Source: Phycisphaerae bacterium (GTDB taxonomy: Bacteria > Planctomycetota > Phycisphaerae > Sedimentisphaerales > Anaerobacaceae). From it: 64,000 bases of DNA. Shown piece by piece: positions 1 to 64,000 of the stretch. A program made the translations under genes and the position numbers. Position 1 is the first letter of the stretch, and every line of letters starts with the position of its first letter. The notes beneath the pieces were generated by a model. That model was not told the origin of the DNA. It did no database searches and saw only the letters and a program-made list of their open reading frames with translations. The stretch is taken from contig JAGOLX010000001.1 in the NCBI GenBank assembly GCA_017993835.1, forward strand, positions 62,001 to 126,000, given 5' to 3'.

Positions 1-1
1 C

Positions 2-712
2 TATTTGGCGGGGCGGAAGTTCGGCGCCACGGGGAATCAGCCCTTGACCTGGGCGATGAACGCCTATGTGCCTGCGCTTGTCGCCCGACAGTATAATCGG
101 TCGCGGATCGCCGCTCTCTCGACCGGCAACGTCTATCCCTTCGTCGATCCTCGCACGGGCGGTGCAAAGGAAGATGATGATCCGCAGCCGGTTGGCGAGT
201 ACGGCCAGTCCTGTCTCGCTCGCGAGCGAATCTTCCAGTACTTCTCAGGCTGTTTCGACACCCCGGTGACTCTCATCCGGCTCAACTACGCCAATGAGCC
301 GCGGTATGGCATTCTCGTCGATTTGACTTTCAAGATCCTTCACGATGAGCCGATCGATCTGACGATGGGAGCGGTCAACTTGATCTGGCAGGGCGATGCG
401 AACAACTGCATCCTCCGTGCCTTGAGTCTGGCTGCCAGTCCGCCCGCCATCCTGAATGTCACCGGCGTCGAAACACTCAAGGTTCGCGACATTGCCCAGC
501 GGATCGGCGGCGTGCTGGGCAAGACGCCTCAGTTCACGTCCCGCGAGGCGCCCACCTCGTTGTTGTCGAACGCATCGAAGTGCGCCGAGCGGTTCGGCAA
601 GCCCGTGGTGAGTCTGGACGAGATGATCGTTGCCATCGCAACGTGGGTGACCGCGGGCAAGCCCGTTCTGAACAAGCCCACGAAGTACAACGTCCGCGAC
701 GGGCGGTTCTAG
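2..712 (+). CDS. NAD-dependent epimerase/dehydratase family protein, 3' part
   Basis: The frame is open from the window edge, so the true start and the Rossmann glycine motif lie outside. The visible part resembles the C-terminal two thirds of an extended short-chain dehydrogenase: a 'STGNVYP' segment where the family's catalytic Ser/Thr strand lies, then 'GEYGQSC', then a substrate-binding region ending in 'PVLNKPTKY'. In this family the tyrosine motif is normally YxxxK. Here the residue four after the Tyr is Cys, so the usual lysine is missing and classical epimerase chemistry is uncertain. The gene converges on the GH51 gene and the stop codons overlap by 4 bp (709-712). The substrate is unknown. 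Family assignment is fairly secure; function is not. Confidence 0.75.
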   Translation, partial: YLAGRKFGATGNQPLTWAMNAYVPALVARQYNRSRIAALSTGNVYPFVDPRTGGAKEDDDPQPVGEYGQSCLARERIFQYFSGCFDTPVTLIRLNYANEPRYGILVDLTFKILHDEPIDLTMGAVNLIWQGDANNCILRALSLAASPPAILNVTGVETLKVRDIAQRIGGVLGKTPQFTSREAPTSLLSNASKCAERFGKPVVSLDEMIVAIATWVTAGKPVLNKPTKYNVRDGRF

Positions 713-3195
713 TCCGTTGCGACCCGCAGAATTGTAAGGGAACTCCCCGGGAACTTGTGGACGAACTCGCCCTTCGCCGTCTGAATCCAACTTTCGGATG
801 GCGCCACGCGCGTCGGTTCGTCGAGACTGTTGTTGTCGGAGAGACTTGCCGACGTCAGGACAGTGACCGACGCATCCGGCTTGATGCCGTTCACGTTGCG
901 CAGGACCAGTGTGGTGGTGACCGGATCGGATGCAGTGTTGATGGCCTTGACGATCAGATCGCCACTGGCTTCGTCCCGGCCGGCGGCAGCGTAGAAGTGC
1001 TCTGTTGCGGGAGCGATCTCATCGTGGATCAACTGGCCGTCGAGGGAGCAGCGGATTCGATTGCCCGCCAACTCGATCTTCACGTCGTACCAGCGTCCCG
1101 TCTCGATCCGGCCCTGCACGTGCCGGCCGACGGGACTCTGGTTCAGCTCGATGGCGTGCTCGCGATTGCCCCAGCCGCCGACGTTCCACCAGTACTTGCT
1201 CTGGCCCTTGCGGCCGAAGACGACGAGGAACCCTTCGTCGCCGCGGAGCTTCCGGGCCTTGAGCGTCAGCGTGTAGCCGAACCACGTCTCGTCGCCGAAA
1301 TAGCTCAGACCCACCGCCTGGCGACCCTGGCGATAGGCTCCCTCCACGAGCGACCATTCTCCGCCGTCCGGCCTCCAGTCAGCGGAACCATTTGAAGAGT
1401 CCGATGCGTAGAGGACTTGGCCGTCCTTCTGGACGCGGATATCCTTGAACTCCGCGGAGGTGTTCCACGTGCCGACGCCGATGGCCCCCGCAACCGCCGG
1501 AGGCTCGGTTTGTTCGAGTTTCACCTCGGTGCGGACGGTGTAGCTCGGCCGGTTCAGGCTGAGGAGCTTCCAGAGATAGTATGACGCGGTGCCGAAGACT
1601 CGCGTGCCGTCGTGGTAGATCATGCCATGCCAGTCCCAGGTCCGACCGTCCACGTGGGCCAGCAGAGGCGCATAGGAGACCATTTGCACCGCGTCCGCGT
1701 TTCGCTCACAGCCCATCAGGAACACGCCTTCGGCCAGTGCCGCCAGGAGGTTGCCGCGATAGGGGCCGCCGTCCTGGCTGGTTACGGCCACCTCGCCGAG
1801 ATAGAGCGGCGCGAGACTGCGATCTCGGGTGTCGTACTCGTTGAAGCGGTTCATGAACCACGTCGGGTTGTTGTAGTAGTGCCGATCCGCGATCTGGTAG
1901 AGCCCGGCGGGCATGCGATAATACGAGAGGTCCGCCAGGTAGATCAGGTCAGGGTACTTCGCCTTCATCGCGTCGTAGATGAACCGGTATCGCTCCTCGT
2001 AGGCCCGCTCGGCGTTCTCGTTGCCGATCTCGACGTACTTGAGACCGAACGATGCGGGATGGCCCGCGTCGGCGCGGAGCTTGCCCCACTTGGAGTCGGT
2101 TGGTCCGTTGGCGTACTCGACGACGTCGAGGAAGTTGTCCCGGACCCAGTCCATCTGGTCCATGGGCACGTTCTCCAGTTGCCGGAAGATGCAGGTCTGG
2201 CCGCAGAAGCCCACCCACAAGGGCTCGGCGCCCAGGTCCTCGCAGAACTGGAGGTATTCGTAGAGCCCCATGCCATGCGTGAAGCGGTAGTTCCACGGGC
2301 CCCAGCGTTCTTCGCGATTCTCGACGGGCCCGACGGTCCGCTTCCAGTTGTACGCAGTCTCGACGGTGCCGCCTTCGACGACGCAACCGCCGGGGAAGCG
2401 GATGAACCCTGGCTTGAGGTCTGCGATCATCTGGGCGATGTCGGGACGCAAGCTGTTGCGCCGGCCCTTCCAGGTCTGGGCGGGAAACAGCGACACAAAG
2501 TCCAGCCACAGGGTGCCCTGGCTCCCTGCGAGGATGATCAGGCGGGCCTTGGACTCGGTCGCTGATGCGGTCAGTGTGGCCTTAAATTGTCTCCAGCCTT
2601 CGCCGATGCCCTCGATGTGGATGGCATCGGAGACCGCCTTGCCCGACGCGTCTGCCAGGATCGCCGACACCGCTGCAATGGAACCTTTGGCGTAGAGTGA
2701 CAATTCGTACTTCTGGCCCTGTTTGACGCCAATGCCGAAGAAGCCTCCGTTGGCCACTCCGAAGCGTCCGTCCGCGGTGGTCTCGACGTCGAGACGCAGA
2801 CAATGGCAGGACTGCTCGGTGATGCCGCCGGTGGTTTGGAGGGACATGGTCCCACGGGCGCCGCCCTCCTGGACGAGCGACCAGAAGGGGACTCCGTCGG
2901 TTGTGTAGCCGAACTGGTCGAATCCGGCGTCGTAGCCCTTGGCGTCGAGCCAACGGCCGTCTCGCAGCGTGAAGCCTTCCGGCGGGCGCGAGTCCTCGAA
3001 ACCGCGGTTGCGGATCAGCTCCGCGTACAGGCCGCCGTCCACGCCGTGATTGATTTCCTCCAGGAAGATCCCGTACATGCGAGGATTGATCGCCGGCCCC
3101 TTGTCCGCGGCGTCGATGGTGATCGTCGCGGTGCTCGCCTGGAGCGAGCCGGCCAGTAACAGAAGCGTCAGTGTCGTGAAGATGCCAGGTCGCAT
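709..3195 (-). CDS. Secreted alpha-L-arabinofuranosidase, GH51-type, with inserted concanavalin-like domain
   Basis: An 828-residue exported enzyme predicted to release terminal alpha-L-arabinofuranosyl residues from arabinan or arabinoxylan. The signal peptide is at about 1-20. The GH51 N-terminal motif 'MYGIFLEEINHGVDGG' is near 40-55, followed by a carbohydrate-binding-like beta-sandwich (about 100-240) and the catalytic barrel from about 245. The acid/base is E393 in 'EIGNEN' and the nucleophile is E468 in 'YLGEVA'; both are present. A segment at about 565-735 ('GVGTWNTSAEFKDI', 'YDVKIELAGN') looks like a DUF1080/LamG-type sandwich inserted before the C-terminal GH51 beta domain. This makes the protein longer than a typical GH51 (about 500-650 residues). 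It is the last gene of the minus-strand arabinan-type operon, 23 bp after the S9 peptidase gene. The family call is strong; exact substrate is inferred. Confidence 0.9.
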   Translation of the reverse strand: MRPGIFTTLTLLLLAGSLQASTATITIDAADKGPAINPRMYGIFLEEINHGVDGGLYAELIRNRGFEDSRPPEGFTLRDGRWLDAKGYDAGFDQFGYTTDGVPFWSLVQEGGARGTMSLQTTGGITEQSCHCLRLDVETTADGRFGVANGGFFGIGVKQGQKYELSLYAKGSIAAVSAILADASGKAVSDAIHIEGIGEGWRQFKATLTASATESKARLIILAGSQGTLWLDFVSLFPAQTWKGRRNSLRPDIAQMIADLKPGFIRFPGGCVVEGGTVETAYNWKRTVGPVENREERWGPWNYRFTHGMGLYEYLQFCEDLGAEPLWVGFCGQTCIFRQLENVPMDQMDWVRDNFLDVVEYANGPTDSKWGKLRADAGHPASFGLKYVEIGNENAERAYEERYRFIYDAMKAKYPDLIYLADLSYYRMPAGLYQIADRHYYNNPTWFMNRFNEYDTRDRSLAPLYLGEVAVTSQDGGPYRGNLLAALAEGVFLMGCERNADAVQMVSYAPLLAHVDGRTWDWHGMIYHDGTRVFGTASYYLWKLLSLNRPSYTVRTEVKLEQTEPPAVAGAIGVGTWNTSAEFKDIRVQKDGQVLYASDSSNGSADWRPDGGEWSLVEGAYRQGRQAVGLSYFGDETWFGYTLTLKARKLRGDEGFLVVFGRKGQSKYWWNVGGWGNREHAIELNQSPVGRHVQGRIETGRWYDVKIELAGNRIRCSLDGQLIHDEIAPATEHFYAAAGRDEASGDLIVKAINTASDPVTTTLVLRNVNGIKPDASVTVLTSASLSDNNSLDEPTRVAPSESWIQTAKGEFVHKFPGSSLTILRVATD

Positions 3196-3218
3196 TGTCG
3201 TCGTCTCACTCTTGCGGT

Positions 3219-5507
3219 TCAGTTAGCGTTTCGGTCAGGCGGCTCGATGCCGAGCAGGTGACGGACGAAGAAATCCTCCATCCGTCGCTGGCCGTAGGCG
3301 CCGCCCAGGCCATGGCCCATGCCAGGGACGACGACCAGGTCGAAGTCCTTGTTTGCCTTGATGAGGGCGTCCACAAACCGCATCGTCGATTCCACCGGGA
3401 CGTTGTCGTCCAGTTCGCCGACGATCAGAAGCAGTTTGCCTCGCAGGCGGGCGGCGTTCTCGATGTTGGAGTTCTCCGCGTACCATTGCCCGACGGGATA
3501 GCCCATCCACTGCTCGTTCCAGGAGGCCTTGTCCATGCGGTTGTCGTGGCACCCGCAGCCGGCTGCGGCGACCTTGTAGAATTCGGGATGGAACAGCAGC
3601 GCCCCCGCGGCGTTTTGTCCGCCGGCGGAACCGCCGTAGACGCCCACGCGAGTGGTGTCGTACCAGGGGTACTTGGCCGCCACCGCCTGATGCCACAGGA
3701 TGCGGTCGGGCAGACCCGCGTCCTTGAGATTGTGCCAGCAGACGTCGTGGAAGGCCTTCGAGCGGAAGGCGGTGCCCATGCCGTCGATCTGGACGACGAC
3801 GAAGCCCAGGTCCGTGAGAGAGGTGAATCGAGAGAAGGGACTGAAGCTCTTGGGCACGTACGCGCTCTGCGGTCCGGCGTAGATCTGCTCGATCACCGGG
3901 TACTTCTTGGCCGGGTCGAAGTCTTTGGGCCGGCAGATGGTGCCCCAGATGTCGGTCTTGCCGTCGCGTCCCTTGGCGACGAAGACCTCCGGGCCGGTCC
4001 AACCTTTAGCGACCAGCTCGCTGATCTCCGCCTTCTCCAGCGGACAGACCAGCGAACCATCCGAGGCCCGGCGCAGCTCGTGTACCGGCGGCGTGTCCAC
4101 CCGGCTGTAGGTGTCGATCAGGTACTTGCGATCCGGCGAGTACTGGATCGAGTGACTGCCGTTCCCCTCGGTCAACGCCACGAGCCCCGTGCCGTCGAAA
4201 TTGACGCGGTAGTAGTGGACAAAGTACGGGTCCTGATCGGCGTTTTGGCCGCCGGCCTGGAACCAGATCTGCTTGGCATCTTCATCGATGCGGTCGATGC
4301 CGCGAACGACCCACTCACCCTGGGTGATCTGATCGCGGATCTCGCCCCTGGCGGCGTCGATGTAGTAGAGGTGCCGCCAGCCATCCCGCTCGGAAGCGTA
4401 GATCAGATCGTCGCTCTTGTCCAACCATGTCACAATCGAGAGGCCCAGGTTCTCCGTGTGGGCGGTCCAGATGAAGGTCTCCGTCCGCTCGTCGATGAGG
4501 TTGCGGGCCTGGCCGGTGTGGGAATCGACCTCGATGACGCGGAACCGTTGGTGGCCGCGATCGATCTTCTCGTATGCGAAATGCCGCTGGTCCTTGCGCC
4601 AATGAAGACGCGGCCTCTCCCAGTCCAGTTCGAGCTTGTCCACCTCGGGCTTGATCTGCTTGCAGCTGGCGATGTTGAACAGGTTCAGTTCGTACGTCGC
4701 GAACTTGTCCCCCGGCAGGGCGTAGGGCCGGCTGGAGAACTTCGCCCGACCGCCGCCGGCGGGGGAGGACTCGACCAGATACACCTCCTTGTTGTCGCCC
4801 GGCTCGACGCGGAAGGCCACCAGCGTCTGCGAATCGGGCGCCCACGCCAGCAGGTCATAGGCGCCGTTCTCGGCGCCGTCGGTGCTGAGCTGGACCTCCT
4901 CGCCGCCTTCGCGGGCTCTGAGGAACACGTTGTGATCCTTGACGAGGGCGCTCCACTTGCCGTCGGGCGAATCGGGAGACGGGCCTCGGTCCTCGCCCTC
5001 CGGTCTCCGCGGGCGTCGTCCGAACGGCGGGCCCTCCCGGTCCGGACCCGAGGAGTCCGACATCGTGGCACTCGACTTGACACACGCGTAGGAGGCCAGA
5101 TGGCATTCCCAGGTCGTCTGTTCCACTAAGAACCGGACCGTCTTGCCGTCGTCCGGGAACTCGATGGCGTCGAAGGGCAGTTGGCCGGCCTCGTATTCGG
5201 CGCCAACGGCCTGCGACAAGGCGGCGGCCAGCTTGGCATGGTCAAAGGCACGTTGTCGTGTCCCTTGTTCCGCGTCCACCAGGATGAACTCCTTGGCGTT
5301 GCCGGTCAGATCATTGCGGTACCAGAAGCACTTGTTCTCGTTGAACCACCTCGGGGAGATCCGACCCTTGTAGTACCCCTCGACCCGGCGGGGCGGCCCG
5401 AATCGGCCTTGTGGCGATGCCTGCGGCGCGCCGGCGGCACCCGACGCAGCGAAGAGTGCCATGGTCAAGGTCATTCCAATCGATCTGATGCGTGGGGTGA
5501 CAGTCAT
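3219..5507 (-). CDS. Exported S9 family prolyl oligopeptidase (dipeptidyl peptidase IV type)
   Basis: A 762-residue serine peptidase with an N-terminal signal peptide (about 1-26), a beta-propeller of the DPP-IV N-terminal type (about 70-520) and a C-terminal alpha/beta-hydrolase domain. The triad is visible: S627 in 'GVYGGSAGGQ', D700 in 'GELDDNVP' and H732 in 'GMGHGLGG', matching the family order and the DDN motif of DPP-IV. It should cleave short peptides, often after proline, outside the cytoplasm. The start is supported by 'GAGGAAGACG' just before the ATG. It sits between GH127 (21 bp) and GH51 (23 bp) in the operon, so it may act on glycoproteins such as arabinose-decorated plant or algal hydroxyproline-rich proteins. 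That link is inference only; S9 enzymes are common in planctomycetal sugar loci. Confidence 0.9.
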   Translation of the reverse strand: MTVTPRIRSIGMTLTMALFAASGAAGAPQASPQGRFGPPRRVEGYYKGRISPRWFNENKCFWYRNDLTGNAKEFILVDAEQGTRQRAFDHAKLAAALSQAVGAEYEAGQLPFDAIEFPDDGKTVRFLVEQTTWECHLASYACVKSSATMSDSSGPDREGPPFGRRPRRPEGEDRGPSPDSPDGKWSALVKDHNVFLRAREGGEEVQLSTDGAENGAYDLLAWAPDSQTLVAFRVEPGDNKEVYLVESSPAGGGRAKFSSRPYALPGDKFATYELNLFNIASCKQIKPEVDKLELDWERPRLHWRKDQRHFAYEKIDRGHQRFRVIEVDSHTGQARNLIDERTETFIWTAHTENLGLSIVTWLDKSDDLIYASERDGWRHLYYIDAARGEIRDQITQGEWVVRGIDRIDEDAKQIWFQAGGQNADQDPYFVHYYRVNFDGTGLVALTEGNGSHSIQYSPDRKYLIDTYSRVDTPPVHELRRASDGSLVCPLEKAEISELVAKGWTGPEVFVAKGRDGKTDIWGTICRPKDFDPAKKYPVIEQIYAGPQSAYVPKSFSPFSRFTSLTDLGFVVVQIDGMGTAFRSKAFHDVCWHNLKDAGLPDRILWHQAVAAKYPWYDTTRVGVYGGSAGGQNAAGALLFHPEFYKVAAAGCGCHDNRMDKASWNEQWMGYPVGQWYAENSNIENAARLRGKLLLIVGELDDNVPVESTMRFVDALIKANKDFDLVVVPGMGHGLGGAYGQRRMEDFFVRHLLGIEPPDRNAN

Positions 5508-5528
5508 CGTCTTCCTCGAAACAAAGGT

Positions 5529-7565
5529 TTATAGTCCCTCTTCGGGTCCTGCCCGCTCGATCCGTCCGAGTGCGTCGCGGTCGCGGGCCAGCCAGACGGC
5601 CATCTCCCCCGGCCCGCGATGGGCCCAGGCATAGTAGGGGATCGCCGTGAATTCCTGCTCCTGCAGCGTGCCGTCGTCCTGGAGTGCTTCGGCGCGGCCC
5701 GTGAGCATCACGACGCCGCCCAAGAGATCCGCCCGCCACCGCGGCTCCAGATGGCAGTCGTCGGCCAGCAGCAGGTTGAGGGCTCGCCCGCCGGGCTGGT
5801 CGGGCCATTCTGCACAGTAGACCAGCGGACCTCGCTGAAGCGCCACGCGTCCGAGATCGGCTTGGACCCTCTCATCGGCGATGATGCGCCGAACGGGCAT
5901 GGGCAAGTCCAATTCGACGACGTCCCCCTTGGACCATTTCCGGCGAATATGCGCAAAGCCGTCTGTGACATGGATGGGCGTCTCCCGGCCGGCGACCTTG
6001 AGCGTCGGGCGAGTGTCGCTGCGGTCAAGGAATCGGTACAGGCTGTTCGGGATCGCCTCGCCTCTTGCCCAGCCGGGGATGCGGACGGCGACAGTGAACT
6101 CACTCTCCGTTTGCGGCTCGACGACGATTCGAACAGAACCTTCCCACGGATATCGCGTCTGCTGAGTCACAACGACCCTGTGTCCATCCAGGTCCATCTC
6201 GGCATGACCGGCCACGAATAGATTCACGTACAACGTGTCGCCGCGATGGGCGTAGATGTAGCCGGGGAATGAGGGCAGGAACCTCGCGACGTTGCCGGGA
6301 CAGCACGCGACTTCGAACCAGGGCGCCCGCTCCGTCGAACCCTGGTTAAAGCGGAACTTGCCGTCGGAGGAGAGCGGATTCGGATAGAAGAACCGGTCGC
6401 CGGTGAGGGAGACGCCGGAGATTAGCCCGTTGCAGGCGGTGCGTTCGAGCACATCGATGTACTTGGCGTCGCCGTGCAGGAGGAAGAGCCGGTGATTCCA
6501 GAGGACGTTGCCGATGGCGGCGCAGGTCTCGTTGTACGCGGTCAGATTGGGCAGCTCGAAGGCATCGCCGAACGACTCGTGCGAGGGGCGGGCGCCGATG
6601 CCGCCTGTGATGTGGATCTTGCGGCCGACCACATCGTCCCACAGGCGGTCAATCGCTCGGACGTAGTCCCGGTTGCCGGTGAGGGCCGCGACGTCCGCGA
6701 TTCCCGAGAACATGTAGGCGGCGCGGACCGCATGACCGACCGCTTCGTCCTGCTCCAGGATCGGCTTGTGGGCCTGGACCTGCACCGCGTCGTTGTAGAC
6801 CGACCAGGGGGAGTCCACCGGATACTGAGGCATGTAGTTCTCGATCCGGCCCCGCACGTCCAGGAAGTACTGGGCAAGCTTGAGGTACCTTTCGTCGCCC
6901 GTGACGCGGTAGAGCTTGACCAGGCCGATTTCGATCTCCTGATGGCCCGGCGTGCCGGCACGCTTCCCTGGGCCAGTGCCGAAAGTTCGGTCCAGCAGAT
7001 CGGCATTCTTGATCGCCACGTCGAGCAGCGAGCGTTTGCCGGTGGCCTGGAAGTAGGCGACCGCGGCCTCGTACATGTGCCCGGCGTTGTACAATTCATG
7101 GCTGACCGCCAGCAGCGACCATCGCTCGGGACCCGCGCCCGGCGCGGGGTTGTTCGGGTCGCACGTGCGGGCGGTGAAGAGATACCCATCAGACTCCTGC
7201 ACCTGGGCGATGATCTCGATGAGACCGTCGACGTACCTCTCCAGATTCGGGTCCGGATGCTGGCGAAGGGAGTAGGCGGCGCCCTCGATCACCTTGTAGA
7301 CGTCGGTGTCGTTGTACCGCTTGCCCTGGTAGGTTCCTCGCTTCAGGCGGGCGGCGACGCGGAAGTTGTCCATCCGCCCGGTTTCCTCGTTCTTGCGGAA
7401 GGCGAACGGGATGGTCACCGTGCGGTTGGTCTCGATGCGCGGGGCCCAGAACTCGTCCTCGACCTGCACCTGGGAGAACGGCACGGGGACGTAGGGGTAA
7501 TCGACGACGTGTGCCTGAGCTGCGATGAAGAGAACACTCACGAGGATCATGCCAGTGTCCCTCAC
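5529..7565 (-). CDS. GH127 family beta-L-arabinofuranosidase-like protein (DUF1680)
   Basis: A 678-residue protein of the DUF1680/GH127 family, whose characterised members remove beta-L-arabinofuranose with a zinc-bound cysteine nucleophile. The opening 'VQVEDEFWAPRIETNRTVT' motif (about 33-51) is typical. The metal/nucleophile set is visible: E346 and C348 in 'YNETCAAIGN', and C421-C422 in 'EVACCPGN', with spacing close to that of HypBA1 (E338, C340, C417, C418). An (alpha/alpha)6 barrel is followed by beta-sandwich domains. The first codon is GTG and overlaps the upstream stop (7562-7565, GTGA), which suggests translational coupling. An internal ATG at 7550 is an alternative start. The N-terminus (about 1-18) looks like a signal peptide. 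With GH51 two genes away, action on arabinose side chains is a reasonable inference. Confidence 0.9.
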   Translation of the reverse strand: MRDTGMILVSVLFIAAQAHVVDYPYVPVPFSQVQVEDEFWAPRIETNRTVTIPFAFRKNEETGRMDNFRVAARLKRGTYQGKRYNDTDVYKVIEGAAYSLRQHPDPNLERYVDGLIEIIAQVQESDGYLFTARTCDPNNPAPGAGPERWSLLAVSHELYNAGHMYEAAVAYFQATGKRSLLDVAIKNADLLDRTFGTGPGKRAGTPGHQEIEIGLVKLYRVTGDERYLKLAQYFLDVRGRIENYMPQYPVDSPWSVYNDAVQVQAHKPILEQDEAVGHAVRAAYMFSGIADVAALTGNRDYVRAIDRLWDDVVGRKIHITGGIGARPSHESFGDAFELPNLTAYNETCAAIGNVLWNHRLFLLHGDAKYIDVLERTACNGLISGVSLTGDRFFYPNPLSSDGKFRFNQGSTERAPWFEVACCPGNVARFLPSFPGYIYAHRGDTLYVNLFVAGHAEMDLDGHRVVVTQQTRYPWEGSVRIVVEPQTESEFTVAVRIPGWARGEAIPNSLYRFLDRSDTRPTLKVAGRETPIHVTDGFAHIRRKWSKGDVVELDLPMPVRRIIADERVQADLGRVALQRGPLVYCAEWPDQPGGRALNLLLADDCHLEPRWRADLLGGVVMLTGRAEALQDDGTLQEQEFTAIPYYAWAHRGPGEMAVWLARDRDALGRIERAGPEEGL

Positions 7566-9145
7566 TTCTCGTATGGCCGGTACCGCCAGTCGATCTGGTT
7601 CTCATAGGCCGTTGTCTCGTTGACAAGGGCGAACAGGTCGGGATCGTATTCCTTGAGCTTCTCCCTCGTGTCGATGGGGTGTGAGGCATCGGTGGGCGCG
7701 TCGTCGTGGCCCAGGGCGTCGAAGTAGGCCAGCACGCCTTCGACCCAGTAGGCGGTGCGATCCACCGCGGCGGCGCTGCCTTGCCACTTGCCTGACGCCG
7801 TTGTTCTCTCGAACAGTTCCTTGAGCCTGGCGTCGAATCGCTCGTCGAGACGCTGCACCCGCAACTCGTACTGCTGCCAGATCCAGCGCGGACGGCTCTC
7901 GAAACCCGGATCGGGCGGACGTGTGCCCGTTACCCGCCAGATTGCATCGGCGAAGACTCGAATCACCTGGTTGTCGCCGACATACATGTCCTGCGGGTCG
8001 GCCAGGACGTTTTCCTCGCCCACCACGAGCAGTCTCATCTCGGGCGTATACGTCTGATAGCGAGATAGGGCATCGACGGCGTTCGGATCGCCGAGTGCCT
8101 TGTACTCGGGCAGGTCGCTGATGTGCTCGTTCGGTCCCAGGACGACCAGCTTCATGCCGTCGGCAATGAATGCCTTGAGGATGTCGTGACGATAGGCGAA
8201 CATCCGGCGGATCGTCTCGTTGGCGTGGAGCAGGGCCTCATTGCTCGCCTGCCGACCGAGTACCGGGAACTCGCGGGCCCAGGTGAACTTCGTGTAGTAG
8301 GGATCGATCTTGAACCTGGCGGGCGGGGAGATCACGCAGGGCAGCGTCTGGAGCCACTGGTACCGCCAGTCCTGCTCGGGGCGCAGGTTGAATGCTGTCC
8401 GGCACAGCTCGTAGCCCATCGGGTCGTAGGCTTTGAGCTGCTCGCGATGACCGATCGGTCCGTGATTCCAGTTGTTCACGCGATTGCAGTCGAAATACGC
8501 CTGGGCGATTTCCGCCCAGTACTCGGCGGGATTTGAGCCCGCGTAGGTATTGTGGTAGAGCTTCTTGGTCATCGCATTCCGGTACGCGGCCATCACGCGA
8601 CCTCGCCAGGTCGGGTCGATCTCGCTGAGCGTGCCGTCGATGGTGTGGCAGAACTCGTGGACCCCGATGCTCTCATCGTCGTAGCGGTCGATGGGCAGGC
8701 TCAGGAGGTTCTCCTCTCCGAAGCTGGTGGGCAGGCCGCCAGTGCCGCGGACCCGCTCGTTTTGGTAGTCCGGGTTGCGGCTGTTGCGGTACTCCGGCAT
8801 GTCGGTATAGACCTGGTCCTTGCCGATGATAATCAGGTACATGCCCTGTTTGGCCATGGCCTCCAACACGTCCGGTCTTCCGGCGAGCATGTGCGTGACG
8901 ATCTCATGGGTCCGTTGGAGCGCCAGGTCCGCGACCTCCCCGGCGGCTGCGACAGGCAGACCCTTGATGTCGATGTACTTTTTGTAGAACCCGCGGGCGG
9001 CCTCCCGGTCGTTCTCTCGGACCAGGCTGAAGAACGATTCCGGCGGGGCAGTCACCGTCGGGGCCTGGGCCCACGTTTGTGCCTGGGTGAGACTCCACCA
9101 CGCTGAAAGCAGGGAGACTGAAGCGGTCATCACCAGTTGTTTCAT
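7562..9145 (-). CDS. Exported zincin-like protein made of two homologous halves, the second lacking HEXXH
   Basis: A 527-residue protein with a signal peptide (about 1-22). No close named family is recognised. Residues about 75-270 carry 'SIGVHEFCHTID' with H163-E164-x-x-H167, a zincin motif, and a downstream 'EYWAEI' (E209/E212) that could supply the third ligand. Residues about 305-525 repeat the same layout: 'HDILKAFIADGM' against 'PDVLEAMAKQGM', 'SDLPEYK' against 'TDMPEYR', 'GEENVLADP' against 'GEENLLSLP', and 'AYWVEGVLAYFD' against 'EYWAEIAQAYFD'. In the second copy the HEXXH position reads 'VIRVFADAI', so the metal site is gone. The fold may be related to lethal-factor-like zincins, but this is uncertain. 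The start has 'GGAGGCACAATCG' before the ATG. It lies in the arabinan-type operon upstream of GH127, so it may bind or process the same glycoconjugate. Confidence 0.7.
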   Translation of the reverse strand: MKQLVMTASVSLLSAWWSLTQAQTWAQAPTVTAPPESFFSLVRENDREAARGFYKKYIDIKGLPVAAAGEVADLALQRTHEIVTHMLAGRPDVLEAMAKQGMYLIIIGKDQVYTDMPEYRNSRNPDYQNERVRGTGGLPTSFGEENLLSLPIDRYDDESIGVHEFCHTIDGTLSEIDPTWRGRVMAAYRNAMTKKLYHNTYAGSNPAEYWAEIAQAYFDCNRVNNWNHGPIGHREQLKAYDPMGYELCRTAFNLRPEQDWRYQWLQTLPCVISPPARFKIDPYYTKFTWAREFPVLGRQASNEALLHANETIRRMFAYRHDILKAFIADGMKLVVLGPNEHISDLPEYKALGDPNAVDALSRYQTYTPEMRLLVVGEENVLADPQDMYVGDNQVIRVFADAIWRVTGTRPPDPGFESRPRWIWQQYELRVQRLDERFDARLKELFERTTASGKWQGSAAAVDRTAYWVEGVLAYFDALGHDDAPTDASHPIDTREKLKEYDPDLFALVNETTAYENQIDWRYRPYEK

Positions 9146-9217
9146 CGATTGTGCCTCCAGAACCTTCTCGGGAACTTACTTGGCAGAGTGTAGGACGATG
9201 CTCCTGTCGCTGTTATT

Positions 9218-11545
9218 TCATTTCTCGGCAGGCCAGGTATCCAGAATGTACTGGCAATTGACGACCTTCTCCACCAGGTCGAGCGGCATGTAGTAGTAAT
9301 GGTTCGAAGCCTCGAAGCCGATTCGCGAGTCATCGAGCGTGAGAGCGAAGAGCCGTCTGGCGGTCTCCATCTCGTCGCGGACGGCCTTCCTGGCGATTTC
9401 GACTTGGGTGTCCCGTTCCTCGTTTCTCTGGGAGCCCGAGACCAGGGCGTCTCTGGCCATCACGAAGCGGATCTGGTTGGCGACGCTGCGGAAATGCAGT
9501 CCCGCGGCTTCCGCGATGCCAAGATCAGCGTGCAGATTCGCCTGCTGCGAGGGCGCCGCGGTCTTGCTCTGCGCCTGGCGGAGGCTCGACAGCCCCTCTT
9601 CCCAGCCCGCGGAGATCTTCTCGAACTGGGAGGCCAGCACCTCGGCTGGGTAGACGGCGCGCCATCCGTTCAGGTCGTCGTAGGGGAACCCGACCATGGT
9701 CGCGCGGTAGCCGGTGGGCTTGGCATACAGCAGATTCGCTGGGCCGCACTGCACGGGACCGTTATAGAGGAGACCGCCGTGAAAGGGGTACTCCGAGAAC
9801 GCGTCGCTGAATCTGGACCACGCGGCCAGGACATTCGGGACCGCGTCGCGACCATAGCGAGACTCGCCAATTCGCGTCAACGCCTGCTCGACCGAGGGCG
9901 CTGGCCTGGAATCGAAGTAACTCGCGAGTTCCAGATTGGGCGACGGGTATCCGCCGACGCTCCAGCTCATCATCAGCCCGTCGATGTCGGTTTGGGCCAG
10001 GTTGCTGTAGTGCTGGGCGACCAGGTTCATCACGGGCAGGCTGGGCACCGCCGACAGTTCCCAGGAGCAGTTGGCCTGGATCTTCGCGACAGTCTTCAGG
10101 CCTCGCTTCTTGGCCAAGGCCCAGTGTTTGGAGGCTCGTGGGCCGGGACCGACCGCTGAGAGGGAGTACTCTCCGACGCCGCTGCTGATGCCGCCGCGGG
10201 TGATGGGCTTGCCCCATTCGCTCACGCACATCACGTAGATGTTGTCTGGCAAGGCGTCGATGATCTCCGACGCCCAGTCGGGACCGCCCCATCCGGCGGG
10301 GGTGCCGTCCGGCCAACCCCAGTCGTAGGCGATCACTTTGGCGCGAGGGTTCCCGGCCCACACCCCTTGGGCGATGGTCCGGTTGACCTCCGCGATCACC
10401 TCGGGTCCCGATCTCTTCGAGCAACGTGGACAACCCGCCGCAGTCCGGCCGTGACAGTAGCAATTGGTCAAATTCTCCGACGCGGTGATGGTGAAGACGC
10501 CGCCAAGACCCGGCACCTGCTTGAAGACATAGGTCAGCGAATCCGCGAGCCACTGGCGAACCTCGGGCGCCGACGTGCATAGAGCGAAGTAGTCGCCCTC
10601 CTGAACACCTCTGAGGTGCTCTCGATCCTTGAAGAACGAGGCCTCCATCGCGCGAGGCTCGTTCATGTAGAGGTAGATGTCGATCCCGTGTTCTCTGGCG
10701 CGGTCCACGAGTCGTCGCAAATTGGCGATTCGCCTCTGTGAATCCGTACCCGGCTCGGGGAAGAGCGAGCCCGGCGCGAGCTGGCGGAGCACGACGTGCA
10801 GCCAGACGCCGTTGACGCCGAGATCGGACAACTGTTGGAGCAGGCCGTCCGGATACGGATCGAGTTCCGGATTGAGCAGCGGATCGCCGAAGACGCCGCA
10901 GTAGGAGTAGAGGAATCGGATCTTCTGTTCGCCTGTGTGGGGAGCGGTGGGTGTGGGCCGAGGCTCCGCGGCGGACAGGTTCTTCAGGAAGTCGAATCGC
11001 GGCTTCCAGGGCCTGGCGAATTCCTCTGCGAACTGCGAACGGACCGCCGTCCGGATCTGCTCGCACCGCCGGATGGCGGCCTCATTCGGTTCTGCATATT
11101 GCAGGGGCGGACAGGACGGTTTGAGCGAACCGAGCTTGATCCACAGGAAATCGTCCTCGCGCAGCGCGAAGGCGAGCTTCTCGGCGTCCCAGTCGAGCAA
11201 TTCGAGCAGTTGTTCGTAGGGCAGCAGGTGCCAGTTTCGCCGGATGATGGAGATGTACCCTCGTTGCTGATAGAACTCGGGCGGCGTCACGTGCGGCGGC
11301 AGGCCCATGGACAAGCCAACGGTCCGGACCCTGTCGGGGGTCGTATCGAGGACCCTGGCCATCCGCTCCAGGGAGACCATCTCCCAGTTGCGCCAGACGA
11401 ATGCGTGAAGGCGGTCGGGGAAATGCCCGACCTCGATGGCCGGCGGCCCATCGCCCGACGGCAGCACGTCCGCTGCGGCATTGTGGCTGGAGGGCATCGC
11501 ACAAGCGACCGCCCAGACGACGGCGAGCAACCTTGCGTTCATCAT
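9218..11545 (-). CDS. Secreted TIM-barrel glycoside-hydrolase-like protein, family not identified
   Basis: The start is placed at the first of two adjacent ATGs at 11545, preceded by 'GGAAGGAAGAACGT', giving 775 residues. A longer frame to 11689 has no ribosome site. A signal peptide ends near residue 26 ('SSHNAAADV'). From about residue 225 the sequence looks like a (beta/alpha)8 barrel with 'LGVNGVWLHVVLRQLAPG', 'IYLYMNEPRAM', 'GGVFTITASENLTNCYC', 'RAKVIAYDWGWPDG' and 'IDGLMMSWSVGGYPSPNLE'. A CxC...CxxC group near 'NCYCHGRTAAGCPRC' could bind metal. The layout recalls GH20-like barrels, but I cannot place it in a named family. It is the promoter-proximal gene of the operon containing GH127 and GH51, so a carbohydrate-active role is likely. 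Confidence 0.7.
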   Translation of the reverse strand: MMNARLLAVVWAVACAMPSSHNAAADVLPSGDGPPAIEVGHFPDRLHAFVWRNWEMVSLERMARVLDTTPDRVRTVGLSMGLPPHVTPPEFYQQRGYISIIRRNWHLLPYEQLLELLDWDAEKLAFALREDDFLWIKLGSLKPSCPPLQYAEPNEAAIRRCEQIRTAVRSQFAEEFARPWKPRFDFLKNLSAAEPRPTPTAPHTGEQKIRFLYSYCGVFGDPLLNPELDPYPDGLLQQLSDLGVNGVWLHVVLRQLAPGSLFPEPGTDSQRRIANLRRLVDRAREHGIDIYLYMNEPRAMEASFFKDREHLRGVQEGDYFALCTSAPEVRQWLADSLTYVFKQVPGLGGVFTITASENLTNCYCHGRTAAGCPRCSKRSGPEVIAEVNRTIAQGVWAGNPRAKVIAYDWGWPDGTPAGWGGPDWASEIIDALPDNIYVMCVSEWGKPITRGGISSGVGEYSLSAVGPGPRASKHWALAKKRGLKTVAKIQANCSWELSAVPSLPVMNLVAQHYSNLAQTDIDGLMMSWSVGGYPSPNLELASYFDSRPAPSVEQALTRIGESRYGRDAVPNVLAAWSRFSDAFSEYPFHGGLLYNGPVQCGPANLLYAKPTGYRATMVGFPYDDLNGWRAVYPAEVLASQFEKISAGWEEGLSSLRQAQSKTAAPSQQANLHADLGIAEAAGLHFRSVANQIRFVMARDALVSGSQRNEERDTQVEIARKAVRDEMETARRLFALTLDDSRIGFEASNHYYYMPLDLVEKVVNCQYILDTWPAEK

Positions 11546-11620
11546 ACGTTCTTCCTTCCGATGGGCGCGGGCCTGATTCGTTTGGAACTCCGGCCTGAAC
11601 AGGCGCACAGACCGAGGGCT

Positions 11621-11649
11621 GTTGTATGCGTTTTCACGCGGGGATGCAA
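11621..11649 (-). promoter_or_regulatory. Probable sigma70-type promoter of the arabinan-type operon
   Basis: On the minus strand TTGCAT (11649-11644), a 17-bp spacer and TACAAC (11626-11621) lie about 75 bases before the start at 11545. The match to the -35/-10 consensus is good and spacing is optimal. It is the only strong candidate in the gap. Confidence 0.5.
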
Positions 11650-11664
11650 GGACATACAGCCCCA

Positions 11665-11699
11665 CGAGGGGGCCGTGACATGGTATCACGGTCCCCTCG
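11665..11699 (-). terminator. Strong hairpin, possible terminator of the LamG gene
   Basis: A 14-bp stem with one G-T pair (11665-11678 with 11686-11699) and a 7-base loop lies 56 bases after the LamG gene stop and before the operon promoter. No clear U tract follows in the minus direction, so it may be a partial terminator or insulator. Confidence 0.45.
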
Positions 11700-11754
11700 A
11701 AGGAACGAACGTATCTGACGACCGGCAGACGACGATGAGTCGCCTTACAGGCGG

Positions 11755-13599
11755 TCAGCGTTTCATCGCGAAGATGTCGTCGACGTAGATCTGGCCGCGG
11801 CCGCCCGACTTGGGCTCGACCGTGTCGCCCAGGCCGATGACCAGCTTCTTGACGCGGGCCATGTTGACGTTGGCTGCGGTGAGTTCATCGAATGGGATCT
11901 GCCACTCGACCCACCTGTTGGTCACCGAGATCTTGGGATCGGGATGGACTACGCGACAGGTATGGCCCGAGGAATCCTCGACCACAACGTACAGAGGCGC
12001 CTTGACATTATTGCCTTTGCCGCGGACGAAGAGAACGAGCGTGTTGACGTCGCCCTCGGTCCAGTCTTGCGCGGAATCGAACTCACGCTCGGCCTCACTG
12101 TAGAAGGGGACATCCACGTTGTTGTATTCGACGGGCATGGACTGCGCGCCGCTGTGGACGATGGACGTCTCCCCGAACGTGCCATTGGCGGCGTTCTCAT
12201 AGCCCACGTACGACCCGGTGTTGTTCGTAAGGCCGTCGATCCAGGTCAGGAAGATGGCCTCTCCGGCGTCCTGGTTGTCCGTGTAGCTCTCGAAATCGTC
12301 GATGGGCAGATGGGTCGTGAACGACCAGACCGGACCGGCCATAACTCCGCCGCCCGCAAGGACCTCATCCACGCGCCAGTAGTAGGTGGTCACGTTCTCC
12401 AGATCGCCGGGTGCGAAGGAGGTCTCCTCCGTCTCGCCTTTGTCTGCATCCGCGGCGCCCTGGCTGACCGCGTCGGAGCTCTCGCTGAAGTACACATGGT
12501 GTTTCGTTGCGGACTGGCCCGCTGCCCACGTCAGAGTCGGCGTCGGGGAGACATCCGCAGCCCCGTCGGCCGGATGGGGGGCGTAGGTGGTCAACGCCTG
12601 TGCCGTGAAACTCCAGACTTCGCCTTGGTTCACGGTGACGCCGTCGGCCTCGATCTCATCGACCCGCCAGTAGTAGACGACTCCGGGCTCGATTCCGGGG
12701 ATGTGCCAGTACACCAGCGCCGAGGTGCCGGGCGCGACTAGGTCATTTGCATCCAACTCTGGACTCGTGCCGAGGTAGACATTGTGCAGGACGCCCGCAT
12801 ATCCCGCCTTCCATTGGAGCATAGGGACCTCGATCCCGATCGCCCCGTCGGCAGGGGAGGGGTCTTTCGCGATCCGCGAAGGGGGGCAGATCGTCGCGAT
12901 GTCCGCCCCCGTCAGGGCATGGTTGTAGATCCGGACATCGTCGATCGCGCCCTGCCAGTCGCATCCCCACCCGTCCGAGCCGATCAGGACCGGGGTGTTG
13001 CTGCTGGTGATCGGGCCCATGGCGGTCGAATCGGTCTGCTCTCCATTGAGATAGCATTTCAGGGTCGCGCCGTCAAACGAGCAGGCGATGTGGCACCATT
13101 CATATTGCTCCAGGTTCCTGTTGACATAGGCCCAGGCCCTCGGCGACGTATTGAAGGTGAAGGACATATAGGGCTTCGAGCTCCCCCAGCCGTAGCGGAT
13201 CTGCCAGCTCCAGCCCGTTGCGGAGTCCGCCTTGGCCATCGGCGCGGTCTCGCCGCCGGATGTGCCTTTGCTCTCCGGGTCGTTCGCGTCGGGGCGGATC
13301 CAGAGGGTGATCGAGGTCGGGCCCGTGATGTCCAGGCTGGCGCCCTTGCCGCAGTCGATGTAATCCTTGAATCCGCCGACGACGCCGGTACCGTGAAATT
13401 CCAGAGCCGATCCCTGGATGCCCTCGATCCAGGCCGTACTGCCCATAATGGTGCCGTTGTTGCCTTTGCCGGACGAATCGGCGGCCGCTGTGCCGCTGCC
13501 CTCGTCGAGCGTCCAGTGCCCGACCAACTCGCCCAGCGTCGCGCCGGCCATGGCCAGTACGAGCGCGCACGATACCGCAAAGATGGTTCTGTTGTGCAT
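11755..13599 (-). CDS. Secreted LamG-domain protein with Fn3-like and shared C-terminal module
   Basis: A 614-residue exported protein. The signal peptide ends near 'GATLGE' (residue about 23). A LamG/concanavalin-like domain follows (about 24-230; 'LVGHWTLDEGSGTAAADSSG', 'AIDDVRIYNHALTG'). Then come two Fn3-like repeats (about 240-335 and 337-425), each with 'YYWRVDE'. Last is a module of about 180 residues starting 'IDDFESYTDN' and ending 'IYVDDIFAMK'. That last module is also the C-terminal part of the divergent gene at 13970. The start is well supported by 'AAGGAGGAACACC' before the ATG. It is probably a cell-surface carbohydrate-binding protein; no catalytic residues are recognised. Such architectures are common in Phycisphaerae. 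Confidence 0.85.
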   Translation of the reverse strand: MHNRTIFAVSCALVLAMAGATLGELVGHWTLDEGSGTAAADSSGKGNNGTIMGSTAWIEGIQGSALEFHGTGVVGGFKDYIDCGKGASLDITGPTSITLWIRPDANDPESKGTSGGETAPMAKADSATGWSWQIRYGWGSSKPYMSFTFNTSPRAWAYVNRNLEQYEWCHIACSFDGATLKCYLNGEQTDSTAMGPITSSNTPVLIGSDGWGCDWQGAIDDVRIYNHALTGADIATICPPSRIAKDPSPADGAIGIEVPMLQWKAGYAGVLHNVYLGTSPELDANDLVAPGTSALVYWHIPGIEPGVVYYWRVDEIEADGVTVNQGEVWSFTAQALTTYAPHPADGAADVSPTPTLTWAAGQSATKHHVYFSESSDAVSQGAADADKGETEETSFAPGDLENVTTYYWRVDEVLAGGGVMAGPVWSFTTHLPIDDFESYTDNQDAGEAIFLTWIDGLTNNTGSYVGYENAANGTFGETSIVHSGAQSMPVEYNNVDVPFYSEAEREFDSAQDWTEGDVNTLVLFVRGKGNNVKAPLYVVVEDSSGHTCRVVHPDPKISVTNRWVEWQIPFDELTAANVNMARVKKLVIGLGDTVEPKSGGRGQIYVDDIFAMKR

Positions 13600-13729
13600 G
13601 GTGTTCCTCCTTCTTGTGAGTCTCTCAACCCTTCACCCGACATGGGCCACACACCGCGTGTCGGTGTTCTCACCAAAACCCGACGTCCCTATGGAAGACG
13701 CCAACCATACATGAATCGCTGCCATCCTG

Positions 13730-13758
13730 TTTCTACTACATCGGTGCCGGAATTTCAA
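13730..13758 (-). promoter_or_regulatory. Possible promoter of the LamG gene
   Basis: Minus strand TTGAAA (13758-13753), 17-bp spacer, TAGAAA (13735-13730), about 130 bases before the start at 13599. The -10 matches only four of six consensus bases. Confidence 0.35.
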
Positions 13759-13808
13759 CAGGAATCCTGGGAGGAATGGGTCAATGTTGGGAAAAGCGGA
13801 TCTCCCTC

Positions 13809-13838
13809 TTGATCTGCCCCAGGGATTCACGGTACAAT
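13809..13838 (+). promoter_or_regulatory. Probable promoter of the secreted protein at 13970
   Basis: TTGATC (13809-13814), 18-bp spacer and TACAAT (13833-13838) lie about 130 bases before the ATG at 13970. This is a good -10 and an acceptable -35. Confidence 0.45.
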
Positions 13839-13969
13839 AGAGATGGTTGGTTCGATTGTAGTGCAGGAGGACGGCCCGTGCGTATCCACCGGTTCATAGT
13901 CTGCGTAGGGGGCAGCAGGCGAAGTCCGCGCAGTTTGTTTCACCCCATGATTTTTTGAGAGGAGATCCC

Positions 13970-15334
13970 ATGAGCACATCGATCAGGGCAATGTCAGTGT
14001 TGGCGGTTGTCGGGCTGCTGGCTTCGGTTTGTGCCGCCAACTGGTCGGAGTCGTTCGACAACGGTCAGTTCGGCCTGACATGGACATTCCTGTCCTTCCC
14101 CCAGGTGACGGGCACCTTCAAGCAGACCCTCGCGTCCGACGAGGCGGGCAACGGCTACCTCACATTCACAGAAACCACTGCGGTGGCCGCAGGTGGGTCG
14201 GCCTTCGCGGCTGGTTTCGGCAGCAATGAGAAGTTCAAAGATGTCCGAGTGGGCGCCACGGTGAACGTGACCGGCAATGACTGCCGCTACTTCTGCTATG
14301 GCCTGATGGCCCGCGCCAGCTACTTCATCGACCCGGACGGCAAGCTGACGGGCGTGGCCCCCGGCTTCGTTGCGGACGGCTACATTATGCACGTCGACTA
14401 CAGCAACGGCCCCGCGAATCTGGCGATCGACATCGAGAAGGTGAAGATGAACCAGCATGTGATGGACAAGACCGTCGCAGCCGTGGTCCCCGGCGTGCTG
14501 AACGCTCGCAGCTTCTATGCGGAGCTGGAGGTCGTCGGAGCGGGTCCGGTGACCGTGACGGGACGCCTGTATGAGTCCAAAGGCGGGGCGCTGGTGGCCC
14601 AATGCTCCTTCGTCGACACCAATGCCAAAGATCCCTGGGAAGATGCGGCCAAGCAGGAGAAGGTCTTCACTGAGGGCCTCTGTGGCATCTTCGCGCAGAA
14701 TGAACAACGTGACGGGGAGCCGATTGGCTTCACCGCCTCCTATGACGATGTGTCCGCTGTTTCCGACTTCACCGCGAGGCTGGCCATCGACGATTTCGAG
14801 GGCTATGCCGACGACGCCGAGATCGTAGCCGCCTGGGTCGACAACATCGAAGGCTTCGATTACGCCTTCGTCGACGGCAGCACCACGTCGCAGGGCTACA
14901 AGTCCATGCGTCTGGGGGTCCAGAACCAGTTCGAGCCGTACACGACGGACGCGACCCGCACGTTCGCCACAGTGCAGGACTGGACCGCCGGGGAAACCAA
15001 TCTACTCTGCATTATGTTCCGCGGGTACTACGTCGATCCCGTAGAGGAAGAAAACGACACATACGGCTGCAACAAGGAACAGCCCCTGTATGTGAAGGTG
15101 GTGGATGATGCCGGCAACGAGGCGACCTTCACCCTCCCGGGGTACGTCGTCCAATCGGCATCCTGGCGTTCCTGGAGCATTCCGCTGGCGGACATCACCG
15201 CGGCCGGCGCGGATGTCACGAAAGTCAAATCGCTGACGATCGGCGTCGGCAACGGAACGAAGTCGAGCCAGGAAGGCGACGATGTCGACGTGATCTACAT
15301 CGACAACATCAGTCTTGGCTTCCTCGCGAACTAG
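13970..15334 (+). CDS. Secreted protein with the shared 'DDFEGY' C-terminal module
   Basis: A 454-residue protein. The start is the ATG preceded by 'GAGAGGAGATCCC'; an ATG 15 bases upstream is less well placed. The signal peptide ends near 'SVCAANW' (about 23). The N-terminal half (about 25-265) looks like a beta-sandwich of the concanavalin type ('WSESFDNGQFGLTWTF', 'YDDVSAVSDF'). The C-terminal half (about 270-454) starts 'LAIDDFEGYADD' and has 'RTFATVQDWTAGETN', 'PLYVKVVDDAGNEATF', 'VKSLTIGVG' and 'VIYIDNISL'. It aligns with the C-terminal module of the divergent LamG gene (there 'REFDSAQDWTEGDVN', 'PLYVVVEDSSGHTC', 'VKKLVIGLG', 'QIYVDDIFA'). Function is probably glycan binding; no enzymatic motif was seen. 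A strong terminator follows. Confidence 0.8.
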   Translation: MSTSIRAMSVLAVVGLLASVCAANWSESFDNGQFGLTWTFLSFPQVTGTFKQTLASDEAGNGYLTFTETTAVAAGGSAFAAGFGSNEKFKDVRVGATVNVTGNDCRYFCYGLMARASYFIDPDGKLTGVAPGFVADGYIMHVDYSNGPANLAIDIEKVKMNQHVMDKTVAAVVPGVLNARSFYAELEVVGAGPVTVTGRLYESKGGALVAQCSFVDTNAKDPWEDAAKQEKVFTEGLCGIFAQNEQRDGEPIGFTASYDDVSAVSDFTARLAIDDFEGYADDAEIVAAWVDNIEGFDYAFVDGSTTSQGYKSMRLGVQNQFEPYTTDATRTFATVQDWTAGETNLLCIMFRGYYVDPVEEENDTYGCNKEQPLYVKVVDDAGNEATFTLPGYVVQSASWRSWSIPLADITAAGADVTKVKSLTIGVGNGTKSSQEGDDVDVIYIDNISLGFLAN

Positions 15335-15383
15335 CGCCACAGAGAAGCCCACCTGCGACCGCAGGCAGGTCTGAAACAGAGCC

Positions 15384-15418
15384 GGCTGGCAGGACGCGAC
15401 TGACGTGTCCTGCCAGCC
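15384..15418 (+). terminator. Terminator-like hairpin after the secreted protein
   Basis: A perfect 12-bp stem (15384-15395 with 15407-15418, sequence GGCTGGCAGGAC and its complement) with an 11-base loop lies 50 bases after the stop. It is followed by 'ATTGTTAT', only a weak U tract. Its position between two convergent genes fits a bidirectional terminator. Confidence 0.6.
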
Positions 15419-15493
15419 ATTGTTATATGCCGCGGCCGAGCGGCCGTGACGCTGTGGGCATTCCACAGGCTGATCTCGACCACTGACGCTACT

Positions 15494-17794
15494 TCAGGGG
15501 ACTTGGCTGTCTTGCGGGGTGACGACGAAGTCGTAGGGGCCTCGCCCGACGTCTGAGGGGGAGAGATTGACGGGCCAGTCGTGGGAAGGCGTTGTCGCGA
15601 AGGTCCTGCGGATCGCCTCCAGCATCTCGAAGCCGAACTCCGTACACGGCTCGATGTAGCTGCCCTCTCCCCATTCGTTGACCGGGCCCAGGATGACGAT
15701 GCCTTTGCCGTCGTTCTTGCAGAAGGTTCTGGCCCGCTGCAGAAGATCCTCGAACAAAGCGGGCGTGCGACCCTCGATGACCATCGCCTTACCGCCATGC
15801 CAGGGCCGACTGTCCCAGCCGGTGTCCACGAGCGGATAGTATGTTAGACCGTCCGCCAACTCGTTTCTGCGCTGCCATGCGGCGGGGCTTCGTGTCACGA
15901 CCTCGTCATACTGAAAGAGCTTCGCGGTCACGTGGCCGTCGATTCCCGAGCCCCACTCGTGGTAGGTGGTCACGCCGAAGTAGCCCTCGTCCTTCAGAGC
16001 CTGGATATGACTGCTGGAGAAGTCGTAGCCCATGGCGATCAGTGTGATCCCGCCGAAACCTGCGTCCCGGGCCCTCTCTTTTGACTTGGCGAAGGCCTCT
16101 CGCACCGCCTGCGAGCCACCCAGGTCCTCGCGAATGCCCTGTGGATTCCAAATGAAGACGGCGGGCTTGCCATCGATGCGGTAATAGCCGTCGAGGGGGA
16201 AGTATCGCTCGATCCAATACCTCGCGACTTTGAGCCAGTCCTCAGCGGAGTGCGTCCCCGGCGGGTTGTGGTTCGCCCACATGATCGCGACCTTGAGCGA
16301 GTCCCGATACCTTGCCTGTCGATAGGCGTCGAACCAGTGCGTCAGGTGCTGGTGGCCCTGGACCCAGTACCAATCGACCAGGAAGCACGAGATGCCGTTC
16401 TCGACCGCCCACTTGATTTGCCAGTCCACGCACTCGGGATTGGACTCGTCGTAATAGCCCAGCAGGGGCTTTCGGATCGGGGCGACCTTCCGGATGCAGT
16501 CCCATTTGCCATCGGATTCCCACCCGGGGAAGTAGAACGCACACACGTCGATCTCCGTCCGCACGGGCTTTGGCGCCGGGACGTACCGTTCCGGGGCGAC
16601 AGAAGGGGCCTCCGTGAATTCGAGGATTGCTGTTTGATCGGATGGGAGCAGGCCCCTGCCGCTGAAACCCAGGTGAACTGCATAGCGGCCGGGCCTGTCG
16701 GCCATGACCTCCCAGGCGAAGCGGGCGAGGTCCCCGTGCTGGATACCGGGATGGCTCAGCTTCTCTGGCTCCGATAGGATGCGCACCCCGTCGGGGGCAT
16801 TCAGATGCGCCTGGCGAATCCCCTGTAGGGAGCCGCCGACATTGACCACCCGCGCCAGCAGCCTGCAGGGTCGGCCGGCCCGATTGACGCCGTTCTCGAA
16901 ACCGAAGTAGCTGACGGCGATCTCGCCGGGGCCTGACGGTTCCGCGCCGATCTCAATGCGATTGAGGCGGGTGTTCGCCTCCCGAGGAAGTCGGATGCCG
17001 AAGGCAGTAATCCGTCCTCGCCAGGCGGAGTTCTCCGCCATGTGGATGTTGTAGAAGTGTGGCTTGCCGTCGCCGCGAAGCGGAAATTCCTCGCTCTGCA
17101 GGCCGGCAACATCCTCGCGGGCCCAGAGGACGGCGGCTACGGTCTCCTTGTCCGAGGTGACCTCCAGTGTGACCCATGGCTTGTCGCCCACGTCGATGTT
17201 CGCGCCCGGTGCGAAGAGTTCCGGCGCACTTGGGCTGACTTGCCAGGTGCTCACATCCCCGCCGAGACCCCAGACACACACGCCGCTCGGGGGCACGCTC
17301 GGGCGATCCAGGATGCGAATCCAGTCGATCTCGAACCGGGCGCCGTCGTACAGGTCCAGGCGAAGCTGGCGAATCGTCTTCTCCGTGTGCCAGAAGGGAA
17401 ACAGCACGATCTCCTGCCAGCGGTTGTCGCCCCCGATGGAGAACCGCAGCTTCTTGGCCTCCGTCAAGCCGCCATATCTGCCTTCGAGAAGCCCGGACCA
17501 GAACAACTCCGCGATCCCTGCTTCTGTCGCGCGCATTCGGATGACCACGTACTGGGTGGCCGTCGCTGGGACCGTCATGTCCCGGCAAAGGAAGAACGGG
17601 TCCGAGCCCGCCGCATGTGCAGACACGATGCCTTTTCCGACTGCGACATCGCTCAAGTGAGCGTTCGGCTGCCACACCGTCAGAATCTGCTCGGTGTCGA
17701 AACCCCATTCCTGGACTGTGGCAGCCTGAGGGGCGCCGCAAGCGATGCGCGTCAGAAAGGCAAGAACGAGCGACGAACACAACCTGCGACTCAT
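15494..17794 (-). CDS. Secreted GH99-like / WbsX-domain protein
   Basis: A 766-residue exported protein. The signal peptide covers about 1-22. Residues about 25-370 form beta-rich non-catalytic domains. From about 405 it matches the WbsX/GH99-like domain: 'CAFYFPGWESDGKWD', 'PLLGYYDESNPECVDWQIKW', 'GISCFLVDWYW', 'YRIDGKPAVFIWNP', 'GVTTYHEWG' and 'GPVNEWGEGSYIEP'. Related GH99 enzymes are endo-mannosidases or mannanases that work with acidic residues. The WbsX group is largely uncharacterised and sometimes called glycosyltransferase. The export signal argues for polysaccharide degradation rather than O-antigen synthesis. The stop of the upstream zincin lipoprotein gene overlaps its start (17791-17794, ATGA), so the two are probably translated together. 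Confidence 0.82.
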   Translation of the reverse strand: MSRRLCSSLVLAFLTRIACGAPQAATVQEWGFDTEQILTVWQPNAHLSDVAVGKGIVSAHAAGSDPFFLCRDMTVPATATQYVVIRMRATEAGIAELFWSGLLEGRYGGLTEAKKLRFSIGGDNRWQEIVLFPFWHTEKTIRQLRLDLYDGARFEIDWIRILDRPSVPPSGVCVWGLGGDVSTWQVSPSAPELFAPGANIDVGDKPWVTLEVTSDKETVAAVLWAREDVAGLQSEEFPLRGDGKPHFYNIHMAENSAWRGRITAFGIRLPREANTRLNRIEIGAEPSGPGEIAVSYFGFENGVNRAGRPCRLLARVVNVGGSLQGIRQAHLNAPDGVRILSEPEKLSHPGIQHGDLARFAWEVMADRPGRYAVHLGFSGRGLLPSDQTAILEFTEAPSVAPERYVPAPKPVRTEIDVCAFYFPGWESDGKWDCIRKVAPIRKPLLGYYDESNPECVDWQIKWAVENGISCFLVDWYWVQGHQHLTHWFDAYRQARYRDSLKVAIMWANHNPPGTHSAEDWLKVARYWIERYFPLDGYYRIDGKPAVFIWNPQGIREDLGGSQAVREAFAKSKERARDAGFGGITLIAMGYDFSSSHIQALKDEGYFGVTTYHEWGSGIDGHVTAKLFQYDEVVTRSPAAWQRRNELADGLTYYPLVDTGWDSRPWHGGKAMVIEGRTPALFEDLLQRARTFCKNDGKGIVILGPVNEWGEGSYIEPCTEFGFEMLEAIRRTFATTPSHDWPVNLSPSDVGRGPYDFVVTPQDSQVP

Positions 17795-18930
17795 GAGCCA
17801 GTCTCCACTGTCTGACCTGCAACCATCGAGCCAGAGAAATCCGGCAGACGCTCCAGCATTGTGGGCAGATACTGATCGAACGGCGCGGCGCTCTGCTCGA
17901 ATTCATCCAACAGATCGTAGAAGGGTTGAGTAAGGTTGAGGCCGTTCTTCGTATCGCTGGCGACCTGGCTCTTCGTCAGATTCGCCCATCGGGCCGTGTT
18001 CTCGAATTGTCCCCGGATTCGCCGGTCCAGGGCACGGACCATGCATTCCGAGACGAATATCACCGGCTCGCGATAGCTCGCCACGCCCGGCGCGTTCTTG
18101 CCCGCCCTGTAGTACTCCAGGAGCTTGGACTTGTGCCCGGCGTAGTTCTTGCCCACCAGGTCATTCACGATGGAATGCAGATACTCGTGGATATTGAGAC
18201 TGTGCGCTATGGCGCCGGGACTCTCCACCGCATAGTAACAGTCGTCATATCCCGCTCCGATCGCGCTGAAGTGACGATCCAGAGGATTTGGCACATGCAC
18301 GAGCGTGAAAGTATCTTGCCGCTCCATGTGCAGGTACTTCCAGAGGAAGGTCATTTCCCGCTGCATTTTCTCGAAGTCATACCGTTTGATCTCGGCGATG
18401 TAGTCCGCCTTGACCGCGTCCCAGACTTCGTCGAGCTTTGCGGTCTTCCAGAAGTCATTCAGAATCTTCGGCAGGTCCGCAAGAAGCCAGGCCGTGTACC
18501 AGTAGCCCAACTCATCATTTCTGCAAATCCGCCTGAAGGGATAATCCGTACTGAGGCTGAGCACGTAATCTTGGTAGCCGTATGTCCCCAGATGCTCTCG
18601 CACGAGCCCATTGCGGTACCTTCGCCAGGCTCTGACCTTCTTCGGATGCTCCGCCAGATTGGCCGCGACCATCTGACGCACCTTCACGCGGACCGGGTGC
18701 ATCTGCTGGCCGGGAGCTTCTTCGTCGAAGCCCGTCGCATTGAGGAACGCCATGACGGCGAATTCCCGCCGATCCGCCAGGGCCATGAAGCCTTTGCCGC
18801 GAACGACTTCATCGGGATGGTCGAAGTTCACCGGCTCCGGCCGTACTTTCGGGCCGCAGCATGAAAAACCGAAGCACCCGACCAGAATCAGGATAGACGC
18901 CGTCGCTGCGGACGAAAGGTATCTCCCCAT
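17791..18930 (-). CDS. Zincin-motif lipoprotein of unknown family
   Basis: The start at 18930 is set by AGGAGG nine bases before the ATG; this gives 379 residues. The N-terminus 'MGRYLSSAATASILILVGC' is a lipoprotein signal with a likely lipobox at Cys19; Cys24/Cys25 are alternatives. The protein has 'NIHEYLHSIVND' with H248-E249-x-x-H252, a zinc-protease signature, and E295 in 'IFVSECMVRA' as possible third ligand. The layout recalls DUF4932-type putative metallopeptidases. No other domain is recognised. It precedes the GH99-like gene with a 4-bp overlap, so a role at the cell surface in glycoprotein or glycan processing is plausible but unproven. Confidence 0.7.
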   Translation of the reverse strand: MGRYLSSAATASILILVGCFGFSCCGPKVRPEPVNFDHPDEVVRGKGFMALADRREFAVMAFLNATGFDEEAPGQQMHPVRVKVRQMVAANLAEHPKKVRAWRRYRNGLVREHLGTYGYQDYVLSLSTDYPFRRICRNDELGYWYTAWLLADLPKILNDFWKTAKLDEVWDAVKADYIAEIKRYDFEKMQREMTFLWKYLHMERQDTFTLVHVPNPLDRHFSAIGAGYDDCYYAVESPGAIAHSLNIHEYLHSIVNDLVGKNYAGHKSKLLEYYRAGKNAPGVASYREPVIFVSECMVRALDRRIRGQFENTARWANLTKSQVASDTKNGLNLTQPFYDLLDEFEQSAAPFDQYLPTMLERLPDFSGSMVAGQTVETGS

Positions 18931-18992
18931 ACCGCCATGCCTCCTATTTTCGAGCGTCGCTGCTGACTGTCTCACGCCGGTGGCATACTACG

Positions 18993-19155
18993 GAGCCGCT
19001 GGCTCGCAGTCAAGTGCTCGTGCAGTGCACGGAAATCGCATACTGCCTTTTGCTGCACCGATACGATGCGATGCGGTGGTTTGTAGTGACGCCGTAAGGC
19101 GTTACCTTCCCGACGTATGAAGGATATGCCCTTACGGGCACACTGCGAGCGGCTC
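18993..19155. repeat. Small intergenic element with imperfect terminal inverted repeats and two hairpins
   Basis: The left end GAGCCGCTGGCTCGCAGT (18993-19010) is the inverted form of the right end ACTGCGAGCGGCTC (19142-19155), apart from three extra bases on the left. Inside are two hairpins. One is 19086-19105, an 8-bp stem with one G-T pair and a GTAA loop. The other is 19127-19140, a 5-bp stem with loop TTAC, that is GTAA on the other strand. It carries no gene. A similar stretch to the right end occurs at 53084-53112. It looks like a REP/MITE-type element, a class inferred only from structure. Confidence 0.5.
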
Positions 19156-19183
19156 AGCCCTTGCGACACGCAATTGCCCTGCG

Positions 19184-19981
19184 TTACAGCGGCCGCATCC
19201 AGATGTTCCGGAAGCGGACCGGGTTGTTGTGGCCGGAGAGGGTCAAGGGACGCTTGGGCTCGATCGGTTTGTCGTACTTGGCCAGGATGCGGTGGCCGGT
19301 CGGCCCGTAGATCTCCTGGTTGTGGTGGACGAGGACGCCGTTGTGCAGCATCGTGATACGCGCGGGGCTTTCCAGCTTGCCGTCCTTGAAGACTGGAGCG
19401 AAGAAGATGATGTCGTAGGTCTGCCACTGGCCCGGCGGGCGGCACGCGTTCACCCTCGGCGGCGTCTGAGCGTAGACCGACGCCGCCTGCCCATCCGGGT
19501 AGAGCTGCGTCGTGTACGTGTCGAAGATCTGGATCTCGAACAGGCCCATGAGCAGGACGCCGTTGTTTCCGTGATCCCAGTCGTCGCCCACCGGCGGATT
19601 CGGCGCCTGCCACTCCAGGTGAAGCTGGCAGTCGCCGAACGATTCCTTGGTGGTCAGGCTCCCGGTGACCGCGACGATCTCATTGTTCTCGACCTTCCAG
19701 TCGGACGGTCGCCACTGGGAAAGGTCCTTGCCGTCGAACAGGACGACCGCATCCGAGGGTGGGCCGCCTGCGTCTCCCGGCTGCACTTTGACCGGGGCAG
19801 GGCGGTCGGGGTCGTGGACGTGATACCCACACCAGGGCAGTATGGGCGTATCTTTGTACCCAACGATCCCCGAGCCATCCTTGGCTTTGACCAGTTCCGC
19901 AGCGATGACCGTGGCGGTGCAGGCCAGAAACAGACCCAATACGAAGGCGACGCTAATCCAGAGAACGATGCGGCGTTTCAC
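19184..19981 (-). CDS. Exported DUF1080 (3-keto-disaccharide hydrolase-type) protein
   Basis: The start is a GTG at 19981, five bases after 'AAAGGAG', giving 265 residues; a longer upstream frame is not supported. A hydrophobic N-terminal segment (about 5-30, 'IVLWISVAFVLGLFLACTATVIA') acts as signal or anchor. The DUF1080 concanavalin-like domain fills about 75-265: 'AVVLFDGKDLSQWR', 'WKVENNEIVAVTGSLTTKESFGD', 'NNGVLLMGLFEIQIFDTY', 'QWQTYDIIFFAP' and 'VRFRNIWMRPL'. Some DUF1080 members hydrolyse 3-keto-glycosides made by Gfo/Idh/MocA oxidoreductases; a Tat-exported one is at 56609. It is transcribed divergently from the M23 peptidase gene. Confidence 0.87.
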   Translation of the reverse strand: MKRRIVLWISVAFVLGLFLACTATVIAAELVKAKDGSGIVGYKDTPILPWCGYHVHDPDRPAPVKVQPGDAGGPPSDAVVLFDGKDLSQWRPSDWKVENNEIVAVTGSLTTKESFGDCQLHLEWQAPNPPVGDDWDHGNNGVLLMGLFEIQIFDTYTTQLYPDGQAASVYAQTPPRVNACRPPGQWQTYDIIFFAPVFKDGKLESPARITMLHNGVLVHHNQEIYGPTGHRILAKYDKPIEPKRPLTLSGHNNPVRFRNIWMRPL

Positions 19982-20071
19982 TGCAGCTCCTTTCAAAGAC
20001 TCCACCTGATCGAAGCCCGGCTCGGCTCGCGAGGTGACCCACGCTTGCCGATGCGACCGGTCGGCCAACGT

Positions 20072-20100
20072 ACTATATCCCATCCGAGGAGTGTGGACAA
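20072..20100 (-). promoter_or_regulatory. Probable promoter of the DUF1080 gene
   Basis: Minus strand TTGTCC (20100-20095), 17-bp spacer, TATAGT (20077-20072), about 90 bases before the GTG at 19981. It lies back-to-back with the opposite promoter at 20116. Confidence 0.5.
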
Positions 20101-20115
20101 CCATCCCAGGGAGGA

Positions 20116-20144
20116 TTGCCTGTCGGCGGCTGCCGTGGTACAAT
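20116..20144 (+). promoter_or_regulatory. Probable promoter of the M23 peptidase gene
   Basis: TTGCCT (20116-20121), 17-bp spacer, TACAAT (20139-20144), about 75 bases before the ATG at 20220. The two divergent -35 boxes are only 15 bases apart, so co-regulation is possible. Confidence 0.55.
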
Positions 20145-20219
20145 GGAGTTGATTGTGATGCGGTTGTGCCGTTGCGGGAATTGCGCCGCGAGCAGAATGG
20201 GCTGTCTGAAGGGATTGGG

Positions 20220-21104
20220 ATGGAGGCGACGGGGCCACAACTGGGGATGGGATGCCAGCGACTCGTGACGGGGTGGCTGCTCTGGGTCGTTGCGATCTCT
20301 TCTGCGGTCGCGTCCTCTGCCGGCGTCACAAGTCAGTCTCCGGTTGAGGATCGCCCCGTCAAGATCGATCGCGTCAGCGGGCCGGGATATGCCAGCGTCT
20401 TTGTGGAGAACCGACGGGCCTACGACGTGACGGTGCGGCTGAGGATCACAGCTCCCAACGCGACAGTCGAATGGAGGACCTCCGAGACCGCGGCCTATGC
20501 GGGCCACTCACGGACCGAGGCAGTGAGGGTCCGCTTTGACGATCCACGAGGAGCTTGGCAGTGGCGATATTCATTTCGCTGGACCAAGGGCTCGATCGAT
20601 GCGAAACACGATCCCAGGACCCTCTATCGGCTCCCCTTCGAGACCGGACACACGTATCGCGTCTGTCAGGGCTACAACGGGCGGTTCTCCCACCGGGGCC
20701 TGGACCAGTATGCGGTGGATTTCGCCATGCCGGAAGGGACGACGGTCTGCGCCGCCCGCGACGGCGTTGTGGTAGACGTCAAAGAGACGTCGAACACCGG
20801 CGGACCCGAGGTGAAGTACAAGAGAGACTCCAACTACGTCTCCATCGCCCACGCGGACGGCACGATTGGCGAGTACCACCACCTCCAGTTCGAGGGTGTG
20901 CTCGTCGAGATCGGCGACCCCATCGCGGCCGGCCAGCCCATTGCCCGCTCGGGCAACACAGGGTATTCGAGCATCCCCCATCTGCACTTCGGCGTCTACT
21001 CCGCCGCGAACGCCGAACGCATGCAGTCCCACCCGATTGCACTCAGCACCGCCGAGGGGATCGTTACCGATCCACGCCCCCCAAGAGCCTATACCGCCGA
21101 ATGA
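20220..21104 (+). CDS. Exported M23 family (LytM-type) metallopeptidase
   Basis: About 294 residues if translation starts at 20220 ('GAAGGGATTGGG' upstream); an ATG at 20247 is an alternative. The signal peptide ends near 'SAVASSAG'. The N-terminal half is a small beta domain. The LytM domain is at about 155-270: 'FSHRGLDQYAVDFAMPEG' holds the first His and Asp ligands, and 'SSIPHLHFGVY' holds the HxH motif. M23 enzymes cut peptidoglycan cross-bridge peptides in the periplasm, or serve as inactive regulators; here the zinc ligands look complete. It has its own promoter and is divergent from the DUF1080 gene. The family call is strong. Confidence 0.87.
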   Translation: MEATGPQLGMGCQRLVTGWLLWVVAISSAVASSAGVTSQSPVEDRPVKIDRVSGPGYASVFVENRRAYDVTVRLRITAPNATVEWRTSETAAYAGHSRTEAVRVRFDDPRGAWQWRYSFRWTKGSIDAKHDPRTLYRLPFETGHTYRVCQGYNGRFSHRGLDQYAVDFAMPEGTTVCAARDGVVVDVKETSNTGGPEVKYKRDSNYVSIAHADGTIGEYHHLQFEGVLVEIGDPIAAGQPIARSGNTGYSSIPHLHFGVYSAANAERMQSHPIALSTAEGIVTDPRPPRAYTAE

Positions 21105-21164
21105 GACGCCATCGACCTGTTGGGAACAGTCTTCGGTCCTGTGCCGCACGGAGGCTGCTGTTCC

Positions 21165-21743
21165 TCAGGCCCGCCACGGTCGGGGGCGTTTGAGGTCTTT
21201 CAGGAGGGTGTTGGCGATGATCGCATCCTCACGGACTTGGAAGTCCAGTATGCCGACGCAGGCGAAGTCGGCGCCGTTTTCAAACGCGTACCTGAAGGCA
21301 TTGCGCGGGTGGATTGCTCCGGCGGCCAGGACCTTGTAGGCGATCCAGGGCTTCGGGCAACTCCGCATGAACTCGATGGTCCGCTGCGGGTCCATACACC
21401 ACGTGTTGTCATGCTCTGGCAGGTCGAACGGGCCGTCCTTCTCCTCGGGTGTCGCGGACCAGTAGTCGGCGCTGTGCAGCGTCTTCATGTAGAAATCCAC
21501 ATCAATCGCCGCCTTCTCGCAGGCGATGGGCACCTCGATCGAGTGGCAGGCAACTCCTGCCAGAAGGCCGTTCTTCTTGGCGTGCTTGACTGCCTTGGCG
21601 ATCAGGTCCAGCCGGTGGTATTGTGTCAGTCGGTCGCCCATCTCGCCCTGGATGAAGGCGCCATGGGCCCCGGCGTCGATGGCCATCTGGAGCTTGGCGA
21701 GTGGATCCTCGGGCCGAACGAAGTACTGGGCGACCCACTGGAG
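21165..21743 (-). pseudogene. 5'-truncated remnant of a larger conserved protein
   Basis: From the ATG at 21686 the frame would give 173 residues. But protein-like sequence continues upstream in frame ('LQWVAQYFVRPEDPLAKLQ') until a TGA at 21744-21746, with no start codon or ribosome site. Visible segments are 'AGAHGAFIQGEMGDRLTQ', 'LLAGVACHSIEVP', 'PKPWIAYKVLAAGAIHP' and 'ENGADFACVGILDFQVRED', which suggest the second half of a TIM-barrel protein. The missing N-terminal half is not found nearby; the gcvT promoter begins about 50 bases away. I therefore call it a fragment. The C-terminus ends cleanly at 'KRPRPWRA'. The intact family's function is unknown to me. Confidence 0.6.
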
Positions 21744-21797
21744 TCATTGTAACCCCGACCCGGCTCCGACTGCGAGGGAAATTTGACGGCGGGGGGC

Positions 21798-21825
21798 TTG
21801 ACGCCGGGGGGATTCCGTCTATGCT
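21798..21825 (+). promoter_or_regulatory. Probable promoter of the glycine cleavage operon
   Basis: TTGACG (21798-21803), 16-bp spacer, TATGCT (21820-21825), about 38 bases before the gcvT start. The leader is too short to hold a glycine riboswitch. Confidence 0.5.
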
Positions 21826-21862
21826 GATGCCTTTCACTTCTTGAATTGAAGGAGTATTGATC

Positions 21863-23212
21863 GTGCAGGGAAGTAAGTCTGCCGGGCAATTCGCTTTTGA
21901 AGAGAGGGCCGCTGAAGCGGTCCCAAGCGTGCTCTATGAGGAGCACCTCAAGCTCACGGGCAAGGCGCACATCGCCGCCTTCGCGGGCTATCTGATGCCC
22001 TTGTGGTACTCCTCGATTGCCGAGGAGCACCGGGCAGTCCGCGAGAAGGCCGGGCTGTTCGATTGCACGCACATGGGGGTCCTGGAGGTGGAGGGCGACG
22101 ACGCGGCGACCTTCCTGGACCTCGTCAGCACGAATCGGATCACGGATCTGAAGGTCGGCCGGGCCAAGTACGGCTATGTCCTCGACGCGGCTGGGAACGT
22201 CTTGGACGACATCATCATCTACCGCCGGGGCGAAACCCGCTTCATGGTCGTCGTCAACGCGTGCAACGAGCCCAAGATCAAGTGCTATCTGAGCGAGTTG
22301 CAGGCGGGACGGGTCGTTGTTGATACGGAGAAGTCATCCTGGGGGGCGAAACTGCTCGCGCTGAAGGTGTCGATCCGCGATATGCGGGACCCGAAGCGGT
22401 CCGAGGATCGCCGGGCGGACCTGGCGTTGCAGGGGCCGGCGACGTTTGAAACGCTTGCCAAGCTGACGGATGCTCCCGCCATCCAGCGGATCTCCGAACT
22501 CAAGAGTTTCGGATTGGCCGAGGAGCGTGTGGGCGGCATCGACTGTCTGATCTGTCGGACGGGGTATACCGGATCGAACGTGGGTGTTGAACTGCTCGTC
22601 GATCCCGCGCAGGCGGCTCGCTTGTGGAATCTGGTCCTCGAAGCCGGCAGACCGTTCGGAGTTCTGCCTTGCGGCCTGGGCTCCCGCGACAGCCTGCGGA
22701 TCGAAGCGGGCCTGCCGCTCTATGGACACGAGCTGGCGGGCAAGTACAATCTCTCTCCCTTCGAGGCCGGCTACGGCTGGGCGGTGAAGCTCGACAAGGA
22801 GTTCTTCATCGGCCAGGCCGCGATGAAGCGGGAGGCGGAGACCTACGACATGGAGGTTGCCCGGGTCGAGTTGCCTGGCACGCGGGGCGTCCGCCCGATC
22901 CGACAGGACGATCCGCTGCTGCGTAGCACGGGCATCTGGCCCGTGGCGCCGAATCATGGGCGGGACGCCCATGCCACTGAGCAGGGCGAGTGCGTCGGCT
23001 GGGTGCTCAGCGCCGCGAAGGTAGAAGAGAAACAGGTTGCACTGGTCTACCTCGACCGCAAGGCCGCTATAGAAGGGACGAAGTTGGGTGTCTACTACCT
23101 GGCTCGGAGTCAGAGTCAGGCGGAGCAGGGCCGAAGGCAGGCAGTGGAAAAGGGACAGAAACTCGACGCGGACCTCGCCGGGACGGTGGCGAGCCGCTTC
23201 GCGAAGTTCTAA
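21863..23212 (+). CDS. gcvT: Aminomethyltransferase, glycine cleavage T protein
   Basis: The T protein moves the methylene group from aminomethyl-lipoyl-H protein to tetrahydrofolate, releasing ammonia. The GTG start at 21863 follows 'AAGGAG' by about nine bases and gives 449 residues, longer than the usual 360-370. Typical motifs are 'AGYLMPLWYSSIAEEHRAVR', 'GLFDCTHMGVLEVEGDDA', 'KYGYVLDAAGNVLDDIIIYR' and 'CGLGSRDSLRIEAGLPLYGH'. At residues about 353-373 ('STGIWPV...HGRDAHAT') the protein is interrupted by an in-frame double-hairpin DNA repeat, described separately, in the C-terminal barrel region. A charged C-terminal tail follows. It is first in the operon gcvT-gcvH-gcvPA-gcvPB. The family call is secure. 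Confidence 0.95.
   Translation: MQGSKSAGQFAFEERAAEAVPSVLYEEHLKLTGKAHIAAFAGYLMPLWYSSIAEEHRAVREKAGLFDCTHMGVLEVEGDDAATFLDLVSTNRITDLKVGRAKYGYVLDAAGNVLDDIIIYRRGETRFMVVVNACNEPKIKCYLSELQAGRVVVDTEKSSWGAKLLALKVSIRDMRDPKRSEDRRADLALQGPATFETLAKLTDAPAIQRISELKSFGLAEERVGGIDCLICRTGYTGSNVGVELLVDPAQAARLWNLVLEAGRPFGVLPCGLGSRDSLRIEAGLPLYGHELAGKYNLSPFEAGYGWAVKLDKEFFIGQAAMKREAETYDMEVARVELPGTRGVRPIRQDDPLLRSTGIWPVAPNHGRDAHATEQGECVGWVLSAAKVEEKQVALVYLDRKAAIEGTKLGVYYLARSQSQAEQGRRQAVEKGQKLDADLAGTVASRFAKF
22927..22973. repeat. Double-hairpin palindromic repeat inside gcvT
   Basis: Two adjacent perfect hairpins: CACGGGC/GCCCGTG (22927-22933 with 22939-22945, loop 5) and CATGGGC/GCCCATG (22955-22961 with 22967-22973, loop 5). 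They are read in-frame as part of GcvT. The structure resembles REP-type repeats and has no counterpart in standard GcvT. Confidence 0.7.
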
Positions 23213-23227
23213 CAGGAGACAGTACGC

Positions 23228-23611
23228 ATGGCAGTTGCACAAGGATTGTACTACACGAAAGACCACGAGTGGGCGAAGATCGATGGCGACACCGCCACCG
23301 TGGGGATTACCGACTACGCCCAGGAACAGTTGGGCGAGGTTGTGTTCGTCGAGCTGCCCAAGGTGGGCAAGGAATTCGGCGTTCACAAGGAATTGGCAGT
23401 GGTGGAGAGTTCGAAGGCCGCGAGCGACGTGTATTGCCCGGTGGCGGGCAAGGTCGTGGAGGTCAACTCGGATCTCGATACCCAGCCGGAACTGGTCAAC
23501 AAGGACTGCTATGGCGACGGCTGGATCTGCAAGCTTACGCTTGCCGACAAGAAGTCGCTCGGCGGTCTGATGGACGCCCCAAAATACGAGGAATACCTTA
23601 AGACGCTCTGA
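23228..23611 (+). CDS. gcvH: Glycine cleavage system H protein
   Basis: A 127-residue lipoyl carrier, the normal length for the family. It shuttles the aminomethyl group between the P and T proteins. Conserved features are 'YYTKDHEWAKIDGDTATVGI', 'AQEQLGEVVFVELPKVG' and the lipoylation motif 'VVESSKAASD' with K63. The start is preceded by 'AGGAGACAGTACGC', and the gene follows gcvT by 15 bp. No lipoate ligase, LipA or dihydrolipoamide dehydrogenase is visible in the window, so these must be elsewhere. A 199-bp gap with an AT-rich inverted repeat separates it from gcvPA. Confidence 0.97.
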   Translation: MAVAQGLYYTKDHEWAKIDGDTATVGITDYAQEQLGEVVFVELPKVGKEFGVHKELAVVESSKAASDVYCPVAGKVVEVNSDLDTQPELVNKDCYGDGWICKLTLADKKSLGGLMDAPKYEEYLKTL

Positions 23612-23643
23612 GAATCGCGAACGCGACACATGCCGCGTTCTTA

Positions 23644-23798
23644 AATCCGAAGCACGAAACTCGAAATTCGAAACAAGCACAAATGGCCGAAATACGAAAT
23701 TCAAAACGCCCCGTTCGCTACGTCGCAGCGTTTCTGTCATTTGAGTTTCTGTAATTCGGATTTGTTTCGGATTTCGATATTCGGGATTCGAGTTTTGT
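23644..23798. repeat. AT-rich imperfect inverted repeat between gcvH and gcvPA
   Basis: The left arm (23644-23706, rich in 'CGAAATTCGAAAC' type words) and the right arm (23726-23798, 'GGATTTGTTTCGGATTTCGA') are imperfectly complementary around a GC-rich centre at 23707-23725. The composition is far below the surrounding GC content. The element could fold into one long cruciform in DNA or RNA within the gcv transcript. It encodes nothing convincing. Confidence 0.65.
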
Positions 23799-23810
23799 GA
23801 AAGCACCAAC

Positions 23811-25142
23811 ATGGAATTCATTCCCCACACGGCCGAACAGCGCAAGGAGATGCTTGCCGCGATCGGCCTGACGATGGACGACCTGTTCGGCGACATCCCG
23901 CCAGAACTGGTGGCCAAGTCCTTCCATTTGCCGCACGGGCTCAGCGAGCAGGAGGTCCGCAATCGGCTGGCCGACCTGGCGGGCAAGAACTCGATCGATC
24001 TGACGCTCTTCCTGGGCGGCGGGTTCTACGATCATTTCATCCCCTCCACGGTCTACTCGATCACCTCCCGCAGCGAGTTTTACACGGCCTATACGCCGTA
24101 CCAGCCGGAGATCTCGCAGGGCACGCTCCAGGCCATCTACGAGTTCCAGTCGGCGATCTGCCGGCTCACGGAGATGGAGGTCTCGAATGCCTCGCTCTAT
24201 GACGGCGGTACCGCCCTCTATGAAGCGATGATGATGGCCCTCCGCTGCACGGACCGCAACAAGGTCATCGTGGACGACAGCGTCAACCCGATCTACCGGG
24301 TCATGCTGCACTCGTACACGCGGAACTTGAAGATTGATCTGGAAGAGACGCACTGTGAGGACGGGCTGGCGAATCGCGCCGCGATTCTCGACAAGCTCGA
24401 CGATGAGACCGCCGCGGTCATCGTGCAGAATCCGAACTTCTTCGGCTGCATCGACGACTTCACCGATCTGGCCGAGAAGGCCCACGAAAATGGGGCGCTG
24501 CTGATCGTGTCGTGCTATCCGATCTCGCTCGGGATCTTGAAGACGCCCGGCGCGATGGGCGCGGACATCGTCACCGGCGAAGGCCAGAGTCTCGGAATCC
24601 CGATGTCGTTTGGCGGGCCGTACTTGGGCTTCATGGCCTCGCGGAAGCATTACGTGCGCAAGATGCCCGGGCGGATCGTGGGCGAGACAACGGACCACCA
24701 GGGCCGACGGGCGTTCGTCCTGACCCTTCAGGCCCGCGAGCAGCACATCCGGCGGGAAAAGGCCACGTCCAATATCTGCTCCAACGAGGCGCTCTGTGCC
24801 CTGACGGCGCTGGTGTACCTGTCGCTCCTTGGCAAACGGGGGTTGAAAGAAACCGCCCAACGCTGTGCCGACAAGGCCAGCTACGCTTACCAGCGTCTGA
24901 CGGCGATTCCAGGGGTCAAGCCGCATTTCCACGCGAAGTGGTTCTTCAACGAATTCGTCTTGGACCTGCCCTGTGAAGCGGCGGATATCGTCGCCAAGCT
25001 GATCGAGCGGGGTTTCGCTGCGGGATTCCCGTTGAGCCGGTACTACAAGGGTATGGAGAATTCGCTGCTGGTCTGCGTCACGGAGAAGCGGACGAAGCAG
25101 GAAATCGGCATGTTGGCCGAGGCGTTGGAGAGTGTGCTATGA
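23811..25142 (+). CDS. gcvPA: Glycine dehydrogenase (decarboxylating) subunit 1
   Basis: A 443-residue protein, the N-terminal half-equivalent of the P protein in the split form of glycine decarboxylase. Motifs include 'MEFIPHTAEQRKEML', 'FLGGGFYDHFIPSTVYSI', 'TAYTPYQPEISQGTLQAIYE', 'NASLYDGGTALYEAMMMA', 'PNFFGCIDDF' and 'MPGRIVGETTDHQGRRAF'. With GcvPB it forms the PLP-dependent P protein that decarboxylates glycine and loads the H protein. The ribosome site is weak, and the inverted repeat lies directly upstream, so the repeat may affect expression. The stop overlaps the start of gcvPB (25139-25142, ATGA), indicating coupled translation. The call is secure. Confidence 0.97.
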   Translation: MEFIPHTAEQRKEMLAAIGLTMDDLFGDIPPELVAKSFHLPHGLSEQEVRNRLADLAGKNSIDLTLFLGGGFYDHFIPSTVYSITSRSEFYTAYTPYQPEISQGTLQAIYEFQSAICRLTEMEVSNASLYDGGTALYEAMMMALRCTDRNKVIVDDSVNPIYRVMLHSYTRNLKIDLEETHCEDGLANRAAILDKLDDETAAVIVQNPNFFGCIDDFTDLAEKAHENGALLIVSCYPISLGILKTPGAMGADIVTGEGQSLGIPMSFGGPYLGFMASRKHYVRKMPGRIVGETTDHQGRRAFVLTLQAREQHIRREKATSNICSNEALCALTALVYLSLLGKRGLKETAQRCADKASYAYQRLTAIPGVKPHFHAKWFFNEFVLDLPCEAADIVAKLIERGFAAGFPLSRYYKGMENSLLVCVTEKRTKQEIGMLAEALESVL

Positions 25143-26587
25143 AGCTTGTGTTTGAGAAGAGCGTTCCCGGACGGACGGGAGTCCTGCCGGGGCCGAGCGA
25201 TGTCCCTGAAACGATCCACATCCGAAAGAGCCTTCTTCGCGACCGCTGTGCCGCGATGCCCGAACTGAGCGAACTGGACGTGGTTCGCCATTTCACGGAG
25301 CTATCCCGCCGGAACTTTGGCGTCGATACGAACTTCTATCCGCTGGGGTCGTGCACGATGAAGTACAACCCGAAGGTGTGCGAGCGGATCGCCGCCTACC
25401 CGGGCTTCGCGCACCTCCACCCGCTGCTGCCGCAGTTGCGAATGGGCGGCATGCTCACGCAAGGCGCCCTGGCGATTCTGTACGAAATGGATCTGCTGCT
25501 CCGCGAGGTCACCGGCATGGCGGGCTTCACGATGCAGCCTATGGCTGGCGCACACGGCGAACTGACCGGCATGATGATCATGGCCGCCTACCATCGGGAC
25601 AAGGGCAACAAGAAGAGCGTCGTCCTGGCCCCCGACAGCGCCCATGGCACGAATCCCGCCAGCGCCGCGATTGCGGGCTTTCGGGTGGTGTCGATCCCGA
25701 GTAAGGAGAACGGCGACATGGACCTCGATGCCCTCAAGGCGGCAATCAACGACGAGGTCGCGGGCATCATGCTCACCTGCCCCAGCACGCTGGGCCTGTT
25801 CGATCCGCAGATCAAACAGATCTGCGACCTCGTCCACAGCGTGGATGGGCTCGCCTACTACGACGGCGCGAATCTCAACGCCATCGTGGGCAAGGCCCGG
25901 CCGGGCGATTTCGGCTTCGACATCGTCCACTTGAACCTGCACAAGACCTTTGCGACGCCTCACGGCGGTGGCGGACCGGGCGCCGGGCCCGTCGGCGTGA
26001 AGGCCAAGCTCCTGCCGTTCCTGCCGATCTCCATCGTGGTCAAACGCAACGACGGCACCTACGCCCTCGAATACGACCGACCGAGGTCCATCGGCTACAT
26101 CGCGCCATTTTACGGAAACTTCGGGATCGTCCTGCGGGCCTATGTCTACACGCTCATGCTGGGCGGCGAGGGCCTCCGCAACGTCGCGGAGACTGCGGTC
26201 CTGAACGCCAACTACATCCGCGCCAGGCTCCGCAAATACTACCAGCCTGCGGTGGATCGGGTCTGCAAGCACGAGTGTGTATTCAGCACGACGGAGAAAA
26301 TGGCCGCCAACGGCGTCCACGCTCTGGACATCGCCAAGACGCTGATCGACATGGGCTTCCATCCGCCGACGATCTACTTCCCGACGACGGTGAAGGAAGC
26401 CATGATGATCGAGCCGACGGAGTCCGAGAGCAAGGAGACCATCGACGCCTTCATCGAAGCCATGATCGAGATCGCAGGTCTGGCCGAGACCGATCCGGGC
26501 AAGCTCAAGACCGCCCCGGTCAAGGCCCCGATCTCCAGGCCGGACGAAGTCGCCGCTGCGAAGAATCTCAATATTGCGTGCCTGTGA
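25139..26587 (+). CDS. gcvPB: Glycine dehydrogenase (decarboxylating) subunit 2
   Basis: A 482-residue subunit carrying the PLP site of split glycine decarboxylase. The PLP lysine is K269 in 'NLHKTFATPHGGGGPGAGPV'. Other family motifs are 'NFGVDTNFYPLGSCTMKYNP', 'MAGFTMQPMAGAHGELTGMM', 'DSAHGTNPASAAIAGF' and 'FHPPTIYFPTTVKEAMMIEP'. Together with GcvPA, GcvH and GcvT it converts glycine plus tetrahydrofolate to CO2, ammonia and methylene-tetrahydrofolate, or runs in reverse in some anaerobes. It is the last gene of the operon and converges on the Sel1-repeat gene. Confidence 0.97.
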   Translation: MKLVFEKSVPGRTGVLPGPSDVPETIHIRKSLLRDRCAAMPELSELDVVRHFTELSRRNFGVDTNFYPLGSCTMKYNPKVCERIAAYPGFAHLHPLLPQLRMGGMLTQGALAILYEMDLLLREVTGMAGFTMQPMAGAHGELTGMMIMAAYHRDKGNKKSVVLAPDSAHGTNPASAAIAGFRVVSIPSKENGDMDLDALKAAINDEVAGIMLTCPSTLGLFDPQIKQICDLVHSVDGLAYYDGANLNAIVGKARPGDFGFDIVHLNLHKTFATPHGGGGPGAGPVGVKAKLLPFLPISIVVKRNDGTYALEYDRPRSIGYIAPFYGNFGIVLRAYVYTLMLGGEGLRNVAETAVLNANYIRARLRKYYQPAVDRVCKHECVFSTTEKMAANGVHALDIAKTLIDMGFHPPTIYFPTTVKEAMMIEPTESESKETIDAFIEAMIEIAGLAETDPGKLKTAPVKAPISRPDEVAAAKNLNIACL

Positions 26588-26613
26588 CGCTTGTCGACAG
26601 ACGTGGCGCCGGG

Positions 26614-27357
26614 TCAGAGGCTGATATGTGAGAGTCTTCGACGGGCTTTCTCATGCCCTTGTTGGGCAGCTTTCGTGAGCCACTTTCGTGCCTGACGAAG
26701 GCTTCGTCGTGGGCCGCTGCCTTCGAGATAGCAGAGAGCAAGATTGTACTGGGCATGGACATCGCCGGCGCGGGCTGCTCTGCGATACCAGGAGACAGCC
26801 ATGAGAGGGTCTCGCCTCACACCGATGCCCTTATGATAGTCATAGCCCACAATACGTTGAGCCTCGCGCTCGCCGCGTTCAGCCGCTTTCAGATACCAGC
26901 GGAAACTCTGGCGATCACTCTGCGGCACACCCCGGCCGATCTCATAGTAGAGCCCCAAATTGAAGCACGCATTTGCATTGCCCTGTCGAGCGGCCAGACG
27001 ATATAGACGCACGGCCTCCTTCAAGTCACGATTCCGCCCTCTGCGGTTGGCATACAGAATACCCAAGTTCAACTGGGCACTGTCATAGCCCTGGGTGGCC
27101 GAGAGCCGATAGTAGTGTACCGCTTGTCGTTTGTTTCTGGGGACCCCCAGCCCTTCTTGGTACGCAAAGCCAAGCTGATACTGTGCCCAGGAATCCCCTT
27201 GACAGGCCGCTCGCCGCAGCCAGGGAATCGCAGCACGATTTCCCCTCGCGGTTTCCTGCTGGAGGTACAGGTCCGCAAGATGACACTGTGCATACAAATC
27301 GCCGTTCTCGGCCTGCGTCTGAAGTCGCTTCATCCTTTTGCGTGCCTTGATGCCCAT
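26614..27357 (-). CDS. Sel1-like repeat protein
   Basis: About 247 residues starting at the ATG at 27357, about nine bases after 'GGGAGAG'. A longer frame would run into the neighbouring gene. After a basic N-terminus there are about five Sel1-type alpha-helical repeats of 36-37 residues, e.g. 'WAQYQLGFAYQEGLGVPRNK', 'SAQLNLGILYANRRG', 'NACFNLGLYYEIGRGVPQSD', 'EAQRIVGYDYHKGIGV' and 'HAQYNLALCYLEGSGP'. Such solenoids mediate protein-protein contacts. No signal peptide is visible, so a cytoplasmic adaptor is likely. It is the most downstream gene of the minus-strand block beginning at the DUF362 fusion. The partner is unknown. Confidence 0.85.
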   Translation of the reverse strand: MGIKARKRMKRLQTQAENGDLYAQCHLADLYLQQETARGNRAAIPWLRRAACQGDSWAQYQLGFAYQEGLGVPRNKRQAVHYYRLSATQGYDSAQLNLGILYANRRGRNRDLKEAVRLYRLAARQGNANACFNLGLYYEIGRGVPQSDRQSFRWYLKAAERGEREAQRIVGYDYHKGIGVRRDPLMAVSWYRRAARAGDVHAQYNLALCYLEGSGPRRSLRQARKWLTKAAQQGHEKARRRLSHISL

Positions 27358-27385
27358 TGACAGGACTCTCCCATAGCCGTGTCCC

Positions 27386-30300
27386 TTACTGCGGGTCGAT
27401 CTTTCGAGCCAGGTCGTCGAGGGCGAAGCCTTCGGCCGTGACGTTGTGGTTGGTGTCGGCCAGGACCAGCCAGGGCAGCGATTTGACGGACCACGTGGAG
27501 AGGGTCTCGTCCCTGTCACCCTGAATTGTCCCGATCGGGAAGGGGATGGCGTTCTCCTTGACCCAGGTTTGCAGGGCGGTTTCGTCGCCCGGCGCGACGC
27601 TCACCGCCGCGATCGCGACGCCTTTTGCCTTGAGCGAATCGGCCTGCTTGGCCAACTGGCTCACGCAGTTCCGCGACGGCCTCTGCTCCCAGTCGAAGAA
27701 GCAGACGAGCACGCGGCGGTCCTTGAGTTGCTTGGAGTCAAGGTCGATTTTGATTCCAGCGAAATCGGGCAGGGGGCGACCTGTCAACGGCGGCGCCTTG
27801 GCTGGGTCCGGCCTGACAACCAGTTCGAAGTCGTCGATCCTCGCGCCCTTGTCGAACACGATGGTTGCAGAGACCTCGCCGTGAGAGATCTGCCACGTGC
27901 GGGGAAGGAATTCCGCCTTGTTGTGGTCTTCGCGGATCTGTGTGCACAAGTGCCCGACACGAAACCGACCTTCGGCATCCGTCACGATAGTTCGGTCGCG
28001 GTCGAAGCCCAGGTGTGAGAACGAAGCACGGCTCGTCTGCTCGACCTTCACCTCGGCATTCGGGATCGGGACCTTGCGGCCCTTGTCGATCCGCAGGAGC
28101 CGCCCGACGACGGTCCCGCCCTCCGGTAGCGTCACACTCAGGTCCCTCTTGCCGACCGGGACGTCGTACACGATGATCGCCGCGAGCCTGTCCGGCGAGA
28201 ACAGCAGGTTGTACTCCCCGTCCTCTTGGGTCGGGATGGCGAACCGGCCTTGGGCGTCGGACGTGGCGCTGAGTCCTCTGTAGTCGGCGAACCGCCAGGA
28301 CATTCTCCCATCCCGCATCGCCTTGTGGCAGCACACCTGGACCGGTACGCCCGCGACGGGCGAGCCTCCTTCGTCGAGAGCGACGCCGGCAATCGCCTTC
28401 TCGTTCGTCGCGAGGACCTGCTCGTAGCTCTTGCCTCCCAGGTACTGCACGGGGGCCCGTCCCTCCCGCAGGACAATCCTCAGATCGGCGGCGCCGCCGT
28501 CGGTGAGGATGTCCGCAGTCAGTTTCTTCGTACCTCGACCCGCCTGAATCAGCAGAGTGATCCGACTGTCGCAGACGCCGTCGAGCTTGAATCTGCCCTC
28601 TGCATCGGTTCTCGCTTCCAGCCGGTCGGGTTGTTCTTCGCCGTAGGTGTCGATTCTCGCATTCGCTACGGGATTGCCGTCCGGGTCCACGACTTGCCCG
28701 GTGATGGACAAGTTTGCCAGAGGCAGAGTGAAGACCCCGACATCGAGCACGCCGTCTACTGCGCCGTCAACGTCGGTGCGTGTGTCCTTCCGGCCGTAGC
28801 CGTCGGCGCCGGCATAGAGCGAGTACCTCCGGCCCGCAGGGAGAGCCGAGATCTGGAAATGTCCATCGCTGCCGGTCTTGATCTCGTTGTCGCTCAGAGA
28901 CGAGCCCCAGTTGGATACGTTCAGCATGGGCCTGATCCTGGCGCCGCTGATTCCCTGGCCGTTCGGGTTCACGACCCGGCCTGTCAGAGTGATGCCGGGA
29001 TCGAGCTTGGCATCGAAGGTGGCACTTCCCTCGCTGAGTTCGAAAGCCCCCGCGAGGTTCCGCTGCTCGTGACGGGCCACGAGGCAGAAGACCATGTCTT
29101 GTTCGCCCCAAGACCGAGGGTTCCAGGCAAGCTCAAACCAGCCATCCGCATTCGATGTGACCTTTTCACGCGAACTGGGCAGAATCCGGATTTGTGCGTC
29201 CGCGAGGGCCGCGCCGCTGGGATCTCGCACCACGCCGCGGACTCTAGGCATTTCCTTGAGTGATACTGCCAGACGTTTGGTCGAACCTTCTTCGATGGTG
29301 ACCGGCTGCATCTCGTCGCCGGACATGTATCCCTGTCTGTAGGCGCCCTGGACTTCGTAGCTGCCGCCGGACAGGCGAGTCCTGGCCACTCCCTCGGCGT
29401 CCGTCACGCTGCTGATCCACTGGTTGTAGGTCGGGACGCGGATGCTCACGCTTGCCTTCTCTACAGGTCGGCCGTTGGCGGCATCCGAAACTGCGATCTC
29501 CAGAATACCTCCCTTGCTGACTTCGATCTGCACGCCGGTCTTGGTTTGGCCGGCATCGAGTGCAACGGCAACCGGGACCCCCACCCACTCAGCCAGCTTG
29601 TTCTGGGGCGAGGTCAGTTGCAGCCTATACTCGCCGGCGGGCAGGGCACTGACGCTGAACCTGCCGTCGGGCCCGCTCTGGACCGTCTGATCGTATCCGT
29701 CAAGCGGGCGATTGTCGGCGCCTGTCACAGTGAGCCCAACCCCGCCGACCGGCGTGTCGGCGCCTTTCTGCACGACGATTCCCTCGATTCTTGACTCGAC
29801 CGGCTGGATGATGCGGACATCCGTCCGGCCAACTGCATAGCGGAACGACTGGCCGCGGTAAGTACCTGGGTCGAATGTACACACGGTGGCCCGGCCGGGC
29901 TTCTTCACCACGAGTTCCACGCTGGCCCCGGCGGGCAGACTGGGGAACGAGAATCGGCCCGCCGCGTCGGTTTGCGTCGCCAGCAGCTTGGGCGCGATCT
30001 GCATGCCCATGCCTTGGGCATGCGGTTCCTGCCCGATCAGCAACAGGTAAACCCCGACCGACGCGTCTACAATGGGCTTGTCAGCGTCATCGACAACCAC
30101 ACCAGCCAGTGGTGTGGGCTCGCCTAATGTCAGGTCAAACGTTCGGCTCTCGTTCGTCTCGCCGGAAGCAAAACCGATGGCCAAACCCGACTTTTCCGCG
30201 ACGAGGTATCCGCTGTCATACTCGCCGTCCTGTGGCGAGAAGCTGAAAGCGTAGGTCCCCTCCGGCCCGGTCGTCATGTCTCCGGCGAGGGGGCAGGCGG

Positions 30301-30499
30301 ATTTGCCGGGTATATCACCAGCCTGTTCTCGATAGAATCGGACTCGGGCGCCCTCAACAGGTCTGCCCGCCGTGTCGAGCACTCTGCCGCCGAATGTCAA
30401 CTGCCCGACCTCGGCACACAGTCCTCGATCCGGAAGGAAGGTCGAGAGAGTCGCCGCCAGAGCTGTACACACAACCACGGTTCTGCCATCTCGCATCAT
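27386..30499 (-). CDS. Large exported carboxypeptidase-regulatory-like repeat protein with thioredoxin-like C-terminus
   Basis: The start at 30499 follows 'AAAGGAGAATCATC' and gives 1037 residues. The signal peptide ends near 'GLCAEVG' (about 28). Most of the protein is about eight beta-sandwich repeats of the carboxypeptidase regulatory-like type, recognisable by 'GRVLDTAGRPVEGARVRFY', 'GVVVDDADKPIVDASVG', 'GVVRDPSGAALADAQI', 'GRVVNPNGQGISGARIRP' and 'GQVVDPDGNPVANARIDTYG'. The last 120 residues look like a redoxin/TlpA domain ('RRVLVCFFDWEQRPSRNC...LPWLVLADTNHNV'). The CxxC pair is replaced by 'QRPSRNC' with one cysteine, so it cannot act as a dithiol oxidoreductase. The architecture is known in planctomycetes but its role is unknown; cell-surface placement is inferred. 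Confidence 0.85.
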   Translation of the reverse strand: MMRDGRTVVVCTALAATLSTFLPDRGLCAEVGQLTFGGRVLDTAGRPVEGARVRFYREQAGDIPGKSACPLAGDMTTGPEGTYAFSFSPQDGEYDSGYLVAEKSGLAIGFASGETNESRTFDLTLGEPTPLAGVVVDDADKPIVDASVGVYLLLIGQEPHAQGMGMQIAPKLLATQTDAAGRFSFPSLPAGASVELVVKKPGRATVCTFDPGTYRGQSFRYAVGRTDVRIIQPVESRIEGIVVQKGADTPVGGVGLTVTGADNRPLDGYDQTVQSGPDGRFSVSALPAGEYRLQLTSPQNKLAEWVGVPVAVALDAGQTKTGVQIEVSKGGILEIAVSDAANGRPVEKASVSIRVPTYNQWISSVTDAEGVARTRLSGGSYEVQGAYRQGYMSGDEMQPVTIEEGSTKRLAVSLKEMPRVRGVVRDPSGAALADAQIRILPSSREKVTSNADGWFELAWNPRSWGEQDMVFCLVARHEQRNLAGAFELSEGSATFDAKLDPGITLTGRVVNPNGQGISGARIRPMLNVSNWGSSLSDNEIKTGSDGHFQISALPAGRRYSLYAGADGYGRKDTRTDVDGAVDGVLDVGVFTLPLANLSITGQVVDPDGNPVANARIDTYGEEQPDRLEARTDAEGRFKLDGVCDSRITLLIQAGRGTKKLTADILTDGGAADLRIVLREGRAPVQYLGGKSYEQVLATNEKAIAGVALDEGGSPVAGVPVQVCCHKAMRDGRMSWRFADYRGLSATSDAQGRFAIPTQEDGEYNLLFSPDRLAAIIVYDVPVGKRDLSVTLPEGGTVVGRLLRIDKGRKVPIPNAEVKVEQTSRASFSHLGFDRDRTIVTDAEGRFRVGHLCTQIREDHNKAEFLPRTWQISHGEVSATIVFDKGARIDDFELVVRPDPAKAPPLTGRPLPDFAGIKIDLDSKQLKDRRVLVCFFDWEQRPSRNCVSQLAKQADSLKAKGVAIAAVSVAPGDETALQTWVKENAIPFPIGTIQGDRDETLSTWSVKSLPWLVLADTNHNVTAEGFALDDLARKIDPQ

Positions 30500-30555
30500 G
30501 ATGATTCTCCTTTCACCGATGGTGTCATGCCGTTTCCTCGCATTCGCGCATCCGA

Positions 30556-31758
30556 TCACTTGCGGAGGTCCAGGCAGACCACGTCGCCCTTGGCATTGCG
30601 AAGGAAGAGCCGGCCGTCGGCGAGGGCAGGCGCGGACCAACACCGGCCGTCCAGAACCTTAGTTTCCGCCAGCGGCTTGAAGGCGTTACTGACCGCTTCG
30701 ACGATTCGCAGCGTACCGTCTTCCTGAAGGGCCACCAGTCTGCCTTCGACCAGGATGAGCGAGCCCAATCCCTGTTTCGGACCCGTCCAGCGGACCTGGC
30801 CCGTCCGCCAGTCGAGACAACGCAACTGTTTGTCGTCGAAGCCGTACAGGGCCTCCTTCCGGAGGATGCACGTGCTGAGGTAAGTCCGCATGTTCTTGTT
30901 GCGATACAGTTCGGCGGGTGCGCCCGTCGAGAGATCGAAGAGCGCGCAGCCCACGCCGTGACCGGTGGAGATGAAGAGCTTGTCCTCTGCGATGATCACA
31001 TCGGAGGCGTTCTGATCCCATTCGGTCTTCCATGGGATCTTCCAGTGAACCCGGCCGTCGTCGATGCTCGCCGCGACGATTTCGTGACCGCTTGCGAAGG
31101 CGAAACACGGCTCGCGCTCGATTTCGAAGAGGATCGGCGAAGAATAGCCCGAATAGCCCGGGCCGTTGTCCCACAGGGTCTTGCCCGTGAGTTTGTCTAT
31201 GGCCAGACCTGCGGTCCCGACGGGCAGGATCAGCCGGTCCTGCAGGACGAGGATCGAGCCGGCATATCCCCACCAGACCCTGTAGTCGTCCTCAGTTCTG
31301 GGCGGCGGCTCGAACCTGGCCGACCAGAACACGTTGCCGGTCTGAGCGTCGAGACTGAAGCAGTCGCCGAACTTGCTGATCGTGTAGACGCAATTGCCCT
31401 CGACTGCGGGCGTGGCCATCGGGCCGCCCTCATAGGCCTTCGGATCGAGTTGGCAGGGATAGGAGTGCCGCCAGAGTTCGCTGCCCGTCTCGCCGTCGAA
31501 GCAGAAGACCGTATCGACGTCGTCGCGATTGCCCAGGGTGTATGCCCGCCCGCCGGCCACGGCCAGGCACGAGAAGCCCGTCCCGACCGAGCCTTTCCAC
31601 AGGACCTTGGGGCCGTTCGCGGGCCACTGCCAATTCAGCCCGGTCTCGGGGGAGATCCCGTCTCTTGCGGGCCCTCGCCAGCCGGGCCAGTCGCCCGCGC
31701 CGGCCGGGACCACCATCAGAAGAACAACGACAACGCCAACTCGTCTGCAAATTCCCAC
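30556..31758 (-). CDS. Exported PQQ-binding-like beta-propeller protein
   Basis: A 400-residue protein with a GTG start at 31758, six bases after 'AGGAG'. An out-of-phase ATG two bases earlier opens only a short frame. The signal peptide ends near 'VPAGAGDW' (about 22). The mature start 'WPGWRGPARDGISPETGLNW' is typical of planctomycetal PQQ-like propeller proteins. The repeat units contain 'VFCFDGETGSELWRH', 'CFSLDAQTGNVFW', 'AIDKLTGKTLWDN' and 'LRCLDWRTGQVRW'. These propellers look like quinoprotein dehydrogenases but usually lack the full PQQ and calcium site, so an enzymatic role is not implied. It lies 74 bp from the sialidase-like gene and 57 bp from the repeat protein in one transcription direction. 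Confidence 0.87.
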   Translation of the reverse strand: MGICRRVGVVVVLLMVVPAGAGDWPGWRGPARDGISPETGLNWQWPANGPKVLWKGSVGTGFSCLAVAGGRAYTLGNRDDVDTVFCFDGETGSELWRHSYPCQLDPKAYEGGPMATPAVEGNCVYTISKFGDCFSLDAQTGNVFWSARFEPPPRTEDDYRVWWGYAGSILVLQDRLILPVGTAGLAIDKLTGKTLWDNGPGYSGYSSPILFEIEREPCFAFASGHEIVAASIDDGRVHWKIPWKTEWDQNASDVIIAEDKLFISTGHGVGCALFDLSTGAPAELYRNKNMRTYLSTCILRKEALYGFDDKQLRCLDWRTGQVRWTGPKQGLGSLILVEGRLVALQEDGTLRIVEAVSNAFKPLAETKVLDGRCWSAPALADGRLFLRNAKGDVVCLDLRK

Positions 31759-31831
31759 ATTGGTCTCCTGTGTGACTCACTTGTTCGCTCTTGATGGCGA
31801 TCCTGTCCGTCGCCACACAGACCCGCAGAAA

Positions 31832-32845
31832 CTACACGCCGACCTTGATCTTCGCCAGATAGATGCGGGTCTTGCCTTCGTGGCTGGAGTAGTAGCTCAG
31901 GTAGAGCAGGCCGTCGTGCCAGAGCAGGCCGGGATAGCTGGTGTCGCCGCCGCTGGGGAGCTTCAAGAGCTTGGTCATTTTGTGGTCGGCCATATCGACC
32001 TGGCACAGGGCGGTGTGGGCGCCGCCCTCGTGCATCCGCCCGGCGGCGAGCCACTGGCCGCTTGGCAGTTGGATCAGGCTCGGGCCGCCGAAGCCGTTGA
32101 ACTCTGTGCCAAGGTCGAACCAGTCCCACTTCGTGTAGTCGCCCTTGCTGATCCCCAGGATGGCACTATGGGGGGCGTTGCCTTGAGCATCCCGCCGGAC
32201 CAGGGCATAGCAGACGTCATCCGCGTCGAATCGCAGCGCGACCTCGTTCGGGAAACCCACGCCGTAGAGCTTGGGGACCAGCGATTGATAGGCGATCCCA
32301 TCGGTGCTGGTGAGCAACTCGATGTCGGGCGAACGCTCCGAAGCAGGGTAGGCGACGCCATAGGCCTTGCCTTTGTGCCAGGTAACGGACCAAAGCCATC
32401 GGCCGGGCTCGACGACGATCTGTGGCTTGGTCCATTCGACGCCATCCTTCGAGAACGCGACGAACGAGCCGGTAGGGGCGCCCTGTCCATCCTTCTCTCT
32501 CGGTGCAGCTCCTCCGAGGAGCATGAGCCTGTTGTCCGGCGTGATCGACAGATGTGCATCGCGGAGGTCGTAGCCGGCCAGCTCCGCCAGATTCGACGAG
32601 GTCCATATCTCTCCATCTTGCGAACGAATCACGCGGACCTTGCCGTCCGCGGAGACGTGCCCGCGCCCCTCGCGAAAGGCGCAGTAGAACTGACCCTGCC
32701 AGAAGGTCAGGTCCGTGAAGGCATTGTGCGGCGCCTGATCCCAGATCTTCGTCGCGCCGAGCAACTCGACCTTCACGGGCGAAGCGGCGAATGTCACGGT
32801 TGCCTGCGAGATGATGATTCCAACTAGCGTCGCTCTAATCCCCAT
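31832..32845 (-). CDS. Exported sialidase/BNR-like beta-propeller protein
   Basis: Start at 32845 ('GGGGATCAGAAG' before the ATG), giving 337 residues with a signal peptide ending near 'TFAASPV' (about 22). The rest is a six-bladed propeller of the sialidase superfamily: 'HNAFTDLTFWQGQFYCAFRE' with an Arg in the position of the sialidase arginine triad, then 'VRVIRSQDGEIW' and 'FVAFSKDGVEWTKP' as Asp-box-like turns, and 'NGFGGPSLIQLPSGQWLAAG'. Planctomycetal members of this group act on unknown glycans or only bind them; sialic acid is unlikely as a general substrate. It is probably co-transcribed with the downstream PQQ-like gene. Confidence 0.8.
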   Translation of the reverse strand: MGIRATLVGIIISQATVTFAASPVKVELLGATKIWDQAPHNAFTDLTFWQGQFYCAFREGRGHVSADGKVRVIRSQDGEIWTSSNLAELAGYDLRDAHLSITPDNRLMLLGGAAPREKDGQGAPTGSFVAFSKDGVEWTKPQIVVEPGRWLWSVTWHKGKAYGVAYPASERSPDIELLTSTDGIAYQSLVPKLYGVGFPNEVALRFDADDVCYALVRRDAQGNAPHSAILGISKGDYTKWDWFDLGTEFNGFGGPSLIQLPSGQWLAAGRMHEGGAHTALCQVDMADHKMTKLLKLPSGGDTSYPGLLWHDGLLYLSYYSSHEGKTRIYLAKIKVGV

Positions 32846-32919
32846 CTTCTGATCCCCTCGACTGAAACACGCGGCTATGAGTTCTCTTACTTCAGACTTC
32901 AAACATCATACTCGCAACT

Positions 32920-32997
32920 TCAATACGCTCCCTTCACGAGGTTCTTGACTGCGAGGCGCCGGAGCACGATCAGTATGGACGTGACCGCTCGTTTCAA
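32920..32997 (-). CDS. Possible 25-residue peptide with a near-perfect ribosome site
   Basis: A TTG codon at 32997 sits six bases after 'AAGGAGGT', the best Shine-Dalgarno match in this block, and opens 25 codons ('KRAVTSILIVLRRLAVKNLV' core). The peptide is basic and could form one amphipathic helix. It lies between the kinase gene and the sialidase-like gene in the same direction. It could be a small protein, a leader peptide, or the start of a decayed gene. No homology is claimed. Confidence 0.35.
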   Translation of the reverse strand: MKRAVTSILIVLRRLAVKNLVKGAY

Positions 32998-33053
32998 GAC
33001 GTGACCTCCTTCAATTCTCCAAAGCAGCCGGATGCCCGTATGGAGTTCCTGCG

Positions 33054-35381
33054 TCAGCTCTCCAAGTTCATCTTCCGCAACAAGGCCCGGTACCTTGGGT
33101 CTGAGCGAAGGTTCTCCAAGGGGCCGTACCTGATGAAGCAAAGCCATGGGTCATGTTCCTCAAATGCCCTGTCGGCCCACTCAAAGCCTTCGGCGTCCTG
33201 TCCTGTGAGCCAGTGCGCGCAGGCCAGGAGATATGGCGAAACATACCGTTGCTTTGCGCGTGCCAGGAGTCTGTCGCATTCTTCGCGGGCCCTTTCCGGT
33301 TGACCCGCCGAGGCATGTACATATGCCGACCACGCTTCCGGCCACGCGTAGCGCCCTTTCGCGATCTCCTTCTCTTTTTCAAGCTCGGCCAGGGCCTCCT
33401 CGTACATGGACCTGGCCGCGTAGGCCATCCCGATGAACAGATGAATGAACGGGGCGGATGCATCCAGTTCAAGGGTCCGCCTGGCGGCCTCCAGGGCACG
33501 ATCATATTGGCTGGCGAAGCAATAGACGCATACAGACTGCCTGTTCGCGATAACCGATAGAGGATCCAGATGCAGCGACCTCTCGATCTCGGCCATGGCT
33601 TCGTCTGTCCGGCCTCTGTACAGCAGATGAACCGCGTACAAACGGTGAGCCATCGCATAGCCCGGGTTCAGTTCAATGGCTCGCTCAAAGCACTGTTGTG
33701 CCTTAGTCCAGTCCCACTCGAACTGCGTCTTGAAAAAGCCAAGTGCCGTGTGTGGTTCGGGAAGTCCTTCACCGATCTGCACGGCCTTCAGGGCCATCTC
33801 TTTCGCCCTGGGGATGGCCTCCGCGGGCAACATCTGGCCGAACATGGGAGCCTGGCAGTACATGACAGCCAATTCGGCACACGCAGGGGCGTACGTGGGA
33901 TCTCGTTCGATTGCCTGCTGGAAATACTGAATCGCCTTTGGGACAGCTTCCGGTTTGAAATCCGCACGGAAGTGGCAGCCTCTCAGGTACAGGTCGTAGA
34001 CCTCCGGTTCGACCGCCTGCCGCTCCACGACCCGCGCTTTGACGTCGCCCAGGAGCTTTGGCTTCAACTGGTCCACGATGGCCAGTGTGATCTCGTCCTG
34101 GATGGCGAAGACATCATCCAGATTCCTGTCGTATCGCTCAGACCATAGATGATGACCGCCGGTCGTATCGATGAGCTGGGCCGTGATCCGCAGCCGGTTG
34201 CCGGCCTTGCGCACGCTGCCTTCCAGAATCGTCGCCACCTCCAGCTCCCTGCCGATCTCGCGGATGGTGACGTCCTTGCCCTTGTAGAAGAAGGCGGAGG
34301 TGCGGGCGATCACACGCAGGTCGGGGATCTGGGTCAGCGCGTTGATGACCTCTTCCGCCATGCCGTCGCAGAAGTACTCCTGGTCTGGGTCGGCGCTCAT
34401 ATTCACGAAAGGCAGCACGGCAATGGAGGGCGGGCGGTTCGACGTGCTGGCATCGGTGATGGTATCGCGTCGCATGGCTTGCAGTTCCTCGACGACCGTC
34501 TTCATGCTCTCGGGCCGTTTCAGGTGGTCCTTCTGCATCATCCGGGTGAGCATACGCTCCAGTTCCATTGGAGCATCTCTCCGCAGATGGGTCAAGCGTT
34601 TTGGCTCTCCATGCAGGATGCTGTGCGTCAGGGCCTGCTGGGTGACGCCCTCAAAGGGAAGCGTGCCGGTCAGCATTTCATAGACGACCACGCCCAGAGA
34701 CCAGATGTCGGTCCGATGATCGACGGGGTCGCCTGCTGTCTGCTCAGGGCTCATATAGGCCGGGGTGCCCATCACGCGGCCCGGCTCGGTGATCGTGCTG
34801 TGTTGCCCTTGGCTCTTGGTTTCCTGTATGGCCTTGGCCAGACCGAAGTCCAGCACTTTGACATCACCTTCCGGCGTGATTTTGATGTTGCCAGGCTTGA
34901 GGTCTCGATGGATGATCCCGTGTTCATGTGCGGCCGCCAGCGCGCCGGCCGTCTGGCAGGCGACAGATAGCGCCTCCTCCAGCCTAAGCGACCCGCCGGC
35001 GATGCGATCGGCCAGACTCGGGCCCGGCACGTATTCCAGGATGAGGTAAGTGGTACCCTCGGTTTCCTCAATTCTCTCATAGATGGCTGCGATGTTCGGG
35101 TGGCTCAGGAGCGCCAGAAGGCGTGCCTCACGCTCCAGACGCGAGCGGATCGTTCGGTCGGCCAGCAATTCCGGCGGCAGGCACTTGACCGCGACCGGCC
35201 GTCCGAGGGTGATGTCGCGGGCCAAATACACGATTCCCATGCCGCCCTGGCCGATCACCTGCTCGATTTCAAAGTGGCCGATCCGAACGCCGGGTGCCAG
35301 TCGCGGTCCAGGCATATCCCTTGTGGGACCTTGGGTATCCCCGGTGGAGTGGTGCGTGTTGTCCTTCCGGTCTCCACTCAT
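33054..35381 (-). CDS. Serine/threonine protein kinase with TolB/FlgO-like domain and TPR repeats
   Basis: A 775-residue protein without signal peptide. The Hanks-type kinase domain is at about 36-310: glycine loop 'IGQGGMGIVY', K66 in 'VAVKCL', catalytic D160 in 'IIHRDLKPGN', D178 in 'DFGLAKA', 'GTPAYMSPEQ' and 'DIWSLGVVVYEMLTG'. A TolB/FlgO-type domain follows at about 345-480 ('SIAVLPFVNMSADPDQEYFC', 'ATILEGSVRKAGNRLRITAQ', 'HHLWSERYDRNLDDVFAIQD'). The C-terminal third has TPR repeats ('GFFKTQFEWDWTKAQQCFER'). This kinase-TolB-TPR order is seen in many bacterial phyla and is thought to serve signalling; substrates are unknown. Unlike many relatives it has no clear transmembrane helix. It follows the DUF362 fusion gene by 28 bp. 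Confidence 0.92.
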   Translation of the reverse strand: MSGDRKDNTHHSTGDTQGPTRDMPGPRLAPGVRIGHFEIEQVIGQGGMGIVYLARDITLGRPVAVKCLPPELLADRTIRSRLEREARLLALLSHPNIAAIYERIEETEGTTYLILEYVPGPSLADRIAGGSLRLEEALSVACQTAGALAAAHEHGIIHRDLKPGNIKITPEGDVKVLDFGLAKAIQETKSQGQHSTITEPGRVMGTPAYMSPEQTAGDPVDHRTDIWSLGVVVYEMLTGTLPFEGVTQQALTHSILHGEPKRLTHLRRDAPMELERMLTRMMQKDHLKRPESMKTVVEELQAMRRDTITDASTSNRPPSIAVLPFVNMSADPDQEYFCDGMAEEVINALTQIPDLRVIARTSAFFYKGKDVTIREIGRELEVATILEGSVRKAGNRLRITAQLIDTTGGHHLWSERYDRNLDDVFAIQDEITLAIVDQLKPKLLGDVKARVVERQAVEPEVYDLYLRGCHFRADFKPEAVPKAIQYFQQAIERDPTYAPACAELAVMYCQAPMFGQMLPAEAIPRAKEMALKAVQIGEGLPEPHTALGFFKTQFEWDWTKAQQCFERAIELNPGYAMAHRLYAVHLLYRGRTDEAMAEIERSLHLDPLSVIANRQSVCVYCFASQYDRALEAARRTLELDASAPFIHLFIGMAYAARSMYEEALAELEKEKEIAKGRYAWPEAWSAYVHASAGQPERAREECDRLLARAKQRYVSPYLLACAHWLTGQDAEGFEWADRAFEEHDPWLCFIRYGPLENLRSDPRYRALLRKMNLES

Positions 35382-35409
35382 GGCGGAACATGTCTCCTGA
35401 TTAGACGGG

Positions 35410-37893
35410 TTAGTAGACTCCTTTGACGTGGGTCTTGACCGCGTAGAGCGAGTCCATGGCCGTGATGAAGAGCGTGTCGCGGTCCTTGCCGCCGAAGCAG
35501 ACGTTGGCGGTCCAACCCTCGGGGATCGGGATCTGCTCGATCTGCTTGCCTTCAGGATTGAAGACCGTGACGCCCTTGCCGGTCAGGTAGACGTTGCCCT
35601 CGGTATCGAGGGTCATGCCGTCGGAGCCCATCGAACAGAAGAGCGTCTTCTTCGCCAGCGTCGCATCGGGATTGATCCTGTATCGGTAGGTCTTCCCGGC
35701 CCCGATGTCGGCGACGTAAAGGAGCTTGCCGTCGGGCGTGCCGATGATTCCGTTGGGCTGGACGAGGTCCGTCGCCATGGGAGTGATTGTCTTGCCATCG
35801 GGCGACAGGTAGTAGACGTACTGACCTTCCTGCTGCATCGCGGGGTCGCGGGTCCAGTAGTCGCGCTTGTAGAGCGGGTCGGTGAAGTAGATACCGCCTT
35901 TCGGATCGAGCCAGAGGTCATTGGGACCGTTGAGTTTCTTGCCCTTGTGGTCCTTCACGAGGATGGTGACGTTGCCCTTGGGGTCGATCCTCCAGAGTTC
36001 GTTGTTCGCGTCGGCGCAGGCGAAGAGATTCCCCTCCTCGTCGAAGAACAGACCGTTGGAGCGGCCGCACGGCTGGAGGAAGGTCGTGAGCTTGCCGTCT
36101 ACGGACCACTTGCAGATCCTGTCGTTTGGCTGGTCTGTGAAGAACACGTTGCCCTCGCGGTCCGGCGCAGGGCCTTCCGTGAACTTGAATTCGCCGGCGA
36201 GCAGAACGGGCTTCTCGCCTGGCGCGACGACGCCTGCAGGCTCGGATTCTGCGGTCACTCTGACGAGTTCGATGCCCTCGTTCTTGCCCAGATTGCGGGA
36301 GTACTGCCTGTCGCTGGGGTTGTTCCAATGCTCGTGGACGCCCAGACTGGCCAGACGCACGACGCTGCCTTTGTGATCGGGATCATAGAATGTGCCGGAG
36401 GGCGGGTTGTCCGCCAGGGCGGCCTCGTGCAGGTAATCGTCCTCGCCGCCCATGCGGGAGTACTTGTGGATCGGTGTCTCCGCGTGGAGGATGTCCACGC
36501 CCACCGAGTCGATGGCCACCGGGTCCTGGGAGGCCAGCAGACTGGATGTCCAGTCGTTGTTGAAGGGGGCGGACTGGAACTTCCTCGGCTGGTGTTCCAC
36601 GTAGTGGACGCCGCCGTAGAGCCCGTCGATGAGGTACAGGACAGTCTTGCCGCCGAGGTGGGAATGGCCCATCAGATCGACGAGAGTCCTGTACCGGCCT
36701 GTATCCTTGTAGAAGTCCTTGTGCATGTCATAGTAGCCCTTCTCGTAGGGCAGACGGATCAGCGAACCGTAGTGGTTCTTCGCGGTAAGGGTGACTCCGG
36801 CGCTCGGATGGGCCTTGAGATTGGCCAGGTTGATGAGGTACTCGGCCTCGACGTACGCCGCCGGCACATAATCCTGGGTGCAGCCCTCGGGATTGCAGCT
36901 CCAGTAGAAGGGGACCTTGGACAAGCTCACTTTCGTCCGCCCGGAACCGCCTTGGCAATCGAGGTATGCCACATCCGGGAACTGCTCGTGCAGCATGTCG
37001 TAGTAGTCCTGGGCGAAGTAAGCGAGTCCATCGCCGAGCGAGATGTCTGACTGCTTGACGCCTGCGACCTGCGTGAGCTGCTTGAGCAACGCGGCCATCA
37101 TCTGGGGCGAGGTGTTCATATAATCGACCCAGTCCTGTAGCGTGTAGGTCTGGCGATTCACCGCGTCGGTGGTTCGGATGAAGCCGACGAAGTTCACCTT
37201 GATCGTGATCTTCTCGCCAGCCTTGTATCCGACGTCGCCTTTGCCACGGCCTTTGTTGTAGTAGCGGAAGAGGGCGTTCCATGCCTGGGCGTCGGTCGAC
37301 TCGCCGGTCAGCGAGCGAAGAGCCTTGGACATCATCTGCTCGCAGACGACTGGATTCGTGTGCTCATTCTGCCAGAGGTGGCCGTCGCCCGGACCGTCCC
37401 AGTCCGTCGCGTCGGGATCGTGCACCCAGACGACCCGGCCGGGATGGATGCCCTTGGCCTGCCCGATGGGCGCCAACCCGGGCTGCTCGGCGGCGATCAC
37501 GTTGGGTTCGGGCATGTTCATCAAGGCCATGCTTCCGAACACGGCCACCGCGATCAGGCATGCCACTGCCAGGGGGACGCGTGACTGATGCAGAAGTCCC
37601 TGAGCCTTGCGAAACGCGACCAGCGAGCCCGCCAGTCCGATCAGCCACGCGACAAACCCCGACGCCAGCGGCATGGCCATCCGCTGACACGGATACGTTG
37701 CCCGCGAGGGCTTGGGGATCACCCGGATGAGAAACCACGCCAAGGATACGAGCCCGATCAGCGGCAGCAGCCAGAACAGCCAACCGTTGCGGAGCCTCTC
37801 CCGCAGGGCAACGCCGGGATTGGGCCTGTGATGTGGGCAGTGGTGATGTGCGTGCATGTCCCTGTCTTCGTGCTCTCCATTGGATGGCGACAT
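35410..37893 (-). CDS. Membrane-anchored DUF362 - SMP-30/gluconolactonase fusion protein
   Basis: The ATG at 37893 follows GGAGG by eight bases and gives 827 residues. A His-rich N-terminus ('MHAHHHCPHHRPNPG') precedes three transmembrane segments (about 38-58, 72-93, 103-122). Residues about 145-540 match DUF362: 'ITIKVNFVGFI', 'VPAAYVEAEYLINLANLKAH', 'GVTLTAKNHYGSLIR', 'VDLMGHSHLGGKTVLYLIDG' and 'LLASQDPVAIDSVGVDIL'. Residues about 560-820 match SMP-30/gluconolactonase propellers: 'FTEGPAPDREGNVFFTDQPN', 'LNGPNDLWLDPKGGIYFTDP', 'QPNGIIGTPDGKLLYVADIG' and 'SDGMTLDTEGNVYLTGKGV'. The two domains are normally separate proteins, so this is a fusion. The frame is continuous, with no frameshift sign. 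Lactone hydrolysis and an electron-transfer role for DUF362 are inferences. Confidence 0.87.
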   Translation of the reverse strand: MSPSNGEHEDRDMHAHHHCPHHRPNPGVALRERLRNGWLFWLLPLIGLVSLAWFLIRVIPKPSRATYPCQRMAMPLASGFVAWLIGLAGSLVAFRKAQGLLHQSRVPLAVACLIAVAVFGSMALMNMPEPNVIAAEQPGLAPIGQAKGIHPGRVVWVHDPDATDWDGPGDGHLWQNEHTNPVVCEQMMSKALRSLTGESTDAQAWNALFRYYNKGRGKGDVGYKAGEKITIKVNFVGFIRTTDAVNRQTYTLQDWVDYMNTSPQMMAALLKQLTQVAGVKQSDISLGDGLAYFAQDYYDMLHEQFPDVAYLDCQGGSGRTKVSLSKVPFYWSCNPEGCTQDYVPAAYVEAEYLINLANLKAHPSAGVTLTAKNHYGSLIRLPYEKGYYDMHKDFYKDTGRYRTLVDLMGHSHLGGKTVLYLIDGLYGGVHYVEHQPRKFQSAPFNNDWTSSLLASQDPVAIDSVGVDILHAETPIHKYSRMGGEDDYLHEAALADNPPSGTFYDPDHKGSVVRLASLGVHEHWNNPSDRQYSRNLGKNEGIELVRVTAESEPAGVVAPGEKPVLLAGEFKFTEGPAPDREGNVFFTDQPNDRICKWSVDGKLTTFLQPCGRSNGLFFDEEGNLFACADANNELWRIDPKGNVTILVKDHKGKKLNGPNDLWLDPKGGIYFTDPLYKRDYWTRDPAMQQEGQYVYYLSPDGKTITPMATDLVQPNGIIGTPDGKLLYVADIGAGKTYRYRINPDATLAKKTLFCSMGSDGMTLDTEGNVYLTGKGVTVFNPEGKQIEQIPIPEGWTANVCFGGKDRDTLFITAMDSLYAVKTHVKGVY

Positions 37894-38098
37894 TCCTGAT
37901 ACCTCCATCAGTCAATTCTGAATCCTGAGCCAGTAGAAACGCATTGTACTGCATGGCACAAGAGAAGTCTTGTCTTTTTGAACCCTGCGTCGGCTCTCTG
38001 AGTGATCCCCTCTGTTGATTCCTCGAACGTGTCGTGCTTGATTCAAGCGATGTGCGGCGTTAAGATGCAGGGTGCGTCGACGACATTGATTGGTGAAC

Positions 38099-40562
<2,464 letters not shown>

Positions 40563-40609
40563 CTGCGGTGTGACGACTGCCGCGTGGATACCTGATGTGG
40601 GAGGTCTGA

Positions 40610-41377
40610 ATGAGTGGCCGTGAGATAGAAGTATTCCCGCCAGAGGTGGTGAACAGGCTCAAGACATACGTCTACAGGCTCATTGACCCACGAAATGGCG
40701 AGACGTTCTATGTGGGGAAGGGCAAGGGCAATCGGGTGTTCGCGCACATACGGGCGGAACAGAGTCTTGGCGGTGATGATCTTACCGACAAGCTGCAGCG
40801 CATCCGAGACATACGTCTTGCTGGTTTCGAGGTAGCTCACGTCATTCATCGCCACGGCATGGACGATGAAACGGCGTTCGAGGTCGAGGCGGCGCTCATT
40901 GACGCGTACCCGGGGCTCACGAATGGTGTTGCCGGCACGCACAACAATGACTATGGGGTAATGCACGCAAGAGAGATCGTCCAACGTTACTGTGCGGAGC
41001 CCGCAGTGTTCAAGCACAGGGTGTTGCTGATCAGCGTTAACAGGAGCGCGGCTGAAACCTCATTGTATGAGGCAACCCGTTACGCATGGAAAGTCAGCAA
41101 GTCCAAGGTCAGACAGGCAGAAGTCATCCTCGCTACCTTGCAGGGGTTGATCGTTGGTGCATTCGTCGCGAACGACTGGCTGGAGGCAACCGCAGCGAAT
41201 TTCCCGGGACGCAAGGATGTCTTCGGGCGCCTCGGTTTCATTGGATGCGAAGCAAGCGACGAAATCAAGAGACTGTATGTTGGGAAACGCGTGCCGGACG
41301 AGTTCCGGAAGCCCGGCGCTGCGAATCCGATCAAGTACACTTGGAAGCGTCCAAGACCTCGGCATCAAGCGCAATGA
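40610..41377 (+). CDS. Stand-alone GIY-YIG (LEM-3-like) nuclease-domain protein
   Basis: A 255-residue cytoplasmic protein; 'GGGAGGTCTGA' precedes the ATG. Residues about 18-110 resemble a LEM-3-like GIY-YIG domain: 'TYVYRLIDPRNGETFYVGKG' holds the paired Tyr motifs, then Arg and His in 'NRVFAHIRAE', and a Glu in 'AFEVEAALIDAYPGLTNGVA'. These positions match the family's catalytic Tyr, Arg, His and Glu. The C-terminal part ('SLYEATRYAWKVSKSKVRQA', 'FVANDWLEATAANFPGR') is an unrecognised domain. Base composition is visibly lower in GC than the flanking genes, suggesting transfer. It ends 26 bp from a displaced copy of the DHQ synthase 3' end, so it may be part of a hot spot for foreign genes. 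A DNA-cutting role is inferred. Confidence 0.8.
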   Translation: MSGREIEVFPPEVVNRLKTYVYRLIDPRNGETFYVGKGKGNRVFAHIRAEQSLGGDDLTDKLQRIRDIRLAGFEVAHVIHRHGMDDETAFEVEAALIDAYPGLTNGVAGTHNNDYGVMHAREIVQRYCAEPAVFKHRVLLISVNRSAAETSLYEATRYAWKVSKSKVRQAEVILATLQGLIVGAFVANDWLEATAANFPGRKDVFGRLGFIGCEASDEIKRLYVGKRVPDEFRKPGAANPIKYTWKRPRPRHQAQ

Positions 41378-41402
41378 ATTAGACGGATCGCTTTGATCGG
41401 TC

Positions 41403-41534
41403 TCATCGCTCGATCAGACTCTCTTCGACCTTCATGCCGAAGTGACGGCCGGAGTGCTCGACGTGGGCTAAGACCTTGTCGCCGGGCTTTAGGCTTGTGA
41501 TCGAGATGGCCTTGCCGTCACGAGTCAAACCGGC
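41403..41534 (-). pseudogene. Displaced copy of the 3' end of the type II dehydroquinate synthase gene
   Basis: 112 bp (41405-41516) align without gaps to 42119-42230, the 3' end of the intact gene, with 6 mismatches. All six are synonymous, and the last 37 residues ('FGMKVEESLIER' at the end) are identical. The copy ends in TGA and the resident gene in TAG. Beyond the aligned part it still reads 'LTRDG' where the resident gene has 'LMDPQ', as if from a diverged homologue, then loses homology at about 41534. There is no start codon, so it is a fragment. Confidence 0.8.
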
Positions 41535-41565
41535 ATTGGAGCCATACAAGTATATTGCCATCATA

Positions 41566-41579
41566 ACCATACATATGGT
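41566..41579 (+). promoter_or_regulatory. Palindromic operator candidate in the brnTA promoter
   Basis: ACCATA-CA-TATGGT is a perfect inverted repeat 12 bases before the brnT start. It lies between TTGCCA (41555-41560) and TACACT (41579-41584). BrnT/BrnA operons are known to be autoregulated by BrnA binding, so this is a likely operator. Confidence 0.5.
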
Positions 41580-41590
41580 ACACTATCCCT

Positions 41591-41881
41591 ATGCGCAAAA
41601 TCGGCTTCGAATGGGATATGGACAAAGACAAGGAGAACCAGACCAAACACGGTGTCTCGTTCTCAACCGCTCAGCGGGTCTTTCTCGACCCCAAGCGAGT
41701 TGTCGTTGAGGACGTCAGCCACAGCAGGGACGAGTCGCGATTCTACTGCGTTGGGCGTGTGGGCGACGGAATTCTGACCGTGAGATTCACGTACCGAGAG
41801 AATGTGATCCGCATCTATGGCGCGGGGTACTGGCGAAAGGGCAAGAAGGCATATGAAGAGCAGAATCAAATACACCGATGA
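41591..41881 (+). CDS. brnT: BrnT family ribonuclease toxin
   Basis: A 96-residue protein with the BrnT signature: 'FEWDMDKDKENQTKHGVSFS' at the start, 'VFLDPKRVVVEDVSHSRDES' and 'GILTVRFTYRENVIRIYGAG' near the end. BrnT is a RelE-fold toxin that cuts RNA and stops growth until neutralised by BrnA. The key Lys/His of 'KHGVSF' and the 'RFTYRE' arginines are present. The last part departs from the usual 'ISARRA' ending, reading 'YGAGYWRKGKKAYEE'. The stop lies inside brnA, giving a 29-bp overlap typical of toxin-first toxin-antitoxin pairs. It is flanked by direct repeats of the DHQ synthase 3' end. Confidence 0.9.
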   Translation: MRKIGFEWDMDKDKENQTKHGVSFSTAQRVFLDPKRVVVEDVSHSRDESRFYCVGRVGDGILTVRFTYRENVIRIYGAGYWRKGKKAYEEQNQIHR

Positions 41882-42092
41882 GCCGATGGGAGAACTGCGA
41901 GTGGTCAAGGATTTCCTTCCCACGCCGGATCAGTTGGTTGTGAGGGAAGAGAACGTCAAGGTGACCATCTCTCTGAACAAATCCAGCGTTGAGTTCTTCA
42001 AGAGAACGGCTCAAGAACACCACACTTCGTATCAGAAGATGATCCGGCGGCTAATCGACTGGTACGCCTCACAGCACCAGAAGAGCGCCTGA
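41853..42092 (+). CDS. brnA: BrnA-like ribbon-helix-helix antitoxin
   Basis: A 79-residue protein starting at 41853 inside the brnT coding region. The N-terminal part ('KYTDEPMGELRVVKDFLPTP') would wrap the toxin. The C-terminal part ('VKVTISLNKSSVEFFKRTAQ' then 'SYQKMIRRLIDWYASQHQ') is a ribbon-helix-helix DNA-binding domain of the CopG/BrnA type. It is expected to neutralise BrnT and to repress the operon at the palindrome at 41566-41579. Gene order (toxin first) and overlap match known brnTA loci. Confidence 0.85.
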   Translation: MKSRIKYTDEPMGELRVVKDFLPTPDQLVVREENVKVTISLNKSSVEFFKRTAQEHHTSYQKMIRRLIDWYASQHQKSA

Positions 42093-42116
42093 CGACGCAT
42101 TGGCGCCTACATAAGG

Positions 42117-43112
42117 CTATCGCTCGATCAGGCTCTCTTCGACCTTCATGCCGAAGTGGCGGCCGGAGTGCTCGACGTGGGCGAGGACCTTGTCGCCGGG
42201 CTTTAGGCTCGTGATGGAGATGGCCTTGCCCTGCGGGTCCATCAGGCGGATCGTCTCGGCGTTTTGCAGGACTAAGCTGATCGGCTGGCCCTGAGCGTCC
42301 GCTTCCACCAGCATCATGGGACGCCGCTCGATCTTGTTGCGGCCGAGGTAGGCGATCTGCGTCCGCCCCTGGAAGTCCACGAGCATGACCTCGTCGCCTG
42401 CCTTGAGGTCCGCGAGGTACTTCGTCTTGCCGCCGGGGGTAAGGATGTAGGCGTGGACCGCGCCTGCGTTGACGCGGAAGGGACGCGATGCGACGTAGGG
42501 ATTGTCGATGGACTCCGAGTGGACGAGGAAGAAGCCCGACGCGGTATTGCCAACGAGCATCCCTTCGCCCACCGCCATCTGGGTGCAGGTGTCCAGGCAG
42601 GATCGGTCGCCCATGCCAAGCTGCTTGGCGGTCTTGATCGTGGCTTCGACGAGGGCGATCCGCTCGCCCACGCTGTGGATGACCTCCGCGGTCTTCTTGA
42701 TCTCGTTGACGTCGGTCGTGTCGAGCACGACGCCATCGACGCCTTTTTCCAGGATTTCGACCATGAGCTTCGCCTGTTCGCTGTTGGCGACCTGGACCAA
42801 GAGGTTCCCGCCCCGGCGGGCCAGCAGGTTCTCGATCGGGATGATCGTCCAGTCGAGCATCTTGAGCACGACGAGCTTGCTGGCGGGCACGGCTGCGGCC
42901 CGATCCTCATCGCCTTTGCCCGCGACGTCGATGAACTCGACGTCCACGCCGGGCTTGAGGTCGCCCTGGGATTCGACGGTCTTGATCTTGCCGAACTGGC
43001 GGACCGTGCTGCTCTGGCCGTCGGGGAGCACGAGGGCTTCCGCTCCGCTCTCCAGTGCGGCGATGGCGATTTCCTTCCTGTACGGAACCACGTTGACCCA
43101 GAGGCGTTTCAT
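42117..43112 (-). CDS. 3-dehydroquinate synthase II (archaeal-type AroB')
   Basis: A 331-residue protein of the family that in methanogens makes 3-dehydroquinate from 2-amino-3,7-dideoxy-D-threo-hept-6-ulosonate by NAD-dependent oxidative deamination and cyclisation. Motifs: 'MKRLWVNVVPYRKEIAIAAL', 'LLVQVANSEQAKLMVEILEK', 'GDRSCLDTCTQMAVGEGMLV', 'NTASGFFLVHSES', 'RPFRVNAGAVHAYIL' and 'HSGRHFGMKVEESLIER'. Length is close to the usual archaeal 330-380. The partner enzyme (a class I aldolase, AroA') is not visible in the window. The start follows 'GGGAGCAGTCGAT'. Its 3' end is duplicated 0.7 kb away around brnTA. The family assignment is strong; that it serves shikimate synthesis here is inferred. 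Confidence 0.92.
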   Translation of the reverse strand: MKRLWVNVVPYRKEIAIAALESGAEALVLPDGQSSTVRQFGKIKTVESQGDLKPGVDVEFIDVAGKGDEDRAAAVPASKLVVLKMLDWTIIPIENLLARRGGNLLVQVANSEQAKLMVEILEKGVDGVVLDTTDVNEIKKTAEVIHSVGERIALVEATIKTAKQLGMGDRSCLDTCTQMAVGEGMLVGNTASGFFLVHSESIDNPYVASRPFRVNAGAVHAYILTPGGKTKYLADLKAGDEVMLVDFQGRTQIAYLGRNKIERRPMMLVEADAQGQPISLVLQNAETIRLMDPQGKAISITSLKPGDKVLAHVEHSGRHFGMKVEESLIER

Positions 43113-43373
43113 ATCGACTGCTCCCGTGTGTTCATTCTCCTGCCGACACCGGTTGCCCGGTCGTGCAACCGCCGGAAGTCTAATCGCATCCCACGAGGCT
43201 TGTCAACCTGTTGCGGCGATGAACCGGCAGCCGTTTTCTTGGGGCTCTCTCCACTGGCGAGGTGCAGTACAGTCCCGGTGGCCCGGAATGCCTGATATCT
43301 TCGGCATGGAGTTGCGACTACATCGATAGAAGGGTGGCGTGATCGATGGAATCGGTGGTGCAGGAGTTCATAT

Positions 43374-43706
43374 ATGGTCGCCTACATGGAGATTCGTGAC
43401 CGGGGCAATGTTGTGGCGGGGGCCCTCTGGATGTTCGTGATCTCGCTGCTTTTGTTCTGGCTGCCGGCGATTGGGCCGCTGGTGGCCGGGATCGTCGGCG
43501 GCAAGCGAGCCGGAGGCGTCGGGCCGGGGATTCTAGCGGCGTTCCTGCCCGCCTTGGCGGTCGCGGTCTTCGTCATGGTCTTCGGGACGGCCGTCGGTCT
43601 TCCTCTCATTGGCGTGGTTTCCGGCGTGGCCGCCTTCATCACGATCGCCGGAGTTGTCATCGGTCCACTGTTGCTCGGGGCAATCGTCGGGGGCATCTTG
43701 GCCTGA
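43374..43706 (+). CDS. Small membrane protein, DUF5518-like
   Basis: 110 residues. The ATG at 43374 follows AGGAG by seven bases. There are three or four hydrophobic segments: about 15-40 ('AGALWMFVISLLLFWLPAIG'), 48-72 ('GPGILAAFLPALAVAVFVMV') and 75-108 ('VAAFITIAGVVIGPLLLGAI'). A glycine-rich loop 'VAGIVGGKRAGGVGPG' between the first two is typical of DUF5518-like small proteins. No catalytic motif is seen. It stands alone, with 261 bp upstream to the DHQ synthase gene (divergent). Confidence 0.7.
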   Translation: MVAYMEIRDRGNVVAGALWMFVISLLLFWLPAIGPLVAGIVGGKRAGGVGPGILAAFLPALAVAVFVMVFGTAVGLPLIGVVSGVAAFITIAGVVIGPLLLGAIVGGILA

Positions 43707-43823
43707 CAGCGCCCCGCCTCTGACTTCCCGCCAGCAACAGAATAATGCCACGTGTCAAGACGTGTAGACATATAGGGTTCCTTCCCCGGGGCCGCGTTAC
43801 ACTGGCGAGCCGGTTGCTTTGTC

Positions 43824-43852
43824 TTGACAATTCGACGGGTTTCGGGCACCAT
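43824..43852 (+). promoter_or_regulatory. Possible promoter before the hot-dog gene
   Basis: A perfect -35 TTGACA (43824-43829) is followed after 17 bp by a weak -10 CACCAT (43847-43852), about 70 bases before the ATG at 43924. Confidence 0.3.
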
Positions 43853-43923
43853 GCCCTGCGTACACCTGCGGCAAGGTGAACAACCGTGAGCACCGGTCGA
43901 AATCTTGATTGATAGTTGAGGCC

Positions 43924-44589
43924 ATGAGTAAGATATCCGCCGACGCCATAGCATTCGAAACAACCGATGTCACTGAGATCACCAAAGAAGCGGCGACGGA
44001 TCTTGCGGCCGCGGCGTTGGCGCCGATCTCCGAGTTGCCCCCGGGGGAAAGACTTCGTCGCCCGGGGGGCAGGCTTTCGCTTTATCACCGCATCTATGAC
44101 TGGCTCGACGTGCACATCAGTCGTCTTTCGGTGCGCAACAACTTCTGGCACCGCGTCTGCTCGTTCTTGTTCTTGCCCCTCTCCTATTCGAGCGGCATCT
44201 ACTTCAGGCGAGTCGACGACGACAACCACGTCGCCGTCTTGCCTTTTCGGCGATTCAACAGGAACTGGTACAGCGCCATGGGCGGCGCGGCGCTTCTGGC
44301 CAACTCCGAGATCGCGGGCGGTTCGTATCTGTTCCGCGTCTGCGGAGCCGGCTACACCGTGGTGTGCAAGCACCTCGACTACCGCTTCTTGCGGCCGTGC
44401 CTCGACACGGCCATCTACAGCATGAAGCCTCGCGAGGACATCAAAGAGCAACTCGCGCACGGCAAGGAATTCAATCTCACCCTCGACATGGAAGTCATGC
44501 AGCAGGGTGAGCGCAACCGGCGCGTTGGCAGGTGCGTCGCCACGTTTCATGTGACGCCCAAGAGCCACGTCAAGGCCAAAGGCCGATAA
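43924..44589 (+). CDS. Hot-dog fold (DUF4442/PaaI-like) thioesterase-family protein
   Basis: 221 residues from the ATG at 43924, preceded by 'GTTGAGGCC'. Residues about 95-215 resemble a hot-dog domain: 'FRRFNRNWYSAMGGAALLAN', 'YLFRVCGAGYTVVCKHLDYR', 'FLRPCLDTAIYSM' and 'RNRRVGRCVATFHVTPK'. Related DUF4442 proteins are putative acyl-CoA thioesterases; a clear catalytic residue cannot be assigned here. The N-terminal 60 residues are less conserved, with 'LDVHISRLSVRNNFWHRVCS' as a possible membrane-contacting helix. The next gene, a polytopic membrane protein, follows by 7 bp, so the two form an operon. Confidence 0.65.
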   Translation: MSKISADAIAFETTDVTEITKEAATDLAAAALAPISELPPGERLRRPGGRLSLYHRIYDWLDVHISRLSVRNNFWHRVCSFLFLPLSYSSGIYFRRVDDDNHVAVLPFRRFNRNWYSAMGGAALLANSEIAGGSYLFRVCGAGYTVVCKHLDYRFLRPCLDTAIYSMKPREDIKEQLAHGKEFNLTLDMEVMQQGERNRRVGRCVATFHVTPKSHVKAKGR

Positions 44590-44596
44590 GAGAGAA

Positions 44597-45763
44597 ATGC
44601 CGGGAGAGACCCCCAGAGAAACGCCGACGGCTGCGGTACTCGGGTGGGCCGCTTATCTCGCCTGCTCGTGGACCTGGTGCATCGGCATGTTCTTGCCCGT
44701 GTTGCTGGTGCGCGAGCTGGGTACTCTGGGCTTTGTCATCTTCGCCGTGCCCAATGTCGTCGGCGCCGCGATGATGGGAACGATTCTGCCCTCAGCGTTC
44801 GTCAGCTCGCAGGTTGTGCGGCGCCATCGCCCTGCGCTTGTCGCTTTCTCCGTCGTCACCGTGGCCTTTCACCTCTTCTTCGCCGCCTGGATGATGCCGC
44901 GTCTGATAGGCCCTCTGGGCCCATGGATCGTTCTGGCCCTCGTCGCCGTGTTCACGGGCATCGCCTCGCGCCGTCGCGACCGCAGCGATCAGATCGCCGC
45001 CGTTATCGTCCTCGCCATCACTGCCGGCATCGCCCTGTTCGCCGTGCGGAACGGGCTCGATTTCTCGTGGACGCCGTCGCCGGATCCGATCGCCGTCGCC
45101 GCGTTGGCTCCGGTCTGCGCGTTCGGGTTCTTCCTCTGCCCGTATCTCGATCTGACTCTTCATCGCGTTCGCCAGCGCACGTCGCCTGCAGCCGGTCGAG
45201 TCGCCTTCGGCGTCGGCTTTGGCGTGCTCTTCCTGGCCGTGATCCTGCTCTCGTACGGTTATGCTCGACCTTTGGCCGTCGCCGTCGACGGCGAGGCCCC
45301 CCGCGGACTGGTCACGGCTTTTGCCTTGCCGCTCGGCCTCTACATGGCGCTGCAGATTGCCTACACCGTGGCGCTCCACATCGTCGAGGTGATCCCCGAG
45401 GCCAAGGCCATCGGCGGCAGGTATTCGACGCTCATCGCCCTCGTCATCGCCGGTGGCGCTGCCGCCTTGGGATTCGTGTGCAACCGGGGATCGCTCTGGT
45501 ACGGCCTTGACGTCGGTGAGGTGATCTACCGTTGTTTCATGGGGCTTTTCGGCCTGTCTTTCCCTGCCTACGTGTGGTTGTGCATGTTGCGCCGCTCACC
45601 GTCGCAGCGCACGCTGAGAATATGCGCTGTAGCCGTTGTCGCCGCGCTGCCGTTGTTCTTCGTGGGCTTCGTTGCGGGGCGGATGGTTCTGCTCGTGCCT
45701 GGCGTTGCCATCGTGCTGCTGGCCAGGCTCGCGAGGACTGGGGTCAGCCGGCAGAAAGGGTGA
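44597..45763 (+). CDS. Polytopic membrane protein of unknown function
   Basis: 388 residues with about ten transmembrane helices (e.g. 'AYLACSWTWCIGMFLPVLLV', 'GFVIFAVPNVVGAAMMGTIL', 'WIVLALVAVFTGIA', 'AVIVLAITAGIALFAV', 'GVGFGVLFLAVILLSYGYA', 'FVGFVAGRMVLLVPGVAIVL'). Polar residues within helices ('PYLDLTLHR', 'HIVEVIPEAK') suggest transport or an intramembrane activity. The layout loosely recalls the APC/SSS transporter fold ('PNVVGAAMMG'), but I do not recognise the family. It is transcribed with the hot-dog gene 7 bp upstream, so lipid or acyl metabolism is one possibility. It converges on the GH141-like gene. Confidence 0.65.
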   Translation: MPGETPRETPTAAVLGWAAYLACSWTWCIGMFLPVLLVRELGTLGFVIFAVPNVVGAAMMGTILPSAFVSSQVVRRHRPALVAFSVVTVAFHLFFAAWMMPRLIGPLGPWIVLALVAVFTGIASRRRDRSDQIAAVIVLAITAGIALFAVRNGLDFSWTPSPDPIAVAALAPVCAFGFFLCPYLDLTLHRVRQRTSPAAGRVAFGVGFGVLFLAVILLSYGYARPLAVAVDGEAPRGLVTAFALPLGLYMALQIAYTVALHIVEVIPEAKAIGGRYSTLIALVIAGGAAALGFVCNRGSLWYGLDVGEVIYRCFMGLFGLSFPAYVWLCMLRRSPSQRTLRICAVAVVAALPLFFVGFVAGRMVLLVPGVAIVLLARLARTGVSRQKG

Positions 45764-45969
45764 CATCGGAGTCATCTATACAGGATTCCTGTCGGATGAA
45801 CGCAGCTCGGCCTTCGGGCGAATTCAACGGCGCAACTACACAGGCGGATAGCACCATCGTACTTTTGTGACACCAAAAGGACATTGGCATCTTCCAGGCG
45901 TGCCTCCGCGATTGTCCATCCAAGCAGGGGATTGTCTTGTCATTGGTGTTCCTGATGAAGCATGTGAGT

Positions 45970-48069
45970 CTATTCACTGCCCTTGGGAGCCTGGGGCGGC
46001 CATTCCAACGGCGGATATTTCACCTCGTTCGCCTTCGCAATCCACGCGGAATCGCCGTAGACGCCTGCCTTCGTGTAGTCGAACGGCTCGAAGCCGATCT
46101 TCAGGGCAGGGGAGTCGGGTTTCAGACGGAAGTCGAGCTTCACTGGATCGACAAAGCCTGGGTCGGCGATGATCGAGTGCTGATCGTGGCTTTTCTGCTG
46201 TCGCCATTGATCCAGCGACAGGCCGACAAACTGGATCTCCTGGCCTGCGGCGTTCCAGTAGCAGTTGCTGTCCATGTTGACCCTGATGTTCTTCCAGGAG
46301 CCTGCGAGCAGGGGACCCGTCTGCCAGTACACGAGGTTCTTCTCGAACGTGAACGACAGGTGCTCCTCGACCCGCGTGGCCTGGACCTGGTGCAACATGC
46401 TGTTGACGAAGATGTTGTTGCGGATGACGTTTGCCTTGCCGTAGTGCTGGTGGAAGCTGCCGGTCTTGGTGTTGTAGACGAGGTTCTTCTCCATGACGAT
46501 GCCGGTGCTGCCCTCGTCGGTGTAGAGGCCCCAGCCGCCGTAGGAGTAGGCATAGATGTCGTGGAAGACGTTGTTGCTCACGACCGTGCCCTCCGAGGGG
46601 CCCAGCGTGTAGACGCCGCCCATGTCGCTCAGGACCGCCCAGCCCAGGTGGTGCACGTGATTGAAGCTGAGGTTGTTGCGTTTGGCGAGGCTCTCCGCGT
46701 AGCCCCACCGCCAGCCGACGGACAGGCCAGTGTAGAGGAAGTCGGCGATCTCGTTGTGCGTGACCGCGTTGTCGGCGCTCTGGCCGATCCAGACGCCGAC
46801 CGCCTCCGCCTGGATCTTGCCGCCAGTCCGGATGATGTTGTTGTCCACGGTGATATGGTGTGTGCGAGATGCCTCGTCGGGACGGATCTCGCCTTCGCCG
46901 ATGCGGACGCCGCCGCCGCCGAGATCGTGCAGGTAGCTTCGCTCGATCCGGCAATTCTGACATCCCTGGCGGAACCAGATTGCATATTCCCCGACGCAGC
47001 CGATCTCACAATCCTGGATCGCGAGGTCCCGTGCGCCGTCGATCATGACGGCCGCCTCGGTGGCGTAGGCCGCCTGATAGGGTTCGTACCCGCCGGCGGG
47101 GAGGATGTAGCCTTGATCTTGGAAGGCCAAGCCCTTCAGTGTTACTCGCTCGACGAACTCGCCGGCTTGGGGCTCGCCTCTGATGAGGACCAGCTTTGTC
47201 GCCACCGGCGCGACGACCTCGATCTTGGTCATGTCCTCGCCCGGACGAGGTTTGTAGCACAGCATCCCGTCGCGGCTGAGGAACCATTCGCCCGGCTCGT
47301 CGAGTGCGGCCGGGAAGTTCTCCAGGTGGAACCGCGTGCCTGCCGGCCAGCCGGAGTAGCTCTTCAACTGGTCGCCCATGGTGACGACCTGGTTCTTCTC
47401 GAAGTCCACGCTCTGAAGGCGCCGCTGCGTGATGCACCATTTGTGATAGGCGATGAGCACCACGTCGCGAAGTTCGGTCTCGCTGAGCCCTCGCAGAGGC
47501 GCAATGGTCTCGGGCGGGACGTTCGTTGTCCGCAGGAACTGACCGGGTTTGCCCTCGATGGGCGTTTCGGTGGTCTCGCCCATGTGGACGTAGAACTTAT
47601 TCGGGGTCCTGGCCCGCACGGCCCGCTGGCCATTGACGAACAACTGCTCGAATCGCCACGTGCCCTCGGCGGCGCCGGGAACGCGGGCCTGCCACAGACC
47701 GTTCTGCGTGGGCTCGAATCCGCGGATAGTCCTGCCGCCGGAGAACACCGGGTGGGCGCCGGGCGCTGCTTCATAGATGACGCCGCTGTCCTCGGGGGCG
47801 AGCACGAACGGTTCCGTCGTCAGGTAGCGACCGTCCGCGACCACCACGCGCGACGGACCCTGATCCGTCTTCTTCTGTCGGAGGATGTCTCGGGCCCGCG
47901 TGAGCGTGGCGACGGGACCGTCGGTTCTCTGGGCGTTGGGGTGTGCGATCTGTCCGGACCAGGCGTCGTTTCCATTGGGCGAAACGTAGATCGTCGCAGC
48001 GCCCTGCGAGGGCACCGCGCTCAGACACGCGAGCACCAGCACAGCGATGACCGAACGCGACTCACTCAT
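45970..48069 (-). CDS. Secreted right-handed beta-helix enzyme, GH141-like
   Basis: The start at 48069 follows AGGAGG by seven bases; 699 residues. The signal peptide ends near 'VPSQGAATI' (about 24). The opening '[12 protein letters not shown]' and '[18 protein letters not shown]' are typical of GH141 and related pectate-lyase-fold enzymes. A beta-sandwich insert (about 90-290) precedes parallel beta-helix coils ('[20 protein letters not shown]', '[20 protein letters not shown]', '[20 protein letters not shown]', '[20 protein letters not shown]'). Characterised GH141 members include an alpha-L-fucosidase acting on rhamnogalacturonan II and a xylanase. The next gene downstream encodes an L-fucose-isomerase-like protein, which favours a fucosidase-type role. 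This is inference. Confidence 0.85.
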
Positions 48070-48182
48070 ATTCTTGCCTCCTGTGACGAAAAGGTCGGAG
48101 CCGGACACACTGCCGGTCCGGCTCCGCAATAGCTTGTGATCGTTTGACGACCCATGGGACGGATGGGGCTGCGACGCCGGAG

Positions 48183-49754
48183 TTACGCCGTCAGGTCTTC
48201 CCAGGCGATCCCGACCTTCTTGCAGGCGTAGCCGAGTTCCTTTCTGTAGTCGCCGTAACCGGTCATCCAGTGGAAGCCCGGCATTCGCTCGGCCAGCAGC
48301 TTGCTGTCGCAGGTGAAACGGACATCGATCTGCGAACGGCAAACGTCCATGAAGGGAGCGTCGATGATTTCGCCTCTGAACCCGACCCATCGTTTGAGTT
48401 CGAAGTCCGGCGCGATGTTCGTGACGACCTGTCCCTTCTTCATCTCGACCTTCGGCGCGGCGCCGTAGTCGGATTCGAAGTGCGTCATGATCCTCGCGGG
48501 TTCCAGATCCCGCCCGTTCATCCTGCGCGGCGCGGTGCAGTGGGCCAGCGTGATGAGGCCGTCGTGCGGATAGGTCGGGTCGTTCAGGAAGACCGGGTTG
48601 CCGGAGATGTTCGCCAGCAGGACCCCCGAGGGGATCACGACGAAGTCCGACTCGCAGAACGCGACGTACCTCGCGTCATTGAGCAGAGTCAGCGTCAGGC
48701 AGGCGGTCGTCTGCGACATGGGCATGATGGTTCCCATGCACTCGTTAATCGTGAAGGCCTGGCAATCGGCCTTCTTCAGAACGCCGCGGAAGACCTGCTC
48801 CAGCAGAAAGGCGTTGTCCACGAACTCGCGTTTGGTTTCGAGGGTCACGCCTGCGTCCTTCAGGTACGCCGCGGCTCGCTCCTTCGCCAATCTGACCGCC
48901 GCCTCGTCTGCAAAGGCCTCTTTAATGAGCTTGCTCATGTCCGGATACGAAACGGTCTGGATATCGAATTTCCATTTCTCGCGGACCTTGTTGGGCACGA
49001 CGTCGCCGGGCTGGGCCCAGGCGGCCGGACCGCCCAGCGCGACGATCCGCGTGCCCAGCGTGTTCTGCAGGCCGCACAGCGCCCGCAGTCGCCAGAGGAT
49101 CTCGTTCTGGTTGTCCACGACCACGTCGCCGTCGTCGAGGCCCTGGATCTTCAGGGCGTCCGTGTGCTGGCGCAGGTAGCGGGGACTGATGATCTCGTAC
49201 CAGAGGTAGACCGGTCCCGACTTGTGCCGGCAGAAGAAGATCATGTTCTTGCTCTGTTTGGCGATCGCATCGAAGAGGTTCGAGCCGCCGCCCGCTGCGT
49301 AGACCATGCAGACGTCGGCCTGCTTCAGATCGGTGACCTTCGCCAACTCGTCGGCGTTGCGGACCCCGACGGGCTTGACGACCTCGATGGGGAAGTCCGC
49401 CCGGCTCTTGATGTCCTGGAGTTCCTTCTCGATGCGACCCAGCTCCTCCTGGGCCTGTTGCTGGTTCTGGATGCCTCCCCAGGAGCGCCAGCTTGTCTGT
49501 GGTCGCGGCGTCGGAGTGTCGTAGGTCAGGATCGGTCTGACCACGAGGGCCCGTCGCTGGGGGCCGGCCCGGTCGCCTGCCTCGGCCGCCGAGACGGCCG
49601 ACCAGGTCAGGCCGCTCAGGGCGGTGCCGATGGCCGCGGCGCCGCTGACGCTCTGCAAAAAGCCCCGACGGCTGATCCCGGCGGGGGAGTGGTCGTGCCC
49701 GCACGGGCAGCAGGTGGTTCGGGTCGGATGTCGGTCGGTGTGCTCATTCGTCAT
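48183..49754 (-). CDS. Tat-exported L-fucose/L-arabinose isomerase-like protein
   Basis: Start at 49754 ('AAGGGGGCACACCC' before the ATG), giving 523 residues. A Tat signal '[17 protein letters not shown]' lies at about 27-43, after a Cys/His-rich start 'CCPCGHDH'. Residues about 65-515 look like a sugar isomerase of the L-fucose/L-arabinose superfamily. Candidate metal ligands are E338 in 'TINECMG', E368/D370 in '[10 protein letters not shown]' and H405 in '[10 protein letters not shown]'. '[18 protein letters not shown]' is also typical. These isomerases normally work in the cytoplasm; export by Tat suggests a folded metal- or cofactor-bearing protein acting outside. It is upstream of the GH141-like gene in the same direction (113 bp). 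Confidence 0.8.
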
Positions 49755-49927
49755 GGGTGTGCCCCCTTCTTGAGGTTCGAGATTCCGATGACTTGTGACT
49801 TCGTGTCTATGCCGATGTCTCCCACAAGGCGAACGCCGCACGGTGCCCTGGAGGCGTCGCAAAGCTGGGGGCAGTATACCCCGGCACTCACCGAGCCACA
49901 ATAGAAAAACAGGGGGCGCAATCAGGA

Positions 49928-52837
49928 CTATGGCAGTTCCCAGTACAGCCGCGGGTAGTCCTGTCCGTCGAGAATCCACCAGACGTCCTCATCGCCATTG
50001 GCGGTTTCCCCGATGAAGTCCCACCCGGCGTCGAGGAACGTGCTCGCGGTCTTCATCGCGGCGGTTGTCAAGCCGATCCCGGCAGCACTCTCCGTCTGGC
50101 CGGTCGTCTCGATATCCCAGAACGAGCAGATGGTGTTTGCGTACGTCTGTTCCTCGCCTGTGAGCCCACCGACCTTTTGCGTTCCGACGACGACGCCAGT
50201 CGCATAGCAGTTCGCGGCGGTTCCCCTGTTGGTTCCGATCAGGCCACCGACCGAAGCCTCCCCTGTGACGACACCGATCGCATAGCAGTTCGCGGTGGTT
50301 CCCCCGTTGGACCCGATCAGACCACCGACCGAAGCCTCCCCTGTGACGACGCCTGTCGCATAGGAATCGCGGATCGCACTCGCGAGGAGGTTAGTGTGGC
50401 CGACGAGCCCTCCGACGCCGCCGCCACCCCGAACCGTGGCGCTCGCGCAGCAATGGGTGATGATGCCACGCCAATTCAAACCCGCCAGTCCGCCGACACT
50501 GCCAGTGCCCGAGACGCTACTCCCTGAGGAACACCCCATGAGGGTACCCGCCTCATGAGTTCCCACAAGACCGCCCACTCCTCCGTCCCCGGTGACTTCA
50601 CTCGTGCAGCGGCAATTGCGGACCAGGGCACATGCGTCGCGAGGCGAGTCCATATTGCCATTTCGTCCGATCAAGCCTCCGACGTCGTCTCGTCCGGAGA
50701 CGTGTCCCCCCCTCACGTCACAGTCCGTCACAGTGCCCTCGACCAGGTATCCAGCCAGGGAGCCCACGTGAGACGCCTGTCCTGCAGTCACATTGGGCTC
50801 GATCAGCGTGAGATTCCGGATCTCGGCGTTCGGGTCGGCGATTCGCCCGAAAAGCCCGGCGTAGTCGAGGTCCTCGGTCCTGTAGTGAAAGTGGTAGATG
50901 GTGCAGTTGTTTCCATCGAATACCCCTCGGAACGGGGTACCGCTGTTGCCGATTGTAAACAAGGTCCCTGCATATGTGTCCATGTCGATGTCTGTCGCCA
51001 GTTCGAAGAACTTGTCCCACTGGGACGGGAACCAACCGACGAGCACCAACTCCTCCGGCGTAGAGACTCGGTAGGGGATCTCTTGTGTTCCCTCGCCTGT
51101 GGCATAGGGCCAGTCGATCGGTACGCCGGCTCGGCCCTCCCAGGAGAGCCTTGGATAGTCAACGCCTTCCTCAATCGTCCACGCGCCTTCGCTGTCCAAG
51201 GCGCCCCAACCCAGGAAGGTGACGGCCGACTCCATCTGGGCCGTGGTTCTGCCGACACCGCCGGTGCTGGTGGTTTGTCCGCTGGTCTCGATGTCCCAGA
51301 ACGACCCGGCGACACGTCCGGATTCGCTGTCTCCCACGAGCCCGCCGGCACCGCGCGTCCTGTGGACCGGTCCCGTGGAGTAGCAGTTCTGGATCAAGCC
51401 GCTATTCGACCCAACCAGACCGCCGGCGAAGCTATCGGGCTGCGGTGCTGGGGGGAACCTGATGCGCATCGCAGCGTCACCCCCAGCCGTTTCTCCCGGG
51501 TCGTCAACGGCAACGCGCGGACCGTGAACTGCACCGGTCGCATAGCAGTTTACGATCATACGTATACGCCCACTAGAGGAACCTGCCAGCCCTCCGACAC
51601 AATTGTCGCCTGTCACGTCGCCGGTGGCAAAGCAGCCCAGGACCTTGATGCCCGCGCTTCCGAGCAGACCGCCCACCCGTTCTCTGCCTGTCACGGAACC
51701 GGTCGAATAGCTGTTCGTGGTGGTTTCGCCTTCTCCGGCTAGGCCGCCGACCGATGTATCACCGGTTACGTCACCGGTCGAGTAGCATCCGTCGATTGTG
51801 CCGGCGTCCCCTCCCACAAGTCCGCCGACGCAGAATTCGCCGACGGTATCGCCGGTTGCATAGGAGTTGCTGATCTTGGAATCACCCATCCCGGCCAAGC
51901 CGCCCACATATCTCGTGCCATTCACAGGGCCTGTTGCGTAGCAATTGTCTATTGTGCTGCCCATGCCACAGCCGATGAGACCACCGACGCCCTCTGTGCC
52001 ACCGACAGCACCTGTTGCATAGCAGTCCTCTATCGTGCCGTACTCGTGGAGTCCGACCAAACCACCAACAGCGTCCACGCCATTTACGTCCGTCGTTGCG
52101 TAGCTGTCGGCAATACTCCCGTCATTCTGCCCCACAAGACCACCGATCCAGCGGTTTCCTGTCACGCTGCCGCCTGCATGACATCCGCTGATGACGCCGT
52201 TGTTGAACGCCACCAGCCCTCCTACGGGCTGATCACCCTCGACCTGGGCGGTTGCGCTGCAGTTGACGATCCTCCCTCGCGTGTTGTGTGCTACCAATCC
52301 GCCAGCCAGATACGTTCCCGATACCCGGCCACCGCGAACGTGGCAATTCGTCACAGTGCCTTCCGCGAGATACGTCACGAGCGCGGCGCCGTACGACCCT
52401 TCATCGAGCAGCACGTTTGGATCGATCAGGGTCAGGTTCTTGATCTCGCCGCCTCTGCCGACACCCCTGAAGAGCCCGACCGGGCCTTCGCCAACCGAAT
52501 TGCGCGTGAAGTGGGAGATCGTGCGGTCGTTCCCGTCGAAGACGCCGGTGAACGAGGACTTGCTTGGCTCGCGTCCAGGCTGGCCGTATCCAATTGGCGT
52601 GAAGGCCATGTCTCCATAGGTCGACAGGTCGATATCCGCCATGAGCTTGAAGTGCCTGGTCCAGTTGTTGGGGTCGGCGCCGATGGCGTTCATCTGTTCC
52701 GGCGTCCAGATCTGGTAGGGATCGTTGGGCTCGCCGGTGCCGCCGCCGTATTGGGCGTTGACGCGAGCGGTGAACAGACAAGTCGCGATGAGCAGGGGGA
52801 TTGCCGGACGAATGCATGTGTTCCTCGCTGCAGCCAT
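49928..52837 (-). CDS. Large secreted GLUG-repeat protein
   Basis: Start at 52837 ('GAGAGGAGCGCAGAAC' before the ATG), 969 residues. The signal peptide ends near 'ARVNAQYGGG' (about 28). It starts with 'PNDPYQIWTPEQMNAIGADP', frequent in planctomycetal secreted proteins. Most of the protein is GLUG-type repeats of about 25 residues, e.g. 'VGGLVGLHEYGTIEDCYATG' and 'VGGLAGEGETTTNSYSTGSV', in two blocks. Each block starts with 'LMADIDLSTY'- or 'LATDIDMDTY'-type segments and ends with 'SFWDIETSGQT' and 'DYPRLSWE' or 'DYPRLYWE'. The repeats form beta-helix-like adhesin structures. A surface adhesion role is likely. Two 78-bp units at 50201-50356 are nearly identical. Confidence 0.87.
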   Translation of the reverse strand: MAAARNTCIRPAIPLLIATCLFTARVNAQYGGGTGEPNDPYQIWTPEQMNAIGADPNNWTRHFKLMADIDLSTYGDMAFTPIGYGQPGREPSKSSFTGVFDGNDRTISHFTRNSVGEGPVGLFRGVGRGGEIKNLTLIDPNVLLDEGSYGAALVTYLAEGTVTNCHVRGGRVSGTYLAGGLVAHNTRGRIVNCSATAQVEGDQPVGGLVAFNNGVISGCHAGGSVTGNRWIGGLVGQNDGSIADSYATTDVNGVDAVGGLVGLHEYGTIEDCYATGAVGGTEGVGGLIGCGMGSTIDNCYATGPVNGTRYVGGLAGMGDSKISNSYATGDTVGEFCVGGLVGGDAGTIDGCYSTGDVTGDTSVGGLAGEGETTTNSYSTGSVTGRERVGGLLGSAGIKVLGCFATGDVTGDNCVGGLAGSSSGRIRMIVNCYATGAVHGPRVAVDDPGETAGGDAAMRIRFPPAPQPDSFAGGLVGSNSGLIQNCYSTGPVHRTRGAGGLVGDSESGRVAGSFWDIETSGQTTSTGGVGRTTAQMESAVTFLGWGALDSEGAWTIEEGVDYPRLSWEGRAGVPIDWPYATGEGTQEIPYRVSTPEELVLVGWFPSQWDKFFELATDIDMDTYAGTLFTIGNSGTPFRGVFDGNNCTIYHFHYRTEDLDYAGLFGRIADPNAEIRNLTLIEPNVTAGQASHVGSLAGYLVEGTVTDCDVRGGHVSGRDDVGGLIGRNGNMDSPRDACALVRNCRCTSEVTGDGGVGGLVGTHEAGTLMGCSSGSSVSGTGSVGGLAGLNWRGIITHCCASATVRGGGGVGGLVGHTNLLASAIRDSYATGVVTGEASVGGLIGSNGGTTANCYAIGVVTGEASVGGLIGTNRGTAANCYATGVVVGTQKVGGLTGEEQTYANTICSFWDIETTGQTESAAGIGLTTAAMKTASTFLDAGWDFIGETANGDEDVWWILDGQDYPRLYWELP
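50201..50356. repeat. Two near-identical 78-bp units in the GLUG gene
   Basis: Units start at 50201 and 50279, with a third related start at 50357. Each encodes 26 residues ('GEASVGGLIG' core). High nucleotide identity beyond what protein conservation needs points to recent duplication or gene conversion. Confidence 0.65.
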
Positions 52838-53190
52838 GTTCTGCGCTCCTCTCCCGAGTCCGGGAACAGACAAGAACAATATCCGCTTCGCCTCGATGCG
52901 CGAATGCGAGCCGGGGCGACACAAGATCAACTCTCGATTTCTAAAGTGCAGTATACCGGATGGAAGCGGGTCGAGTCAATGTTGTGTTTGGGGCAACAGG
53001 GTGTGGGCCTGCTGGCATCTGCGGGCAAGTGTGCCCGACAGAAAAAACCGCTTCCCTTGTGAAGTGGTCTGGCGGTACACTGCGAGCCGCTTGACCCTTG
53101 GGCGTCCGCGACAGTTCTGCTGTCTGATGGCGTGACGGCGCTGGTGGTCAGCGGTGGTTGGAGTTGGACCTGAGACAAGGAGATGAGCAG
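52838..53190. other. Intergenic region between the GLUG gene and the MFS gene
   Basis: A 353-bp divergent gap. It holds the GLUG promoter (52950-52979) and, at 53084-53112, a stretch 'ACACTGCGAGCCGCTTGACC' similar to the right end of the element at 18993-19155. No gene or RNA was recognised. No strong promoter for the MFS gene was seen. Confidence 0.5.
52950..52979 (-). promoter_or_regulatory. Strong promoter of the GLUG gene
   Basis: Minus strand TTGACT (52979-52974), 18-bp spacer, TATACT (52955-52950), with a leader of about 105 bases to the start at 52837. It is one of the best consensus matches in the window. Confidence 0.6.
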
Positions 53191-54549
53191 ATGGCTGAAC
53201 CGTCTGTGCCCAATGAGCTCACCGTCGATATGCCCTGGTGGCGAGAACTGACTTGGTATCACTGGATGGTGGTGATCATCGCCTCTTGCGGGTGGCTGTT
53301 CGACTGCATGGACCAGCGGATCTTCACCCTCTGCCGCGAGCCCGCCCTGCGCGAGGTGCTGGGTGGCGCCACGGTCGCCGATACGGCGGTGAAGAACTGG
53401 GGCATGGGGGCCACGAGTCTGATGATGATCAGTTGGGCTACCGGCGGCATCATCTTTGGCATTATGAGCGACCGTCTGGGACGCGTGAAGACCATGGCAG
53501 TGACGCTGCTGATCTACTCTGGATTCACGGGTCTATCGGGCTTCGCCCACAGCGGCACCCAGTTCCTGATCTACCGCTTTCTCGTGGGCTTGGGCATCGG
53601 CGGCATGTTTGGGGCAGCCACCACGCTGGTGGCCGAGAGCGTCCCCGCTCGGTTCCGTGCGGTGGCTCTGGGTTCCCTCCAGACGTTCTCAGCACTGGGC
53701 AATATCATCGGCTCTTTGGTGAGCACCAGGATTCACCCGGGGGCGGCGGACGTCCTGTGCGGCATGTCCGGCTGGCGAATCATGTTCTTCATTGGGATTC
53801 TGCCCGCGCTCCTGGTGGTCCCGATCATTCTCGTTCTGCGTGAGCCGGATCGCTGGAGAGAGGCAAAACGTCAGGCAGCCCAAAGCAAAGACGCGGCCAA
53901 ACGCTTCGGCTCGATTCCCGACATGGTTCGGCACCCGCGCTGGCGGCGCAATCTGCTGGTCGGAGTGTGCCTCGGCTTGGCCGGCATGGCGGGATTGTGG
54001 GGCATTGGTTTCTTCTCCCCGGAACTGATCTCTACGGCACTTCAAGGCCAACCCCAGAAGGTCATCGATGTTGTTCGCGGCTACGGTACTGCGTTGCAGG
54101 ATGTGGGGTCCTTCTTTGGCATGTTGACCTTCACGATTATCGCGACGCGTTTCGGCCGGCGTCCGGCCTTTTTGGGTGCATTCGCTCTTTGCCTGATCGT
54201 GACGATCTTCGTCTTCAACAGCCTGCGGTCCGGTCGGGATGCCTACTGGATGTTACCCATGATGGGCTTCGCCCAGTTGTCGGTCTTTGGCGGGTATTCG
54301 ATCTACTTCCCCGAGCTGTTCCCCACGCGGCTGCGCGGCACCGGCGTGGGCTTCTGCTACAACACGGTCCGCTATCTGGCCGCTCCTTTCCCGATGATGC
54401 TGGCATATGCAAACAGCCAACTGACGCAGGCAGGCGTGAATGAGCCGTTCCGCAAGGCGGCAACCGTACTGTCGTTCATCTTCGTGCTTGGCATAGTAGC
54501 CCTGATCTGGGCGCCGGAAACCAAGGGCAAGCCGCTGCCGGAAGATTGA
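53191..54549 (+). CDS. MFS transporter, sugar/aromatic-acid porter type
   Basis: Start at 53191, eight bases after 'AAGGAG'; 452 residues with 12 predicted transmembrane helices. Family signs are the loop 2-3 motif 'GIMSDRLGRVKTM', the loop 8-9 copy 'TRFGRRPAF', 'DCMDQRIFTLC' in helix 1 and 'YFPELFPTRLRGTGVGFCYN' near helix 10. The last is typical of the SP/AAHS/SHS groups. The substrate cannot be told; sugars, sialic acid or aromatic acids are all possible. It is next to no catabolic genes (GLUG gene upstream, MBL hydrolase downstream and convergent), so context does not help. Confidence 0.9.
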   Translation: MAEPSVPNELTVDMPWWRELTWYHWMVVIIASCGWLFDCMDQRIFTLCREPALREVLGGATVADTAVKNWGMGATSLMMISWATGGIIFGIMSDRLGRVKTMAVTLLIYSGFTGLSGFAHSGTQFLIYRFLVGLGIGGMFGAATTLVAESVPARFRAVALGSLQTFSALGNIIGSLVSTRIHPGAADVLCGMSGWRIMFFIGILPALLVVPIILVLREPDRWREAKRQAAQSKDAAKRFGSIPDMVRHPRWRRNLLVGVCLGLAGMAGLWGIGFFSPELISTALQGQPQKVIDVVRGYGTALQDVGSFFGMLTFTIIATRFGRRPAFLGAFALCLIVTIFVFNSLRSGRDAYWMLPMMGFAQLSVFGGYSIYFPELFPTRLRGTGVGFCYNTVRYLAAPFPMMLAYANSQLTQAGVNEPFRKAATVLSFIFVLGIVALIWAPETKGKPLPED

Positions 54550-54558
54550 TCGGCACGG

Positions 54559-55965
54559 TCAGTTCAGGATGGCTTCGTCCTGGTAGGCGGGGACGGTGAC
54601 TTCCCAGCCGGTCCTCTCATGGATGAACTGACCGAAGCTCTTGACGCTCTCGGCCTCGCCGTGCACGACGAAGAGCCGCCGCGGCGTCTTCTTGAGTGAA
54701 CTGAGCCAGGCGAGCAGTTCCTCTTTGTCCGCGTGGGCAGAGAAGCCGTGGATCTGGACGACCCTGGCCTTGACGGGGTAGTTCGTCCCGAGGATTCGCA
54801 CCTCCGGTTCGCCGTTGACGATCCGCCGGCCGAGCGTGCCCACCGCCTGATAACCGACGAACATGATCGTGTTCTGGGGGCGGGCGATCCCGTTGGCCAA
54901 GTGGTGCTTGATGCGTCCCGCGGTACACATGCCGGAGCCTGCGATGACGATGATCGGGCTCTTGATCGTGTTGATCGCCTTGGATTCGTTCGTCGTGTCG
55001 GTGAACGTCAGGCCGGGGAACTGGAACGGCGAATCGTGGTTCTGCATGAGCCGTCGCATCCCGCCGTCGTAGAGGTCGGGGTGATGGCGGAACACCCTCG
55101 TGATGGCGCTGGCCATGGGACTGTCGAGGAAGACTTTCAGGCGAGGGATGGCATCCTCGTGCCGGAGCTCGTGGATGTAGTAGAGCAACTCCTGGGCCCG
55201 CTCCAGAGCGAAGCTGGGGACGATGAGGTTGCCGCCGGCGGCGTGGGTCTGGCGGATGACCTCAGCGATGGCGGTCTTGATGTCCTCGGGACCGGCGTGG
55301 ACTCGGTCGCCGTAGGTGGACTCGACGAGAATGTAGTCCCCGTCTCGCGCATTGTCCGGGTCGCGGATGATCGGCCGGTCCCGTCGGCCGACGTCGCCGG
55401 AGAATAGGACGTTGCGGAAGTCGCCGTTAGAGGAAATGCCGACGTTGATGAACGAGGAGCCCAGGACGTGGCCGGCCTCGGAGAACACGGCCTCGACCCC
55501 CGGTGTGATTGTCACGGTCTCGTTGTACTCGACGGGAGACAAGAGCGGAAAGCACTTCTCCGCGTCGGCGGCGGTGTAGAGCGGCTGATCGCCGTGCGGG
55601 CCGACCCGGCCTTCTTTCTTGTGGCGTTTTCGCTTGTAGGCCGCGTCTTCCTCTTGGATTTTGGCCGCGTCCAGCAGGATGATCTTCGCGATTTCCGCGG
55701 TCGCCGACGTGCAGTAGATCGGCCCCTTGAATCCGTCCCTCACGAGCTTGGGCAGAAGGCCGCAGTGGTCGAGATGTGCGTGGGTCAGCAGCACCGCCTG
55801 GAGACTGGCCGGCGGGACCGCGAACGGGTCCCAGTTCCGCGAGGCGAATTGCCGTTCCTGGTACAGTCCGCAATCGACCAGCAGCCGTGTGCCGTCGATC
55901 TCCAGCATATGCCGGGACCCAGTTACATTCTGCGCTGCCCCCAAAAACCTCAATCTCGCCTGCAT
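54559..55965 (-). CDS. MBL-fold/beta-CASP metallohydrolase (RNase J/CPSF-like)
   Basis: 468 residues; 'GTAGGAGTTGCC' precedes the ATG. The metallo-beta-lactamase metal motif is H62-x-H64-x-D66-H67 in 'LTHAHLDHCGLLPK', with 'SGDVGRRDRPII' and 'EAGHVLGSSF' as further motifs. The beta-CASP insertion has 'DYILVESTYGDR', 'SFALERAQELLYYI' and 'ITVIAGSGM'-like 'IIVIAGSGMCTAGRIKHHLA'. The C-terminal RMMBL motif reads 'VKARVVQIHGFSAHADKEEL'. Relatives are RNA endonucleases or exonucleases of the CPSF73 type, so RNA processing or decay is likely. It is cytoplasmic, with its own promoter at 56002-56030. Confidence 0.92.
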   Translation of the reverse strand: MQARLRFLGAAQNVTGSRHMLEIDGTRLLVDCGLYQERQFASRNWDPFAVPPASLQAVLLTHAHLDHCGLLPKLVRDGFKGPIYCTSATAEIAKIILLDAAKIQEEDAAYKRKRHKKEGRVGPHGDQPLYTAADAEKCFPLLSPVEYNETVTITPGVEAVFSEAGHVLGSSFINVGISSNGDFRNVLFSGDVGRRDRPIIRDPDNARDGDYILVESTYGDRVHAGPEDIKTAIAEVIRQTHAAGGNLIVPSFALERAQELLYYIHELRHEDAIPRLKVFLDSPMASAITRVFRHHPDLYDGGMRRLMQNHDSPFQFPGLTFTDTTNESKAINTIKSPIIVIAGSGMCTAGRIKHHLANGIARPQNTIMFVGYQAVGTLGRRIVNGEPEVRILGTNYPVKARVVQIHGFSAHADKEELLAWLSSLKKTPRRLFVVHGEAESVKSFGQFIHERTGWEVTVPAYQDEAILN

Positions 55966-56001
55966 GGCAACTCCTACGATATCTATTGTGCCGAAATCCT
56001 G

Positions 56002-56030
56002 ATAATAGACTCAGAGCCTGGAACCGTCAA
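56002..56030 (-). promoter_or_regulatory. Promoter of the MBL/beta-CASP gene
   Basis: Minus strand TTGACG (56030-56025), 17-bp spacer, TATTAT (56007-56002), about 35 bases before the start at 55965. Confidence 0.6.
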
Positions 56031-56506
56031 GAACGCCGGGCGATCTGCAGTGCGACCGCGCACGGCGACAACGGACTGTGAGGAAATGGTTCTTGTTCGT
56101 GGAAGGAATGGATTCGCTGACAGGTCCGATGGTCTGGGGAGGGTCGGATCGACTGTCCATGGACGCCGAGAGGTCAGCACAAGGCCAGATAACTGGCGAT
56201 CGCCAGGACCAGGATGCGTCGCTTCGTCAATGTGAAAGGCAGCCAGACTTCCCAATAGAAACGCGCCATAACCAATTTTCTTACCCCCCAGGACCCAACT
56301 ACTTCGAATCTCAATCGTGACCGTATTATAGCCGAAGACGCCCCCTCGATGCAAGAGAAATTGCTGGCATAAGACATAAGTGATTGTCCGAATTGTGCTT
56401 ACAGGGCATCTGGGACGTCACGAGACCCCGCTTTGGCGAGAAGACCACCGACAATAGCCCACGCACGAGGGCTGTTGTGGTTGGAGTTATCGGTCTCAAT
56501 ATCGAA

Positions 56507-56535
56507 TTGCGGCCGAGTTCCGCATGGGGTAGTAT
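56507..56535 (+). promoter_or_regulatory. Probable promoter of the exported oxidoreductase
   Basis: TTGCGG (56507-56512), 17-bp spacer, TAGTAT (56530-56535), about 75 bases before the ATG at 56609. Confidence 0.5.
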
Positions 56536-56608
56536 GAGGTCTCTGGCAAACAGGAGTCCCGCGTATGGATTGGCATTAGGACTGGGAACGCCCGGATGGG
56601 AGCTTGCG

Positions 56609-57958
56609 ATGAGAGACGTAGACATGCGAGATGCAGCTTGTACCCGTCGGCAGATGCTCCATGCTGTCGGAGCGGTCGGTCTGGCGACCGCGTTTCCGGC
56701 CATCGTTCCGTCGTCCGTGTTCGGACAGGACGCTCCGTCCAATCGGATCACCGTCGCGATGATCGGGATGGGACGCCAAGCCCTCTACGCGAATCTCAAA
56801 CCCTTTCTGCAGTCCGGCGATTCCCGGGTCCTGGCGGTTTGTGATGTGGATCGTTGGCGGCTGGACCAGGCCAAACAGGCGGTGGACAAGCACTATGCGA
56901 ACAGCGACTGCCGTGCCTATTCGGACTGGCGCGAGGTACTGGCCCGCGACGACATCGACGCGATCATGAACTCCACGCCGGACCATTGGCATGTCCCCAT
57001 CTCCCTGGCGGCGGTCCGTCAAGGCAAGCACGTCTCCTGTGAGAAACCTCTGACCCTCTCCGTTGCCGAGGGGCGCATCCTGGCCGATGCAGTCAAGAAG
57101 CACGGCGTCACCTTTCGGACCGACAGCGAGTGCCGCAGCGATGCATACATGCATAAGACAGCCGAGCTCGCCCGCAATGGCTACCTCGGGCGGGTCAAAC
57201 GCATCGAGGTGGGTGTCCCCACGGGGGATGTTGCGGGAGGGTCGCCGGCTCCGATGCCTGTTCCCGAGGAGCTGGATTACGACATGTGGACGGGTCCGGC
57301 CCCGTCGAAGCCCTACACGGTGGACCGTGTTCATCCGCCACGCTCGTACGGTCGGCCCGGCTGGATGCGATGTCGAGACACGTGCGAAGGCATGGTGACG
57401 AATTGGGGCGCCCACGTCATCGACGTGGCGCAACAGGCGCACGACAGCGAGCGGACGGGCCCAGTGAGCGTGGAGGGCAAGGGCCAGTATCCCGCCCCCG
57501 GCTCGGGTCTCTGGAACGTCCTGCTGAATTTCCAGATCCAGTATCGCTACGCCGACGGCGTCGTTCTGGACTACCATACCTCGGACGGCGCCCTCCTGCG
57601 CGTCGAAGGCGAAGACGGGTGGATCCACGCGCCCTGGCTGGGAGGACAGATCGTCGCCAGCGACCCCGCGATCCTCAAGATCAAGCTCAAGGACGGCGAC
57701 CTTCGCTTGCCCCAACGCCAGGACAAAGAGGATTTCCTCTACGGCATCAAGAACAATGCGACGACGATGGCGGACGCCGAAGTGGGCCATCGCACGTGCT
57801 CGATGTGTCAGCTTGGCCACATCGCGGTGCAACTGGGCCGCGAGCTGCAGTGGAATCCGCAGACCGAGCGTTTCGCGGATGAAGACGAAGCCAACCGGAT
57901 GCTGAGCAAGTCCTATCGAAGCCCATGGGATCTGAATTCCGAAGAAGTTCACTCATGA
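56609..57958 (+). CDS. Tat-exported Gfo/Idh/MocA family oxidoreductase
   Basis: 449 residues from the ATG at 56609, six bases after 'GGGAG'; an ATG at 56624 is an alternative. A Tat-like signal 'TRRQMLHAVGAVGLATAFPA' is at about 12-31. The Rossmann motif 'ITVAMIGMGRQALY' is near 48-61. 'STPDHWHVPISLAAVRQGKH' and 'CEKPLTLSVAEGR' give the family lysine in EKP. The C-terminal alpha/beta domain has 'MVTNWGAHVIDVAQQAHDS'. Exported members of this family in planctomycetes are thought to oxidise sugars at C3, feeding DUF1080 3-keto-hydrolases; one DUF1080 protein is at 19184. It overlaps the next small ORF by 4 bp. Confidence 0.9.
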   Translation: MRDVDMRDAACTRRQMLHAVGAVGLATAFPAIVPSSVFGQDAPSNRITVAMIGMGRQALYANLKPFLQSGDSRVLAVCDVDRWRLDQAKQAVDKHYANSDCRAYSDWREVLARDDIDAIMNSTPDHWHVPISLAAVRQGKHVSCEKPLTLSVAEGRILADAVKKHGVTFRTDSECRSDAYMHKTAELARNGYLGRVKRIEVGVPTGDVAGGSPAPMPVPEELDYDMWTGPAPSKPYTVDRVHPPRSYGRPGWMRCRDTCEGMVTNWGAHVIDVAQQAHDSERTGPVSVEGKGQYPAPGSGLWNVLLNFQIQYRYADGVVLDYHTSDGALLRVEGEDGWIHAPWLGGQIVASDPAILKIKLKDGDLRLPQRQDKEDFLYGIKNNATTMADAEVGHRTCSMCQLGHIAVQLGRELQWNPQTERFADEDEANRMLSKSYRSPWDLNSEEVHS

Positions 57959-58083
57959 ACAATCCCCGTGGGGTCTATGACGAGAAGGGCGAGCTGATCG
58001 GCATCGAAATCGTCGACGTGAGCGAGTTTCTCGGCGACGGGATCGCAGAGTCCGTGCAGGCAAGGTTGCTTGGGATGCCGTGA
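57955..58083 (+). CDS. Short DUF2283-like C-terminal half protein
   Basis: A 42-codon frame whose ATG overlaps the oxidoreductase stop (57955-57958, ATGA). The product ('NPRGVYDEKGELIGIEIVDV' core) matches the second half of DUF2283 proteins, normally about 65-75 residues, where a 'YDEdGnlvGIEIldaS'-like strand-turn-strand occurs. The first half with the usual 'ALYIRL' strand is missing. It may be a truncated relic that gained a start by fusion to the upstream gene, or a short functional form. DUF2283 genes often pair with DUF4258 toxins; none is seen here. Confidence 0.5.
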   Translation: MNNPRGVYDEKGELIGIEIVDVSEFLGDGIAESVQARLLGMP

Positions 58084-58180
58084 GCCGAGTCCGCGTGATA
58101 GCATCGATCCACGATCATATGAAGTGGTCTGAGATAGGTTCGGAGTATATGCCAGTCGAACTCCGAGGAGAGAGTCATCG

Positions 58181-58393
58181 ATGGGCAAGGGAGTATTCCG
58201 GAGTCTGAACGCTATCATACTGGGCTGGGCTGCCGTGTTCGGGGGGTATCTCCGGGCGATCACAGCTGGACACCTTGTTGCACCCCTGCTGAATCGCTAT
58301 ACGATCGCAGCCCAATTGCCGTTGCTTCCGTCGATTCTCATGGGCGGATGGCTGCGAGCGAGGCAGGTGGCTCATTCAGAGGCGAATCACTGA
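58181..58393 (+). CDS. Possible small membrane protein
   Basis: A 70-codon frame with 'GAGGAGAG' about nine bases before its ATG. The product has a hydrophobic stretch ('LNAIILGWAAVFGGYL') and ends in a polar tail. No family was recognised. An overlapping frame (58080-58208, GTG start overlapping the DUF2283-like stop) is an alternative use of the same DNA, so only moderate weight is given. Confidence 0.35.
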   Translation: MGKGVFRSLNAIILGWAAVFGGYLRAITAGHLVAPLLNRYTIAAQLPLLPSILMGGWLRARQVAHSEANH

Positions 58394-58494
58394 GGCCTGA
58401 GTGAGGACGGAACCACGGTGGTGTCGCCATGGCTCACGAGAAGCGCGCAACAACGATTTCCCCCTAGTCGTATGCGACGTATGAACGCGATCCG

Positions 58495-59529
58495 TTACGA
58501 GGGGGTCTCTGCGGCGGCCTGGTTGACTAGGAACAGGACGGCCATGCGGACGGCCAGGCCGTTGGTGACCTGCTGGAGGATGACGCTGTTCTGGCCGTCA
58601 GCGACCTCGCTTTCCATCTCCAGGCCGCGATTGATCGGGCCGGGGTGCATGACGAGGATGTCCGGCTTGGCTCGCTTGACCCGCTCGACCGTCAGGCCGA
58701 AGTAGCGGGAGTACTCGCGGATCGAGGGGAAGGGGTTGCCGCCGAGCCGCTCGAACTGGATGCGGAGCATGTTCACCACGTCCACTTCCTCGATGACCTT
58801 GTCGAGCGAGTAGCTGACCTTCACCGGCAGTTTGCCGACCTCTGCGGGCATCAGCGTGGGCGGCCCGACAAAGGTGACCTCGGCGCCGAGCTTGGTCATG
58901 GCCCACATGTCGCTGCGTGCGACGCGGGAATGGGCGATGTCGCCGACGATGGCGATCTTCAGGCCTTCGAGACTCCTCTTGGCTTGGCGGATGGTGTAGG
59001 CGTCGAGCAGGCCCTGGGTGGGGTGTTCGCAGTAGCCGTCTCCGGCGTTGACGACGCAGGCCTTGATACTGCGGCTCAGGAGCGTGGCGGCCCCGCCTGC
59101 GCTGTGTCGGATGACGACGATATCGACGCCCATCGCCTCCAGGTTCCGAGCGGTGTCGAGCAGGGTTTCCCCCTTGCTGACGGAGCTGTTCTTCTGCGTG
59201 AACTCGACGACGTCGGCGCTGAGCCGGCTGGCCGCCAGCGAGAAACTGGTGCGGGTCCGCGTGCTGTCCTCGAAGAACAGGTTCACGACGACCTTGCCTC
59301 GCAGCGGGGGGGCCTTCTTGATCGAGCGGGTGCTGATCTGCTCGAAGCCGGTGGCTGTGTCGAGGATGTGGGTGATCTCCTCGACGCTCAGGTCCCGCAG
59401 TCCCAGCAGGTGCTTTCGCTGCCACTTGAACGGTTTGCCGCCTCTGTGAATGATTGCCATAGCTGTGCCGTGCCGCCTTCCCGTCCTGCCGGACGTGTGC
59501 CTCTCCACGATGTCCAGGAAGCGATTCAT
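58495..59529 (-). CDS. pyrB: Aspartate carbamoyltransferase catalytic subunit
   Basis: Condenses carbamoyl phosphate and aspartate to carbamoyl aspartate, the second step of pyrimidine synthesis. 344 residues from the ATG at 59529 ('AGGGG' upstream). An ATG at 59460 would give the more usual 321 and is possible, as the first 23 residues are not conserved. Motifs are 'NLFFEDSTRTRTSFSLAA' (carbamoyl phosphate loop), 'NAGDGYCEHPTQGLLDAYTI', 'KIAIVGDIAHSRVARSD' and 'ILVMHPGPINRGLEM'. No PyrI regulatory subunit is seen. It lies downstream of pyrR by 80 bp in one operon. Confidence 0.95.
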   Translation of the reverse strand: MNRFLDIVERHTSGRTGRRHGTAMAIIHRGGKPFKWQRKHLLGLRDLSVEEITHILDTATGFEQISTRSIKKAPPLRGKVVVNLFFEDSTRTRTSFSLAASRLSADVVEFTQKNSSVSKGETLLDTARNLEAMGVDIVVIRHSAGGAATLLSRSIKACVVNAGDGYCEHPTQGLLDAYTIRQAKRSLEGLKIAIVGDIAHSRVARSDMWAMTKLGAEVTFVGPPTLMPAEVGKLPVKVSYSLDKVIEEVDVVNMLRIQFERLGGNPFPSIREYSRYFGLTVERVKRAKPDILVMHPGPINRGLEMESEVADGQNSVILQQVTNGLAVRMAVLFLVNQAAAETPS

Positions 59530-59609
59530 GTACCCCTGCCGATCTCGTGAAGCGAACTCCTTTGCCCGTGAGACCCGTCAGTTCGCGGGGCCCCCGGCCG
59601 CTTCGCGTC

Positions 59610-60137
59610 TTAGACCACGATCACTTCATCCTTGCCGTCAGACTCCACGAAATTGACCTGAACCGACTGCTCGGGCCCAACCTCGGCCTCGAAGCCGGTA
59701 TAGTCCGCCTGAATGGGGAACTCGCGTCCCGCCCGTTCGACCAGGACCGCAAGGCGGATGGCCTTGGGCCGACCCAGATCGATCAGGGCATCCATGGCCG
59801 CTCGTGTGGAACGGCCGGTATACAGCACGTCATCCACCAGGACGATCGTCTTGCTGTCGATGTCGAAACCGATTTCCGTCGTGCGGACGAAGGGTTGACT
59901 GCCGCTGTGGGGGGCGTTGAGGTCGTCACGGTAGAGGGTGATGTCCAGAGCGCCGCACGGGACGGTGTGTCCGACCCGTTGAGAAAGGCGGTTGGCCAGT
60001 CGCTCGGCGAGGATCTCGCCCCGACTACGTATGCCGATGATGGCCAGTTGATTATCGGGCGAGGTCCGCTCGACGATTTCGTCGGCCAGACGGTTGATGG
60101 TCCGATCGATCTGGCCGGCGTCCAGGATTACCTTCAT
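59610..60137 (-). CDS. pyrR: Bifunctional pyr operon regulator / uracil phosphoribosyltransferase
   Basis: 175 residues from the ATG at 60137; an in-frame ATG 15 bases upstream is an alternative. PyrR binds UMP and the pyr mRNA leader and has uracil phosphoribosyltransferase activity. The PRPP motif 'TIVLVDDVLYTGRSTRAAMD' is complete. 'LAIIGIRSRGEILAERLA' and 'GALDITLYRDDL' are the other family blocks. The gene leads pyrB and has a strong promoter (60217-60245) and a hairpin in its own leader (60155-60188). That fits autoregulation by RNA binding, although I see no clear copy of the Bacillus PyrR-binding loop. Confidence 0.95.
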   Translation of the reverse strand: MKVILDAGQIDRTINRLADEIVERTSPDNQLAIIGIRSRGEILAERLANRLSQRVGHTVPCGALDITLYRDDLNAPHSGSQPFVRTTEIGFDIDSKTIVLVDDVLYTGRSTRAAMDALIDLGRPKAIRLAVLVERAGREFPIQADYTGFEAEVGPEQSVQVNFVESDGKDEVIVV

Positions 60138-60154
60138 AGAACACAATCCCATCT

Positions 60155-60188
60155 AGTTCCCGCAGGCAGCGGGCCGCCCCGGGGAACT
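60155..60188 (-). promoter_or_regulatory. Leader hairpin before pyrR
   Basis: AGTTCCC (60155-60161) pairs perfectly with GGGAACT (60182-60188), enclosing a GC-rich loop region that can itself pair. It ends 17 bases before the pyrR start, in the transcribed leader. It could be a PyrR-responsive or translational control element. Confidence 0.4.
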
Positions 60189-60216
60189 CCTGCGATCCTT
60201 CCGTAAGTTCGGGGCC

Positions 60217-60245
60217 ACTATACCACCTTTGGTCCGGCGTGGCAA
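60217..60245 (-). promoter_or_regulatory. Strong promoter of pyrR-pyrB
   Basis: Minus strand TTGCCA (60245-60240), exactly 17 bp, TATAGT (60222-60217), about 80 bases before pyrR. Confidence 0.65.
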
Positions 60246-60325
60246 GCGTCCATCTGTGGTTTGCCGCAATCCGCTTCCCCAATACTGGTAATCGTGGTAA
60301 GCTGCGATCCCAACGCGGAATTCAC

Positions 60326-60354
60326 TTGATTGAACGGCCCGTTTCTGCTATGAT
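60326..60354 (+). promoter_or_regulatory. Promoter of the subtilase-like gene
   Basis: TTGATT (60326-60331), 17-bp spacer, TATGAT (60349-60354), about 115 bases before the ATG at 60471. Confidence 0.6.
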
Positions 60355-60470
60355 AAGGCCTGTTGATCGGAGTGACGGTTCTCATCAGCCACGGAGGCTG
60401 ATTCCTGGGGGATGACAGCGTGCCAGGGACGAGGCACCTGTACCGTGTCTTGCAAACGTGGTAGCGAAGC

Positions 60471-62225
60471 ATGGGCGGAAAACGAATGAACAGGGGTCGA
60501 AGATTATGGGTCGTAGCCCTGGTTATGGGGCTTGCCGCGGCCGGTACGACCGTGGGTCAAGACCTTTCCTCGATCCAGCCGCAAGCGCTTCAGTGGGCCG
60601 GCATCGACACGCTGTTGCAGGCCGATCCGAACCTGACGGGGGCTGATGTTCGTTTTGGCGTCGTCTGCCGCAGTTTCACCTATGACGCCAACGGCGAGCC
60701 CCAGAACGATTATCTGCCCAACCTCGCCCACGCCTGCTTGCGGAACGCGTCGTTGAGCTTCCACAGCAGTCTTGCCAAGGCTGCCGGTACGTCGGATCAC
60801 GCGACCGCCATCTGCTCCATCCTGTTCGGCCAGGACCCCGAGGGGACCGCCCCCTCGCTGGATCCTTTCCGATACCAGGGGGTGGTGCCCCAGTCCGAGG
60901 GCCACATCTACGAGTTCTGGCATTTCGTCAAACGGTACGTCTATGGGCAGGAAAGACCCGAGGTCGATCTCGTCTCGGCGAGTTTCGGACAGCCGCTGGA
61001 GGACGGGTGGACGCGAGGCATCGAAGCCCTGGTTGAGCACACGGGTCTCGTGTTCGTCGCCAGCATCGGCAACGGCCTGAATGCCTCCGATCCCTCGTTC
61101 TACCCCGGGGCCGGGCCCAACGTGATCGGCGTAGGGCTGGTCAGTTCGGTGAACAGCGAGGATGTCGCGACGAAGCTCTCCCGGTTCGCTCTGGCCTATC
61201 CCGAGGAATCGAGCGTCGGGCCGACCGAAGACGGGCGCTGCAAGCCGGACGTCATTGCGCCGGGCAACTGTCTCGTCGGGGACGGACTGGCCGAACATGG
61301 CTATGTGGCGGCGGGCAACTGGTCCAGTTTCTCTACCCCGGTGGCGGCTGGGATCGTCGGACTGCTGATCCAGACGGCCAAGCAGAACGACGACCTGGCT
61401 CTGGCCCTGTCGCCCGAGGGCGGCAACTGCGTCCTCAAGGCCATCCTGATGAACTCCGCGACGAAGCTGCCTTACTGGCACAAAGGCCGTCTGAGTCCCG
61501 ATGACGATCACGAGATCCCGCTCGACCACGCCCAGGGGGCCGGGATGGTGAACGCCGCCGGAGCGTACGGGCTTCTGACAGCCGGACGCAGCAAGCCGGG
61601 CGAGGTCCCCCTTGCCGGCTGGGATCTGAACGAGGTCTTCCAGCAACAGGCCTTCCAGCAGGTGTACCGCACCGTGGTCGATGAGCCTGCGTCCAAGATG
61701 CTTACCGCCACGCTGGTCTGGAACCGCCACTACCGCACGGAGCGTCCCTTCAAGCACATGGTGGAAGCCGACAGCGACCTCCGCTTGGACGTGTGGGCGA
61801 TCAACCCCGCGAATCCGAGCGAGCCGCTGCTGTTGGACCACTGCGACAGCAAGGTGGACAACGTCGAGCACGTCCATGTCGCCACACAGCCCGGCTACAG
61901 CGTGTACGAAATCGTCGTTTCGTACAGCAACCTCAACGCCAAGTCCGCTTCCGCGAGCAGCGAGCGGTATGCCCTGGCCTGGTCCGTGGGCGACAAGCCG
62001 GCCGATGAGAGCATCTTGTGGCACGATCTCAACGCCGATGGGATCGTCGATGAGCAGGACGAGGCGATCCTGGCGAACAACTCCATCGCAGGTCGCACGT
62101 CCTCACAAGCCTATCTCCTGGGCGACATCACGGGGGATGGCGCGATCGATGCCGCGGATGAGCAGGTGCTCCTGGCCAACCGCAACAAAAGGGCGGATTG
62201 GCGCACCGAGAGCGAGCTGAACTGA
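60471..62225 (+). CDS. Exported subtilase-like (S8) protein with dockerin-like C-terminus
   Basis: 584 residues (an ATG five codons later is an alternative). The signal peptide ends near 'TTVGQDL' (about 30). The S8-like domain spans about 40-370: H110 in 'TSDHATAICSILFG' and S284 in 'WSSFSTPVAAGIVG' match the catalytic His and Ser positions, and N199 in 'ASIGNG' the oxyanion Asn. Where the catalytic Asp is expected ('VAVIDTG'-type) the sequence reads 'VRFGVVCRSF', with Cys66, so the triad looks incomplete. A beta domain follows, then two dockerin/EF-hand-like motifs at about 521-575 ('DLNADGIVDEQDEAILANN' and 'DITGDGAIDAADEQVLLANR'). It could be a surface-anchored pseudo-protease or an atypical protease. 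Confidence 0.8.
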   Translation: MGGKRMNRGRRLWVVALVMGLAAAGTTVGQDLSSIQPQALQWAGIDTLLQADPNLTGADVRFGVVCRSFTYDANGEPQNDYLPNLAHACLRNASLSFHSSLAKAAGTSDHATAICSILFGQDPEGTAPSLDPFRYQGVVPQSEGHIYEFWHFVKRYVYGQERPEVDLVSASFGQPLEDGWTRGIEALVEHTGLVFVASIGNGLNASDPSFYPGAGPNVIGVGLVSSVNSEDVATKLSRFALAYPEESSVGPTEDGRCKPDVIAPGNCLVGDGLAEHGYVAAGNWSSFSTPVAAGIVGLLIQTAKQNDDLALALSPEGGNCVLKAILMNSATKLPYWHKGRLSPDDDHEIPLDHAQGAGMVNAAGAYGLLTAGRSKPGEVPLAGWDLNEVFQQQAFQQVYRTVVDEPASKMLTATLVWNRHYRTERPFKHMVEADSDLRLDVWAINPANPSEPLLLDHCDSKVDNVEHVHVATQPGYSVYEIVVSYSNLNAKSASASSERYALAWSVGDKPADESILWHDLNADGIVDEQDEAILANNSIAGRTSSQAYLLGDITGDGAIDAADEQVLLANRNKRADWRTESELN

Positions 62226-62363
62226 GCGGCAGGCTCGCCCCGCGAAGAAACCGCTTTTCTTCCCGCCTGAGTTCTGGTACAAGTACCGTTGTTCGTCCCG
62301 CGTTCGGTGGTGCTGCGCGTTCGGGTCGGGTGAGAGGATTGCATGGAGGTGATAAGGCAGGCT

Positions 62364-63653
62364 ATGGCGAATCAGCTTCTAATCAAGAACGGACGGGTGA
62401 TCGACCCGGCGAACCGCCTGGATAAGAAGTGCGACGTCCTGATCCTCGACGGGAAGGTGGCGGAGGTGGGCAACCTCAACGGCGCGGTGGAGAAGACGGT
62501 CTCGCGGGTCATCGACGCCACGGGCAAGCTTGTCACGCCGGGCCTGATCGATATCCACGTCCATTTCCGCGAGCCGGGTGACGAGGAGGAAGAGACCATC
62601 GCCAGCGGCTCTGCGGCGGCCGTTGCGGCGGGCTTCACCTCCGTCGTCTGCATGCCCAACACGAACCCCGCTATCGAGAGCGAAACAGACGTCGAGTACG
62701 TCCATCGCAAGGGCCGTCAGGCCCGCAAGACCCACGTCTACGTGATGGGCGCTATCACGAAGAAACGCGAGGGCGTCGAGCTGGCGGAGATGGGTCTGAT
62801 GGCGGAGGCGGGCGCCAGGGGCTTCACCGACGACGGCGCCGGTGTTCAGAACGCCGCGGTCATGCTGCGGGCCTTGAAGTACGCCAAGATGTTCGATGTG
62901 GTCGTCGCACAGCATTGCCAGGACAACAGCTATGCTGGCAACGGGGTCATGAATGCCGGCTACTGCTCGACGATCCTCGGTCTGCCCGGCATGGACGCGC
63001 TGGCGGAGGAAGCGATGCTCTGGCGTGACATCCAGTTGGTCCGCAGGGCGCAGGTGCGATACCACGCCCAGCACATCTCCACCGCGGGCTCGGTCGAGCT
63101 GATCCGCCAGGCGAAGAAGGATGGGCTGCCCGTTTCGTGCGAAGTCACGCCGCACCATCTGCTCCTGACGGAGGAATCCTGCTCGACGTACGACACGAAT
63201 TACAAGGTTAGTCCGCCTCTCCGCGCCCAGAAGGACACCGAGGCCCTCAAGCAGGCCATCGCCGAGGGTCTGGTCGATGCCCTGGCCAGCGACCACGCCC
63301 CGCACCTCCAGAGCGAGAAGGAACTGGAGTTTCTGGCGGCGCCGTTCGGGATCGCGAGCCTGGAGTGCGTCCTGGCGCTCTACATCAAGGCGCTGATCGA
63401 GCCGAGGATCCTCGATTGGCCCGGCCTGATCCGCATGATGACGGTGAATCCCGCGAGGATCATCGGGATCGACAAGGGCTCGCTCACCCGGGGCAAGCAG
63501 GGCGACGTGACGATCATCGACCCCGACGCGGAATGGACGATCGACGTGAACAAGTTCCTCTCGAAGAGCCGCAACTGTCCCTATCACGGCTGGACCGTCA
63601 AGGGCAAGGTCGAGAAGACCATCGTCGGCGGCGAGGTGCGGTTCGAGCTGTGA
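62364..63653 (+). CDS. pyrC: Dihydroorotase
   Basis: Cyclises carbamoyl aspartate to dihydroorotate, the step after PyrB. The ATG at 62364 follows a full GGAGGTGAT by ten bases and is preferred over the ATG at 62343; 429 residues, normal for class I enzymes. Metal-binding motifs: 'DIHVHFREPGDEEEETIASG', the His in 'VVAQHCQDNSYAG', the His in 'RYHAQHISTAGS' and 'ALASDHAPH'. The substrate loop is 'CMPNTNPAIESE'. It lies on the strand opposite to pyrRB, 2.2 kb away, with a subtilase gene between, so it is probably not in the same transcript. Confidence 0.95.
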   Translation: MANQLLIKNGRVIDPANRLDKKCDVLILDGKVAEVGNLNGAVEKTVSRVIDATGKLVTPGLIDIHVHFREPGDEEEETIASGSAAAVAAGFTSVVCMPNTNPAIESETDVEYVHRKGRQARKTHVYVMGAITKKREGVELAEMGLMAEAGARGFTDDGAGVQNAAVMLRALKYAKMFDVVVAQHCQDNSYAGNGVMNAGYCSTILGLPGMDALAEEAMLWRDIQLVRRAQVRYHAQHISTAGSVELIRQAKKDGLPVSCEVTPHHLLLTEESCSTYDTNYKVSPPLRAQKDTEALKQAIAEGLVDALASDHAPHLQSEKELEFLAAPFGIASLECVLALYIKALIEPRILDWPGLIRMMTVNPARIIGIDKGSLTRGKQGDVTIIDPDAEWTIDVNKFLSKSRNCPYHGWTVKGKVEKTIVGGEVRFEL

Positions 63654-63851
63654 CCCTGCGTTTGTTTCCGAAGTGACTCGGGCACGGGCGGATTGTGCCG
63701 AGTGACTACAGGGGAACGATCTTCTTGTCCTCCTCGCCAGTTTCTGGGATAACAGTCGCTCATCTCCTGCGTCTAATACTATGGGTGCGCTCCGCCCTCG
63801 GAATCGAGGGGGCGAGCGACGATAACGGAATTGCATTTGGGAGAAAGAACC

Positions 63852-64000
63852 ATGTCTTGCCTGCGTACAGTCGTGGCGGCGACAGCATCGATTTGGTGTG
63901 TGGCATCGGGCGTGTTTTGCCTTTCTGCCGCGGGACAGGATGCTGAGGATGTGCGGGACGTCAAGCTGATCCTGCATCCGCAGAAAGCGCCCACCGCAGT
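63852..64000 (+). CDS. 5' end of an exported protein, cut by the window edge
   Basis: The ATG follows 'GGGAGAAAGAACC'. The first residues ('SCLRTVVAATASIWCVASGV' then 'FCLSAAGQDAEDV') form a signal peptide with a cleavage site near 'LSAAGQD'. The rest ('VRDVKLILHPQKAP') is too short to classify. A possible promoter is TTGTCC (63725-63730), 17 bp, GATAAC (63748-63753). Confidence 0.65.
   Translation, partial: MSCLRTVVAATASIWCVASGVFCLSAAGQDAEDVRDVKLILHPQKAPTA

Follow-up and report, generated by a model that had tools for sequence, protein, structure and literature searches.

In-frame head-to-head GTAG REP dimer in gcvT of a Phycisphaerae bacterium, and REP-associated transposases in frame inside genes of related bacteria

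The gene for the glycine cleavage T-protein (gcvT) of a Phycisphaerae bacterium contains a palindromic double hairpin that is read as protein, which raises the questions of where this sequence came from and how the enzyme accommodates it. The locus lies within 64,000 nucleotides of contig JAGOLX010000001.1 (positions 62,001 to 126,000 of the forward strand), a stretch that is called the window here and to which the following coordinates refer. The first-pass annotation proposed that a REP-type element had landed in gcvT and was tolerated as a surface loop, and this proposal has held up. The insert is very probably a REPIN-like head-to-head dimer of GTAG REP units that arrived after the species split from its congeners, and that is tolerated owing to an open reading phase, a net change of 54 nt, and a landing site in a turn. 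The features of the locus are as follows.

21857..23212, plus strand: gcvT (putative start), glycine cleavage T-protein of 451 aa bearing the in-frame insert (PF01571, E 8e-72; orthologues in congeners)
22922..22978, plus strand: 57 nt coding RSTGIWPVAPNHGRDAHAT, aa 356-374, replacing 3 nt of congeners (codon alignment with 8 congeners; low AlphaFold2 confidence at 363-373)
22923..22977: the 55-bp element, GTAGCACGGGCATCTGGCCCGTG-GCGCCGAAT-CATGGGCGGGACGCCCATGCCAC
22923..22945, plus strand: REP unit 1, a GTAG tag followed by the 7-bp hairpin CACGGGC-ATCTG-GCCCGTG, 1 mismatch to the genome REP consensus GTAGCAYGGGCRTCNYGCCCRTG
22946..22954, no strand: spacer of 9 nt separating the two REP units, read from the sequence
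22955..22977, minus strand: REP unit 2, inverted, reading GTGG-CATGGGCGTCCCGCCCATG on the minus strand, 1 mismatch to the REP consensus
23228..23611, plus strand: gcvH, next in the glycine-cleavage gene run (ORF translation; name from sequence)
23811..25142, plus strand: gcvPA, glycine dehydrogenase subunit 1 (ORF translation; name from sequence)
25139..26587, plus strand: gcvPB, glycine dehydrogenase subunit 2 (ORF translation; name from sequence)

Both reported hairpins are present, the first at 22927-22945 and the second (CATGGGCG-GGA-CGCCCATG) at 22955-22973, and together they are read as amino acids 356-374. Their description as two tandem perfect hairpins is correct as to perfection and wrong as to arrangement, as the hairpins are mutually inverted (head-to-head), with the tags GTAG and CCAC outermost. 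The tag of unit 1 is the GTAG of the genome consensus, and that of unit 2, GTGG, differs from it by one change. When matches to the second unit were sought at up to 3 mismatches, 1 was found in the window and 0 in 100 shuffles, and the gcvT copy is the only REP copy that the window holds. From the sequence, digestion with trypsin would yield the insert-region peptides STGIWPVAPNHGR and DAHATEQGECVGWVLSAAK.

Outside the window the repeat is abundant, as had been anticipated, with about 100 more REP units. At up to 1 mismatch, GTAGCAYGGGCRTCNYGCCCRTG occurs 96 times on many contigs of the 6.37-Mb genome (reversed control pattern, 0), and at up to 3 mismatches it occurs 127 times (control, 2); counts across the congeners range from 0 to 360. 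Head-to-head dimers of 70 bp or less number 25 in the genome, the one in gcvT included, and their spacers are short and vary in length and sequence. The family thus shows a tag at the palindrome end, dispersal at high copy number, and head-to-head dimers with outer GTAG, and the gcvT element is a head-to-head dimer from the GTAG REP superfamily of Di Nocera et al. (2013, PMC3733652). In other nomenclature, an inverted pair of REPs around a short, diverse spacer makes it a REPIN (PMC8049555). Exact matches to the dimer pattern were encountered in named genomes of Phycisphaerae, other Planctomycetota, Verrucomicrobiota, Kiritimatiellales, Lentisphaerae, Hydrogenedentota, Sumerlaeota, Acidobacteria, and Competibacteraceae. 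The occurrences in distant phyla (loci L093, L096, and L105 in Competibacteraceae; L100 and L122 in Acidobacteria) suggest either horizontal spread or convergence. Another palindrome, resembling GTAGTGACGCCGTAAGGCGTTATC, often directly adjoins the REP dimers (L007, L015, L021, L027, L028).

Such hairpins could be kept for what they do as nucleic acid rather than tolerated as protein. REPs have been proposed as mRNA stabilizers and gyrase targets (PMC3733652), and the gcvT insert region folds better than its shuffles (z = -2.4), so that the element might be a hairpin in the gcvT-gcvH mRNA or a gyrase site retained for regulation, with the peptide as a by-product. The mid-gene position of the element and its restriction to one lineage speak against such a role, which we regard as improbable.

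The proposal of a tolerated loop also draws on the predicted structure of the protein. With an alignment of 27 sequences (a run with 9 close sequences, pLDDT 42, was set aside), AlphaFold2 gave a GcvT model of mean pLDDT 88.8 and pTM 0.86 that superimposes on the T-protein of T. maritima (1wos) with Z 43.6 and rmsd 1.7 over 351 residues. The sole internal stretch with pLDDT below 50, residues 363-373, falls inside the insert, with strand 353-356 before it and strand 376-389 after it, and profile alignment places the insert immediately before the KNG turn of 1woo. In the model, the insert is therefore predicted to occupy the turn of a beta-hairpin in the C-terminal domain and to leave the T-protein fold intact, and the added peptide would form a disordered surface loop there. 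The alternative that the insert has inactivated GcvT, leaving a young pseudogene, is in keeping with a recent insertion that encodes 19 aa. Against it stand an intact frame that retains the residues conserved in congeners, the fold predicted to be intact, and the intact downstream ORFs of gcvH, gcvPA, and gcvPB in the run that gcvT heads, and loss of function is quite unlikely. We infer that GcvT with the insert remains active, and the insert appears to be translated and tolerated as a loop on the surface.

Comparison with relatives dates the event. Orthologues of gcvT in the 8 other genomes of the genus share 72-84% identity, and in the codon alignment all 8 lack the insert and have conserved flanks. 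Around the site the congener codons align with one another without gaps, with 3 nt where this gene has 57, and the protein, which had been noted as longer than usual, exceeds most congeners by exactly 54 nt (18 aa) at this point. Distant GcvT and GcvT-like proteins whose alignments cross the site also lack the insert, and one (L284) has a short extension. These alignments, which the first-pass annotation had named as the way to check its proposal, show that the insertion into gcvT is recent and postdates the split of the species from its congeners. Relative to the empty sites of the congeners no target-site duplication of the kind that a MITE would leave is obvious, although replacement of 3 bases makes the junction indistinct. 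The gcvT of the congener K_DeepCast_250m_m1_352 (G003; L042) carries another in-frame insertion elsewhere in the gene, 66 nt in the ASRLRGAGGTTATRGQGGVEAE region, which is possibly a decayed REP. In distant planctomycetes (L277-L301), GcvT-like matches lie within open frames of approximately 800-1400 aa, perhaps dimethylglycine-dehydrogenase-like fusions.

An assembly or binning artefact, with the repeat misjoined into gcvT, might be suspected in a fragmented assembly of 115 contigs, as repeats break assemblies (the gap of Ns in valS, described below, is an example). Yet the frame is kept, the gcvT alignment runs unbroken on either side of the insert, and other genes and assemblies carry in-frame inserts of independent origin; one of these assemblies, that of Pontiellaceae bacterium B12227, has no MAG label in its record. 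This explanation is highly implausible. There is next to no chance that the insert belongs natively to this GcvT clade and serves a function in it, since its being in frame and the recurrence of its peptide are outweighed by its absence from all congeners and from the distant GcvT-like proteins covering the site, and by approximately 100 dispersed copies of the same DNA in the genome.

How a REP dimer can be read through follows from its composition. Of the 25 head-to-head dimers, 24 are free of stop codons on both strands in the phase AGC-ACG-GGC (S-T-G), as against 20-40% in the other phases. Tolerance of the gcvT insert would thus rest on this single stop-free phase on either strand, on the net change of 54 nt, which kept the reading frame, and on a landing site at the turn of a beta-hairpin in the C-terminal domain. 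Most REP copies in the genome lie outside genes or at gene ends. In a codon-usage screen, about 8 of some 56-57 element clusters proved to be read through in frame. Seven are gcvT, with its conserved flanks, and alaS, DUF790, pdxB, mnmE, rsmA, and an FGE-sulfatase gene, each with domain evidence on both sides. The eighth (L053) places RNase H, REP, and PurN in one frame and is ambiguous; it is not counted as certain because PurN has its own Met and the element may be intergenic. In six other clusters with coding flanks on the same strand, the upstream gene stops on the element's own TAG. The loop of alaS consists of REP-derived sequence in this species and in K_DeepCast, and is a short turn in 4 other aligned congeners. 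Dimers of the same kind are in frame in named genomes within Mfd, an AddA/RecB-like helicase, a class II tRNA synthetase with an editing domain (ProRS-like), and fumarase. The peptide HGRDAHAT, for which the first-pass annotation suggested counterparts in other planctomycetal proteins, does recur, in DUF790, MnmE, and AlaRS of this genome and in other phyla as well.

The likely agent of mobilization can be sought among RAYTs, the HUH-tyrosine transposases tied to GTAG REPs, one of which would have copied the dimer into gcvT. In the closest relative, Phycisphaerales bacterium UBA2218 (entered as both G001 and G404, which share an identical RAYT and contig and are one record), a RAYT scoring above the NF047646 cut-off (L205/L222) has the gcvT-type REP family on both flanks, and the copies there match those in gcvT exactly or closely. 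This unit lies inside valS, where a 1334-aa ORF (L222, 531-4532) has ValRS domains on either side of an in-frame REP-RAYT-REP. Similarity of the in-frame RAYT to TnpAREP (4er8) has an E value of 4.6e-8. K_DeepCast has one RAYT in frame in valS and a second in nadE, and Sedimentisphaerales Zod_Metabat.417 (Zod417) has one in frame at the same valS site.

These cases are not restricted to the genus. Among 392 genomes from the phylum, 55 have a RAYT at E <= 1e-20, and of the RAYT matches listed, roughly 100 in number, about 16 lie in frames of 600-1540 aa. The genomes of the named loci were also searched for in-frame RAYTs; since presence of the dimer was the reason for their selection, this sample is biased. 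Pfam host domains flank Y1_Tnp on both sides in valS (three genomes), nadE, alaS (two genomes, two genera), purH, xseA, priA, an FAD/FMN oxidoreductase, a pcnB/cca-like enzyme, and a B12-radical-SAM protein. Two-sided evidence is weaker for restriction-methylation genes and a DinG-like helicase, and in L322 and L328 a host domain was found on one side only. Beyond valS, the loci with named housekeeping hosts are as follows.

nadE, alaS (two genera), purH, xseA, priA, and pcnB/cca: L224 (K_DeepCast, 1112-3724), L237, L242, L252, L334, L335, and L331

The TatD candidate (L325) was rejected as an insertion, as its RAYT follows a complete domain and forms a C-terminal fusion, and a 919-aa open frame (G121/L258) was dropped as likely spurious. 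In a separate observation, L327 and L339, from Pontiellaceae and Kiritimatiellales, carry RAYTs that are sisters (support 100/98); both host genes belong to one B12-radical-SAM family, and the RAYTs lie at different positions in them. A distinct RAYT group (L229, at C37:113000-117000 of this genome, and L228 of UBA2218) lies among a different GTAG family, GTAG-CCCAGCCGCCCCCGGCTGGG, which is itself read as peptide repeats (VAQPPPAGESWE...).

The in-frame transposases appear to be maintained. Every in-frame RAYT extracted for the tree keeps the HUH motif MPNHVH, plus a W..[YF][DN][HR].[VIFL]R-type motif. K_DeepCast and Zod417 have valS RAYTs that are sisters in the tree (support 100/99), a relationship that suggests inheritance within valS. 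A comparison of the two gives pN 0.16 and pS 0.77 (difference 0.49-0.71 by bootstrap); the valS RAYT has been under purifying selection, of which the share from before insertion is not fully separable. The valS RAYT of UBA2218 groups instead with the RAYT in nadE of K_DeepCast (87/76), which makes repeated insertion at the valS site probable. Pfam matches of the 20 RAYT-containing ORFs scanned included no intein or Hint domain, and there was no sign of splicing. The in-frame RAYTs are presumably translated with their hosts as one unspliced polypeptide.

A cognate RAYT was also sought in the genome that carries the gcvT insert. Among its RAYT matches (PF01797 and NF047646; those fetched), none has the gcvT-type REP within 1.5 kb, and no RAYT flanked by that REP was found in the assembly. 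Its valS contains exactly 100 N at approximately C93:39209-39310 (L269), at the RAYT site of the UBA2218, K_DeepCast, and Zod417 genes, so the cognate RAYT may be hidden in this gap.

Taken together, the gcvT insert is a small product of a REP/RAYT family that is able to persist in coding sequence. Because the REP-RAYT-REP units of relatives are open in the same phase and lie in frame in essential genes, the family appears either to have adapted to such sequence or to have passed a selective filter for survival there. More broadly, though with less assurance, the balance of evidence favors the view that a REP/RAYT lineage of PVC bacteria lives in frame in coding sequence. Its stop-free REP doublets would decorate housekeeping proteins such as GcvT, and its transposase would be an inserted domain of essential enzymes (valS, alaS, nadE, purH, priA, xseA, pcnB), expressed from the host gene as a single polypeptide and hard to lose without cell death, in the manner of an intein without splicing. 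A read-through REPIN family lowers the cost of insertion into genes, and a RAYT locked within valS or alaS offers a concrete reason for vertical inheritance and non-loss of RAYTs; both ideas become testable. The family also shows how core enzymes can gain loops or domains from a transposon, and serves as a warning that PVC proteins with STGxxPV...HGxDAxAT-like stretches contain repeat-derived peptides.

There are several known systems with which these elements can be compared. Inteins are in-frame mobile elements within conserved nucleic-acid and metabolism genes, and for the RAYT cases only they share the property of residing in frame, although the RAYT ORFs have neither a Hint domain nor signs of splicing. 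The Rickettsia palindromic elements (RPEs), to which the first-pass annotation likened the insert, are palindromic and in frame in a conserved gene that lacks the insert in relatives. The comparison stands as an analogy and fails as a family assignment, because RPE-4 and RPE-6 are assigned to CGTC-type families (PMC3733652) and the gcvT element is a GTAG-type dimer.

The closest match is with the GTAG REPs of Di Nocera et al. (2013), which occur in PVC bacteria, include intragenic dimers coding 20-30 aa in repair and tRNA-related genes, and supply TAG as the stop codon of genes (PMC3733652). The gcvT family shares with them the GTAG tag, the short palindrome, head-to-head dimers, many copies, intragenic dimers, and TAG stops. 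Intragenic GTAG-REP dimers are therefore already known, and the gcvT copy adds one more, in a new host gene and organism. What differs is the presence of RAYTs in frame inside host genes: the sections of that paper considered here treat REPtrons and intragenic REPs separately and describe no such RAYT. We found no earlier description in the open-access literature, and a survey of TnpA-Y1 proteins discarded unexpectedly long ones as gene fusions or annotation errors (PMC6006769). In-frame RAYTs within essential genes thus seem to be new, a claim made with caution because the open-access literature is incomplete.

The REPIN-RAYT systems of Pseudomonas and E. coli (PMC8049555) have in common with the present family two inverted REPs, a short variable spacer, approximately 100 dispersed copies, and an associated RAYT, here in a congener. 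The model of REPIN persistence developed for them holds that insertion into a gene destroys the gene, and needs a high fatality per insertion. Where that model takes a copy within a gene to be destructive, the dimers described here can be read through and the RAYTs reside inside genes, and the data contradict its assumption for the gcvT REP family.
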